A DNA stretch of 52,505 nucleotides from an uncultured Spirochaetaceae bacterium. GTDB taxonomy: Bacteria; Spirochaetota; Spirochaetia; Sphaerochaetales; Sphaerochaetaceae. Below are positions 1 to 52,505 of the stretch, one piece after another. A program made the position numbers and the translations under genes. Below the pieces are notes generated by a model that saw only the letters and a program-made list of their open reading frames with translations, ran no database searches and had not been told where the DNA came from. The stretch lies in contig CALXKJ010000017.1 in assembly GCA_944388955.1 (NCBI GenBank), forward strand, positions 1-52,505, read 5' to 3'. How positions within the stretch are numbered: the stretch's first letter is position 1; every line of letters starts with the position of its first letter.

Positions 1-61
1 GGGACTCGAACCCCCAAAGGCAGAACCAGAATCTGCAGTGTTACCGTTACACCACATCCCA
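1..61 (-). tRNA. tRNA-Gln (CTG anticodon), partial at window edge
   Basis: Read on the minus strand, the segment folds as a tRNA that starts TGGGATG (acceptor), then TG, a GTGT/ACAC D stem, a GCAGA/TCTGC anticodon stem and a T arm with TTCGAGT. The seven-base anticodon loop is TTCTGGT, which gives anticodon CTG and reads the glutamine codon CAG. The end of the T stem and the 3' acceptor strand lie beyond the left edge, so the gene is incomplete here. A near-consensus promoter lies just upstream. Confidence 0.93.
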
Positions 62-79
62 ATTTCCGAATCCTCAGGT

Positions 80-108
80 ATACTAAAGGATAGTCTTACA
101 TGTGTCAA
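80..108 (-). promoter_or_regulatory. Sigma-70 type promoter of tRNA-Gln
   Basis: On the minus strand there is a perfect -35 TTGACA, a 17-base spacer and a -10 TAGTAT. The predicted start falls about 12 bases before the tRNA 5' end. This is the best housekeeping-type promoter in the window, as expected for a stable RNA gene. Confidence 0.8.
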
Positions 109-138
109 TACGATTTAGCAAAAAAGAGTGAATTTTAT

Positions 139-172
139 TTTATGAAATGCTTATTCTATTACAGAATAAGCA
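139..172 (-). terminator. Intrinsic terminator of the tsaD operon
   Basis: On the minus strand, just after the tsaD stop codon, TGCTTATTC pairs with GAATAAGCA around a seven-base loop. An AT-rich run (TTTCATAAAATAAAATT) follows. The position suits the end of the two-gene tsaD transcript. Confidence 0.7.
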
Positions 173-180
173 CTTACAAA

Positions 181-1194
181 TCAATTCTTTTTAAAAGCTG
201 AAACCCTTGCCGATGCAGACAGTCTTGCGTCGCTTGTAATGCCATCCATCAAATATCTATAACCAAGACCAGCTACCATAGCACCATTGTCGGTACATAG
301 CTTAAGTGATGGGAAAGTGACAGTATAACCGCTCTTCTCAAGATCTTTCAGCTCGCTTCTGAGAAGCGAATTGGCCGCTACTCCACCCCCAGCAGATACT
401 CTTTTCAGCCCTGTATCGTGAAGCGCAAGCTTTACGCGTTTCATCAATATGCCAACAGCCTGTCGCTGGAATGAAGCGGCAAGATTCTCAGGAGTATCTT
501 CAGCGCCTTCCTTTCTGAATTTATCCTTCTGATTGATAACAGCCGTCTTAAGTCCCGAGTAGCTCATATCATACTTATGCTCATCTCCATCAAGTGATGG
601 GCCAGGAAATAGGAATGCTGTAGGATCTCCGCTCTTGGAAAGCCTGTCTATGACGACACCGCCAGGAAAACCAAGATCATAGAATTTGGCGACTTTATCA
701 AAAGCCTCCCCTATTGCATCGTCGATAGTAGTACCAAGCACATCGACTTTGTCATAATCATCAACACGGCAGATGACCGTGTGCCCTCCGGATACAAGAA
801 CTCCAAGATATGGATATTCAAGCGGGGTTTCTATCTGGGATGCATAAAGATGCGCCCTTATATGATCAATGCCAATATATGGAATTCCAAGTGCAGTTGC
901 ATAGCATTTAGCGAAGCTTACTCCAACAAGAAGAGAGCCCAATAGCCCTGGGCGCGAAGTAACAGCAACTGCATCAAGCTCTTTATTTGTAATTCCAGCC
1001 TGCTTCAGAGCAGCTTCAACAACCTGGGCTATCCATTCCGTATGGAGTCTTGAGGCAAGCTCCGGAACAACCCCCTGATATGGCTTATGCAGCTCTATCT
1101 GGGTAGCTATCACATTTGATAATATCTCATGTCCATCACGTACTACTGCTGCACTGCATTCATCACAGCTGGTTTCAATTCCGAGAACAATCAT
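181..1194 (-). CDS. tsaD: tRNA N6-adenosine threonylcarbamoyltransferase TsaD
   Basis: TsaD transfers the threonylcarbamoyl group from TC-AMP to A37 of ANN-decoding tRNAs, working with TsaB and TsaE in the cytoplasm. The 337-residue protein has the normal family length. It opens with the ASKHA-type phosphate motif (GIETSCDE, residues 5-12) and carries the metal-binding HIRAH motif with His111 and His115. A late CTDNGAM segment matches the conserved C-terminal nucleotide-site region. The start overlaps the stop of the preceding 76-codon gene by four bases (ATGA), so the two are probably translationally coupled. A terminator hairpin follows the stop. Nothing appears degraded, and TsaB and TsaE are not in this window. 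Confidence 0.97.
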   Translation of the reverse strand: MIVLGIETSCDECSAAVVRDGHEILSNVIATQIELHKPYQGVVPELASRLHTEWIAQVVEAALKQAGITNKELDAVAVTSRPGLLGSLLVGVSFAKCYATALGIPYIGIDHIRAHLYASQIETPLEYPYLGVLVSGGHTVICRVDDYDKVDVLGTTIDDAIGEAFDKVAKFYDLGFPGGVVIDRLSKSGDPTAFLFPGPSLDGDEHKYDMSYSGLKTAVINQKDKFRKEGAEDTPENLAASFQRQAVGILMKRVKLALHDTGLKRVSAGGGVAANSLLRSELKDLEKSGYTVTFPSLKLCTDNGAMVAGLGYRYLMDGITSDARLSASARVSAFKKN

Positions 1195-1421
1195 CTTTTT
1201 ATTTCCAAATCCACGAAAGAGCTGATAGTTGAAAGCTCAAATATATTCTCCAAGTCCTCTGCCGTCGTAGACTCTGAAAGATATTCATATACCGCTTTGG
1301 ACCATGGTACGCCAATCTGCACGCCCTTGGTTATAGACTTCTCCATAGTTTCCTGCAGCAGCGACAATCCTGATGCAAAACCTATGTTGCCAAAGGCATC
1401 TTCATTCCTTATCTCTTCCAT
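1191..1421 (-). CDS. Small conserved-looking hypothetical protein upstream of tsaD
   Basis: This is a 76-residue, acidic, probably cytoplasmic protein with no signal peptide, membrane segment or recognised motif. The start is well supported by an AAAGGAG Shine-Dalgarno nine bases upstream, and the last bases overlap the tsaD start in an ATGA arrangement. It has its own candidate promoter with a palindrome in the spacer, so it would be the first gene of a tsaD operon. I do not recognise a family. Coupling to tsaD suggests a tRNA-modification or growth-linked role, but that is only inference from context. Confidence 0.75.
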   Translation of the reverse strand: MEEIRNEDAFGNIGFASGLSLLQETMEKSITKGVQIGVPWSKAVYEYLSESTTAEDLENIFELSTISSFVDLEIKR

Positions 1422-1460
1422 AGTGAAAAACTCCTTTCAGCTATGCTTCAATATCAAAAT

Positions 1461-1490
1461 ATATTACTTGATATACGATATCAAATGCAA
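1461..1490 (-). promoter_or_regulatory. Promoter of the small gene-tsaD operon with an embedded palindrome
   Basis: On the minus strand TTGCAT (-35, 1485-1490) and TAATAT (-10, 1461-1466) are separated by 18 bases. The spacer is filled by the perfect dyad TTGATAT-ACG-ATATCAA (plus strand, 1468-1484). A further ATATCAA half-site lies downstream near 1451-1457. This geometry is typical of a repressor operator between the -35 and -10 boxes. The regulator is unknown. Confidence 0.6.
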
Positions 1491-1595
1491 ATATAGTCAA
1501 CATTCAAAAAAGTGAACAGTCTATCATGCCGATCCTCCTTTGGAAGATTGTACGATGCAGCTGAAGGCGGAGTATTAAATCAAAAAATTGAAGTA

Positions 1596-1628
1596 AAAAC
1601 CTCGATTCAATGCGCTAATCGAGGTTTT
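1596..1628. terminator. Intrinsic terminator after tRNA-Thr, usable on both strands
   Basis: A perfect 12-bp stem, AAAACCTCGATT with AATCGAGGTTTT, surrounds a nine-base loop. T-rich tracts flank it on both strands. On the minus strand it lies about 35 bases after the tRNA-Thr 3' end, which is probably the transcript it ends. Confidence 0.88.
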
Positions 1629-1663
1629 CTGGAATTTTTCGTTTAATATATTTTTTGATTTAA

Positions 1664-1735
1664 AGCCAAAGATGGGAGTCGAACCCGCGACCTGCTCATT
1701 ACGAGTGAGCTGCTCTACCACTGAGCTACTTTGGC
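1664..1735 (-). tRNA. tRNA-Thr (CGT anticodon)
   Basis: The minus strand folds as a complete tRNA. The acceptor GCCAAAG pairs with CTTTGGC, the D stem is GCTC/GAGC, and the anticodon stem GCTCA pairs with TGAGC. The seven-base loop CTCGTAA gives anticodon CGT for the threonine codon ACG. The T loop is TTCGACT. The CCA end is not encoded. A promoter and a short hairpin precede it, and a strong terminator follows. Confidence 0.95.
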
Positions 1736-1766
1736 ATATATCCGCACATCGAATGTGCAGATGGAG

Positions 1767-1794
1767 ATTACAACATTTCCGTAGCGTTTGGCAA
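1767..1794 (-). promoter_or_regulatory. Candidate promoter of tRNA-Thr
   Basis: On the minus strand TTGCCA and TGTAAT are separated by 16 bases, about 30 bases before the tRNA 5' end. Between promoter and tRNA lies the hairpin GCACAT-TC-GATGTGC, possibly part of the processed 5' leader. Confidence 0.5.
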
Positions 1795-1811
1795 GTGGAT
1801 ATCAAGCCAGC

Positions 1812-2399
1812 CTACAATATAGAAACCATTATTCCTATTCCTCTGTATCGTTCGTATGAAGGATATACAGGGAACTGATAGAATACACCGACTGAAATAC
1901 CATACCATTTCCCGATATTAAGCTCGGTCATCAATTTTGGTCTTACCATCAGCCCGTTGAAACCAAGTGTGTAAGAATCACTCTGGTAAGGAGTTATCAG
2001 GAACTGCATAAAATATCCTATATCACAAGCGACATAGACATCAAAACTCCAGAATTTAAGGAATTTCCAGCCTAGAGAAAGACCTGCTTCAACATCAAAT
2101 TCAAGAAGTGCCAATGAGCCTTGCGAGTCAAGAGGAGCCATGAAGTAATCACCTTGAGCATAGAACTCAAAACGGAACATCGGTGTCTCTGCTCCGATTG
2201 TGAATCCACCTCCGACATTCATGGAGTCAGTGAACAAAACTGATCTTCCATAAAGATCATATGTCGGATAAACACCTTCCCACAATGCGGCCCACCAGCC
2301 TTTTGGATTGAGCTCAGCAGTCTCCGTTTCTGTTTCAGAGGAAAAAGCAGGAATCAGCATAACAAAAAACAGCAGGAAAACAACACTTAACTTCTTCAT
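1812..2399 (-). CDS. Secreted, probably outer-membrane beta-barrel protein
   Basis: The 195-residue product begins with a clear Sec signal peptide (MKK, then a hydrophobic stretch to about residue 20, with likely cleavage near AFSS). The mature part is rich in aromatic residues and glycine in alternating short strands, as in small outer-membrane barrels. No enzyme motif is visible. Its start overlaps the stop of the preceding lipoprotein gene by four bases, so the two are likely co-translated. It is the last gene of the envelope cluster. Function is unknown; a small porin-like or structural barrel is the most natural reading. Confidence 0.8.
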   Translation of the reverse strand: MKKLSVVFLLFFVMLIPAFSSETETETAELNPKGWWAALWEGVYPTYDLYGRSVLFTDSMNVGGGFTIGAETPMFRFEFYAQGDYFMAPLDSQGSLALLEFDVEAGLSLGWKFLKFWSFDVYVACDIGYFMQFLITPYQSDSYTLGFNGLMVRPKLMTELNIGKWYGISVGVFYQFPVYPSYERYRGIGIMVSIL

Positions 2400-2905
2400 A
2401 CCGTTTCCTCCTCGGAGTTGTTATTCCATTTCTCTAGCTCTTCATAAAAATCATCAGACCTCATCGATACAGAATCATTAGGTAAGTTTTTCCCACCGCT
2501 CATAGAATCAAGACGAAGCGTCTTTGATGGATCTGATGCATCGGCTTCCCATCTGAAGCGATAGCGATTCGGAGCATCTTTCTGCAATGTATAAGATGAA
2601 AGACCTGCAGTCTGCGATTCGACAGTAAAGACAAGCAATCCTGTTGCATTCTCAAAGTCGAAAGATGACAAGCTCATTTCATAGGTTCCAGATGAAATAT
2701 AAGCAGAATCCTCATGGTATTCGATGAAATCAAAAGTTCCATCATTACGGATCTCAAAGCAATGTGAATACGCAGACTTTCCCGTAACAGGCGTTTTGTA
2801 GCAGCCAATCAGAGGATTGGGGGTTGTTATGATACCACAGCCTACAAGCATTATTAAGGCTATGGCAAACACGCATATCTTAATAAATACTCGAGACCGG
2901 AACAT
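2396..2905 (-). CDS. Small lipoprotein
   Basis: The protein has 169 residues from the chosen ATG, which follows an AGGGGG Shine-Dalgarno. The N-terminus is a type II signal peptide: positively charged residues, a hydrophobic core and a lipobox LVGC with the acylated cysteine at residue 23. The mature domain has repeated short beta segments (GCYKTPVTG, GTYEMSLSSF) resembling lipocalin-like or calycin-type domains that report residual variance from a model structure, but I cannot name the family. The gene overlaps the upstream FN3 lipoprotein gene by 26 bases and the downstream barrel gene by four, so all three belong to one operon. Confidence 0.82.
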   Translation of the reverse strand: MFRSRVFIKICVFAIALIMLVGCGIITTPNPLIGCYKTPVTGKSAYSHCFEIRNDGTFDFIEYHEDSAYISSGTYEMSLSSFDFENATGLLVFTVESQTAGLSSYTLQKDAPNRYRFRWEADASDPSKTLRLDSMSGGKNLPNDSVSMRSDDFYEELEKWNNNSEEETV

Positions 2906-5159
2906 CTTCGAACCCCCTTTCTGCCTGATTAAGCCTATAATTTCCAGTAAACTGCTTATTATTCGTATTAAGTGCATCAAAGTTGACAACCGCTGGATAA
3001 AAATCCGATTCAACGGTTATCTCTCCGGACACGCCAGTGCCCTGTCCTTTATTCTTTGCACCATACATCGTATATGAGCCATTAGCCATAACTTCCTCAC
3101 GCTCTCCGAAATCAATGTACTCGAATGTGACATCGACTGAAGATGTGTTCATGAGATCTGTAATACTACCAATAACCAGGTTAGCTGTTGAATAATCAAC
3201 ACGACCTCCATGGAACTGAGAAGCAACAGAATCCGAATTCTGGCTATCCATAGATGGATTGAGAATCTTATTGGCCAGGGAATTCCTTGATGGATCCCAC
3301 TTTTCAGCAAGACCGGAATCTGCAGGGAATTCTGAGCGATGCTCAAACGGCTTGAGAATCCACATCTCGAACATTCTTATATATGCAGGACCTGTGAGTG
3401 CGCCCCAGCCTTCCTGCCATGAAGTCCAGCCAGTCTTTCTTCCGAATGGAGTTTCCTTCATAGCACGATATGAATACTTAACAAACTGCTCTGCTGGTGA
3501 ATACTCAGATGATATAGCATTTAACGAGCTCTCAATATCTGAGCCATTAACTTTGATTGTATGCTCTGCCTCTCCATCGTTATTAGTATCAACCTCGATA
3601 ATCATCGTTACGCCATCACGTTCAGGTGTTGAAGTATAGGCGACTGGATATAGTCCATCAGCCGATGCAAGCGATGCATCCGGCAGTGGCGTATTCGCTG
3701 CGACTGTAAAGTCATTCGCCTTAATTTCATCAGGTGCAACAACTGCGGATACTGCGGAATTCTCACTTCCATTTTTGACAGTAAACCTGAATTCATTTGC
3801 ATTTATATCATCAAACACATAATTAAGTGTCACGGATTCTCTGACATCAACAGTTCCAATCGTCTTCCATCCGGATGGATTGTCATCTGCACCTTTATTC
3901 AACTGAGCTTCGATTGAATACTCCCACTTTCTTGTATCATCAAATCCAAGCGGAGCTTGTATTGTTATATCCATAGTTCTTGCATTGTAATCAATGGAAG
4001 TCTCAAATGATGTAGGTGGTGAAAGGAGATATCCTTCTTCTCTTGCAGAAGGTCCTGGAGTAAGTACATCAATTCCATCAATTTTTACATTGCATGATGC
4101 TTTTACAGTGTATTCATAGACAACATTCGGTGAAAGGCCTGATGTATCTTCAAAATTATAGACATCATCTTCAAGTGATACACCGTCCGGGAATTTGGTT
4201 GTATCTAAACTGTTGAAAGTTGCAACGACAATTTCATCCTCACCTGGTGCCATACGAGTGATTTCCCATGTATATCCACCCTCTGTGTTATCCTCTCGAC
4301 TAGGTTTTTCCCATTGTACAAGAATCTTTGAGCCATATTCAGCTTTGCTTACGTTTACACCAGTAGGAGCTGCGGGAGCACCTTCAACAAAGGTATACCC
4401 TGTTCTTATACTTGAAGGCTTACTTTCTGAGCTTGATTGCACACTGATGACCCTGAAGTAAATCTGCTTGCCGTAATCACTTTGAGGTGGATAGTAATAG
4501 AATGAGTTTTCTCCAGACGACACCGGTGGAATACCAGAAGGGAAAATACTTGTCCATTCATTCTTGTCAGTTGAGCGCTGGATATCAAAGCTTTTTACAT
4601 TTGAGACACCAGACCATGTAATCTCAATGTATTTCTCAGCAACTCCCTGATCAGCATTAACAGTTACAGGTGGAGTAAGCAACCATCCCTTTTCCACAGT
4701 TGAATACTCTGGAACAACACCAAGATAAAGCTCTGCATAATCATTACCAGCCTGTACTGTATAGAGATATGCTGTGTCAGCATCGGAGGCTAAATCATCA
4801 TAATCTGAATATAGAACATTGCTAGTACTATCTGATGGCACATAGCCAAGGAGTACCCAGAAGAGGGAATCATCGTAATTGCCATTATTCACATACGTAC
4901 TAGGAACTTCCGCTCTGTAAACTTTGTAATACTCAGCATGAGGCACAGCCCTGAACGAGAGAGTGATTCTATCTGGATAAGCAGCTTTGGAGACTCGGAG
5001 ATTTCTAGGTGCTGCTCCGTTGAAATAAGCTGTTGTTGTTTCATTTGAATAATCATTCTCAACATCAAGAACGTCACCTGTAAGAATATTCCAGTTGCAC
5101 CCTGTGAAAAGGAGCGCAACAAGAACAACAGCAATAATGCAAAGTTTAGAATTTCTCAT
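2880..5159 (-). CDS. Large FN3-repeat lipoprotein
   Basis: The 759-residue precursor has a type II signal peptide with lipobox FTGC and lipidation at Cys21. The mature part shows at least three to four fibronectin type III-like modules. Each begins with a proline and an NLRVS-type strand, has a W/F-x-x-V core and ends in a Y-x-Y-x-V strand (about residues 50-160, 166-255, 263-375 and 380-480). The C-terminal ~120 residues contain YPAVV (721-725), a motif also found near the end of the upstream 1107-residue paralogue. The gap to that gene is only 11 bases. It probably lies on the cell surface or periplasmic face of the outer membrane. An adhesive or structural role is inference. Confidence 0.88.
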   Translation of the reverse strand: MRNSKLCIIAVVLVALLFTGCNWNILTGDVLDVENDYSNETTTAYFNGAAPRNLRVSKAAYPDRITLSFRAVPHAEYYKVYRAEVPSTYVNNGNYDDSLFWVLLGYVPSDSTSNVLYSDYDDLASDADTAYLYTVQAGNDYAELYLGVVPEYSTVEKGWLLTPPVTVNADQGVAEKYIEITWSGVSNVKSFDIQRSTDKNEWTSIFPSGIPPVSSGENSFYYYPPQSDYGKQIYFRVISVQSSSESKPSSIRTGYTFVEGAPAAPTGVNVSKAEYGSKILVQWEKPSREDNTEGGYTWEITRMAPGEDEIVVATFNSLDTTKFPDGVSLEDDVYNFEDTSGLSPNVVYEYTVKASCNVKIDGIDVLTPGPSAREEGYLLSPPTSFETSIDYNARTMDITIQAPLGFDDTRKWEYSIEAQLNKGADDNPSGWKTIGTVDVRESVTLNYVFDDINANEFRFTVKNGSENSAVSAVVAPDEIKANDFTVAANTPLPDASLASADGLYPVAYTSTPERDGVTMIIEVDTNNDGEAEHTIKVNGSDIESSLNAISSEYSPAEQFVKYSYRAMKETPFGRKTGWTSWQEGWGALTGPAYIRMFEMWILKPFEHRSEFPADSGLAEKWDPSRNSLANKILNPSMDSQNSDSVASQFHGGRVDYSTANLVIGSITDLMNTSSVDVTFEYIDFGEREEVMANGSYTMYGAKNKGQGTGVSGEITVESDFYPAVVNFDALNTNNKQFTGNYRLNQAERGFEDVPVSSIY

Positions 5160-5170
5160 TGCTTTCCTCC

Positions 5171-8100
5171 TCAGAACGGTCTCACGATGCTTTCGCTGTC
5201 ATCGATTTTTACAGTAGCACCATTGTTGATTGTGACGTTATAATATGCATCTTTGAATCTATCTTCTTTATCATCTAACACTGGCTTTACATTTATATTT
5301 GCCAACTGAACAACTGCAGGCAAATATCCTTCGCCAGTGATATCTACGAAGCCTTGTCGTGATTCTGCGTTAGCATCATTTTTCATGTAGCCAATATAGT
5401 ACAGCTGATTATTCCCAACATAATAAGGCCATATACTGTTATCTGTAGTCCAGATCCGTATATCTATTCCGTCGTTACCAGTACGAGTAGTGAATGTTAG
5501 CGTACCATAATGTTTATAACCCGTCATGGAAATCCATCCGGGGGAATCGGATTGCGATGTATTCCTTCCTCCACCGGTAGGAGTCTTTACGTAAAATCCT
5601 TCATTTGACCACTCTTTATAATGCGTTGAAAGAACTCTATCTTTTGGTGGATACCAGTCGGTAATACTTTCTTCCTCAACTGCAGCTTTAAGATTTATAT
5701 AAAGCATGCTATTCAGAAGATTTACATATTCCACTGGTTTAAGCTGCCTTCTTGCCGTTCCTAGAACTTGCTCGTTTTCTGTAGAGAATGAATCATTCGT
5801 TGCAGTGATTGTGTAACCAGTTACATCAAGACTATCTCTGAGAACACCTGTGTTGTCATAATATGTGTAAGTACCATCAAGAAGACCTTCTACATGATAT
5901 GAGAGCGTCTCTATTCCATCTTCATTACCACTCTTTGTAAAATCAGAAGAATGATCATTACCAGAAACATCTACAGTTATGCTTTCACCGAGGACAGAGA
6001 TTGTGTACTTTGTCGCTCCTGGCACTCTATCCCATGTGATAACAGTATATGGTCTATACATGCCTGACTCATCCACAGGGGCTGTTTCAGCTTCAGCATT
6101 CATTGTGCCACCGAACACATATCCAAGGTTAACAGGCTCATTCTCAAGTGTTGCTGTATTCAACTCTGATTCAAACTCAAAAGGCTTTTCTGTTTCACCT
6201 GTGCCTTTCAAAGCTGTGACAGTATAGTACGGCTTTGAAAGAGTTGGATTACTATCTGTAAATGTTGTCTCTTTTATATTTTCTCCAATCCGCTCCGCAT
6301 CAGAAAGATCTGGATTGAGATAGCGGTAAACATTATAGCCATCAGCATTCTTAACAGCATCCCACGTGATTACGACCTCAGATTCAGATACAGCCTTAGA
6401 TGCCTTGATATTCTCAGGCGCTGATATGAAAACACCTTTTATGACTAAAGGATCTATGCTTCCTTCATTTTCATATTCCGTATTCTTTGCCAGAAGTTTT
6501 ACTGATATCTCAGAATTATCAGGGATGGAGCCTTTCTCAATTGTCAGCGTGTCAGCAGTGATATCATCAATTTCTAACATGCCTGATTTTCCATTCTCAT
6601 AAGAATACTCGTAATAATACTGGACATTTTCAGTAATGGCATTGGTACTATCCCAGGTGAGAATGACTTTATCAGGATTGGATATAATCGCAAGGTTGAA
6701 GTCATCAGGGAAAGCAAGAACTCTTGCTACAGTGCTTACTGTGGAATAATACTGGTTACCCAAAGCAGATACATATAGAGATATATTAACAGGCTCTTTT
6801 TTTTCAGTTTCAATTACTGTGCTGCAAAGACCTGACTCATCATAAATAATCTTTTCTTGAGATATAGTGTCGGGAGCTTCACCATCTATCTGATATGTAT
6901 AAATATAAGTTGAGCGATCAAGCCCTTCATAAACATTTTCAGACCAATGAAGCTCGATTCTTTCAACTCGGTTATTCGGGGATGTGATTACACTGTTTAT
7001 TATCTGAGGAACGCTGAGTTTAAGAGTCTCATCAGATATAAATGTACCAAAATCTGCATAGACTGAGCCATCTGCCTTAAGCAGAACAAGATTGTAGCTG
7101 TAAGTATGCTCTTCCGCCGAATCATCCTCGGTATAGTTGAGTATCTCAGTGAAAGTAAACACACTGCCGCTTAGAACAGGATTATCAACGATACTGATTT
7201 CAGCTTCTTCTGAAGATGGATGCATAACACTTCTCTGTACACCCCATCTAAGACCAAGGGTCTCATCAAGTGTTGCATTATCTGCAGGGAAACTGAGAGT
7301 TACAGCAGACTGCGCTGGTCCTTCTGATTTGTAACTTGCATCAAGATTTTCTTCTTCTACTTCTGGATAGAATAGCTTGCCTTCTTTCTCGATTGCCTGA
7401 TCCGTATTTGATTCATAATAAACTGTATCATCACCAGGAATCGGCATTACTGTATAATTGATTCTGTACTGGTAGGTTTCACCTGGAATAGCTGATTTAT
7501 CTTCGTAAGAGAATTCAAGTGGGCTTTCTGCCGAGCCATCACCTGCTTTGACTTCAATTGAAGCAGACTGACCGTCAGTCACTTCATCGACGATCTTCTT
7601 CCAGTCTGAATCCGCTGACTTCCTCTCGATTGTGAAATAGCAAATTTCTCTTGTGATAGTCATCAGACGCCAATTTGCAGGAAGCGTCCAACTAAGACCA
7701 ATGTAATCACTTCTACCTGACTCAATTTCAATATCGCTTATCGCATCCGGGGTGTAGTCTTCCGATAATGTCGCAGAAATTATCTCTGACTCCACTTTCA
7801 CAGGGTTCTCTTCACCGATTTCCATATAAATTTGGAAATCGTAATCAGAATTTTCTGAAGAAAAGTCGTTATTGCTTATCTCATATGTATCTTTATCGTC
7901 ATCAAGTTCTATTTCATGTTCCCAGTTAGCGCTTCCGGATTGCCTGTATTGCAGAGTATATGTAGCCTCATAGAGCTTCTCACCATCATACCCAAGCTGG
8001 TTAGGACTATGCCATACAAGAGTGACATCACGGACTGTCGGGAAAACAAGGAACTGGATTGTCTCAGGAGCCATAGCACCTTCAACAATATCGCTGGGCA

Positions 8101-8494
8101 TTGATTCCCGGCGCTCTGTTCCGTAGCTGGCAACAGCTTTTACAGAGAAGAAATATGATTCATCGGGATCGATATTCATCCCGCCTACCCCATTTCTGCC
8201 TGTGATAGTCAGCCTGTTATTCCTTATGCCGCTTGAAACCATCGTGAATTCCGATGGCTGATCCGCAGAGGCGTATTCAACAACATACCAGTCGGCAGAG
8301 TCTACTTTATCCCATTCGAGGACAAATGAGTTCTGTAAGCCACTCTGAACCCTGAGATTCTGAGGTGTGGCTGGTGTCAGATATGGTCTGTCATTCGATG
8401 ACGGCAACGACGGCGGTGTCGCCGGACAAGATACAAGTAAGGTAATAATAGAAACAAGCAATGCTGTTACACATAGCTTTATATATTTTCTCAT
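5171..8494 (-). CDS. Very large FN3-repeat lipoprotein
   Basis: The 1107-residue precursor has a lipobox LVSC (Cys23) after a hydrophobic signal segment. A short Pro/Ser-rich linker follows, then a long chain of FN3-like modules recognisable by recurring P-x-N-(L/I)-(R/K), W-x-x-V and Y-x-(Y/V) strands. I estimate eight or more, some degenerate. The last ~200 residues form a different domain ending with a YLPAVV motif (1057-1062) that matches the neighbouring 759-residue lipoprotein, so the two are probably paralogues. Translation starts at ATG with GGAAAG just upstream. The 5' leader contains a strong hairpin. The substrate or partner is unknown. Confidence 0.88.
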   Translation of the reverse strand: MRKYIKLCVTALLVSIITLLVSCPATPPSLPSSNDRPYLTPATPQNLRVQSGLQNSFVLEWDKVDSADWYVVEYASADQPSEFTMVSSGIRNNRLTITGRNGVGGMNIDPDESYFFSVKAVASYGTERRESMPSDIVEGAMAPETIQFLVFPTVRDVTLVWHSPNQLGYDGEKLYEATYTLQYRQSGSANWEHEIELDDDKDTYEISNNDFSSENSDYDFQIYMEIGEENPVKVESEIISATLSEDYTPDAISDIEIESGRSDYIGLSWTLPANWRLMTITREICYFTIERKSADSDWKKIVDEVTDGQSASIEVKAGDGSAESPLEFSYEDKSAIPGETYQYRINYTVMPIPGDDTVYYESNTDQAIEKEGKLFYPEVEEENLDASYKSEGPAQSAVTLSFPADNATLDETLGLRWGVQRSVMHPSSEEAEISIVDNPVLSGSVFTFTEILNYTEDDSAEEHTYSYNLVLLKADGSVYADFGTFISDETLKLSVPQIINSVITSPNNRVERIELHWSENVYEGLDRSTYIYTYQIDGEAPDTISQEKIIYDESGLCSTVIETEKKEPVNISLYVSALGNQYYSTVSTVARVLAFPDDFNLAIISNPDKVILTWDSTNAITENVQYYYEYSYENGKSGMLEIDDITADTLTIEKGSIPDNSEISVKLLAKNTEYENEGSIDPLVIKGVFISAPENIKASKAVSESEVVITWDAVKNADGYNVYRYLNPDLSDAERIGENIKETTFTDSNPTLSKPYYTVTALKGTGETEKPFEFESELNTATLENEPVNLGYVFGGTMNAEAETAPVDESGMYRPYTVITWDRVPGATKYTISVLGESITVDVSGNDHSSDFTKSGNEDGIETLSYHVEGLLDGTYTYYDNTGVLRDSLDVTGYTITATNDSFSTENEQVLGTARRQLKPVEYVNLLNSMLYINLKAAVEEESITDWYPPKDRVLSTHYKEWSNEGFYVKTPTGGGRNTSQSDSPGWISMTGYKHYGTLTFTTRTGNDGIDIRIWTTDNSIWPYYVGNNQLYYIGYMKNDANAESRQGFVDITGEGYLPAVVQLANINVKPVLDDKEDRFKDAYYNVTINNGATVKIDDSESIVRPF

Positions 8495-8513
8495 AAACTT
8501 TCCAAATCAAATA

Positions 8514-8552
8514 AAGGAAGCCAATCAATTTTAAAGGGTTTCCGGCTTCCTT
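8514..8552 (-). terminator. Hairpin between the two lipoprotein/OMP operons
   Basis: On the minus strand AAGGAAGCC pairs perfectly with GGCTTCCTT around a 21-base loop, followed by a T-rich run (TTTATTTGATTT). It can end the upstream transcript (last gene at 8661). It also falls at the predicted transcription start of the 1107-residue lipoprotein gene, 18 bases before its ATG, so it may instead act as a 5' leader structure or attenuator. Confidence 0.55.
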
Positions 8553-8556
8553 CGAT

Positions 8557-8585
8557 AATCTATATTATTCAGATATTAAATGCAA
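8557..8585 (-). promoter_or_regulatory. Candidate promoter of the large lipoprotein operon
   Basis: On the minus strand TTGCAT and TAGATT are separated by 17 bases in an AT-rich region. The predicted start is near 8550, immediately before the leader hairpin. It would drive the two large lipoproteins, the small lipoprotein and the small barrel gene. Confidence 0.5.
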
Positions 8586-8660
8586 TGAGTTATCGAACAA
8601 TTTCAAGCAAAATTGTTAGCTAACTGAATTTTATTTACAAAATGTTAAAATATGTAAGTT

Positions 8661-9938
8661 TCAGAATTCGCATAGCATGCTGATACCAAATGCGAAATTA
8701 TCTGTCTTTGTGAGTAGTTCCGCTGTGAAATGCTCCATTATAAAGCCTAAAGCTATCTTGTCGTACTCATATGCAAGGCTGAGACTGAGTGTTTCAGACA
8801 TGTCATATATCACTTTTATCTTCGGGATATACTGCCAGGAAAACGCCATGCGCGGTATGTTGTATTTCCACACCAACTGCGAAAGGATATCGCCAATCTC
8901 CCCTTCTATATGCCAGACACCATAATCCCAGCGGACAGTTGCCGCGATATCTGGTGGAACGAAATAGATATTCTTATCAGCATGAAGCTTTAGATCATTT
9001 ATCTCCTGTGCACTGAAGTAGATTGCCCCTCTCATGCTTGGCGCATTTCTGAGGTCAAGCGTGAATGAGAGATTTTCCTGTGGCTTATACATGATACCGA
9101 AGTTGAGACCGATACCTGCTCCGAAATAGTAATTATTCGATGCGAATATACTGAGTATCTGATCATCAAGTCTGGCGTTGATGAGATCTGAATTTAAAAA
9201 TGATGTCTTGAAGAAGATATTCGGTGAAACAGAAATTCCAACGGAAAGCACATCATCGATGACATACTCCGCAGAGCCGATATTCATCGAGAGTTCCGCA
9301 ACGAGATTATTTCCATACTCGTATTCACCATCTTTGTAGCTTGCAAGGAGTGAATCAAGGCTATCAAGATATAAATCAAATCTAAGATCCCATCCCGATC
9401 CATGGCTTATCTTCCCACCGTAGAGGCGAAATGCAAGATCCATATCACCACCGACTGAGGATGAAAGAAGCGGAGGATATATACCGCTTGAGAATACATC
9501 GGCCATTGCATGAGTCCTGTTAGCGCTGCCATATTCATCTGAAAGGAATCTGCTTTTGAAATAATCCTTTATTTCTGCAATGAATAGATCTTCTCCATCA
9601 GACATCGAAGGGAATGCTGAATCAATTGAGCTGAGGGCACTTATGATATCCGGATTATGATACCAGAAAGATATGTCCTGCGAAGCAAGATAATCCGCGA
9701 CAACCTCAACGGAATCATCGAAGGCAGATACAGGATCGGTAAGGAAATCCAGTTCATCGATATCACTGACAATCTCCGCCTCAAAGCCGAAATGAATTGT
9801 CTTCTCTATATCAACAAGTCTGCCAGGAGAACGGAAATCACCATGATCTACATTATCTTTAGTCATTATGACAGCAGAATTCAGAGGCAGTATGATTGAA
9901 AGAATAAGAATCACTGACAATACAATTCTTTTCATCAT
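8661..9938 (-). CDS. Outer-membrane beta-barrel protein
   Basis: The product has 425 residues from the ATG at 9938, chosen because GGAGG lies six bases upstream; the start overlaps the stop of the previous lipoprotein gene by four bases (ATGA). A Sec signal peptide is obvious (MMKRIVLSV..., cleavage near NSA). The mature protein has many alternating amphipathic strands, such as the FGAGIGLNFGIMYKP-type stretch, and ends in phenylalanine (CEF), the usual C-terminal signal for BAM-dependent insertion. It resembles larger spirochaetal porin or transport-type barrels. A specific function cannot be assigned. It is paired with the 631-residue FN3 lipoprotein. Confidence 0.83.
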   Translation of the reverse strand: MMKRIVLSVILILSIILPLNSAVIMTKDNVDHGDFRSPGRLVDIEKTIHFGFEAEIVSDIDELDFLTDPVSAFDDSVEVVADYLASQDISFWYHNPDIISALSSIDSAFPSMSDGEDLFIAEIKDYFKSRFLSDEYGSANRTHAMADVFSSGIYPPLLSSSVGGDMDLAFRLYGGKISHGSGWDLRFDLYLDSLDSLLASYKDGEYEYGNNLVAELSMNIGSAEYVIDDVLSVGISVSPNIFFKTSFLNSDLINARLDDQILSIFASNNYYFGAGIGLNFGIMYKPQENLSFTLDLRNAPSMRGAIYFSAQEINDLKLHADKNIYFVPPDIAATVRWDYGVWHIEGEIGDILSQLVWKYNIPRMAFSWQYIPKIKVIYDMSETLSLSLAYEYDKIALGFIMEHFTAELLTKTDNFAFGISMLCEF

Positions 9939-11830
9939 ATTGCTCCTCCATCTGAAGTAAGAAGGAATGACCATTGGTCAAAACCTGCCGGTGGAGATGG
10001 ATTCTTGAACATTCCAAGCGCGGCAAGGCCCTCTCCCTCATTTCTGAATATGACTTCAGGCTGTCCATTGTTCTCCCGGAAAGTCCAGGATGTCTTTGTT
10101 GTCGCATCGGTTGAGACAAAGACGGCTGTAGCATTAGTTGTCACATTCGTGAGTACGTAATCGCGGTAATTGAGATTAGGCATATCAGAATTGACTATAT
10201 AGCTTCCATTTGCCTTCTTCATAGCGCAAGGATACCAGTAGTTTATTGAAGCTGACATGGTAGCCCACTTCTTGTAATTCCACTCGTATGAAGTATTCTC
10301 TTTAGCATATTTTCCCGGGGACTTGAAATTAATCCTATCTGTTACTGTTTCCTTTGAATCAATGAGAGGTAGAACACGATAATAATTTTCTTTATTTTCG
10401 GTATTGTCTGAATCTGCGCTATCAACATAAACATAATACTGATATGCGCTATCATCACGTGCATCCTCAACATCGACAATGAAATCCGCAGGTCCGCTTC
10501 CAGATGATGGGTTCATCCAGCGATATCTTCCTGTAAATGATTTTGTTTCAAACGGTATCTTGAATGTACAGCTTTCATTGTCTGATGTGATGATTGTTAT
10601 CTCCGCTTCATATTTGGTTTTACTTGAAAGACCAGATATAGAGATTCCATCATTATTTATAGTGTAAGTCTTGCTCCTTGAAGGATCTTCAGAAATGGTA
10701 GAGACATCATCAGCTGATTTCTTCACATTCATACTATATGTGGCACCAATTGATGGAGAGACATCCCAATCGAGCGTGAATGTCTGCCATTTTGTGCCTT
10801 TAGAAACATCTTCAGTGTTGTATATCGGTTTACGGAAGCACCATGCCGAGTCTATGCTTGTTATTGTCTCTGCTTTATCATTTACTGCATATACATAGAA
10901 ATATCCGTGTTCAAGTCCTTGGATGAAATCTGAGGAATCAACTGTATACGAGTCATTTTGGCTATCGACTCTCTGAGACTTGCTGCTGATCTTTCTGGCA
11001 TAATCAGAGATTGTAAAAGAGGTAACACCGTCAGGAAGCCCCGAAACAGTGAAATTTCCGCTTTTTTCATCAAAGTCAATTACAATTTCTGAATTGAAAA
11101 GAGCCATATCGACAGAGCTTCCAACAGATGCTGATTCATCTGGAGCGTTATCGCTGAGACTTTCGTCAGGAGCTGTGATATACGCATACGAAACACTTAG
11201 AGAATATGAAGCTTCAGAATCTGTGCGGAATGAAAAATCAACCTCGCCACCTGTTCCTACCCTGATATCACTTTTCTCGATGCTGCGTGTCTCATCACTT
11301 GATAGCGATACAAGATATTTATAACCGACTGTGGTATTCACGCTGACAGTGAGGCTTGTCTTAGAAGAGCTCGGCTCTATCCGGTAGGAAGGAGCCTCAC
11401 TTGCAGATGGTGCTGCATTAGCAACATCATACTTTTCCCTAGAAACCGTAACCCAGTCTGAGTTGGCATTGTTTTTCGCTTTTACTGTAATGTCATAGGA
11501 GCCACCTGGAACAAAACCTGAAAGAGTTGTTCTGAATTTTTCATTATAATAATCTGCCGAAGAGACAGTCACAGGCATTATTTCCTGCAAGCCGAGATTC
11601 TCCCCTTCCTCATTTCTCGCCTCTTTTGCTGATACCTGATACTCTGTGGCATTTTCAACGTAACCGAAAGATATTCTGAGATTTCTCGGGTTTGAAAGCT
11701 GCCGCACCTCTGTTTCAGTCCTCGCGCTGCTATCTACTGGAGGCAATGAAAGTACCGTCTTCTCAACAGGCTCACACGATGAGAGAAGAATGAATACAAT
11801 AATGGCAACCAGGCAAAAAACTTTCTTCAT
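9935..11830 (-). CDS. FN3-repeat lipoprotein
   Basis: From the ATG at 11830 the precursor has 631 residues. The signal peptide runs to lipobox LSSC with Cys19. The mature region begins with an NPRNLRISFG-type FN3 strand and contains several FN3-like modules with YEAEITI/YDITVKA-type strands. An open frame continues upstream of the chosen start, but the region before the ATG does not look like a secretion signal. The C-terminal segment differs from the YPAVV domain of the other two large lipoproteins, though a WYPP/WYPC element is shared with the 1107-residue one. It is co-translated with the downstream barrel gene. Confidence 0.86.
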   Translation of the reverse strand: MKKVFCLVAIIVFILLSSCEPVEKTVLSLPPVDSSARTETEVRQLSNPRNLRISFGYVENATEYQVSAKEARNEEGENLGLQEIMPVTVSSADYYNEKFRTTLSGFVPGGSYDITVKAKNNANSDWVTVSREKYDVANAAPSASEAPSYRIEPSSSKTSLTVSVNTTVGYKYLVSLSSDETRSIEKSDIRVGTGGEVDFSFRTDSEASYSLSVSYAYITAPDESLSDNAPDESASVGSSVDMALFNSEIVIDFDEKSGNFTVSGLPDGVTSFTISDYARKISSKSQRVDSQNDSYTVDSSDFIQGLEHGYFYVYAVNDKAETITSIDSAWCFRKPIYNTEDVSKGTKWQTFTLDWDVSPSIGATYSMNVKKSADDVSTISEDPSRSKTYTINNDGISISGLSSKTKYEAEITIITSDNESCTFKIPFETKSFTGRYRWMNPSSGSGPADFIVDVEDARDDSAYQYYVYVDSADSDNTENKENYYRVLPLIDSKETVTDRINFKSPGKYAKENTSYEWNYKKWATMSASINYWYPCAMKKANGSYIVNSDMPNLNYRDYVLTNVTTNATAVFVSTDATTKTSWTFRENNGQPEVIFRNEGEGLAALGMFKNPSPPAGFDQWSFLLTSDGGAI

Positions 11831-11956
11831 TACATATAGTATACACCTGAAACAAGAAAGCAGATAAATTCTGTATGCACCTTCAAAACAAGCAAACAAC
11901 AAAAGAATACAAACTGCTATAAATAGTATTACTCTATAAATATGGAGGATTTAAGA

Positions 11957-12232
11957 ATGACTACAGTTTCTTTCAAAATAGATAACAAAGATAAAGAACA
12001 GGCCCAGGCTCTTTTCGAGTCAATGGGGCTCTCTATCTCTGGTGCGATGAACCTGTTCATCAAGGCCTGTATCAACACGAGAAGCATCCCATTTGAGATA
12101 AAGGCCCCTTCTTATGACCAGCTGATTAGAAGCAGACTAGAAGAAGCAGAAAATCCAAATAACTTCAGTCCAGAATTCAAGGATATAGACAGTCTTATGA
12201 AATCACTTGATATCCGGGATTCAGCAACCTGA
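11957..12232 (+). CDS. RelB/DinJ-family antitoxin
   Basis: The 91-residue protein has the typical RelB/DinJ N-terminus: TTVSFKIDNKDKEQA, then LFESMGLSISGAMNLFI, a ribbon-helix-helix DNA-binding fold that dimerises and represses its own operon. The start at 11957 is set by GGAGG eight bases upstream; an earlier ATG at 11942 lies in front of that site and is less likely. In normal pairs the C-terminal tail wraps a RelE/YafQ-type RNase. No intact toxin gene follows, only about 100 bases of open frame before a terminator, so this is an orphan antitoxin. Confidence 0.87.
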   Translation: MTTVSFKIDNKDKEQAQALFESMGLSISGAMNLFIKACINTRSIPFEIKAPSYDQLIRSRLEEAENPNNFSPEFKDIDSLMKSLDIRDSAT

Positions 12233-12332
12233 TTACAAACTTGCAGAGAAGTGCGGATACGACATGTCTAAGATGGCAGATGGAAGACTCTCTGACCTAT
12301 GGCTGAAAGAGAAGACCACAGTCCTGTTCTAA
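12231..12332 (+). pseudogene. Possible 3' remnant of a lost coding region after relB
   Basis: Immediately after the antitoxin stop, in another frame, an open stretch of 33 codons encodes LAEKCGYDMSKMADGRLSDL and a short tail ending TTVLF before TAA. It has good amino-acid composition but no start codon with a ribosome site, and a stop lies not far upstream in frame. It may be the last part of a deleted gene, possibly the partner toxin, but I cannot match it to a family. Confidence 0.3.
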
Positions 12333-12343
12333 GGAAACTGTGG
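12316..12343. terminator. Bidirectional terminator between relB and ppdK
   Basis: CCACAGT and ACTGTGG pair, with an inner TCCT/AGGA helix. On the minus strand a pyrimidine-rich run (CTTCTCTTTC) follows, so it can end the ppdK transcript; it also lies after the relB region on the plus strand. Confidence 0.55.
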
Positions 12344-12383
12344 CCTTCATTTATGATACCGTATTCAGACGGTCACTGATTTA

Positions 12384-15092
12384 TCAGTTCTTCTTCTCGC
12401 TTTCTGCAATCGCTGCCTGTGCGGCTGCAAGGCGTGCAATAGGAACGCGGAATGGAGAACATGATACATAGTCAAGTCCTACAGACTGGCAGAATGCGAT
12501 AGACTTCGGATCACCGCCGTGCTCACCGCAGATACCCATCTTCATTCCAGGTCTTACGCCACGACCGAGTCCTACAGCCATCTTGATAAGCTTTCCGACA
12601 CCATCGAAGTCGATAGTCTGGAATGGATCGTACGGATAGAACTGCTTGTCAGGATCATTGACGTAGTGAGAGAGGAATGAAGCAGCGTCATCACGTGAGA
12701 ATCCGCAAGTCATCTGAGTAAGGTCATTCGTACCGAATGAGAAGAACTCAGCAGAGGCGGCAATCTCATCTGCTGTGATTGCGGCTCTAGGAACCTCAAC
12801 CATCGTTCCGATCTTGTACTCAACCTTCAGGCTCTGCTCATCGAATACCTTGGCAATAACCTGCTCTGCTCTCTTCTTGCAGAAATCGAATTCCTTATAG
12901 ATACCTACAAGAGGAATCATAATCTCTGGATGAACATCGACACCCTGTCTCTTTACAGTTATAGCAGCTTCGATGATTGCCCTAACCTGCATCTCAAGAA
13001 TCTCTGGATAGACAATCGCTAGGCGGCATCCACGGAAACCGAGCATCGGGTTGAATTCCTGAAGTGCATTGATCTTCTTTGAGATTGCCTCGACTGTCGT
13101 TCCAAGCTGAAGAGCCATCTCATGGCGTGATGTATGGTCATTCGGAAGGAATTCATGAAGAGGGGGGTCAAGAAGACGGATAGTGACAGGAAGACCCTTG
13201 AGCTCACGGAAGATTCCGATGAAATCCTCTCTCTGCATCGGCAGGAGCTCGGAAAGCGCAATCTGGCGCTCGCCATAAGTGTCGGCAAGAATCATCTTTC
13301 TCATTGAGATGATTCTCTTGCCACCGAAGAACATATGCTCTGTGCGGCAGAGTCCTACGCCTTCAGCTCCAAGCTGTACAGCGTGGTGTGCATCCTGAGG
13401 TGTATCGGCATTTGTGCGCACGCTCATTGTCTTAAGCTCGCTCACGTAACCCATGAACTTCTTGTAGTTCTGATAGAGAACAGACTCATTCTCCGTCATT
13501 GTTCCCTCGAGAACCTGCATGATCTCAGATGGCTTTACAGGAATCTTCTGCGCATAGACAGCACCTGTGAATCCATCGATTGACATGTAATCACCTTCGG
13601 CAAGCACAGTGCCGTTGATTTCAAGTGTCTTCTTGAACTCATCGACATGAATCTCACCACAGCCTGAAACACATGGGCAGCCCATACCTCTTGCAACAAC
13701 TGCTGCATGGCTTGTCATACCACCACGGCATGTGACGATACCCTTCGATACAGCCATTCCTCCGATATCCTCAGGAGATGTCTCAACTCTGACAAGAAGA
13801 ACATCCTTGCCCATTGCCGCAGCTGCTTCAGCTTCCTGTGCTGTGAAGTAAATCTGACCGCAGGCTCCTCCTGGAGAAGCATTGAGACCATGTGTAGACT
13901 CTTTAAGTCCAAGATCGCGGATGTAGTTTGTATCGAGAACTGGAGCAAAAAGCTTATTGAATTCAGATGCAGGAACACGAGAGACAGCAGTCTTCTTGTC
14001 GATAAGGCCTTCCTCGACCATCTCAACCTGGCTTCTGAGCCATGCGAAAATCGTTCTCTTGCCGTTTCTTGTCTGAAGCATGAAGAGCTTGCCTTCCTGG
14101 ATAGTGAACTCGATGTCCTGCATATCATGATAATGCTTCTCGAGTGTCTCGCGGATATCGCAGAGCTGCTTGTATGCATCTGGGTTGACTTTCTGCATTG
14201 TGTCGATCTTCTGCGGAGTGCGGATACCAGCAACGACATCCTCGCCCTGAGCGTTCATGAGATACTCGCCGAAGAACTTGTTCTCACCTGAAGACGGGTC
14301 ACGTGTGAATGCTACACCAGTGCCAGATGTCTCGCCCATGTTGCCGAATACCATTGACTGGACATTTACAGCTGTACCAAGGAGACCTCTGATATCATTC
14401 ATGAGCCTGTATTTGATCGCTCTATCGTTGTTCCACGAGCGGAAGACCGCATCGATTGTCTTGAAAAGCTGGTACTCAGGATCCTCTGGGAAGTCCTCGC
14501 CTGTGCCCTTCTTGTAGATAATCTTATAGCGCTTGATGACTTCCTTGAGATTCTCTGTATCGAGCTCTGTGTCGAAAGTCTTGCCATTCTCATCTTTGAC
14601 AGACTGAAGCGCATACTCAAACTGTGCATGAGGAACGCCCATTACGACATCACCGAACATCTGGATGAAACGGCGATAGCTATCGTAAGCGAATCTCTCG
14701 TTTCCTGTTTTCTTGATCAGCGCCTGAAGCGAATCAGGATTGAGACCGAGGTTGAGGATAGTGTCCATCATGCCAGGCATGGACTGTGCAGCGCCTGAGC
14801 GGACTGACACGAGAAGCGGATTTGTCTTGTCTCCGAGCTTTGCGCCCATCATATCCTCAAGTTTCCTGAGATTCTCAAGAACCTGCTCTCTCATGCCTTC
14901 TGGATAAGCCTTATGCTCATCCCAGTATGCACATGCTTCTGTTGTGATTGTGAATCCTGGAGGGACTGGAAGACCAATCGAGGTCATATCAGCAAGGTTA
15001 GCACCCTTACCGCCAAGAAGTCCCTTCATGTCTGCAGATCCTTCAGCTTTTCCATTGCCGAAGAAATAAACGTACTTCTTTGTTTCTGCCAT
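12384..15092 (-). CDS. ppdK: Pyruvate, phosphate dikinase
   Basis: PPDK interconverts pyruvate + ATP + Pi and phosphoenolpyruvate + AMP + PPi in the cytoplasm, giving a PPi-linked lower glycolysis common in anaerobes. At 902 residues it is full length. Domain order is the ATP-grasp domain, the phosphohistidine domain with GGMTSHAAVV (His462) and the C-terminal TIM-barrel PEP/pyruvate domain with MGICGEHGG (Cys near 855). It has a Shine-Dalgarno AGGAAG, a near-consensus promoter (TTGACG-17-TAATAT) and a terminator, and stands as a single-gene unit. No sign of decay is seen. Confidence 0.98.
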   Translation of the reverse strand: MAETKKYVYFFGNGKAEGSADMKGLLGGKGANLADMTSIGLPVPPGFTITTEACAYWDEHKAYPEGMREQVLENLRKLEDMMGAKLGDKTNPLLVSVRSGAAQSMPGMMDTILNLGLNPDSLQALIKKTGNERFAYDSYRRFIQMFGDVVMGVPHAQFEYALQSVKDENGKTFDTELDTENLKEVIKRYKIIYKKGTGEDFPEDPEYQLFKTIDAVFRSWNNDRAIKYRLMNDIRGLLGTAVNVQSMVFGNMGETSGTGVAFTRDPSSGENKFFGEYLMNAQGEDVVAGIRTPQKIDTMQKVNPDAYKQLCDIRETLEKHYHDMQDIEFTIQEGKLFMLQTRNGKRTIFAWLRSQVEMVEEGLIDKKTAVSRVPASEFNKLFAPVLDTNYIRDLGLKESTHGLNASPGGACGQIYFTAQEAEAAAAMGKDVLLVRVETSPEDIGGMAVSKGIVTCRGGMTSHAAVVARGMGCPCVSGCGEIHVDEFKKTLEINGTVLAEGDYMSIDGFTGAVYAQKIPVKPSEIMQVLEGTMTENESVLYQNYKKFMGYVSELKTMSVRTNADTPQDAHHAVQLGAEGVGLCRTEHMFFGGKRIISMRKMILADTYGERQIALSELLPMQREDFIGIFRELKGLPVTIRLLDPPLHEFLPNDHTSRHEMALQLGTTVEAISKKINALQEFNPMLGFRGCRLAIVYPEILEMQVRAIIEAAITVKRQGVDVHPEIMIPLVGIYKEFDFCKKRAEQVIAKVFDEQSLKVEYKIGTMVEVPRAAITADEIAASAEFFSFGTNDLTQMTCGFSRDDAASFLSHYVNDPDKQFYPYDPFQTIDFDGVGKLIKMAVGLGRGVRPGMKMGICGEHGGDPKSIAFCQSVGLDYVSCSPFRVPIARLAAAQAAIAESEKKN

Positions 15093-15125
15093 TGTTTTCT
15101 TCCTGAAAATTTAGTTTCACGCATG

Positions 15126-15154
15126 ATATTATTCTGAGTCGCATTCCTCGTCAA
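15126..15154 (-). promoter_or_regulatory. Promoter of ppdK
   Basis: On the minus strand TTGACG, a 17-base spacer and TAATAT lie 34-62 bases upstream of the ppdK ATG. No operator-like dyad was noticed. Confidence 0.7.
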
Positions 15155-15229
15155 TCGTATTTGATAATATCTCTATTGTTAATTCACGACATTGCATTGA
15201 ATTAATATCTAGAAAATGAAACATTGTTC

Positions 15230-15266
15230 CACTTTTAAAAGAAATCCCGGGGTTTTAAGCCCGGGA
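15230..15266 (-). terminator. Terminator of the feo operon
   Basis: On the minus strand TCCCGGG pairs with CCCGGGA around an eight-base loop and is followed by TTTCTTTT. It lies about 40 bases after the stop of the last feo-operon gene. Confidence 0.8.
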
Positions 15267-15302
15267 AAGAGATTGATATACCCTATCGGTATAGGACCAC
15301 GA

Positions 15303-15662
15303 TTATGAAATTGAGTCGACTTTGTATCCGGAATCCTCAATCTTCTTCTTTATCGCTATGTCATCAATTGTCCTGTCAGTCCTGACAATAGCGATACCGG
15401 ATCTGTAATCAACGCTGCCAGAAGCGCCTTCGATGCTGTCTATCGCCCGCTTCACAGTTTCCGCGCAGTTTTCGCAGTGCATACCGGAAACACGGATTCT
15501 CTTCTCGGAAACAACAGGCCCATCGAGCTTCTTCTCACCTGTCTTAAGGATAGATGAACCACCCTTGCAGCATGAGCCTTCTCCCTTGAAGTGCTTCACA
15601 CTTCCTTTGAGTGCTATAAAGAGCAGAATGATTACTATAAGGATAATCAGAGCATCTACCAT
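15303..15662 (-). CDS. Membrane-anchored heavy-metal-associated (HMA) domain protein
   Basis: The 119-residue protein has one N-terminal transmembrane segment (about residues 5-18), a short Lys/Cys linker with a CC pair, and a C-terminal HMA ferredoxin-like domain. That domain carries the metal-binding GMHCENC motif (Cys-x-x-Cys), as in MerP or copper chaperones. It is the last gene of the feo operon; its ATG overlaps the preceding stop (TAATG). It may pass or sense a transition metal at the membrane. Whether the metal is iron, copper or another is not visible. Position suggests an accessory role in Fe(II) uptake or metal homeostasis. Confidence 0.85.
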   Translation of the reverse strand: MVDALIILIVIILLFIALKGSVKHFKGEGSCCKGGSSILKTGEKKLDGPVVSEKRIRVSGMHCENCAETVKRAIDSIEGASGSVDYRSGIAIVRTDRTIDDIAIKKKIEDSGYKVDSIS

Positions 15663-15778
15663 TACTTTCTCCTCATTCTCTTTATCGCCTTCGAAAGAAG
15701 ATATATTCCTACTCCGATGAAATAGATGACCAGGAATGCGATGAATGCATAGAACATCGACGTTTTGGAATCACCCAT
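15662..15778 (-). CDS. 38-residue single-pass membrane micropeptide in the feo operon
   Basis: This short gene encodes a short polar N-terminus (MGDSKTS), one hydrophobic helix (about residues 9-28) and a basic tail ending in KRMRRK, a strongly positive-inside layout. Its start overlaps the end of the Cys-rich gene by eight bases and its TAA overlaps the next ATG by one, so it sits in a tightly coupled chain. I do not recognise a family. A small subunit that assists FeoB, in the manner of FeoC or other small Feo partners, is a reasonable guess from context only. Confidence 0.72.
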   Translation of the reverse strand: MGDSKTSMFYAFIAFLVIYFIGVGIYLLSKAIKRMRRK

Positions 15779-15959
15779 TTCGTCTCTCTTCCTTCGCTTT
15801 CGCTATCAAGGCATCGATATTCACTGCAGAGCATCCCGTGCACCCTGCAGAGCAGGATGCACACGATGAGCACTTTCCATTCTTTCTCTTTCTTCTCTCA
15901 TTCCGGATTACCCAGAATGAATAGAGGAATATGAGGAATAGAATCACAACATCTGCCAT
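15771..15959 (-). CDS. FeoB-associated Cys-rich membrane protein
   Basis: The 62-residue product has an N-terminal transmembrane helix (about residues 3-18), a basic stretch, and a cysteine cluster CSSCASCSAGCTGC with six cysteines in 14 residues, followed by a charged helix. This is the pattern of the short FeoB-associated Cys-rich membrane proteins found after feoB in Firmicutes and spirochaetes. It begins eight bases after the feoB stop with a GAGG ribosome site. A cytoplasmic Fe(II) acceptor or redox partner of FeoB is the usual suggestion; the biochemical role is not established. Confidence 0.88.
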   Translation of the reverse strand: MADVVILFLIFLYSFWVIRNERRKRKNGKCSSCASCSAGCTGCSAVNIDALIAKAKEERRNG

Positions 15960-15967
15960 ATAAAACC

Positions 15968-18148
15968 TCAGGATGCCGCTTCAAGCGATCTCTTCGAGAA
16001 GACTTTCTGGCTCTTGTACGGGTCTGGACGGAAGAGCAGATAAAGCATAACTGCAAGAAGGATTATGGCAACTGCAGAGCCGATTCCGAAGCCACCACCA
16101 ACGAAGAGCATTCCAATCTGATAGACAATGAGTGTCACTACATAGGCGAAGATATTCTGGAATGCGATTGCCGCCCAGAACCACCTCCTTGACTGGAGCT
16201 GCTGAGCCATCGTAGCGATAGCCGCGAGGCATGGAGAATCAAGAAGGTTGAACATCAGGAATGCAAATGCCGAGAGCGCTGTCGGGAACCATGAGCCGAT
16301 TACAGAAGCAACAGCGATTGTATCCTCTGCTGACTCCTCTGCTACGTTTGCGAGTACTCCCATTGTAGAGACTATCGCTTCCTTTGCAGTGAAACCAGAA
16401 AGGGATGCTGCAACTGGCTGCCAGCTTCCGAATCCAAGAGGAGCGAAAATCGGTGCAATTACACTGCCGATTGCGGCAAGAAGGCTTTCGGATGAGCTCT
16501 CAACCATGCCGAATCCATCCTGACCGAATCCGAAACTGGAGAGGAACCACATGACGACACACGCAAGGAAAAGTATGGTACCAGCTTTGATGATAAAGCC
16601 CTTAAGTCTATCCCACACATGAAGAAGCACAGTTCTCGGTGATGGTATATGATAGCTCGGAAGCTCCATTACAAATGGTGCAGGCTTTCCAGAGAATGGT
16701 TTCGTCTTCTTGAGTATGATTGCAGACACCAGCACTGCCGCGATGCCAACAAAATACATAGTCGGAGCAACCCATGCCGATGGCTCATAGCCAGTAACAG
16801 CTCCGGCGATGACTCCAGCCATAAGCGCGATTACAGGCAGCTTAGCACCGCAAGGAACGAAAGTCGCTGTCATGATTGTCAGCCTTCTGTCATTGTCCTG
16901 CTCGATAGTGCGGGATGCCATGATGCCAGGAATTCCGCATCCTGATGAGATAAGAAGAGGAATAAAGCTCTTTCCTGAAAGGCCGAAATGACGGAACACC
17001 CTATCCATGACGAATGCGATTCTCACCATGTAACCACAATCCTCAAGAATGGACAGGAAGAGGAAGAGAATCGCCATCTGCGGCACAAAGCCGAGAACAG
17101 CGACAAGGCCACCGACGATACCATCGACAACAAGGCTTGTGACCATATCCCCAGCACCGATAGCAGCAAGACCAGAGGTAAAGAGCCCTGCAACCCAGCC
17201 GCCGAATGTATCATTCGTCCAGTCAGTAACCCATGTTCCGATTGTCGTTACAGATATGTAGTAAACAACGAACATCACAGCAATGAAGATAGGGATACCG
17301 AGAATCCTGTTTGTGACTACCCTGTCGATTCTATCTGATACAGATTCCTTCGCGCCTTTCTTCTGCACAGTCGTCTTTACGATTTTCTGTATATATTTAT
17401 AGCGCTCATCTGTGATAATCGATTCCATTGAATCGTCATGGATGCTTTCAATCGCAGTCCTTCTCTCTGCCGCTGTTTTCCTGGCAAGCGAAGACAAGGA
17501 AAGCTCCTCCATCACTTTGCTATCATTCTCGAGGACTTTCACCGAATACCATCTTCTCTTGTTCTCGCTTATTGATGTGAGCTCATCAGCTATCGATGCT
17601 ACAGCTTCCTCTATTTCCTTTGAGAAGATTTCACCAGGCTTCTTCACATCTTTCTTCATCGCTGTCTTCACAGCCGTTTCTATCACATCCCCAAGTCCTG
17701 TCTTCTTGAGGGCTGAAGTCTCAACAACCGGGCAGCCAAGAAGCATCGAAAGCCTTGATGTGTCAATTCTAAGACCTCTTTTCTCAAGGAGGTCAGACAT
17801 ATTGAGTGCTATGACAACAGGAACACCTGTCTCGATAAGCTGTGTCGTAAGATAGAGATTCCTCTCGATATTAGTCGCATCAACAAGATCGATGATTACA
17901 TCCGGATTCTCCTTGAGGATGTAATCACGGCTGACGACTTCCTCAAGCGTATATGGAGAGAGCGAGTAAATGCCAGGGAGGTCTGTGACGATTATCTCCC
18001 CATGCCTCTTATCGCGGAGCTTGCCTTCCTTTTTCTCAACAGTAACACCAGGCCAGTTACCGACATACTGATTAGCGCCAGTAAGCGCGTTGAACATCGT
18101 TGTCTTTCCGCAATTGGGGTTTCCTGCAAGTGCTATTCTGATGCTCAT
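15968..18148 (-). CDS. feoB: Ferrous iron transporter FeoB
   Basis: FeoB is the inner-membrane Fe(II) transporter with an N-terminal GTPase. The 726-residue protein has G1 GNPNCGKTT (residues 9-17), a G3 DLPG motif and the NMSD-type G4 in the first ~170 residues, a helical GDI-like region, then two nucleoside-recognition (Gate) membrane blocks with conserved GCGIPGIMASR and CGAKLPV segments. The start follows a GAGG site and lies seven bases after feoA. It is full length. It is expected to work under anoxic, iron-limited conditions, fitting the DtxR-type control seen upstream. Confidence 0.98.
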   Translation of the reverse strand: MSIRIALAGNPNCGKTTMFNALTGANQYVGNWPGVTVEKKEGKLRDKRHGEIIVTDLPGIYSLSPYTLEEVVSRDYILKENPDVIIDLVDATNIERNLYLTTQLIETGVPVVIALNMSDLLEKRGLRIDTSRLSMLLGCPVVETSALKKTGLGDVIETAVKTAMKKDVKKPGEIFSKEIEEAVASIADELTSISENKRRWYSVKVLENDSKVMEELSLSSLARKTAAERRTAIESIHDDSMESIITDERYKYIQKIVKTTVQKKGAKESVSDRIDRVVTNRILGIPIFIAVMFVVYYISVTTIGTWVTDWTNDTFGGWVAGLFTSGLAAIGAGDMVTSLVVDGIVGGLVAVLGFVPQMAILFLFLSILEDCGYMVRIAFVMDRVFRHFGLSGKSFIPLLISSGCGIPGIMASRTIEQDNDRRLTIMTATFVPCGAKLPVIALMAGVIAGAVTGYEPSAWVAPTMYFVGIAAVLVSAIILKKTKPFSGKPAPFVMELPSYHIPSPRTVLLHVWDRLKGFIIKAGTILFLACVVMWFLSSFGFGQDGFGMVESSSESLLAAIGSVIAPIFAPLGFGSWQPVAASLSGFTAKEAIVSTMGVLANVAEESAEDTIAVASVIGSWFPTALSAFAFLMFNLLDSPCLAAIATMAQQLQSRRWFWAAIAFQNIFAYVVTLIVYQIGMLFVGGGFGIGSAVAIILLAVMLYLLFRPDPYKSQKVFSKRSLEAAS

Positions 18149-18155
18149 ATCTACC

Positions 18156-18374
18156 TCACTTCACTATGACGCATGCTGCATCATTCTTTCTTACACTCAG
18201 CTCATAACCGCGTACGGTTATCTCCACAGGATCGCCAAGGGGTGCAACCTTACGGATGTATAGCTCCGTCCCCTTTGTTATCCCCATATCCATGATGCGG
18301 CGCTTGTACGCACCATCTCCCTCAATCTTCTGCACGATTACAGTGCTTCCGATCTGAGCTTCTCCAAGAGTCAT
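18156..18374 (-). CDS. feoA: FeoA-type SH3-like protein, copy 1
   Basis: This 72-residue protein has the FeoA fold pattern: GEAQIGSTVIVQKI, then R-RIMDMGITKGTELYI, and a C-terminal VRKNDAACVIV strand. FeoA proteins bind the cytoplasmic face of FeoB and modulate transport. A strong AAGGAGG site precedes the ATG. It lies directly before feoB and after a second FeoA gene. Copies in tandem are common in spirochaetes and Firmicutes. Confidence 0.93.
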   Translation of the reverse strand: MTLGEAQIGSTVIVQKIEGDGAYKRRIMDMGITKGTELYIRKVAPLGDPVEITVRGYELSVRKNDAACVIVK

Positions 18375-18392
18375 ATATCCTCCTTGGGCTGG

Positions 18393-18602
18393 TCACACAT
18401 AGATGTGTGAAGCCATCTCCCTATTCAGTGCAATCCTTGATTCCATGATGCCGACGATGACATCACCACCTATTTCGGAAAGAACCCTGACTTCCCTTCC
18501 CTCTGTGAATCCAAGATTCTCAAGATACCTCCGAGTATCCCCAGATCCGCTGATTCTGACGATTTTCCCAGATTTACCGCTTGAAAGCATCGATATCGGC
18601 AT
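18393..18602 (-). CDS. feoA: FeoA-type SH3-like protein, copy 2 (first gene of operon)
   Basis: The 69-residue protein shows the FeoA signature: SGKSGKIVRISG, RRYLENLGFTEGREVRV and ESRIALNREMASHI(Y/V). The ATG at 18602 is preceded by GGAGGAG; a TTG one codon earlier is less likely. It is the first gene after the operator-containing promoter. Sequence identity to the other FeoA is modest, so the two copies may have different roles, such as homodimer versus heterodimer formation at FeoB. Confidence 0.92.
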   Translation of the reverse strand: MPISMLSSGKSGKIVRISGSGDTRRYLENLGFTEGREVRVLSEIGGDVIVGIMESRIALNREMASHIYV

Positions 18603-18631
18603 CAAAACTCCTCCAATACAGGTAGCTATCG

Positions 18632-18666
18632 CTAACCGAGGTTAGTTTATGCTAATTAAAGTTAGC
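18632..18666. promoter_or_regulatory. Tandem DtxR/IdeR-like operators over the feo promoter
   Basis: Two inverted repeats lie side by side: CTAACC-GA-GGTTAG (18632-18645) and GCTAA-N6-TTAGC (18651-18666). Their half-sites resemble the TTAG/CTAA halves of DtxR/IdeR boxes. They cover the spacer and -10 region, so binding of a metal-loaded repressor would block transcription. The divergent neighbouring gene encodes a DtxR-family protein, the obvious candidate ligand. Confidence 0.65.
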
Positions 18667-18672
18667 AGTCAA
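18644..18672 (-). promoter_or_regulatory. Promoter of the feo operon
   Basis: On the minus strand -35 TTGACT (18667-18672) and -10 TAAACT (18644-18649) are spaced by exactly 17 bases. The spacer is almost completely occupied by the inverted repeat GCTAA...TTAGC (18651-18666). A second palindrome overlaps the end of the -10 box and the start site. Confidence 0.75.
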
Positions 18673-18699
18673 CAACCTGAGGCAAAAATGAAACATATT

Positions 18700-18728
18700 T
18701 TCACTTCATGGGGAATGTCTTGTATAAT
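18700..18728 (+). promoter_or_regulatory. Promoter of the DtxR-family regulator gene
   Basis: TTCACT and a perfect TATAAT are spaced by 17 bases. The predicted start coincides with the ATG at 18736, so the mRNA may be leaderless; no Shine-Dalgarno is present before that ATG. Confidence 0.6.
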
Positions 18729-18735
18729 GCTTTCC

Positions 18736-19116
18736 ATGAACATGCATGAATCTGGGGAAATGTATCTTGAAACAATTCTGAGGCTATCTGAGAAAAGCGA
18801 CCTCGTAAGATCCATAGATGTCGCAGATGCGATGGGTTTCTCAAAACCTTCTATAAGCAGGGCAATGAAGAATCTCAGGGAAGACGGTTATATAGAAATC
18901 AATCCGGTAACAGGGCATATAACGCTTCTTGATAAAGGCAGGCTTGTTGCAGAGACTATCTATGAACGCCATAAAGTGCTCTCAAGATGCCTGGAGCTTT
19001 TAGGCGTGCCGGCAGCAACTGCTGAAGATGACGCGTGCAGAATCGAGCATGTCATTTCAGAAGAGACATTCGCTGCGCTCAAGGAGCATCTGAAAAAATA
19101 TTCTGATAAGCAATGA
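18736..19116 (+). CDS. DtxR-family metal-dependent transcriptional regulator
   Basis: The 126-residue product has the DtxR/MntR winged-helix start (ESGEMYLETILRLSE), then a recognition-helix segment AMGFSKPSISRAMKNL and the wing GYIEINPVTGHITLLDKG. The dimerisation helix follows with the metal-ligand-rich ERHKVLSRCL and a late CRIEHVISEET. The SH3 domain is absent, as in MntR-type members. It is divergent from the feo operon and is probably its Fe(II) or Mn(II)-responsive repressor. I placed the start at 18736 because family members start near this point and a promoter lies immediately before it; upstream ATG codons in frame are possible. Confidence 0.9.
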   Translation: MNMHESGEMYLETILRLSEKSDLVRSIDVADAMGFSKPSISRAMKNLREDGYIEINPVTGHITLLDKGRLVAETIYERHKVLSRCLELLGVPAATAEDDACRIEHVISEETFAALKEHLKKYSDKQ

Positions 19117-19140
19117 GACCTGCCGAAGCAGGTCCCATTG
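19111..19140. terminator. Hairpin between convergent dtxR-type and sigma-factor genes
   Basis: CAATG-A-GACCTGC, loop CGAA, GCAGGTC-C-CATTG forms a long stem spanning the regulator's stop codon and ending one base before the sigma-factor stop. T-tracts are weak, so it may act as a bidirectional terminator or an mRNA 3' stabiliser. Confidence 0.6.
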
Positions 19141-19141
19141 T

Positions 19142-20017
19142 TCATGCTATATTGTAAGCAGATATATCCTTTTCCTGAGAAACGGCCCTGAGTCTTTCCA
19201 AAGCCCTCTTCTCAATCTGCCTGATTCTCTCTTTCGTGAGACCGTAGACATCCCCTATTTCCTTGAGAGACATCGGCTCTTCACCATCGAGACCGAAGCG
19301 CCTTGTGATGATATCACGCTCCTTGTCTGAAAGCACAGTAAGAAGCGCTCTGACATCGCTCTTCAAAGATGAATCCACCACCTGATTCTCAGGACCATCC
19401 GCATCATCTTCAATGAAGTCTCCGAATGTCGTATCGCTTTCCTCTCCCTTCTTTATAGGACTATCAAAGGAAACCATCTCATGGCTTACACTCAGAAGGT
19501 TGTTTATAAGAGCCTTATCAAGTCCTGTCATCTCTGCAATATCATCAACTGAAGGATCGGATGTCTCCTTGTCGTGCATTATCGCTTTCTGCGCTTTCTG
19601 AATCTGCATGAGCTCATTCGTGCGATTGAGAGGAAGCCTTACTGCCCTTCCTTTTTCGGAAAGAGCCTTCATGATAGACTGCCTGATCCACCATACGGCG
19701 TATGAGATGAAGTGATAGCCTTTCTCTGGCTCGAATTTATCAAGAGCTGTTATCAGCCCGATATTCCCTTCATTTATCAGATCGGAAAGCGGAAGTCCCT
19801 GTCCGCGGAATTTCTTCGCAACTGAAACAACAAATCTGAGATTCGCGTTCAGAAGTTTCTCGCGGGCTTTCCTGTCGCCGCTTTTGGCTTTCACCGCAAG
19901 CTCATACTCTTCATCATGAGAGATAAGGGGTATCCTGTTTATTTCCCTGAGATAGATTGAGAGAACTTCATTGTCGTTTTCCATCATCTCCGGTACTGCG
20001 TTGGTAATCTCTTCCAT
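19142..20017 (-). CDS. RNA polymerase sigma factor, RpoS/RpoD-like (group 2)
   Basis: The 291-residue protein has sigma-70 regions 1.2 (SIYLREINRIPLI), 2 (NLRFVVSVAKKF, DLINEGNIGL, YAVWWIRQSI), 3 and 4 (GLTKERIRQIEKRALERL), and lacks the long region 1.1 and non-conserved insert of primary RpoD. This layout matches group 2 factors such as RpoS. The ATG follows GGAGG. Its upstream region carries a strong sigma-54 -24/-12 element, a cascade known from the Borrelia RpoN-RpoS pathway. An NtrC-type activator and kinase lie 3-5 kb away. It probably directs a stress, growth-phase or envelope regulon. Assignment as RpoS orthologue is inference from size and promoter type. Confidence 0.92.
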   Translation of the reverse strand: MEEITNAVPEMMENDNEVLSIYLREINRIPLISHDEEYELAVKAKSGDRKAREKLLNANLRFVVSVAKKFRGQGLPLSDLINEGNIGLITALDKFEPEKGYHFISYAVWWIRQSIMKALSEKGRAVRLPLNRTNELMQIQKAQKAIMHDKETSDPSVDDIAEMTGLDKALINNLLSVSHEMVSFDSPIKKGEESDTTFGDFIEDDADGPENQVVDSSLKSDVRALLTVLSDKERDIITRRFGLDGEEPMSLKEIGDVYGLTKERIRQIEKRALERLRAVSQEKDISAYNIA

Positions 20018-20060
20018 TTTGGTATCCTCCTACCTTTCATTGCTGAGTTACAACTTATTA

Positions 20061-20077
20061 TGCAGAAAGCGTGCCAA
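20061..20077 (-). promoter_or_regulatory. Sigma-54 (-24/-12) promoter of the sigma-factor gene
   Basis: The minus strand reads TTGGCAC-GCTTT-CTGCA. The invariant GG and GC dinucleotides have the correct spacing, and it matches the consensus TGGCAC-N5-TTGC except for one C at the first T of the -12 box. The predicted start is near 20050, about 33 bases before the ATG, with an AGGAGG ribosome site between. Confidence 0.75.
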
Positions 20078-20140
20078 ATCAGGATAAAATTTCTATTTCT
20101 TTTATTTACAATGAATTAATACAATCCTCTTTTATGAAGA

Positions 20141-20169
20141 GAATAATAAAAATGGGTCACAATGACCCA
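20141..20169 (-). terminator. Terminator of the 125-codon hypothetical gene
   Basis: On the minus strand TGGGTCA, loop TTG, TGACCCA is followed by TTTTTATTATT, a strong intrinsic terminator about 40 bases after the hypothetical gene's stop. The same dyad may also serve as an upstream activator site. Confidence 0.7.
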
Positions 20170-20208
20170 ATGATTATCAATATCGCCTTAAGTGGGTCAA
20201 AAAGACCA
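20153..20208. promoter_or_regulatory. Phased dyads, possible enhancer sites for an NtrC-type activator
   Basis: Two dyads of form GGTC-N5-GACC are centred near 20161 (in a perfect TGGGTCA-CAA-TGACCCA) and 20201, exactly 40 bases apart. This puts them about 110 and 150 bases upstream of the predicted sigma-54 start. A weaker third copy, GGTC-N5-GCCA, is centred near 20241, inside the next gene. The first dyad also works as a terminator hairpin, so its role is ambiguous. Confidence 0.5.
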
Positions 20209-20586
20209 TCAAAGATAACAGGAATCCTCATCCGGGTCAGATTGCCACGGAAAGCATATCCTCACAGATTCAAGAAGATTGCGGCGTCCATCACCCGTTA
20301 TGTTAAATGGCGATGCGTCAAGAGAGCTGATGAACGAATCATACGCATCCTTTATCAGATCTGAAATCATATCGCCTTCCGGCAAGGAAAGCGTGAAAAC
20401 TGGCTTGGAGCGTAAATACACTGCCAGCTGATAACGATAGAATGAGACGAATTCGAGCGTAATCTCAGTTATATGGAGACGGCGAAGGAATACCTCTGCA
20501 TATTCGTTAAATGCAGTTTCGTATGATGCATTCCTCGCGGCTTTGCCAGCCTCCTTATATAAGACAAGACTCATCGTTTCATCCAT
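20209..20586 (-). CDS. Hypothetical protein
   Basis: The 125-residue protein is mostly alpha-helical in appearance and acidic toward the C-terminus, with no signal peptide or membrane segment and no motif that I recognise. A GAGG site six bases before the ATG and a strong terminator after the stop support a real gene. It lies between the sigma factor and groES. Its 3' end overlaps a weak copy of the phased dyad upstream of the sigma-54 promoter. Confidence 0.72.
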   Translation of the reverse strand: MDETMSLVLYKEAGKAARNASYETAFNEYAEVFLRRLHITEITLEFVSFYRYQLAVYLRSKPVFTLSLPEGDMISDLIKDAYDSFISSLDASPFNITGDGRRNLLESVRICFPWQSDPDEDSCYL

Positions 20587-20674
20587 ATAACGCCTCTATG
20601 TAGTCTGAATATAATAAAGATGGAGAAAAAGAGAAGAGCAGTTTCATAACTTTTGCATCTTTTCTTCTAATCAC

Positions 20675-20703
20675 TTGCCGTCTGACGGATACATTTGTAT
20701 ATT
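20675..20703 (+). promoter_or_regulatory. Candidate promoter of groES
   Basis: TTGCCG, a 17-base spacer and TATATT lie about 45 bases before the groES ATG. The short dyad CCGTC-T-GACGG overlaps the -35 box. The CIRCE operator (TTAGCACTC-N9-GAGTGCTAA) is not present, so HrcA control is not indicated. Confidence 0.5.
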
Positions 20704-20749
20704 TCATGATGGTCAGAAGGCCTAATAACAGTATTTACGAGGTGATACC

Positions 20750-21013
20750 ATGAAGATTATTCCGCTTGGAGACAGAGTTCTTGTTAAGGCAAAGGAAGTC
20801 GAGGAGAAGACAGCATCTGGCATCTTCATTCCTCAGACAGCGCAGGAGAAAACACAGATAGCAACTGTCATGGCTGTAGGTGACGATGAGTCTATCAAAG
20901 TGAAGGCTGGACAGCAGATTCTCCACGACAAGTACGCTGGAACACAGATCAAGGACAATGGCGAGGATTACCTTATCCTCAACTATGCAGATATCCTTGC
21001 TGTAATCGAGTAA
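20750..21013 (+). CDS. groES: Co-chaperonin GroES
   Basis: The 87-residue protein has the full GroES pattern: IPLGDRVLVK, the mobile loop region with TASGIFIP, and a C-terminal DYLILNYADILAVIE strand. It forms the heptameric lid of GroEL and caps folding chambers in the cytoplasm. GAGGTG precedes the ATG and a strong terminator follows the stop, so it is a single-gene transcript. groEL is not adjacent, unlike in many bacteria, but separate groES and groEL loci are known in spirochaetes. Confidence 0.97.
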   Translation: MKIIPLGDRVLVKAKEVEEKTASGIFIPQTAQEKTQIATVMAVGDDESIKVKAGQQILHDKYAGTQIKDNGEDYLILNYADILAVIE

Positions 21014-21029
21014 GGAATGCTTATCCGAT

Positions 21030-21052
21030 AAAGGGCGCCGCGTGCGCCCTTT
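21030..21052. terminator. Terminator of groES, shared with the convergent helicase gene
   Basis: AAAGGGCGC, loop CGCGT, GCGCCCTTT form a GC-rich stem with a TTTCTTCG run on the plus strand. The minus-strand side also ends in A/T pairs, so it can serve both convergent genes. Confidence 0.85.
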
Positions 21053-21057
21053 CTTCG

Positions 21058-23142
21058 TCAGTAGAGAAACCTCTCGATTTTGTCGCCTATATTCGACAGT
21101 GCTGTATCCTCGGGGATATAACAATCCGGAAGCGATGAGATCATCATTCTTCCATAGCCTTTTCTGATAATGCGCCCATCGAGTATCAGGACAACTCCCC
21201 TATCGCTTTCAGTACGTATCAGACGTCCGATTCCCTGCTTCAGCCGCAGCGTCGCATCCGGAATTGTCATCTCAATGAACGGAGAGAGCCCCTGCTTTGT
21301 GAAATTATCAGACCGGGCTTTCACTATGGGTGTAGAGGGGACAGTGAATGGAAGCTTGACAATTATTACAAGGCGGAGTGTGTCCCCAGGGATATCAACA
21401 CCTTCCCAGAAGGATGATACAGCAAAAAGGGAGCTGTCCTTTTTCTCCCTGAATTCCGCGAGAAGCCGTGCTTTTGAAGCTCTCTCATCCTGCAGCATCA
21501 GCCCTTTGATTCTCTTCTGCAGCGGGAAGTAGACATCATTCATCATCTTCTTTGAAGTGAAGAGCACAAGCGCTCCGCCACCGCTGGCTTCAATCGCCTC
21601 TTCTATAGCCTCTGCGACATACGCTGTATATGACTCACTGCTCTCATTCGAGAACTGCGCCGCATCCTGAGGCAGAAGGAGAAGCAGATTCTTCCTGTAC
21701 TCGAAAGGAGATGGGAAAATACCTGAAAGCAGACGGCCATTCTCCTCAGACAGTCCTGAGCGCTTTTCGAAATATTCAAACGATGATGAGACTGTCAGCG
21801 TCGCGGATGAATAGATCATGGAATCGAGATGGGAAACTATGGCGCGCGAAAGCACGGGGCCTGTACTCATCGGAGCGATATGTATCTCAGGCTTTCCATC
21901 AGGTGAATCCTCGGAGTAAGGAATATACTGCTCCCAGAGAGAGAAACGCATGAATGTGCGGAGCGTATCTGCGTAATGCCTGAGTACAATGGCATAACGT
22001 TTTATAAGATCGACAAAGATCTCATTTGAATCGGAGGGCTTGTCATTATATCCAGACATGATGCCGTCGCTTATTGTATACATAAGCTCCGCCACCCCCT
22101 CGCCTTTCATTATCTCAGCAGAATGCTGTTCATAGAAAGAAGGGGTGAAAAGCACCTCGTTATCCTTTCCCCAGTGTGAAAGGATTGCCGTTAGCGTGCT
22201 GTCATATTCACCTATGAGCGTTCTCAGATGAGCAATCTGCTCTTTAGCCTTCTTGCCGCTTCCCCTCTTCTTCTCCTCCGTGGATAGGAAATCGAGGATG
22301 GAGGCAGAGCCGAAGCGCTTTTCCTTCCGAGTAAGGTAATCAAGTGTCTTAAGCACCCTATACGATGAGTAGACTTCTGAGAGGATGTCAGTTGCCTCGC
22401 TTTCAATATGATGAGCTTCATCGACGACACAAACTGAATATGAAGGAAGTATCGCATCGTCTGAATACTCAATCTCATCATCGTAGCGCGCTTTGGCATC
22501 AATGAGCAGCAGATGGTGATTTGTCACTATAAGATTGCTCTTCTGCGCTCTTCTCCTTGCATTGTAATAGAAGCACTCTTCGATATATGGGCAGCGATGC
22601 ATCAGGCAGTCCTTCTCGTCGGATGCGTATTGATAGAACATTTTCCCAACAGATGCGGAGGGAACAGATGAAGCATCTCCTGTGTCTGTTGATGCAACCC
22701 ATTCCTCAAAGCGTATCTCCTCAGGTGTCCGTACTTCCTTCAGAAGCCCTTTCTCATTCCTCGCTTCAGAGAAACGCCGGATGCAGAGATAATTGCTGCG
22801 CCCGAAGAGGATAGTCACCTCAATATCGGAAGAAAGGGCTTTCTCGATGATTGGGATATCTTTATCAAAAAGCTGTTTCTGCAGCGCGATTGTGCTTGTC
22901 GCGATAATAGCCCGCTTTGATTTATCACTATTGAGCATGGAAACAACAGGGACAAGATAGGCAAAACTCTTGCCTGTTCCTGTTCCTGCCTCGACTTCCG
23001 CGTGCCGTTTTTCCTTTATAGCCTTATCTATCAGAGAAGCCATCTCAACCTGACCGGAGCGATAGACATATGATGGAAGCTCGCTATCAAGAAGCCCGCC
23101 AGGCTCGAAAACAGACTCAATATCAGTCACTGTCCTCTCCAA
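21058..23142 (-). CDS. DinG/YoaA-type ATP-dependent DNA helicase
   Basis: This 694-residue XPD-like superfamily 2 helicase has Walker A EAGTGTGKS (51-59), a DEAH box (VVDEAHH, near 239) and C-terminal motif VI (QGIGRLIRTESDRG). Four cysteines between the first motifs (YLCIRR, then DC, HRC and EEC) fit a 4Fe-4S cluster as in DinG. These enzymes unwind 5'-3' and help resolve R-loops or damaged forks. The frame overlaps the NtrC-regulator gene by 20 bases. DinG and YoaA cannot be separated by eye, so no symbol is given. The protein looks intact. Confidence 0.92.
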   Translation of the reverse strand: MERTVTDIESVFEPGGLLDSELPSYVYRSGQVEMASLIDKAIKEKRHAEVEAGTGTGKSFAYLVPVVSMLNSDKSKRAIIATSTIALQKQLFDKDIPIIEKALSSDIEVTILFGRSNYLCIRRFSEARNEKGLLKEVRTPEEIRFEEWVASTDTGDASSVPSASVGKMFYQYASDEKDCLMHRCPYIEECFYYNARRRAQKSNLIVTNHHLLLIDAKARYDDEIEYSDDAILPSYSVCVVDEAHHIESEATDILSEVYSSYRVLKTLDYLTRKEKRFGSASILDFLSTEEKKRGSGKKAKEQIAHLRTLIGEYDSTLTAILSHWGKDNEVLFTPSFYEQHSAEIMKGEGVAELMYTISDGIMSGYNDKPSDSNEIFVDLIKRYAIVLRHYADTLRTFMRFSLWEQYIPYSEDSPDGKPEIHIAPMSTGPVLSRAIVSHLDSMIYSSATLTVSSSFEYFEKRSGLSEENGRLLSGIFPSPFEYRKNLLLLLPQDAAQFSNESSESYTAYVAEAIEEAIEASGGGALVLFTSKKMMNDVYFPLQKRIKGLMLQDERASKARLLAEFREKKDSSLFAVSSFWEGVDIPGDTLRLVIIVKLPFTVPSTPIVKARSDNFTKQGLSPFIEMTIPDATLRLKQGIGRLIRTESDRGVVLILDGRIIRKGYGRMMISSLPDCYIPEDTALSNIGDKIERFLY

Positions 23143-24487
23143 TGTTAAGCTCAGCCATCTTTCGTGTTATTGTCTTCCTTCCGATTCCAAGATACTCTGC
23201 TGCCTTCGTCTTGTTGCCATGCGCGAAGGAAATCGTCTCAAGAATAAGAGTCTTCTCGGCATCATCCATCGTCACAGGAAGCGTGAAAGACACAGTCTTG
23301 TCCTCCCCGCTCCGTCTTATCTGCTGCGGAAGGTCATCGATGTCAATTACTTTGCCACGGCATAGGACTACAGCAGCTTCTATGGCATTCCTCAGCTCCC
23401 TGACATTCCCTGGCCAGGAGTATGAGAACATAGCTTTACGGGCTGCTGGCGTAAAGCCTTCGATCTTTCTTTTATCCTCAGAATTGAATGTATCGAGAAA
23501 TGATGCGGCCAGAAGCTCGATATCCTCTTTCCTTTCACGAAGAGGCGGAACTTCAATGTGAACCACATTCAGACGATAGAAAAGATCCTCGCGGAAGCGA
23601 CCATTCCTGACTTCTTCCTCAAGATTCCTGTTTGTCGCGCATATGACACGTACATCAACAGTGATTGTCTTCTCGCCTCCAACGCGCTCGAACTGTCTTT
23701 CCTGAAGCACACGAAGAAGCTTGACCTGTGTCTGGCTATCAATCTCACCGATTTCATCCAGGAAGAGCGTTCCGCCATCAGCAAGCTCAAAGCGCCCTTT
23801 CTTCTGAGCTGTCGCACCTGTGAAGGAGCCTTTCTCATGTCCGAATAGCTCATCCTCAAGAAGCGATGATGATAGCGCGGCACAGTGCACTTTTATAAAT
23901 GGCTTGTCCCGGCGTGAAGAGAGAGCCTGCAGCGCTTCTGCGACAAGCTCCTTTCCAGTTCCTGATTCGCCTGTAATGAGTACAGTGGCCCTTGTATCAG
24001 CAACCTGGGATATAGTCTGCATCAGGGCAGACATTCTCCCAGACTTCCCTATTATCCTCGAATAGCCCTGCTGCTTCTTCAGCTTCTCGATTTCCTCGGA
24101 AAGCTTTCTGTTCTGCTCCTCCAGGGATGAAGCTGCGATACTCTTCTTGACGACAAGAAGAAGCTTGTCTATGTCAACGGGCTTTGTGAAGAAGTCAATA
24201 GCGCCATCGCGCATCGTCTCAACTGCTGTCTCTATCGTTCCATGTCCCGTGAGCACAATAACAGGCAGCGTAGGATAAGAAGAGGATATCCGCTTCAGAA
24301 GCTCGTAACCATCCATTCCGGGCATCCTGAGATCCGTTATCACGAGATTCACGATATTCTTCTGTATTTTATCCCAGGCTTCATTGCCATCGGATGCGGT
24401 TATGACTGCATATCCCTCATCCTCGAATGCCATCTTGAGTCCGGAGAGGATATTCTTCTCATCATCAGCTATCAGAAGCGTCGGCAT
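23123..24487 (-). CDS. Sigma-54-dependent NtrC-family response regulator
   Basis: The 454-residue protein has an N-terminal receiver domain with phospho-acceptor Asp52 (TDLRMPG), a central AAA+ domain with GESGTGKE Walker A, the sigma-54 contact loop GSFTGA and a GTLFLDEIGEI Walker B, and a C-terminal Fis-type helix-turn-helix (NKTKAAEYLGIGRKTITRKM). It activates RpoN-dependent promoters by ATP hydrolysis. The ATG at 24487 has AGGAGG upstream and overlaps the kinase gene by 23 bases. It lies about 3 kb from a sigma factor with a sigma-54 promoter and may control it, in the way Rrp2 controls rpoS in Borrelia. Confidence 0.95.
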   Translation of the reverse strand: MPTLLIADDEKNILSGLKMAFEDEGYAVITASDGNEAWDKIQKNIVNLVITDLRMPGMDGYELLKRISSSYPTLPVIVLTGHGTIETAVETMRDGAIDFFTKPVDIDKLLLVVKKSIAASSLEEQNRKLSEEIEKLKKQQGYSRIIGKSGRMSALMQTISQVADTRATVLITGESGTGKELVAEALQALSSRRDKPFIKVHCAALSSSLLEDELFGHEKGSFTGATAQKKGRFELADGGTLFLDEIGEIDSQTQVKLLRVLQERQFERVGGEKTITVDVRVICATNRNLEEEVRNGRFREDLFYRLNVVHIEVPPLRERKEDIELLAASFLDTFNSEDKRKIEGFTPAARKAMFSYSWPGNVRELRNAIEAAVVLCRGKVIDIDDLPQQIRRSGEDKTVSFTLPVTMDDAEKTLILETISFAHGNKTKAAEYLGIGRKTITRKMAELNIGEDSD

Positions 24488-25661
24488 AGCAATCCTCCTT
24501 CTTTTCAGCAAGTGCCTTCCTTTCAGTCGAAGGGACAGGAAGCTTTATTGTGAAGACAGTCCCCTTTCCTGGCTCAGAAGATACGAAGATATCACCATTA
24601 TGCTCTTTTATGACTTTATACACGACGGTAAGTCCAAGTCCTGTTCCGGAGGCTTTTGTCGTGAAATACGGCTCGAAGATTTTCTCAAGCTGCTCGCTGT
24701 CGATACCGCATCCGCTGTCTTCTATCCTTATAACCTCGAAATCCCCGTCAAGCTTAGTGGAAATACTCAGTACTCCTCCGCCCGGCATAGCCGCGAATGC
24801 ATTCTCCACGATATTCAGAAGACTCTGCCTGATATATCTTGCATCAAGCTCGACACGAGGCATGAACTTCTCCGTCTCTACCCTGATATCAATCTTCTTC
24901 TCTGAAGCTTCCGGAGATAGAAAGACTACAAGATCCTCGACAATATCGTTGACCGAGCCAAGCCGCAGCTCTATATCCATAGGCCGGACAGCGAAAAGGA
25001 AGTCCACCGCAATCGCATTGAGATGATCTATCTCCTCGTCGAGGACACTCAGATAGCGCTCTGAGCTATCCTTATCGATTGAGCCTTTCTTCTGGATAGC
25101 TTTTCTCATCAGCTGGATATGGATTTTCATTGCCGCCAATGGATTCTTGATTTCGTGGGCGATGCCTGCGGCCATTGTTGTCATGGATGCAAGTGACTCT
25201 GAACGCCTGAGCCTTGCTTCCTTCCTTATGTCATCAGTGATATCTGAGATGATGACATCAGTGCAAATGCCGTTTTCAAGATGAAGAGATGTGAATGAGA
25301 CACGCTCTGTTCTTGTTAGATCTCCGCATTGGAATACAAAATCCTTTGCCTCCATCTTCTCTTTTCCCGTAAATACATCCATGAGGAACTTCTTCACATC
25401 GGGATCTATGAGCATGCTATCGAGAGTCATGCCTATGCGCATTCTTTTTCTCCTGTCCGATGGAAGGAGATGGAGAGCGGATGAATTGAAATAGACAAGC
25501 CTCCTGTCTGAAGAGAAAACAAGATGTCCATCATGTATAGAAGACATCAAAGCTTCAAGCATGTCGCTTTCTGCGATTTCCTCTTTTATGAGCTTTGAAA
25601 TCTCACTGGAAGGAAGCGTCTCAATATCATCGAGTACTTTCTTCAGAAGCTTATTTGACAA
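24465..25661 (-). CDS. Cytoplasmic PAS-domain sensor histidine kinase
   Basis: The 398-residue protein has no membrane segment. A PAS-like sensor (about 35-145) precedes a HisKA dimerisation domain with phospho-acceptor His169 (AAGIAHEIKNP) and a HATPase domain with N, G1 (DSGCGI), F and G2 (GTGLGLT) boxes. This architecture fits NtrB/AtoS-type kinases. It starts with TTG at 25661, supported by GGGAGG six bases upstream within the end of the previous gene, an 11-base overlap. The partner is the co-translated NtrC-type regulator. The signal is unknown, presumably cytoplasmic. Confidence 0.93.
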   Translation of the reverse strand: MSNKLLKKVLDDIETLPSSEISKLIKEEIAESDMLEALMSSIHDGHLVFSSDRRLVYFNSSALHLLPSDRRKRMRIGMTLDSMLIDPDVKKFLMDVFTGKEKMEAKDFVFQCGDLTRTERVSFTSLHLENGICTDVIISDITDDIRKEARLRRSESLASMTTMAAGIAHEIKNPLAAMKIHIQLMRKAIQKKGSIDKDSSERYLSVLDEEIDHLNAIAVDFLFAVRPMDIELRLGSVNDIVEDLVVFLSPEASEKKIDIRVETEKFMPRVELDARYIRQSLLNIVENAFAAMPGGGVLSISTKLDGDFEVIRIEDSGCGIDSEQLEKIFEPYFTTKASGTGLGLTVVYKVIKEHNGDIFVSSEPGKGTVFTIKLPVPSTERKALAEKKEDCYADASDS

Positions 25662-26841
25662 TCTGTGCCTCCCTGAGCGCTAAATCAAGAGCGTATCTTA
25701 TACTCATATTATAAATATCGGAATTGCTTATATGGAAATTAAGCAGCTTCCAGACTTTCCTTATGCGTCCCACACTGTACCGCCCTGATGAAAGGGCTTT
25801 GTCCATACTCTCCTTGACGAGCGTGCGGAAATAACGGTATGCGGAAAGCTTCTCCAGAAGCTGGAAAATCCCGCTCTCATCCTCAAGGCTGAGCATCTCT
25901 CCTGAAAGCAGTGCTTCTGTATATCTGACAGCCGCTTCACGTACAGAATGCTTGTCTTCATCGCTTTCAGTCATGTCAAAATAGAAAGCGTCAAAGGATG
26001 GATAATCACCGAATACCATGAGCTTTTCGCAAAGAAATGACGAAATAGCGGCTCCGCTCAGCTCTGGAAATGAGAATCTTCTCACTCTGGAAAGTATCGT
26101 CTCCAAAAGTCTCGATGGATACTCTGAAATCAGGATGATATGGCTATGAGATGGCGGCTCCTCCAGCATTTTGAGCATGCTGTTCTTCGCACCTTCCGTG
26201 TAATCCTCGACATTCTCGAATATGACGACTTTCTCTTCAGTCCCATCCTCAAGCCAGCTCTGCACTGCTCTTATCTCATCGATAGTCGCACCTGGCGTTT
26301 TCTTTCCAAGCGTGAAGAAGTCAGGTACAAGATGCGAAGAAAGTCTCTTTATGATACTTTCTGTGGCTTCCTCATTCCATTCGTGGATATCCTCCATCTC
26401 CATGAGAATCGCATCGACAGCTTCCGCGTTTCCAAAGATAGTTGAATCACCTTTTCCATCTTCATCTTTCGCGTCTTTTACAACAGTCTTCTTGCCTTCA
26501 TAAAGCTCAGCGATGGAATAATGATATGAAAGAAGCACTTTTCTCAGAGCCTGGATAAGAAACAGCCTTGAGCTCTCATTGAGGTTTCTTGAGAAAAGAG
26601 AAAGAGCCGCTTTGCATTCACTCTCAGCATGACGCATTGGAAAGAAAGCTATCTCAGGTGAGCGGATATAATCCCTGTCACCGCCTGCGATTGAGAATGC
26701 CAGATCGAGGGCACCAGTCAATCTTGATGAGCCAGGCTTTCCTGAGAATAGAATCGAGCGCGGGAGAAATGATGATAAAAGCGTCCTTTCAAGTTCATCT
26801 GCAATCGAACTCTGGGTTGCTCGGAGATTCTCAAACGGCAT
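25651..26841 (-). CDS. holB: DNA polymerase III delta-prime-like subunit
   Basis: The 396-residue protein has the clamp-loader layout: an N-terminal AAA+-like domain with a degenerate P-loop (SGKPGSSRLT), and the typical VVIFENVEDYTEGAKNSMLK and EEPPSHSHIILIS segments followed by a sensor-like SRVRRFSFPEL. The zinc-finger cysteines of E. coli delta-prime are absent. A central ~100-residue Asp/Glu/Lys-rich insertion (about 115-165) is unusual. Family assignment is good; function as the real delta-prime is likely because P-loop decay is normal there. It overlaps cvpA and the kinase gene by about 11 bases each. Confidence 0.82.
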   Translation of the reverse strand: MPFENLRATQSSIADELERTLLSSFLPRSILFSGKPGSSRLTGALDLAFSIAGGDRDYIRSPEIAFFPMRHAESECKAALSLFSRNLNESSRLFLIQALRKVLLSYHYSIAELYEGKKTVVKDAKDEDGKGDSTIFGNAEAVDAILMEMEDIHEWNEEATESIIKRLSSHLVPDFFTLGKKTPGATIDEIRAVQSWLEDGTEEKVVIFENVEDYTEGAKNSMLKMLEEPPSHSHIILISEYPSRLLETILSRVRRFSFPELSGAAISSFLCEKLMVFGDYPSFDAFYFDMTESDEDKHSVREAAVRYTEALLSGEMLSLEDESGIFQLLEKLSAYRYFRTLVKESMDKALSSGRYSVGRIRKVWKLLNFHISNSDIYNMSIRYALDLALREAQIVK

Positions 26842-27337
26842 TCTTTATCACCCCGACAATCCCCGGGAACAGCGGCTCTATGATTCTCTCTATGATGATG
26901 CTGGATGAGAAGAATGATGAGGGATCGAAGAAAGTCTGATAATTAAGCACCGCAAGGATAATCGAGAGCACGATAGCAGAAGATGCAAGTCCCCATATAA
27001 AGCCAAGAATATGATTAAGGGCTGGTATAAGGGAGAGTGCATTCTCAAGAACACTGCCGAAAATCTGTATGAGCGTATAGACGATAAGCGAAATTACAAC
27101 GAAGACGATAAGCGTGGCGATAACCGGATCGAGAGTGGAGCCTTCTCTGAGCATCGTGGCAAATGGCAGTGTCAGCAGAAGCGATACCGGAACGGAGACA
27201 AGAAGCCCCGCGAGATGAGCGAACTGCTTTGCAAATCCTACCGCACAGCCAGATACTGCGCTTATGAGAAGTATGGCAAGGACTATGATGTCCAGAATCC
27301 CGAATGTCAATGAGCCAAGTGTGATTGTCCAATCCAT
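26831..27337 (-). CDS. CvpA-family membrane protein
   Basis: The 168-residue protein has four hydrophobic segments and the CvpA pattern (LDIIVLAILLISAVSGCAVGFAK, then LNHILGFIWGLASSAIVL). The family is named for E. coli CvpA, required for colicin V production and linked to envelope homeostasis; the molecular role is unclear. The ATG at 27337 fits family N-termini; an open frame continues upstream but does not look coding. No clear Shine-Dalgarno is seen. It leads a cvpA-holB-kinase-regulator-helicase run with overlapping ends. Confidence 0.88.
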   Translation of the reverse strand: MDWTITLGSLTFGILDIIVLAILLISAVSGCAVGFAKQFAHLAGLLVSVPVSLLLTLPFATMLREGSTLDPVIATLIVFVVISLIVYTLIQIFGSVLENALSLIPALNHILGFIWGLASSAIVLSIILAVLNYQTFFDPSSFFSSSIIIERIIEPLFPGIVGVIKNAV

Positions 27338-27411
27338 AATGAATATAATACCGAGAAAAAAACTTTTAGGCCATTCTATGCATTCCTTCTCTATTTGATT
27401 ATCCTTCGGAT

Positions 27412-30165
27412 ATGGCAAATTTCTTTTCATTCCTCTTTGGAGGAACAAAGCATGACAAGGACATGAAGAGGCTTAGACCTATAGTCGAAAGCGTCAAGAA
27501 TGAATATAGCTGGGCTGCATCGCTCAATGATGATGACTTTCCGCGTCTCACGGCAGAGTGGAAAGAGGAAGTGAAGAAAGGCAAGAGCCTTGATGAATTG
27601 CTTCCAAAGGCATTTGCGCTCGCGCGTGAAGCTTCAGGCAGGGTTCTCGGGGAAAGGCATTATGACGTGCAGATCATGGGTGCCATTGTTCTCCATCAGG
27701 GAGCGATTCTCGAGATGAAGACAGGTGAAGGCAAAACCCTCACAGCCGTACCCGCGGCTTATCTTAACGCGTTAAGCGGCGAAGGTGTGCATATCGTCAC
27801 AGTCAACGATTACCTTGCACAGCGTGATGCTGAATGGATGGGCCGTGTCTATTCTTTTCTAGGCATGACTGTCGGCTGTATCGTCGCAGGCGAGGATGAT
27901 GAAAGAAAGAGGGCCGCATATTCTGCTGACATAACATACGGTACAAACAACGAGTTCGGATTCGACTATCTCAGGGATAACATGAAGCTTTCGCTCAAGC
28001 AGAAGCTTCAGCCAAAACACCACTACTGCATCATCGATGAGATTGACTCGATTCTCATAGATGAAGCACGTACACCTCTCATCATTTCAGGACAGGCTGA
28101 TGATGACTCACCGAAAGTCAAGGCTGCGAAAGCGATAGTCCCCTACCTCAAGGAATGCGAGAAGAATCCTGAGACTGGTGATTACTATGAGCTTTCAGCA
28201 ATCGACAAACTCGACAGGGAGGCATTTGCCGCATTCGATGAGAAAGGTGACTTCAAGCTCGATGAGAAATCGAGGAAGGTGACTTTCACGAAGCAGGGAA
28301 TGACACATATGGAGGAGCTTCTTAAAAGAGATGGCGCACTCTCTGTGTCGAAAGACGAGAATGGCAACACGACCTGCTCTCTTTACGATGATGAGAACTT
28401 CGACCTTGTGCATTATGTGACACAGGCTGTGAGAGCCCAGTATCTGTATAAGCGTGATGTCGATTATCTCGTAAAGGATGGTGAGATACAGATTGTAGAT
28501 GAATTCACAGGCCGTGTCCTTCCCGGAAGAAGATACTCAGAAGGTCTTCATCAGGCGATAGAGGCTAAGGAGAATGTCTCGGTACGCGGGCAGTCAAAGA
28601 CATTCGCTACGATCACATTCCAGAATTTCTTCAGGATGTATGACAAGATATCCGGCATGACAGGAACTGCAGATACCGAAGCTACGGAATTCAAGCAGAT
28701 TTACAATCTTGATGTCGTTGTCATCCCGACGAATGTGCCTGTTGTCAGGAAAGATCTCCAGGATCTCACTTTCTATGATGAGAAATGCAAGTTCAGCGCT
28801 ATTGTCAAGGATGTTAAGCGCATTCACGCAACCGGCCAGCCTATTCTCATCGGTACGGCATCAATAGAGAAGAGCGAGAAGCTCTCTGCCCTCCTGACAA
28901 AAGAAGGAATCAGGCATGAGGTGCTCAACGCGAAGAACCACGCGCGTGAAGCTTATATCATCGGCGAAGCTGGCGCGAAGGGAGCTGTCACGATTGCAAC
29001 AAACATGGCAGGCCGTGGTACGGATATCAAGCTCGGAGGCTCTCCCCTTCATCTTGCACTGAAGAAGGTCGGGACAGATGCCGATCCAGATACCCTGAAA
29101 AAAGCTATGGATGATATAGGGCCTGAATACCAGAAGGCATATGAGGAAGTGAAAGCCCTCGGCGGACTATATATCATCGGCTCTGAACGCCATGAATCAA
29201 GGCGTATCGATAACCAGCTCAGGGGTAGATCCGGAAGACAGGGAGACCCCGGTACAAGCCAGTTTTATATCTCTCTCGATGATCCTCTTATGAGACTCTT
29301 TGCAAAAGAAGGTCTGAAGGAGATGATAGGAAGACTTGGTCTCAAGGATGGGGAGCCAATCCAGCATAAGCTTCTTGACAACGCTATCGAGAACGCGCAG
29401 AAGAGAGTCGAGGAAAGGAACTTCCAGATACGTAAGCACCTTCTGGAATATGATGATGTCCTTAACGAGCAGAGGAATTTCATCTACTCAGAAAGAGATA
29501 AGATACTCTCCGACGAGAATCTTCTTCAGCGAATCATTGACAATACAAAAGATCTCGTGGATGCCGCATGGGAAGCAGCTGGTGGTGACACGGAGAGATT
29601 CCTCTCCGCCTACCAGAGCGTATTCGCTGCCCGCCCTAGTGAGAGCGATGGAAATGATGTCTCCCGTATAAAGAATACACTTGAAAACAGTCTCAGGGAG
29701 AAAGAGGAAAAAGCCGGGAAAGAGAACCTCAATGGATTCATCCGCTATGTATATCTGAGGAATATCGATAAGAGATGGGTTGATCATCTTGATGCGCTTG
29801 AGGATATAAGGGACGCGGCATCACTTATGAGCTACGCCCAGAAAAATCCTCTGGTTGAATACAAGAACACCGCATCCGATGCCTTCGACGATATGATTGA
29901 AAGCATCACAGAAGCTGTAGTCAGGACAGTCAATGCAGTACGCATTACAGTACAGCCTAGAGTACAGGCACAGCAGAGGAAGATGCACGAAGTCCATCAG
30001 ACACCTGCAGATCTCATGTCGAGAAATCAGAAGACTGCAGTCACATCCGCATCTCAGGCCCAGAACACGACAGTTGTCCGTTCTCAGCCGAAGATAGGAA
30101 GGAACGACCCATGCCCCTGCGGCAGCGGTAAAAAATACAAAAACTGCTGTGGAAGAGGTCTGTAA
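27412..30165 (+). CDS. secA: Protein translocase ATPase SecA
   Basis: SecA drives preproteins through SecYEG. The 917-residue protein has DEAD-motor Walker A (KTGEGKT, 103-109), the [14 protein letters not shown] box, the preprotein-binding domain, helicase domain II ([13 protein letters not shown]) and the C-terminal zinc SEC-C motif with Cys901, Cys903, Cys912 and Cys913 that binds SecB or membranes. It is complete and on the opposite strand from its neighbours. No good Shine-Dalgarno precedes the ATG at 27412; a TATAAT at 27344-27349 could be its -10 box. Normal function is expected, exporting the many lipoproteins and barrels coded here. Confidence 0.98.
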
Positions 30166-30175
30166 TATTTAGGAC

Positions 30176-30234
30176 ATGGATGTACAGGAAAAGGTCTTCA
30201 GCATAGTTCTTACAGCTATACCTGTATCATCCAT
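30176..30234 (+). terminator. Long hairpin after secA
   Basis: ATGGATG-TACAGG pairs with CCTGTA-TCATCCAT across a 33-base loop, 10 bases after the secA stop, followed by ATTTAAAA. The pairing is strong but the U-tract is weak. It may be a terminator or a 3' stabilising structure. Confidence 0.5.
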
Positions 30235-30324
30235 ATTTAAAACTGAAGCGAAGAGAAGCTGACTGGAGCAATAATCGCTGACTTTCCTGAAATGTCTGAT
30301 ATATTAAGAATAATGGAAATGAAA

Positions 30325-31338
30325 TCAGAATTCAGTCAGAAGCTCTGGATCCAGAGAGACGCTGTTCTGCTCCAGTGAGAAAAGCAGAGATGGCTCTGAG
30401 AATACACTGCTTGTACCTATCGAGCCGATAACCTCCCCTCTTGAGATATTCATACCTACATTTATACCGCTGACTACAGTCTCAAGGGAGGAGTAGACTG
30501 TCACATAGCCATCAGCATGCAATATCTTTATCGTGCGTCCAAGCTCTCTGTCGAATGATTTATCTATGACACGCCCATCAGCGGCAGCATGCACAGCGCT
30601 TCCTGGTTCAGAAGCAATCAGGACACCCGGGATGAGAATCCCATTATAGTATTCCTTGTAATGCGCAACGACCCTGCCTTCAGGAATCGGAGATGAGAAT
30701 GTCCTGGAGACAGGACGCTCAAGAGCCCCGGGATTGGGGACAAATACCTTCTTTCCTACAGTTACAGATGTGTCAGCATAACCATTTATAGCCGCTAAAT
30801 CCGCTGCAGAAAGCTCAGGATTACGCTTCCTGACAATAGATAGAAGCGTATCGCCTTCTTCAACTGTAACGAGTATACCGTTCACATCAGGAATCCGGAG
30901 TTCTGTACCCGGGACTATTTCTGTATCGGTAAGCTCGTTCACACTTGCGATTGTCTCTTTATCAATACCGTGCTTTTCAGCTATTGACTGGAGCGTATCG
31001 CCTTCAGCAACAGTGTAAGCAGTATACTGTACCGGAGAGAAATCAGAGGAAGCCTTTTCAATAATCGGCTTAGCTTCAATATATTCCCTTGGCTGTGTCT
31101 CTGCCTTCTCTGTCAGCTGGAGAACCTCCGGGCTCTGTACTTCGATGCTCCTTGCATCGTCAGCAGAAACATCCGCTGTATTCCCGTCTGCCGGTGTATT
31201 GAAAAGAAGATAGAGAACAATTGCCAGCATCGTTATGATGATACCAATCAGGGCGATGACAAGAGTCATCCTGCTTGTAGATCCTTTCCTTTCCCTGTAC
31301 CCTTCCGGTGGCATATCATCATAGCTGTATCGGCCCAT
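30325..31338 (-). CDS. LysM and degenerate LytM (M23-like) domain protein, EnvC/NlpD-like
   Basis: From the ATG at 31338 (GAGG 11 bases upstream; another ATG at 31377 is possible) the protein has 337 residues. An N-terminal transmembrane anchor (about 24-47) is followed by two LysM peptidoglycan-binding modules (YTVAEGDTLQSIAEKHGI and VTVEEGDTLLSIVRKR). A C-terminal M23 fold follows (PGSAVHAAADGRVI, then GYVTVYSSLETV, GEVIGSIGTS, LLFSLEQN). The zinc ligands of active M23 peptidases are missing: HxGxD is NGILIPG, the YAHL histidine is serine, and HLHFE is SLLFSLE. So it should act as a non-enzymatic regulator, like EnvC or NlpD activating amidases at division. Confidence 0.88.
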   Translation of the reverse strand: MGRYSYDDMPPEGYRERKGSTSRMTLVIALIGIIITMLAIVLYLLFNTPADGNTADVSADDARSIEVQSPEVLQLTEKAETQPREYIEAKPIIEKASSDFSPVQYTAYTVAEGDTLQSIAEKHGIDKETIASVNELTDTEIVPGTELRIPDVNGILVTVEEGDTLLSIVRKRNPELSAADLAAINGYADTSVTVGKKVFVPNPGALERPVSRTFSSPIPEGRVVAHYKEYYNGILIPGVLIASEPGSAVHAAADGRVIDKSFDRELGRTIKILHADGYVTVYSSLETVVSGINVGMNISRGEVIGSIGTSSVFSEPSLLFSLEQNSVSLDPELLTEF

Positions 31339-31341
31339 ATA

Positions 31342-31370
31342 TCGACAATCCTCGTGACTCATTCTATTAT
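31342..31370 (+). promoter_or_regulatory. Promoter of the FtsI-like gene, leaderless arrangement
   Basis: TCGACA (five of six consensus bases), a 17-base spacer and TATTAT are followed by the ATG at 31378, seven bases after the -10 box. The promoter lies within the start of the divergent LysM gene. No Shine-Dalgarno is present, so the mRNA may be leaderless. Confidence 0.6.
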
Positions 31371-31377
31371 TTTCCAT

Positions 31378-32259
31378 ATGGAAGAAAATGGCAATAAGGG
31401 AGATTCAAGGCTTGCTTTCATCTTTTTAGTCATCATAACGCTCATAACAGCGGCATGCATTATACTCTCTTCATCAGGATTCTTCTCCGACCGCCCGATA
31501 TACAGGGATCCTGAATTATCACTATCATTGGTCAGAGGAAGTATCCTTGACAGGAATGGCGGCTACCTTGCAATCCAAGCCCCTGATTTCGGCTTTGAGA
31601 TCCATATCAATGATTCTTCTCCAGCAGAGGCTGCGCATTTCATTTCACAATGGAGCGATGAGAATGCGATATCAATAGAAGAGAAAATCTCACGAGGTGA
31701 GAAATTCATTCCAATCACCATTATCCCATCTTCAATCGAAAGGGAAGAAATCATCAGAAGCTTAAGTGAGATGAATCTTTCCGATGACATCACCCCGAAT
31801 TCAATAGAAAAGAGGAAATATCCTCTTGGACAGCATGCCGTCAATATCGTGGGAATCACCAACAGGTGGCTTGATGGGGTTTCCGGTCTTGAGCGCCTTT
31901 ACAACAAGCCGTTATCACCGATTCCATCGATCTACAGCGTAATCGCGACAGGCAAAGACCTGCACACGACAATTGATCCGATGCTTCAGTACAGGCTATC
32001 CGATGAGGATGCACGCGCTGCTATCCTTTCTCCAGAAAAGGAAATACTGGCATATACCGGCTATGCGGATGACACTATCCTGTCAGCAATATGCAGGGAC
32101 ACGGATGCAGAAGGAGCGCTCAAAGCATCATCACTTAAGCCAATAGAGATAGATAATGGATACATCCTCTACACAGAAGATGAATCCATCCTTCCATTTG
32201 TTATCTCCATCCTTGAGGAAGAAGGCTTTGTATCTACTCAAGTGATACCTGAGCCCTGA
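31378..32259 (+). CDS. FtsI/PBP2-like pedestal protein lacking the transpeptidase domain
   Basis: The 293-residue protein has one transmembrane helix (12-33), then the class B PBP pedestal signature: RGSILDRNGGYLA (53-65), EKRKYPLGQHAVNIVGIT (144-161), DGVSGLERLYNKPL (166-179), and the linker TTIDPMLQ (197-204) that normally joins the pedestal to the transpeptidase. The next ~90 residues hold an AILSPEKEILAYTGYA stretch that matches the first transpeptidase strand, and the protein then stops. The SxxK, SxN and KTG motifs are absent. Normal FtsI has 550-600 residues. The stop overlaps flhF convergently by 26 bases, so no space for the lost domain remains. It probably cannot cross-link; it might still activate or scaffold FtsW. 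Confidence 0.9.
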   Translation: MEENGNKGDSRLAFIFLVIITLITAACIILSSSGFFSDRPIYRDPELSLSLVRGSILDRNGGYLAIQAPDFGFEIHINDSSPAEAAHFISQWSDENAISIEEKISRGEKFIPITIIPSSIEREEIIRSLSEMNLSDDITPNSIEKRKYPLGQHAVNIVGITNRWLDGVSGLERLYNKPLSPIPSIYSVIATGKDLHTTIDPMLQYRLSDEDARAAILSPEKEILAYTGYADDTILSAICRDTDAEGALKASSLKPIEIDNGYILYTEDESILPFVISILEEEGFVSTQVIPEP

Positions 32260-33319
32260 AGCGTCTCATATCGAGGCCGAAGCCTTTCATATGCTCAAGG
32301 ACAACAGAGCCTGATGCTTTTGCTATATCATCAGGTACTTTCTGTCCATCGGTGAAGAAAAGAATCGGAACCTCCACTTTATATGAGAAGGAAAGCACAT
32401 TGCCTATAGTCTCTGTCTCATCGAGCTTTGTGACTGCAAGCGATGATGGAGAGTACTCTGAGTATGATGCAAACTGCTCCATGATATCCTCCTCCTTCAT
32501 GCTCGCAGGAACTGTGAGAACATAATCCGACTGAGACATGTCAAGAAGGCTCAGTAGACCTTTAAGACGGAGATTGAGCTCCTTATCCTTCGGAGAAAGC
32601 CCCATGGTGTCTATGAAGATCATATCAAAAGAGGCAAAACGCTCTACCGCTGACAACAGCTCATCCTCAGCGCCGGCAAGCGCCACAGGAATAGAGAGGG
32701 CACTTCCGAACGCTCCGACCTGCTCATATGCACCGGTACGGTAGGAGTCAAGCGTTACGATAGCAACCTTTCTCCCCGTTTTCTTGAACATATAAGCGAC
32801 TTTCGCAAGCGTTGTTGTCTTCCCCGATCCTGTAGGTCCAATGAACACGACAAAATGCTTCGGATGGATCTGCCCCTGATAGGCTATCCCCACAGTCTTC
32901 AGAAGACGCTCGGAAAGGATCATCGAAACATCACCGTTATCGGGGAAAGCTTCAATGAGCTTTGCCTTCAGTGGGTCTGTAATATGATTGGCCACGAGAA
33001 GGGATTCAGCTTCCGGGAGAAGAGGCTTGTCCCTGTAAGATTCGGTATTGAGACGCTCCTCTCTGGAGAGGGAATCCGGATCGGGCGTCCTCGCCTCCTT
33101 CTCGAATTCAGAGATATCCTTCTCCCCTGTCTTGCCGCTCTCCTTCTTTGTGCTGGCAAGGTAGCAAACTATCTCACAGCGGGGCATCCGTTTTGTAAAG
33201 AGCCCGCCATGAGTTGTGAAATCGCGGCGTGAATGGATTCTTATGCCATTCCCATATAGCTCCTGGGCTTTCTTCACTGCCGCGTCATATGATTCTGCAA
33301 CAACTGTATAGTATTCCAT
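32234..33319 (-). CDS. flhF: FlhF, SRP-type GTPase
   Basis: The 361-residue protein has the FlhF-type B-domain start (YYTVVAESYDAAVKKAQELYG), a low-complexity linker and an N-G core: G1 GPTGSGKTTTLAKVA, VAIVTLDSYRTGAYEQV, the IDTMG G3 and TKLDET G4. FlhF normally places the flagellar export apparatus at the pole and is paired with FlhG, flhA and flhB. None of these is present here; it is instead coupled to hslU (TGATG overlap). In Borrelia hslVU precede the flgB operon that ends with flhF. The sequence is intact, so it may be retained for another role or as a relic. Confidence 0.92.
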   Translation of the reverse strand: MEYYTVVAESYDAAVKKAQELYGNGIRIHSRRDFTTHGGLFTKRMPRCEIVCYLASTKKESGKTGEKDISEFEKEARTPDPDSLSREERLNTESYRDKPLLPEAESLLVANHITDPLKAKLIEAFPDNGDVSMILSERLLKTVGIAYQGQIHPKHFVVFIGPTGSGKTTTLAKVAYMFKKTGRKVAIVTLDSYRTGAYEQVGAFGSALSIPVALAGAEDELLSAVERFASFDMIFIDTMGLSPKDKELNLRLKGLLSLLDMSQSDYVLTVPASMKEEDIMEQFASYSEYSPSSLAVTKLDETETIGNVLSFSYKVEVPILFFTDGQKVPDDIAKASGSVVLEHMKGFGLDMRRFRAQVSLE

Positions 33320-34674
33320 CAGAGAATATACTTCGAAAGATCAACATTCTCGACTATATCGCCAAGACGCTCCTCAACGTAGGCCTTGGTGATTGTAATC
33401 GTCTGTCCTCCAAGCTCATCAGCAGAGAAAGCAAGCTCCTCGATAAGCTTCTCCATGACTGTGTAAAGCCGTCTCGCGCCAATATTGTCATTTGTCTGAT
33501 TGACGCTGTACGCGATTTCCGCGATACGGTGAAGCGCCTCATCATTGAAATCAATAGTGACATTCTCTGTTCCCAGAAGTGCCTTATATTGCTTCGTAAT
33601 CGCATTCTGAGGCTCTGTGAGAATCCTGTAGAACTCATCTGCTGTTAGATCATGAAGCTCAACACGGAGCGGGAATCTTCCCTGAAGCTCAGGAATGAGA
33701 TCTGAAGGCTTCGCGAATGAGAAAGCTCCTGCGGCTATGAAGAGGATATTAGTCGTGTCAATGACTCCCCACTTTGTCGAGACTTTCGAGCCTTCGACAA
33801 TCGGGAGTATATCACGCTGGACGCCTTCTCTTGAGACATCGGAGTTTGAATTGGAATTATGGGAAGCGACTTTATCTATCTCATCGATAAAGATGATTCC
33901 CATCTCTTCCGCTTTTTCCTTTGCCTCCTCGACAGCCTTGTCCTGATCGATGACTTTATCCATCTCCTCTTCTTCGATGATCTCACGAGCGCGTTTGACA
34001 GATATCTTCCTTGTCTTCTTGGCGTTACCACCGCGCTGGAACATATTGCCAAGAGAGGAAAGCGCATTCTGTAAATCCTCGATATTCCCGGATGCACCCA
34101 TCAGCTCAAAGCCTATATTCTGCCTGCCATCATATGGCATCTCGACTTCCTTATTATCAAAGACACCATCTTTCAGGAGAGCCCTGAACTTCTCTCTCGT
34201 ATCTTCGACAGAAACATCTGTATCGCTTTTCTGGCCTTCAACTGCTGGTAAGAGGAGATCAAGAAGCCTGTCCTCAACCCTCCTGTTCACTTCCTCTTCC
34301 TTCTGCTCTGCCATCTCTTCCCTTACCATTGAAAGAGAAGCGGCCATGAGATCACGGACCATCGATTCGACATCGCGGCCTACATATCCCACCTCTGTGT
34401 ATTTAGTCGCCTCGACTTTAACGAAAGGCGCATTCGCGAGCTTGGCGATACGACGTGCTATCTCAGTCTTGCCAACACCTGTAGGACCGATCATCAGTAT
34501 GTTCTTCGGAGTCACTTCATCCCTGATTTCCTCAGGCAGTCTCTTCCGTCTCACTCTGTTGCGGATTGCTATCGCGATAGTACGCTTTGCTTCATCCTGT
34601 CCGATTACATATTCATTGAGGCTCCTCACGATTTCCGAAGGAACCATATCATCAAGTTTCTTACGCTCTGGCAT
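33319..34674 (-). CDS. hslU: HslU (ClpY), ATPase subunit of HslUV protease
   Basis: The 451-residue protein is the AAA+ unfoldase of the HslUV protease. It opens with [19 protein letters not shown], has Walker [15 protein letters not shown] and Walker [10 protein letters not shown] with the I-domain between, a sensor segment [15 protein letters not shown], and the C-terminal tail [12 protein letters not shown] that inserts into HslV. The ATG at 34674 is set by GAGG six bases upstream; an upstream frame extension lacks this. It overlaps hslV by 14 bases and flhF by the TGATG junction. Intact and probably active. Confidence 0.97.
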
Positions 34675-35221
34675 CCTGTACCTCTGTAATGATGTTGTGG
34701 TTTGTATAAACACATATATCTGCAGCTATGCTGACGCTCTTCTTTGCAATTTCCTCCGCGCTCCAGTCGACTTTGGCATCAAGGTACGCCCTTGCGGCAG
34801 CCAGTGCAAAGTATCCTCCGGAGCCTATCGCGATTGCATCCCCATCGGGATCAAGCACATCGCCATTGCCGCTGATCAAGAGCATCCTGTCACCATCGGA
34901 AGCAAGGAGCATGGCATCGAAATTGCGTAACGCTTTATCAGTCCTCCACTGCTTCGCCAGCTCCACTGCCGCTCTCATGAGATCACCATTGAATTGCTTC
35001 AGCTTACCTTCGAAAAGCTCAAATAGCGTGAATGCATCTGCTGTAGAACCTGCAAAACCGCTTATAATCTTCCCGTTATAGATACGGCGTACTTTATGGC
35101 AATTGCCTTTTATAATCATTCCGCCGCCATTCTGGCCTGTCTGCGTAGCCTGACCATCACCTGCAATAGCGACTTGCCCGCCTTTACGCACTGCACATAT
35201 CGTAGTTCCGTGAATCTCCAT
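34661..35221 (-). CDS. hslV: HslV (ClpQ), proteolytic subunit of HslUV
   Basis: The 186-residue precursor belongs to the proteasome-beta family; removal of a short propeptide (MEIHG) would expose catalytic Thr of TTICAV. The core [17 protein letters not shown] and ICVYTNH segments are conserved. The segment following GDGQAT is about five residues longer than in E. coli (QTGQNGGGM), an N-terminal loop insertion. The ATG at 35221 has GGAG six bases before; a TTG one codon earlier is less likely. It is co-transcribed with an upstream xer recombinase gene and hslU, the order codV-clpQ-clpY also seen in Bacillus. Confidence 0.95.
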
Positions 35222-35224
35222 CAA

Positions 35225-36115
35225 TCACTCCTTCCCTGCATGGGGATGTGTCTCCTCATAGACTTTCTTCAGTCTTGCTCTCGAGACATGTGTATAAATC
35301 TGGGTCGTGGAGATGCTCTCATGCCCTAAAAGCTCCTGGACAAGCCTTATATCCGCGCCTCTGTCCATCATGTGAGTCGCGAAGGAATGTCTGAGAGTGT
35401 GCGGCGTGAATTCTTTCTGCCACCCCAGAATATGCTTATACTTATCAAAGATAATATGCGAAGAGCTGAAGGGCAACCTTCTTCCCTTATCCCCGATAAG
35501 GAATGCATCTTCTTCGCCTTTTCCTGTTTCCGCAAGATAAAGCTCTCTCATCTCAAGATAATGCTTCATCTCATTCACCGTTTCATGTGGAAGGAAAACG
35601 AATCTTTCCTTTCCGCCTTTGCCTCTTATGAGGATTCTTCTCTGAGAGAATTCGATATCCTTCACATCTACAGAGAGCGCTTCAGATATTCTCATGCCCG
35701 TACTGTAAATCAGCAGGAAGAGCATATGATCACGCTCATCATGAAAATCCCTTCTCGGAAGAGATAGAAGATCATGCACTTCCTTTTCTGTAAGAACTGA
35801 AGGCAGGCGCTGCGCTTTCATACGCATCGATATTCCCTGAAAAGGATCGGATTTCACAATCTCTTTCCTTTCAAGATACGAATAGAAAGTCCTCAGCGCT
35901 GTAAGCTTCCTGAGAACTGAGCGTTCACTGAATTCATCCGATAGATATTCCGCATACAGTGCCGCATCTTCCTTCGTGAAGGAAAGAGGATCGAGGTTTC
36001 TTATACCCATATATCTCTTCCAGGCGCGGAGATCAGTGCTGTAGCTTATGACAGTGTTATCTGAAAGAGCCCGTACCTTCGATATGTATGAAAGGAAATC
36101 CTCTATGTAATCCAT
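35225..36115 (-). CDS. Tyrosine recombinase XerC/D family, copy 1
   Basis: From the ATG at 36115 the protein has 296 residues, the typical Xer length; the long upstream frame extension is not coding-like. The SAM-like N-terminal domain (MDYIEDFLSYISKVRALSDNT) precedes the catalytic domain with the RKHRH-Y set: Arg in STGMRISEA, Lys in [21 protein letters not shown] (His-x-x-Arg), LLGHESISTTQIYTHV (His and nucleophilic Tyr). It resolves chromosome dimers at dif. It lies directly before hslV. Whether this copy is XerC or XerD cannot be decided here. Confidence 0.95.
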   Translation of the reverse strand: MDYIEDFLSYISKVRALSDNTVISYSTDLRAWKRYMGIRNLDPLSFTKEDAALYAEYLSDEFSERSVLRKLTALRTFYSYLERKEIVKSDPFQGISMRMKAQRLPSVLTEKEVHDLLSLPRRDFHDERDHMLFLLIYSTGMRISEALSVDVKDIEFSQRRILIRGKGGKERFVFLPHETVNEMKHYLEMRELYLAETGKGEEDAFLIGDKGRRLPFSSSHIIFDKYKHILGWQKEFTPHTLRHSFATHMMDRGADIRLVQELLGHESISTTQIYTHVSRARLKKVYEETHPHAGKE

Positions 36116-36146
36116 ACCCGGATTTTCCTCATCTCCGGGAAAACTG

Positions 36147-36848
36147 TCAACGAACAATGGCCGCGTCATACTCCTTCCCCATGAATGAATACCTGCCGCG
36201 TACAGTCTCAAAGACAACTGCAGAAGGATTCTCAAAAAGCGATGAGAATGATGAGACTGCACGGCATCCTGACAGGAATAAATCCCTTCCCATTCTATTC
36301 TCAAGCGATGAGCGGAGAATCGCTGCCTCCTTCCCGTCATCAAGAAGCATCGAAACCTCTTTCTCCGCCCCTCTTCCAGTTGCCAGAAGCGCTGACGACG
36401 CAAGACGGCATGAAAGCTCTCTCGCACCCTGTATATCCTTTCCTGAAAGCACTGTGCTTATAACGCTACCGCCTGTCAGAAGAATGCGTATCATACGTTT
36501 TCGATACCTTTCCCTGTAGCCTTCTATACCGATAGCGGAAACAAGATGAACTCGCCCTCCTCCATCTTCAGCCCCCTGTATCACTGAAGTCATGCCATAC
36601 GTATCAGCTTCTGTCAGCACATCATATCCCATAAGGGATGCTTCAAGAGCTGAAATGTACATCTCCTCATGCTGTCTTGTCGCTGATGATGAAAATGATG
36701 CAAGAAGGACATTCTTCTCATATGGAAGATTGCCCATATAAAGAACAGGGATGCCATCTATCAACGATAGCATGACACCTTCATCGAGGGCTCTTCTGAT
36801 TTCACTTCTCAATTAAGCGCTGAATAGCATAACCAGGCTTCTATCCAT
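36147..36848 (-). pseudogene. DprA/Smf-like gene with early in-frame stop
   Basis: The visible body (36147-36812, 221 codons) has the DprA Rossmann order in weakened form: GIPVLYMGN, a VLLASFSSSATRQHEE strand, LMGYDVLTEADTYGM, and a late GGSVISTVLSGKDIQGAREL and LATGRG. Key signature residues such as the GSR and RNR motifs are missing and the N-terminal SAM domain is lost. A good start exists at 36848 (GAGGAG then ATG), in the same frame, but its twelfth codon is TAA (36813-36815). A restart at TTG 36812 or ATG 36773 is possible. DprA loads RecA on incoming DNA. Its position between two xer genes matches smf in other spirochaetes. Probably decaying. Confidence 0.62.
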
Positions 36849-36913
36849 AATCTCCTCTATATATCTATATCCGATAGATAGGAAGATTTGTAATGTTTTA
36901 TATAATTATTATA

Positions 36914-37867
36914 TTATTCCATATTATCTTTTGTATCATCTTCATCCCAATTCTCTACAGGTGAGAATTTATCGAAGAATGATAGAAGCGATGAAGTATC
37001 AAGGTGGGTATATATCTGGGTTGTCCGTACATCACTATGCCCGAGCATCTCCTGAACAGAGCGCACATCCGCACCTCTGACAATCATATGGGATGCAAAT
37101 GAATGGCGAAGCGTATGGATAGTAGCGTCAATGCCTATCCTTTCCACTGTCTCATGAAAGCGCTTATGCGCCGCCTGCCGTGTAAGCCGTCCACCACGTC
37201 TGTTGAGAAACAGAGCTTTTTCCTTTGGATTCTTCAGAAGCTGGGGACGGACAATAGAGATATATCTATCCAATGCGGAACGGGCATTCTCACCTATGAA
37301 TACAAAACGCTCCTTATCTCTTTTCCCTATTACTGCTATGGAGCCTTCATCTTCTTTGTACGATGAAACATCGAGAGCTACAGCCTCAGAGATTCTCATG
37401 CCTGATGAGTAAATAAGCTCAAAGAGCGTGTAATCGCGGAAGGAAAGGACGTCATCCTCCGGAAATGAAGCAAAAAGCCTGTCAACCTCCTCCTCGCTTA
37501 TGACGCGAGGCAGGTGCTCCCTTTCCTTCGGTTTCTCAACAAGCGCTGCGGGATTGACATCTTCTGTACCGACATAGCTGATGAATGTATAGAAAGCTCT
37601 GAGGGATGAAAGTATCCTTCCCTCGGTACGCTCATCAACTCCATCGTTTTCCCTTCTGTATATAAGGTATTCCTCTATAACAGCCGGTGTCGCCTCTTCC
37701 ACGCTAATGTTTTTCTCCCCAAGAAAATGAAGGAAGAGAACTGCTTCGCGAGAATAAACCTCCCGGGTTTTATCCGAGAGGCGTTTCTGGTAGGTTATAT
37801 ACCTTCTGAACGAGAGGACAAATTCTCTATCAGCTGCTGATAGCTCATTTATCTTCATCTTCGTCAT
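36914..37867 (-). CDS. Tyrosine recombinase XerC/D family, copy 2
   Basis: The 317-residue protein has an N-terminal core-binding domain ([19 protein letters not shown]) and a catalytic domain with [12 protein letters not shown] (Arg), [12 protein letters not shown] (Lys), [11 protein letters not shown] (His-x-x-Arg), and [16 protein letters not shown] (His, Tyr). It is a second, clearly different Xer-family recombinase, so with the copy at 35.2 kb it may form the XerC/XerD pair. The start overlaps the ftsZ end by 23 bases. No dif site is claimed in this window. Confidence 0.94.
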
Positions 37868-39101
37868 TTCTCGAGTATCTCAGCACAGCCGGAATTGAAT
37901 AATCATTCGGCGCCGCATTGCGCTTTCCAAGCTGCTGCTGGAGATCCTGCCACCTGTTGACTGTTATCGTTGCTGGATCAGAAGAGTCATTACGCTGTAC
38001 GCGCGGCTTCGGCTCCTCCTGAGGAGCGGCCTCTGGCTCCGCGCTGGGCCGGCTGCTGCGGGATTCCTCGAACCTCTTCCTGAAGACATCTGCTTCTGGA
38101 TCGAGAGTCATAGATGCATCACGCTGCTCAAAGCCCGTTGCGATGACTGTGACCTTGATTCTATCGCCAAGATTCTGGTTGTAGCTCTGACCGGCGATGA
38201 TGAGGGCATCATCTGCACAGCTTTCCGTGATGACTTCAACCACATCCTGATACTCCTGAAGAGTAAGGTTATCGCCACCAGCGAGATTGACAAGAACGGA
38301 CTTGGCACCATCGATTGAAGCATTCTCGAGAAGTGGATTGGAAATAGCGAGCTTAGCGGCGTCGATTGCCCTATTTGCACCCTCTCCGAATCCAAGACCT
38401 ATAAGCGCGTCGCCTTTGCCCTTCATGACAGTCTTCACATCTGCAAAGTCAATGTTGATCTCACCTGGCTCGGTTATGAGATCTGAAATACCCTGTACAG
38501 CCTGCAACAGCGCGCTGTCAGCAATAAGGAAAGCCTGCTTGATTGGGGTATTTGCCTCAACGACCTTCAGAAGGTGCTGGTTAGGAATCAGAATCAGTGT
38601 ATCGACCTGTTTTCTCAGTCTCTCGATTCCCTGCTCTGCAAGAAGGAGCTTCTTCTTTCCTTCAAACGCGAATGGCGTTGTCACGACAGCGACTGTAAGA
38701 GCGCCAAGGCCCTTGGCTATCTCAGCAACTACAGCAGCAGCTCCCGTGCCTGTACCACCGCCCATTCCAGCGGTAATGAAGACCATATCGGAATTCTCAA
38801 GCTCAGCCTTGATCTCCTCCTTGGATTCAAGAGCAGCCTTCTCGCCTATTTCAGGAACACCTCCTGCACCAAGACCGCCTGTAAGCTCCTTTCCGATAGC
38901 AATTCGCGTCTCTGCGTTAGAGCGCTGGAGAGCCTGAACATCTGTGTTCAGTGCCACGAACGAAACCTTCTTGAGACCGGAAGCAATCATCCTATTGACC
39001 GCATTGCCACCGCCTCCGCCGACGCCGACTACTTTGATGATTGTCGGAGCCGCGTCGCCTCCAGATGTTGCATCCTCGATATCGAACATATCAAAATCCA
39101 T
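37845..39101 (-). CDS. ftsZ: Cell division protein FtsZ
   Basis: The 418-residue tubulin homologue forms the Z ring. It carries the N-terminal [15 protein letters not shown], the tubulin signature GGGTGTGAA and the T7-type catalytic loop region near [12 protein letters not shown] Pro/Glu-rich linker leads to a C-terminal peptide SIPAVLRYS that should bind FtsA. ATG at 39101 is preferred over a GTG at 39107 because the GAGGGA ribosome site then has correct spacing. It follows ftsA by 10 bases. Intact and expected to be functional although FtsW/FtsI-type partners look inactive. Confidence 0.98.
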
Positions 39102-39111
39102 CGTCACTCCC

Positions 39112-40344
39112 TCAGAACAGCTTACTGAAAAGGCTCTTAACCTTGCCGCCGAATCCGTTCTTCTCCTGACTTCCCCCCTGAGTGGAAGAAGTATCCTTAT
39201 ATTTCTTAGCCTCTATCTTAAGCAATCCGAGAAGAGTTGAATATCTCGGATCGATATATAGACGATCTAGACCGCTGATAGCCTCCGGGAATCCTATCCT
39301 TGCCGGCATCCTGAAAATCTCAGCAGCGAGCTCCGTCGCCCCGGAAAGCAGCGCTCCGCCTCCGACAAGAATGACACCAGCACCGAAAGAGCCGGAAACC
39401 TCATGCTTCTCAAGCTCAGATGAAAGCATACTGAAAATCTCGGCCATTCTTGGCTCGATGAGTTTCGCCAGCTCTTTCCTTGGAAGCCTGATTGATGGCT
39501 TTCCACCCACCGCAGGAGTGATGATCATATCATCATTCCTCACAGAAGGCGTATGGCATGAGCCATCAGTTATCTTCATCGATTCAGCCGCAGAGCGTGG
39601 AAGCTGAAGCATGTACGCAATATCCCCGGTAACATTATCACCGCCAAGGGAAATGCCTCCGGTATATACAGGAGCACCTCCAAGATAAGCAATGCAGTCG
39701 GTCTTTCCTGAGCCAATATCAATGACAATGGCCCCCATCTCCTTCTCATCGCTGCCAAGCACGACTTCACTGTCCGCGAGCGACTGCAATACCATTCTCT
39801 GAACCGACAGTCCCGATTTCTGAACGCACTTCCTGAGATTCTGGCATATCGAAGCGGAGCCAGTAACAAGAAGAACACGCGTATCAAGACGATGACCAAG
39901 CATATCTATCGGATCCTTGATGCCAGAGCGTGAATCAACCTGGAAATCCTGCACAAGGGTGTGGAGAATCTCTGTATCCTGCGGCAAATCACGAGCACGC
40001 GCGACATCGATAGAGCGTCTTATATCCTCGCGCTTTATTTCCTGATCCCTGCTCTGTATACCAACAACGCCGCTTGACTGTATTCCTGATATATGATCAC
40101 CACCGACACCGAGTATGACAGAGGAGACTTCCGCGCCAGCCTGTATCTCTGCATCAGAGATAACTGAGCTGATAGCCTTAAGCGTCTGCTCGATATTGAC
40201 GATAGAGCCGGATCTGACGCCTTCGCTTGGACGCTCAGAAATGGATTCAATCATCAGCTGCCCATCGCGGGAAACTGAGCCGATTGCACATCTTATCCAT
40301 CCAGTACCTATATCCAATCCGACAAGAGTCTTATCAGAAGCCAT
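39112..40344 (-). CDS. ftsA: Cell division protein FtsA
   Basis: The 410-residue actin-like protein tethers FtsZ to the membrane. It begins with the ASKHA phosphate motif [14 protein letters not shown], has the 1C subdomain SHS2-type region, a second phosphate loop [10 protein letters not shown], and an adenosine motif VGGGALLSG. It ends with an amphipathic helix, [15 protein letters not shown] precedes the ATG. It sits between ftsQ and ftsZ as in other bacteria, with 11 and 10 base gaps. It looks intact, with no truncation. Confidence 0.97.
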
Positions 40345-40355
40345 CTTTTAATCCC

Positions 40356-41063
40356 CTAAAGCCTTACAAGCCTATCGCTGTAAAGAGCGTACTCAGAAAA
40401 ATGCGGATTGAGTCCGCGTTTCTCATTCCTGATTACATCTATAGAATAAGCAATATTCGATGCGCTTACAGCTTCCCTGATGCGTATTCCAGCATTGAGA
40501 GAGGAAAGCACTAAAGCCAGGCTTGCACTGCCATCATTATTATTGACAGATTCAATAATATCTATCAAGTCACGGTGTTCTTCATCAAGCTCTCTGAGAG
40601 CAGCAAGGACAGAGAGCGCTGCACTATCAAAACCGCCAGAAGGGAAATCCTCTCCTGAAGGTGAATATATCACAGGGAAAAAGCTCTGGAGCGCTTCAAG
40701 GTCCCTTATGTCAGCATCAATTACGCTATCTTTGGATATGAAAGAAAGCTTTCCATCTGATAAATAGAGAAAACCGTCCTCCGCGACTGTCTCAAGCTGA
40801 AGAACGCCCTTATTGTAAGTAATGGATGCGTCAGAAATATACGGGAGTTTTCTGGCATCGCTTACGACTCCTGTCAAATCAAGAGACGGGAAATATCTGT
40901 TCTTCAAAGGCAGGATAATCTTTTCAATCGATGGTGTTGAAATACCAACAGCCTGAACATCCTTCACAGGAAAGAGAGGAAGATATCTGAATGAAAGGAA
41001 GAGAACCATGATAATAAACACCGACGCCCCGAGAGCTATCGACGCGCGTTCACTTCTTCGCAT
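40356..41063 (-). CDS. ftsQ: FtsQ/DivIB-like division protein
   Basis: The 235-residue protein has one N-terminal membrane helix (about 11-27), then a POTRA-like start (VKDVQAVGISTPSIEKIILPL) and a beta-rich domain with a DGKLSFISKDSVID strand. Sequence conservation is low but position between ftsW and ftsA and topology fit FtsQ/DivIB, which links the Z ring to FtsL-FtsB and FtsWI. The ATG has GGAGGTG upstream and overlaps ftsW by 14 bases. Assignment rests mainly on synteny. Confidence 0.82.
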   Translation of the reverse strand: MRRSERASIALGASVFIIMVLFLSFRYLPLFPVKDVQAVGISTPSIEKIILPLKNRYFPSLDLTGVVSDARKLPYISDASITYNKGVLQLETVAEDGFLYLSDGKLSFISKDSVIDADIRDLEALQSFFPVIYSPSGEDFPSGGFDSAALSVLAALRELDEEHRDLIDIIESVNNNDGSASLALVLSSLNAGIRIREAVSASNIAYSIDVIRNEKRGLNPHFSEYALYSDRLVRL

Positions 41064-42216
41064 CTTTCACCTCCCTTCCGGACGCATAGATGAACCTGTA
41101 CAGCAGGACAGCTGAGAATACCGTCAGCCCCTCCTCCCAGATATCATAGCTGAAGAATGGCATGGAAATTCCGGGGAAAGGAAGGATTCCCATGCAATAG
41201 AGCATATTCATATAGGCCCTGAAGACAATATAGAAGCTGAGTCCTATGGCAATAACAGCTGAATCTGCTTCACCTTTTCTTCTGAGCCTTCTGCTGCTTC
41301 TGTAGCCAAGTATCCCGATAAGAAAGAAGAGAATAAGCACAAATAGCATTCCAGTCATGCCTGTTTCCTCTGCAAGAGAGGAGAAGATGAACATTCTCTC
41401 TGGAGATGGAAGCGTGCCTAGCTTGTAAATACCTTTCCCAAGGCCAGCGCCGGAGATTCCACCATCTGCTATCGCGCTTCTTGAAGCTACAAGCGCCTGA
41501 TTATAGAAAGAGGCATCTGATACAGGCATTATCGATTCAAATACGGGAGCAAGGAAATCAGGATAGATAAACGAAATGCCGCACAGTACCGCAATTGAAA
41601 AGAGAAATGCGAGTATCAATGCGACAATACTGACGCCTTTTACCCTCAGCAGTATGATTGTCAGGATAACGCCAAGGATATACCACCCGATTCCGCCTGA
41701 AAAAAGCATCAGCGTAAGATATATGACAATAACAGCAGATGGTAAGAAATATGATCCCCTTTTCTCCCTTGATGGGAAAAGCGCGGAGATGATGAGAATA
41801 AGGGAGAACATCGCGAAAGAAGGCGCTGAAAAGAGCTGGATTCCTCCTATCACGAGATGGAAGTCACCTTCAAATACCGGAATTGACTGGAGCACAAGAG
41901 CGATAAGCGAAAGAGGCATGAAGATGAGATATAGCTTCTTTATTCTTCTCATTCCGAGAAAGCGAGTTGCTATTCCCAGGAGAAGACCTGCAACCCCCGC
42001 ATATAGATTCCTGACGAAATACCAGTAATGAGCAAGTCCGTTGGAGAGCGCTTCTGAATATGATGACGAATATAGTATGACAAGACCATATAACGCAGTA
42101 ATGAGCGCAATGCACAGATATGTGAATGGAGAAAGGGAACCTGATGTCTCTTTCTCCTTCTGCTGTTCTTCTATCAATAACAGATCATCGTAAGTACTGG
42201 ATCCTGTCGACGGCAT
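41050..42216 (-). CDS. FtsW/RodA (SEDS)-family membrane protein with missing catalytic residues
   Basis: The 388-residue, ten-helix-type protein aligns with FtsW over the conserved loop: GAGLGKGIYKLGTLP (256-270), then SPERMFIFSSLAEETG where FtsW has EAHTDFIFAxxGEELG. The polymerase-essential Asp (E. coli D297) is therefore Met275. The first periplasmic motif W-I-x-L-G-xx-x-Q-P-x-E-xx-K is replaced by VIGGIQLFSAPSFAMF, and PDLGT is not found. GILPFPGISMPFFSYD still matches the C-terminal GLPLPFISYG region. It keeps the fold but probably not lipid II polymerisation. It lies in the ftsW position between ftsL and ftsQ. Confidence 0.87.
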   Translation of the reverse strand: MPSTGSSTYDDLLLIEEQQKEKETSGSLSPFTYLCIALITALYGLVILYSSSYSEALSNGLAHYWYFVRNLYAGVAGLLLGIATRFLGMRRIKKLYLIFMPLSLIALVLQSIPVFEGDFHLVIGGIQLFSAPSFAMFSLILIISALFPSREKRGSYFLPSAVIVIYLTLMLFSGGIGWYILGVILTIILLRVKGVSIVALILAFLFSIAVLCGISFIYPDFLAPVFESIMPVSDASFYNQALVASRSAIADGGISGAGLGKGIYKLGTLPSPERMFIFSSLAEETGMTGMLFVLILFFLIGILGYRSSRRLRRKGEADSAVIAIGLSFYIVFRAYMNMLYCMGILPFPGISMPFFSYDIWEEGLTVFSAVLLYRFIYASGREVKDAKK

Positions 42217-42222
42217 ACTTCA

Positions 42223-42501
42223 TTATACCACAGGATACTGATTCTGATAGCCACTTGAAGCACTGACAAGGAATTCCTCATCTGCTGTCATGCCAGCCGC
42301 GATAGCTGCCTTAAGCGCACGTCCTTCCGCCTCCATGTCAACGACAGACGAATCCATATGCGCAATCTCATATGACAAGGAGCTTGATGAGCCAATCTGC
42401 CAGAGAGGAATGAGAAGAACAATGAATGCAAGGACAAGCATTACAACAATCAACCCTTTTACTGGTCTGGAAATATTCCTGAAAACCTCGAAATCATTCA
42501 T
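42223..42501 (-). CDS. ftsL: FtsL-like small division protein
   Basis: The 92-residue bitopic protein has a short cytoplasmic start, one transmembrane helix (about 17-34) and a ~60-residue periplasmic part with a coiled-coil-like first half, the FtsL layout. FtsL sequences are poorly conserved, so this assignment rests on size, topology and its place between rsmH and ftsW. A GAGGT site precedes the ATG. The usual ftsI/murE/murF/mraY genes that follow ftsL in many bacteria are missing here. Confidence 0.75.
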   Translation of the reverse strand: MNDFEVFRNISRPVKGLIVVMLVLAFIVLLIPLWQIGSSSSLSYEIAHMDSSVVDMEAEGRALKAAIAAGMTADEEFLVSASSGYQNQYPVV

Positions 42502-42512
42502 CTTGATACCTC

Positions 42513-43400
42513 TTATATTCTCTCCACCACTCTGAGCTTCGCGCTCCGCGATGGTGGATTTTCTTTCTCTTCTTCTTCCGATGGGATTATCGGTTTTTTA
42601 GTGAGAATCCTTATCCTCGGATTCTCCTTTCCCGCCTCATCCTTGAAGAACCATTTGACCTTCCTATCCTCAAGCGAATGGAATGTTATGACAGCAATCC
42701 TTCCACCTTTCTTCAGAACCCTGATCGCGTTCTCAAGTGACGGTGTAATGCGGTCAAGCTCCTTATTCACTTCTATGCGGAGCGCCTGGAAAGTACGTGT
42801 TGCAGGATGAATACGTCCATACCTGTACTCTTTCGGCACAGAAGCTTTTATGATATCCGCGAGTTGCGACGAAGTCTCAATAGCGCCCTCTTCTCTCTTC
42901 TCAGCAATCGCTCTCGCAATCCTTCTTGAATAACGCTCTTCCCCATACTTGTATATGACATCTGCAAGGCTTTCCTCACTATAGCCATTCACGATGTCCG
43001 CAGCGCTGAGACCAGTACTGTTATTGAGTCTCATATCAAGGGGCTCATCATTCCTGAACGAAAAACCTCTGTCACTCTCCACGTAATGGAACATCGAAAT
43101 ACCGAGATCGAAAAGAATTGCATCCGCCGTTTCGGATGGAGCATTCTCAAGATAATCATCAAACCATGCATTTACAGGCTGAAAACGCTCTTTGAAAACG
43201 CTCAGACGCTCTATCGCTTTCTTCTGTATCTCCGAGTCACGGTCTATACCCATAACGCGAAGTGATGGATATCTAGATAGAAAAAGAGAGGTATGCCCTC
43301 CTTCTCCGGTGGTGCAGTCAATCATCAGTGAATCTCCCTCAGGGATTGGGAGATTCTCCAACACTTCCTTATGCATCACCGGGTAGTGGACTATTTCCAT
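42513..43400 (-). CDS. rsmH: 16S rRNA m4C1402 methyltransferase RsmH
   Basis: RsmH (MraW) N4-methylates C1402 of 16S rRNA using SAM. The 295-residue protein begins HYPVMHKEVLENL, has the SAM-binding IDCTTGEGGHT region and the DAILFDLGIS and RGFSFRNDEPLDMR signatures, then the C-terminal VITFHSLEDRKVKWFF. The ATG at 43400 overlaps the mraZ stop (TGATG). Complete and ordinary. Confidence 0.97.
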   Translation of the reverse strand: MEIVHYPVMHKEVLENLPIPEGDSLMIDCTTGEGGHTSLFLSRYPSLRVMGIDRDSEIQKKAIERLSVFKERFQPVNAWFDDYLENAPSETADAILFDLGISMFHYVESDRGFSFRNDEPLDMRLNNSTGLSAADIVNGYSEESLADVIYKYGEERYSRRIARAIAEKREEGAIETSSQLADIIKASVPKEYRYGRIHPATRTFQALRIEVNKELDRITPSLENAIRVLKKGGRIAVITFHSLEDRKVKWFFKDEAGKENPRIRILTKKPIIPSEEEEKENPPSRSAKLRVVERI

Positions 43401-43852
43401 CACTCTTTCTCCTCGAATAGCTGCTGTGCAAGATCCGATATGCTTTCACCGTTATCACTGGATGCGAACACATCAGGATTCCAGAGCTCTACTGTATATC
43501 CTGTTCCGACAAGAAGAGCTTCCGACTTATTCGGAAGGCTGTACTTATCGCGTATCTGCGCTGGAATATTGATTCTTCCAGAACCATCGATATCAACATA
43601 GACGGCAGGAGAAATGAGCTTTCTGATAAGGATACGGTTTTTCTTATCGAGCATAGCCATTGGGGATGAGAGAATAGGCTCGGAAAAATCCTTTTCAAAA
43701 TACTCAGGTCTCATGATCATCAGGTGATTCTCATCAAGTCCTGGAAGAACAACAACCTGCTCGGTGGCCAGTGCGTTTCTTAGTCTTGCTGGCAGGGAAA
43801 GACGCCCTTTATCATCAATCCTTGCATTATACATTCCTGTAAGAAGCTGCAC
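43400..43852 (-). CDS. mraZ: Transcriptional regulator MraZ
   Basis: The 150-residue protein has two AbrB-like swapped-hairpin modules: YNARIDDKGRLSLPARLRNAL (about 8-28) and a second YVDIDGSGRINIPAQIRD region (about 85-102), both with the D-x-K/G-G-R-(L/I)-x-(L/I)-P motif. MraZ is a ring-forming DNA-binding protein that represses its own dcw operon. GTG at 43852 is the likely start, as family members begin about eight residues before the first module. Repeated 10-bp-spaced boxes just upstream fit autoregulation. Confidence 0.95.
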   Translation of the reverse strand: MQLLTGMYNARIDDKGRLSLPARLRNALATEQVVVLPGLDENHLMIMRPEYFEKDFSEPILSSPMAMLDKKNRILIRKLISPAVYVDIDGSGRINIPAQIRDKYSLPNKSEALLVGTGYTVELWNPDVFASSDNGESISDLAQQLFEEKE

Positions 43853-43860
43853 TTCACACC

Positions 43861-43895
43861 ACCCATTTCATGGGATTCAATCCCACTTCATGCCA
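43861..43895 (-). promoter_or_regulatory. MraZ operator: four boxes at 10-bp steps
   Basis: On the plus strand ACCCA, TGGGA, TCCCA and TGCCA begin at 43861, 43871, 43881 and 43891, each exactly 10 bases apart; on the coding strand these read TGGGT, TCCCA, TGGGA, TGGCA. MraZ is known to bind TGGGN repeats spaced by a helical turn upstream of mraZ. The second box is inverted, which differs from the usual direct repeats. Confidence 0.72.
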
Positions 43896-43897
43896 CT

Positions 43898-43926
43898 ACC
43901 TTACACTACACAGGGACATAATGCAA
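43898..43926 (-). promoter_or_regulatory. Promoter of the mraZ-to-flhF division operon
   Basis: On the minus strand TTGCAT, a 17-base spacer and TAAGGT lie directly before the MraZ boxes. The predicted start falls near 43891, within the fourth box, so MraZ binding would block initiation or early elongation. Confidence 0.6.
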
Positions 43927-43936
43927 GGATTATCTC

Positions 43937-43965
43937 AAAAAAAATCCTGCCAACTAAAGGCAGGA
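43937..43965 (-). terminator. Terminator of the GH57-DUF4912 operon
   Basis: On the minus strand TCCTGCC, loop TTTAGTT, GGCAGGA is followed by eight Ts. It lies about 27 bases after the GH57 stop and just upstream of the mraZ promoter, insulating the two operons. Confidence 0.92.
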
Positions 43966-43991
43966 CCAAAACTTAGACACTTATGGATAAT

Positions 43992-45578
43992 CTAGTCGTC
44001 ATTCCCCGGATCGAATACCTTGTAATCAATATCGGGGAAAATCTCGGATGTCTTCTCGGCATTTATAAGCCACTCGGTATTGACTGTATTGCGAGTCATT
44101 GCCGAATAAACGACATTGAATGATCCAAGATGGCTTCTGAGTCTCTTCTCGGCATATGCCGATGATGTTCTGTCATGCATTATCTGGGGCCAGTCAGAGC
44201 TCATGGCAAGAAGCAGCTCTCTGGAAGCCTGATTGAGGAATCTTCCCTTAAGAGAGCCTTGATCCGGGAATCTCTTCGTCAATTCCTCCATTCTCTCTAT
44301 AGACTTGAAGATATGCCTGTATATCCAGGAGTTCGTCTCATCAAGCCATGTGTCAGAGTAACCACCGCTACCCCACGATGACTCATTGACGCGGAGCTTC
44401 TCTGTTTTTCCGTTATCAAGGATGATTGACGATGGCGTTGTGAACTGGATTGAATCATCCTCCGCGCCTTTCCTGAAGAACTTCTCGATGAAATCAAGGC
44501 CCTCAAACCACCTATGACCGAAAAGCTCGGCATCAAAGCAGAGATTGAAAACAGGATCCTTTATTCCCGCAGACTCAATGGCAAATCCCCTCCGCCTGAT
44601 ATTATAAATGAAGTTGTCGACATGAAGATCCACCTTCACTGCCGCTTTCTGAGGATTGTAATAGACTTTATCCTCAGTCTTCCCTGAAATCGCATGGTAC
44701 TTAAAGCCGGTGAACACCCTGACCTCTGGCTCATGGATATACGGTCTCACGTATGACAGAGGAAGATAATACCCGATATCCCTATAGAAGTCGCGGTAAT
44801 CACTGTCACATGGATAACCCGAGACAGATGACCATATAAGCGATGTGAGCCCCCAGTCGCGGGCAAAACCATAAAGCCCGGACGGCAGTTCCACGGGCCT
44901 GTAGCCCGCATAGATCGATTTATCCGCGCTTGTCAGAACCGAGTGCGATGCCAGCTGGCACCACTGCGCTCCATTATCAAGAATCACCTTATCAAGCCCC
45001 GGATAGTAACCGCATTCAGGAAGCCAGAATCCTTTGGAATTCTCTCCGAAAATACGGAAATGGGTCTTCATTCCCATCTTCACTTCCGCGTCTATCGCTT
45101 TAGGATAATCCTTATAGATCGGAAGATACGCATGTGTCGCAGCCGTGGTTATGAGCTCTATGCGGTTCTTGTCATGAAGCTCTTTATATCCGGCAAGGAT
45201 ATTCCTTCCGTAATGCTCGAAGTCAGCGAGATTCTCCTCTGCGTAACCAAGATAGCGGAGAGCCATCTCATGGCACTCTGTCTCCTCATATTCCGTACGC
45301 TTCACTTCTTTCTCACCCAGCTCAATGCGCTCATTCATATAATTGACGAAGCGCTCCTGCAAAGCAGAATCAGTGAGCATCGTCGCAAGAGTCGGAGAGA
45401 AGCATATAGTGAGCTTGAATGGCACTGATGAGGCATCCAGCTCATTGAGCTTTCTCAGAAGAGGTATGTATGTTTCATTGAGGGATTCAAACAGCCAATT
45501 CTCTTCAAGGAACTTCGGATACTCAAGATGCCTTACATAAGGCAGATGCGCCTGAAGAATCAAGTTTATCTTATTCAT
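43992..45578 (-). CDS. GH57 family 1,4-alpha-glucan branching enzyme (DUF1957 type)
   Basis: The 528-residue protein has the GH57 N-terminal HLPYVRH motif, the catalytic nucleophile motif FWLPECGY (Glu188) and the acid/base motif CFDAELFGHRW (Asp349), then a helical C-terminal domain with SSWGSGGYSDTWLD. The combination matches DUF1957-type GH57 glycogen branching enzymes such as those of Thermus and Thermotoga, which form alpha-1,6 branches in the cytoplasm. It overlaps the DUF4912 gene by eight bases and has a strong terminator. It is probably part of alpha-glucan storage metabolism. Confidence 0.92.
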   Translation of the reverse strand: MNKINLILQAHLPYVRHLEYPKFLEENWLFESLNETYIPLLRKLNELDASSVPFKLTICFSPTLATMLTDSALQERFVNYMNERIELGEKEVKRTEYEETECHEMALRYLGYAEENLADFEHYGRNILAGYKELHDKNRIELITTAATHAYLPIYKDYPKAIDAEVKMGMKTHFRIFGENSKGFWLPECGYYPGLDKVILDNGAQWCQLASHSVLTSADKSIYAGYRPVELPSGLYGFARDWGLTSLIWSSVSGYPCDSDYRDFYRDIGYYLPLSYVRPYIHEPEVRVFTGFKYHAISGKTEDKVYYNPQKAAVKVDLHVDNFIYNIRRRGFAIESAGIKDPVFNLCFDAELFGHRWFEGLDFIEKFFRKGAEDDSIQFTTPSSIILDNGKTEKLRVNESSWGSGGYSDTWLDETNSWIYRHIFKSIERMEELTKRFPDQGSLKGRFLNQASRELLLAMSSDWPQIMHDRTSSAYAEKRLRSHLGSFNVVYSAMTRNTVNTEWLINAEKTSEIFPDIDYKVFDPGNDD

Positions 45579-46278
45579 TTATGAGAGTATCCTCCTTCCT
45601 GAAAAGCTCTATTATCTCTCTTACTGCAGGGTTATCGGCAAGCTCCCCTTCCTTCGTGGAGAGAAGCATGAGATACAATCTGTACAGTGAGTCGCTGTAA
45701 CGCATCTCATCGGCATGTCTGAGCCAGTACGCATCAGTAAGGCGCTGAGGCTCGGAAACAGCAAGAGCCACACGCTCTCCTGATTTCCTTATCTCTGTCA
45801 ATGCGACACGGCACCATCCATCACCATAAACAGTACCGACATTCCATTCAGAATCAGTGAAAGAGAGAGGGATATCATAATCTTCCCTCTTGCCATCATT
45901 CTCAATAGAGACAGAAAGCACAAGCGAGCCTTTTGCATCCTGTATCCTGTCGCTGTCCGTCTGCGAGATAGACCAGAATGCATACATCCATGATGAATTC
46001 TTCTTTACAAGATGTATTTCCGTATCTGGATAGCTCTCGGGAAGTTCCTCAACACCAGGGATATCGCCAATGCTGACACCTCGATAATCCGTAAGACCAG
46101 CCATATAACGCATATTCGCATCGCTTTCGGCGGTCTGGTCATCCTCTTCCTCGTATTTTTCCTCGAGAAGTGAAATAAGTTCTTCGCGCGGCAAAGTGCC
46201 AGAATTCTCTATACCTTCCTGCTCTGCAATGCTTCTAAGCTCGGAAAGAGAGAGAGACTCGATGTTTACGAGTATCAT
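45571..46278 (-). CDS. DUF4912 protein with N-terminal Rho-N/SAP-like domain
   Basis: From the ATG at 46278 (AGGGG upstream) the protein has 235 residues. The first ~45 residues form a SAP/Rho-N-like helical pair (LSLSELRSIAEQEGI, then LPREELISLLEEKY). An acidic linker follows and then a DUF4912 beta-sandwich (SSWMYAFWSISQTDSDRIQ, later GDGWCRVALTEIRKSGERVALAV). DUF4912 proteins are often coded next to GH57 glucan enzymes in spirochaetes and related phyla; the fold suggests carbohydrate or glycogen binding. The function is not established. It is transcribed ahead of the branching enzyme from a strong promoter. Confidence 0.82.
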   Translation of the reverse strand: MILVNIESLSLSELRSIAEQEGIENSGTLPREELISLLEEKYEEEDDQTAESDANMRYMAGLTDYRGVSIGDIPGVEELPESYPDTEIHLVKKNSSWMYAFWSISQTDSDRIQDAKGSLVLSVSIENDGKREDYDIPLSFTDSEWNVGTVYGDGWCRVALTEIRKSGERVALAVSEPQRLTDAYWLRHADEMRYSDSLYRLYLMLLSTKEGELADNPAVREIIELFRKEDTLINE

Positions 46279-46306
46279 TGCATCCCCTTTCAGTGTTATT
46301 GAAAGA

Positions 46307-46335
46307 ATCCTATGAAAAAGATTTCTTTTAGTCAA
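46307..46335 (-). promoter_or_regulatory. Promoter of the DUF4912-GH57 operon
   Basis: On the minus strand TTGACT, a 17-base spacer and TAGGAT lie about 30 bases before the DUF4912 ATG. No operator-like dyad was noticed in the spacer. Confidence 0.7.
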
Positions 46336-46409
46336 TAAACCGCAATACAGCGCGTAAAAATAAGGTTTCTGCATTGCAAATCCTCTCGATAGAAACACGT
46401 GTCATAAGA

Positions 46410-46438
46410 ATGCAAAACATGGCTTTTCATGCTAGACT
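46410..46438 (+). promoter_or_regulatory. Candidate promoter of the DUF3536 GH57 gene
   Basis: ATGCAA, a 17-base spacer and TAGACT end seven bases before the ATG at 46445. The -35 match is weak. With no Shine-Dalgarno visible, the layout suggests a leaderless message. Confidence 0.35.
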
Positions 46439-46444
46439 AATCAC

Positions 46445-48769
46445 ATGACAGAGAAAACCACGAGAACCTCGCTTATACTTCACGGGCATTTCTACCAGCC
46501 CCCGAGGGAAAACCCATTTACAGGGATTATCGCGAAACAAGCATCAGCAGCGCCTTACAGCGACTGGAATGAGAAGATATACACAGATTGCTATGAAGCA
46601 AATATGCACTCGAGATACCTCAATGCAGATGGACGTATCATATCAATCACAAACAACTTTTCCTATATTTCATACAATTTCGGACCGACGCTTCTTTCCT
46701 GGATGAATGAAAAGCATCCCGAGTCAGTTGAGCTTCTTGCGGAGGCGGATAAAGCCTCGATAAAGCGTCTCGGGCATGGCAACGCTATGGCGCAGAGCTA
46801 TAACCATACAATCCTGCCGCTTGATAACGTACGTGACGCCCGTCTCCAGATTGAATGGGGAGCGATGGATTTCGAGCATTATTTCGGCAGAAAGGCCGAG
46901 GGCATGTGGCTTCCTGAATGCGGAGTGAACAAGGATGTCATACAGCTTCTGTCTGATGAAGGAATGAAATTCGTCATCCTCTCACCATGGCAGTGCCGCG
47001 CTGTCGAGGATGAGAAAGGCAGGATGATGCCTCTTGCTGGAAAGCCTGCACCCTATTGGGAGCCTTATATCCTCACAGGCTCAAACGGCGGTGAGATCGC
47101 AGCGTTCTTCTATCATCCGGGGCTTGCTGAAGCTATCTCCTTTGGCCATGCGCTCAGAAGTGCCGACAATCTTTACAGAATGCTATTCGACATCAAAGAG
47201 AATGAGGGCAGGCCGCTTATCCATACAGCGACAGATGGCGAGATCTATGGTCACCATGAGCCATATGGTGATATGGCGCTTGCAGCTCTTATAAGGAAAG
47301 TTGAAGAGCGAGATGATTTCATCTTCGACAATTACGCATCATTTCTGGAGAAGAATCCCGCTGTAAAGCATGCTGAGCTTCATCAGGGGGAAGAAGGAAA
47401 AGGCACATCATGGTCATGCTCCCATGGTGTTTCAAGATGGTACAAGGACTGCGGATGCCACACTGGCGGGGAAAACGGATGGAATCAGGCATGGAGGACT
47501 CCGCTGAGAAACGCGCTCAAGAATCTTGGAGAGAAGCTCGATTCAGTCCTTACGGAGGAAATCAGGAGAATCTTCGGAGGCGGAGTCAAAGCAGAGGAAA
47601 TACTTGCACTTGCTGGAAAAGAATTCATCGGAGAGCTTTCAATGAAAGAATTCATCGATGAGCTTCACAAGAAGTATAGCTTCGCTTCCTCTTATGATGT
47701 CGAGCTCGCGCATCTGTTATCCGGAATCAAGAATAAGCATTTCTCATTCACGTCATGCGGTTTCTTCTTCTCAGATATCTCTGGCATCGAGCCGAGACAG
47801 GATATCAAATACGCCTTGTATGCTATAAGGATGTTCCAGCCATACTCTCAGGGTGATCTGCTGTTTCCATTCCTTTCCGAGCTGAGGAACGCTAAGAGCA
47901 ACATCAAAGCGCAAGGTGATGGAATGAATATCGCGCAGGAGGAGATGAAGGGACTGCCAGGGGAAGCGGAAGCCTCTCTCTACTTCTTCCTAAACAGGAT
48001 GCTCGCCAGAAAGGAAGACTGGAAGGACAGCTATGGCCGTTTCCTTCTTGCCCACATGGATATCGATGATGCTGACAATTACAGCTCAGATATCATCGAC
48101 ACAGTCACGCTGGAGCTTTACAGGTTCACAGTCCTCTCATCATCGTCTATAGATAATGGCATAAACCTCTATCTATGCGAAAACGACCAGGGCAATAATC
48201 CTATAAACAGGATGAGAATCACAAATCAGGATATACCTGACAGGATGCTTGATGAAATTTATGTATGGCTTGACAGCTCCATGACAAGGGTCACATTCTC
48301 GGAGCTTTCCGAGCTTGCGAATGATATGCGCTACTTCTCAATGCTGGTAAAGAACAGCAAATATGTACCGCTTGAGACGATGGTGCTGGAGAATCTAGGT
48401 CTTACGCTGAAAATCATCAAATCGCTCTTCTCTTCCCACTCGGACATGGATATACTCCGCAGGCATGAAATACTTGGCAACATGATTGATTTCATCAGGA
48501 AGTGTGGCAGGGATTCAGATATCGCCTCGATAAACAATATCCTTTCCTCTCATTGCGGAAGGCTTGCATCTGCTATTGCTGAAAATGGCCTTGATGAGAC
48601 CTCCGCCGATGCAATTACAGATATCCTTGGTCTTGCAAGAAGCCATGGATTCGAGCCTGTGACAAAGAATCTGCAGAATGCCGTTTATCCTTATTATACA
48701 GGAGAGAAGAAGGCGTCCTGCACTGCTGCAAAGCTCAAGGCTGCCGTATCAGCGCTGAACTTCCAGTAA
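46445..48769 (+). CDS. GH57 family glycoside hydrolase with DUF3536 domain
   Basis: The 774-residue protein starts with the GH57 motif LILHGHFYQPPRENP and has the nucleophile motif MWLPECG (Glu158) and an acid/base candidate in ATDGEIYGHH (Asp264). A HGVSRWYKDCGC segment and a long helical C-terminal half (DUF3536) follow. Members are found in spirochaetes, cyanobacteria and others, with amylase/4-alpha-glucanotransferase-type activity suspected but not proven here. It is divergent from the DUF4912-branching enzyme operon and likely acts on the same alpha-glucan. Its C-terminal codons overlap the recN stop by 21 bases. Confidence 0.88.
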   Translation: MTEKTTRTSLILHGHFYQPPRENPFTGIIAKQASAAPYSDWNEKIYTDCYEANMHSRYLNADGRIISITNNFSYISYNFGPTLLSWMNEKHPESVELLAEADKASIKRLGHGNAMAQSYNHTILPLDNVRDARLQIEWGAMDFEHYFGRKAEGMWLPECGVNKDVIQLLSDEGMKFVILSPWQCRAVEDEKGRMMPLAGKPAPYWEPYILTGSNGGEIAAFFYHPGLAEAISFGHALRSADNLYRMLFDIKENEGRPLIHTATDGEIYGHHEPYGDMALAALIRKVEERDDFIFDNYASFLEKNPAVKHAELHQGEEGKGTSWSCSHGVSRWYKDCGCHTGGENGWNQAWRTPLRNALKNLGEKLDSVLTEEIRRIFGGGVKAEEILALAGKEFIGELSMKEFIDELHKKYSFASSYDVELAHLLSGIKNKHFSFTSCGFFFSDISGIEPRQDIKYALYAIRMFQPYSQGDLLFPFLSELRNAKSNIKAQGDGMNIAQEEMKGLPGEAEASLYFFLNRMLARKEDWKDSYGRFLLAHMDIDDADNYSSDIIDTVTLELYRFTVLSSSSIDNGINLYLCENDQGNNPINRMRITNQDIPDRMLDEIYVWLDSSMTRVTFSELSELANDMRYFSMLVKNSKYVPLETMVLENLGLTLKIIKSLFSSHSDMDILRRHEILGNMIDFIRKCGRDSDIASINNILSSHCGRLASAIAENGLDETSADAITDILGLARSHGFEPVTKNLQNAVYPYYTGEKKASCTAAKLKAAVSALNFQ

Positions 48770-52505: not shown

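Follow-up and report, generated by a model that had tools for sequence, protein, structure and literature searches.

The SEDS gene of the window and its division operon

The window, a stretch of 52,505 nucleotides, comes from the 2.1-Mb, 96% complete genome of a Candidatus Ornithospirochaeta (family Sphaerochaetaceae). Its closest match in genome collections was O. stercoravium (62% identical), and close relatives there carry the name Candidatus Ornithospirochaeta. The window contains an intact operon of the order mraZ-rsmH-ftsL-SEDS-ftsQ-ftsA-ftsZ (Table 1), in which the SEDS gene occupies the place of ftsW, between ftsL and ftsQ-ftsA-ftsZ. A first-pass annotation, made from the letters alone, had stated that both the frame and the operon position of this gene are preserved; the reverse-strand frame of 388 codons is indeed uninterrupted, and the operon around it is complete. 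The end of the SEDS frame shares 14 nt with that of ftsQ. The FtsL-like protein gave a weak match to the NCBIfam FtsL model (E=0.008) and lacks the C-terminal motif found in the FtsL of relatives. In walled relatives the genes are arranged as mraZ-rsmH-ftsL-murF-mraY-ftsW-ftsQ-ftsA-ftsZ-xer-xer. In the window, a 221-aa open frame with no Pfam match lies between the two xer recombinase genes (36147-36812, minus strand).

Table 1. Positions of the genes and sequence features in the window
Feature	Position	Strand	Remarks
LysM + LytM/M23-like protein beside the PBP stub	30325..31377	-	PF01476, PF01551
Class B PBP stub: TM helix and PBP_dimer pedestal, transpeptidase domain excised	31354..32259	+	PF03717 E=1.9e-7
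FtsZ	37845..39107	-	PF00091 E=1e-50, PF12327 E=7e-29
FtsA	39112..40344	-	PF14450 E=1e-35, PF02491 E=1e-23
FtsQ-like protein, 235 aa	40356..41063	-	profile homology to POTRA_1 (FtsQ-type) proteins of relatives
SEDS (FtsW-type) protein, active site lost	41050..42216	-	388 aa; PF01098 E=5e-34
Codon 275 (Met), site of the catalytic Asp (E. coli FtsW D297)	41392..41394	-	alignment
Glycine loop GGISGAGLGKGIYKLG, residues 252-267, ECL4 h2-loop region, retained	41416..41463	-	
Cytoplasmic N-terminal motif Y9-D10-D11	42184..42192	-	invariant in genus 1
6-bp junction of ftsL-like and SEDS genes, site of murF and mraY in walled relatives	42217..42222		gene order comparison
FtsL-like protein, 92 aa, TM and coiled coil	42223..42501	-	relatives have homologues in this position
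RsmH/MraW methyltransferase	42513..43403	-	PF01795 E=5e-108
MraZ	43400..43852	-	PF02381 E=1e-17

The SEDS protein matched PF01098 with 118 bits, against a curated cut-off of 26.4, and so belongs to this family. The best of all NCBIfam models was TIGR02614 (ftsW), which indicates FtsW rather than RodA, at a score of 138.7 bits that lies under the equivalog cut-off of 337.5. An AlphaFold2 model of the protein (pLDDT 87.5, pTM 0.88) was compared with the PDB using Foldseek, and the top fold match was FtsW of the FtsWIQLB complex (8p1u, E=2.5e-12, TM 0.78), with RodA as the next fold match; WaaL (7tpg) was the next structural match in the search. The SEDS fold is therefore intact, in line with the fold-level features recognized in the first pass, while the active site is not. 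A second, canonical FtsW or RodA, which the first-pass annotation had proposed to look for, was not found in the genome, which has this SEDS gene only.

The active site of the SEDS protein

In a phmmer alignment, the segment LPEAHTDFVFAVLAEELG of P. aeruginosa FtsW corresponds to LPSPERMFIFSSLAEETG in the window protein, and Met275 falls on the catalytic Asp, just as had been read from the sequence at first. The first-pass annotation had allowed for an Asp conserved at a shifted site; alignments with P. aeruginosa FtsW and with relatives show none, and this possibility was ruled out. It had also reported several further losses in the active site, and nine more residues that canonical proteins keep invariant are gone (E. 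coli FtsW numbering): R137>F, W138>H, Q147>S, P148>A, E150>S, K153>M, R246>P, E293>S and Q195>S, the last at the start of the QPDLGT motif. The protein thus has neither the catalytic Asp nor the polar cavity residues of an active glycosyltransferase, and destruction of the polymerase active site is strongly supported at the sequence level.

Absence of the peptidoglycan pathway

In the window's genome, no match was found to the PBP transpeptidase domain (PF00905), to MraY or to the YkuD L,D-transpeptidase, and no MurC-F set was detectable. MurA gave a weak match only, which we read as an AroA paralogue, and the Mur ligase middle domain gave one weak match (probably FolC) versus the usual five. 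The matches to MurJ were weak, partial and typical of MATE transporters, with no canonical MurJ among them. The same searches easily found the pathway genes in control genomes and in walled sister genera. Judged by its gene content, the organism makes no peptidoglycan.

The comparison set comprised 139 genomes from 22 genera across the order. In 13 genera the SEDS match is strong and is accompanied by one class B PBP, MraY, MurA and about five Mur ligase domains. The wall-less set was formed by seven genera (g1, g3, g4, g8, g14, g18 and g21), with 70 genomes including that of the window; PF00905, MraY and MurA above its cut-off were found in none of these genomes. These genomes have about one weak match to a Mur ligase domain instead of five, and MurJ only as weak MATE-like matches or a few degenerate copies. 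A divergent SEDS gene is kept in 68 of the 70, and the operon has the order of walled relatives minus murF and mraY and is otherwise intact. All of the genomes are assemblies, many of them from metagenomes, in which a single absence means little, but 70 agree. The SEDS profile search gave nothing in genus g22 and in G018 and G131, the latter two being incomplete assemblies. Genus g22 (G136-G138) also has no transpeptidase, MraY or above-cut-off MurA and only weak matches to the PBP pedestal, and possibly represents a further stage of loss.

One could suppose that the cells still make a wall, with a precursor that is either highly divergent or scavenged, and that the SEDS protein polymerizes it by an altered mechanism. 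The occurrence of Asp at the SEDS site and of a degenerate MurJ-like protein in some members of genus 1 would agree with this, but MurA, MraY, the MurC-F set and the transpeptidase domain were undetected in all 70 genomes by searches that worked on the controls, and the window's own genome has no L,D-transpeptidase. We consider such a wall very improbable.

In a tree of RsmH, FtsA and FtsZ, walled g2 was the neighbor of genus 1, and walled g7/g10 were the neighbors of the remaining wall-less genera. Forcing the wall-less genera into one clade cost 130 log-likelihood units (AU p=7.7e-5), in a set that includes two walled rows with long branches. A single loss of the wall pathway was rejected by the AU test under this three-gene tree. 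Because the test rejects the joining of the two wall-less clades, wall loss and the disarming of both proteins would, taken at face value, have happened at least twice.

An amputated class B PBP

The second of these proteins, overlooked in the first-pass annotation, is encoded elsewhere in the window, by a frame of 301 aa whose likely true start is the ATG at 31378. A pedestal follows one TM helix, as in class B PBPs, with no match to PF00905, and an alignment with full-length PBPs revealed no transpeptidase domain with SxxK, SxN and KTG. In walled relatives, the gene for the single class B PBP lies downstream of the xer genes and is read from the other strand; the stub is syntenic with it. 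Searched with a profile, 65 of the 70 genomes of the wall-less set proved to have the pedestal. In the aligned stubs the pedestal is mostly about 95% kept, the transpeptidase core 5-20%, and of the C-terminal end of the transpeptidase domain a variable part remains; the SxxK, SxN and KTG motifs are missing from every one of them at the corresponding alignment columns. In g18, g21, g4 and g14 one can still recognize the final strand and helix of the domain, which indicates that it was cut out internally. Pairwise dN/dS of the stubs was mostly 0.08-0.19, with two values near 0.3. Folded alone from its single sequence, the stub gave a pLDDT of 36, too low for the model to be used.

In E. coli models, the C-terminal region of the transpeptidase joins a beta-sheet with FtsL, FtsB and FtsQ (PMC10390529). 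FtsB/DivIC and the C-terminal motif of FtsL are kept in the second wall-less clade, and the C-terminal PBP remnant of g18, g21, g4 and g14 may be tied to their retention. In genus 1 the FtsL motif is lost and a search for FtsB/DivIC gave nothing clear; because FtsB/DivIC is not recognizable there, the canonical FtsQLB set may be incomplete in this genus.

The protein encoded beside the stub, with LysM and LytM/M23-like domains, is devoid of the metal-binding motif residues. Walled relatives lack these residues as well, so that the protein resembles the NlpD/EnvC type, which is non-catalytic.

What selection retains

The catalytic Asp is invariant in the 40 sequences from walled bacteria and in the two E. 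coli references. The 68 SEDS proteins of the wall-less genera have D in nine cases, all among the 48 proteins of genus 1, and any of 14 other residues (E, Q, K, R, M, L, I, V, T, S, A, P, Y, N) in the remaining 59. The relatives thus do not share Met275, a point that the first-pass annotation had left for checking. The 23 changes on the tree, with 15 residues, equal the median of all sites. In either clade, the polar cavity residues R137, W138, Q147, E150, K153 and R246 are 0-10% kept. A specific adaptive replacement by Met was rejected on account of the 15 different residues; the site is simply released from constraint and not specifically changed to Met.

A separate observation concerns seven genus-1 genomes (G035, G049, G054, G060, G065, G068 and G072) in which a MurJ-like protein is full-length but degenerate (E 1e-17 to 1e-22); in each of these genomes the Asp site of SEDS is occupied by D or E.

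Other positions hardly vary. G256, G258 and G260 of the glycine loop are kept in 48/48 genus-1 sequences, with 0-1 changes on the tree, and G256, G286 and E284 of the window protein likewise show 0-1 changes versus the 23 at the Asp site. In E. coli FtsW numbering, G274, G278, G280, G282, K287, E305, E306, G308, G311, P375, F376 and S378 are 78-100% kept in wall-less SEDS proteins. Window residue G260 is equivalent in the alignment to G260 of P. aeruginosa FtsW, through which ECL4 h2 contacts FtsL (PMC10764723). The N-terminal motif takes the form YDDW/FDDW in many walled relatives and YDDWNFMG in most of the second wall-less clade. Near-identical pairs being left out, pairwise dN/dS was 0.02-0.15 (median 0.09) for the dead SEDS proteins and 0.04-0.11 (median 0.06) for walled ones, values that are approximate (NG86 method, with dS saturated in some pairs). 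These comparisons strongly support purifying selection on both the dead SEDS protein and the PBP stub. The first-pass annotation had suggested a selected pseudoenzyme, and this idea is supported by the retention of homologues in 68 of 70 related genomes, by the dN/dS range, by the FtsW fold and by the complete absence of the substrate pathway.

The lost active site, the missing substrate pathway and the lack of any SEDS in g22 are also what slow pseudogenization would produce, with the gene a relic of the lost wall pathway awaiting deletion. Against such a relic, the frames are intact in nearly all of about 68 species in seven genera, structural positions are invariant beside a freely varying catalytic site, and retention is repeated in a second independent clade and for the unlinked PBP pedestal. 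A dN/dS near 0.09 largely refutes it; decay was rejected on dN/dS and retention, and we hold it to be highly unlikely. The overlap with ftsQ raises the further thought that the frame persists only for operon reasons, such as translational coupling, and that its protein is idle. Specific residues are under selection along the whole protein, and the PBP stub, at a separate place on the other strand, is kept as well, so that this explanation is extremely improbable. The fold common to SEDS proteins and WaaL would suit a neofunctionalized transferase that polymerizes or ligates another lipid-linked glycan, in the manner of the O-antigen ligase. No new set of conserved polar residues surrounds the old cavity, where positions differ among relatives and between clades, and the partner PBP is kept without any catalytic domain. 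With no newly conserved polar site to be seen, this explanation is unsupported, and we regard it as unlikely.

A proposed structural role in division

The window SEDS protein is best explained as the FtsW of a bacterium that has given up peptidoglycan synthesis. We propose that FtsW, pedestal-only FtsI, FtsL and FtsQ are probably retained as a non-catalytic complex, which would be the membrane scaffold for an FtsZ/FtsA divisome free of peptidoglycan. The four proteins would still assemble into a divisome core, held together by the transmembrane bundle of FtsW and its FtsL-facing glycine loop, and the conserved cytoplasmic YDD motif may tether this core to the FtsA/FtsZ ring. The complex would serve as a structural or signaling link by which the Z-ring could constrict the envelope without septal wall synthesis. 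This suggests that FtsW and FtsI have a building role in division that is independent of wall making. We lean, with somewhat less confidence, towards the broader reading of a natural divisome operating without peptidoglycan, in which a SEDS-bPBP pair without both activities forms a structural core that transmits force between the FtsZ/FtsA ring and the diderm envelope, and which evolved at least twice in one family. The loss of SEDS from detection in g22 implies that the scaffold role is not indispensable forever; this loss, the nine genus-1 proteins with Asp at the site and the unrecognizable FtsB/DivIC of that genus count against the scaffold proposal.

The window SEDS protein shares with FtsW of FtsWIQLB (P. 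aeruginosa 8p1u/8bh1; E. coli FtsW) the fold, the 10-TM topology, the dcw operon position and the FtsL-facing glycine loop of ECL4, but differs in lacking the catalytic Asp and the cavity residues, in a genome without lipid II synthesis genes; its partner FtsI, unlike that of the complex, has no transpeptidase domain. Similarly, the stub has the TM helix and PBP_dimer pedestal of class B PBPs (FtsI/SpoVD type) and synteny with those of walled relatives, but its transpeptidase domain is excised together with SxxK, SxN and KTG. The wall-less mycoplasmas have a reduced dcw cluster of mraZ, mraW, MG_223 and ftsZ, with no SEDS gene in it (PMC8475190). Deletion of wall genes and retention of mraZ, rsmH and ftsZ are common to both groups, whereas the spirochaete genomes also keep FtsW, FtsQ, FtsL, FtsA and a PBP stub. 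Searches of the open-access literature turned up no account of a SEDS pseudoenzyme and none of a wall-less Ornithospirochaeta.

The wall-less group consists of gut spirochaetes in which FtsW and FtsI of the division machine are disarmed. In dozens of species from two separate lineages, both proteins were kept after loss of the wall pathway and exactly their catalytic parts were removed, so that nature would have separated the structural role of the septal synthase from its enzymatic one. The pattern points to residues that matter for divisome assembly, and it is relevant to the unsettled question of what drives constriction, synthesis of the septal wall or the Z-ring complex.

One SEDS protein and one class B PBP, in the same gene order, are also found in other Sphaerochaetaceae and represent the ancestral state in the family; these bacteria differ in having MraY, Mur ligases and intact active sites. 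Sphaerochaeta coccoides has been noted for its single transpeptidase (PMC4423922). In two genomes of genus g2, G004 and G006, the sole class B PBP (L192, L193) is without SxxK, SxN and KTG, the lipid II genes and the SEDS Asp (SEDS genes in L030 and L026) are intact, and YkuD proteins number one in G006 and none detected in G004. These two genomes apparently represent an intermediate state.
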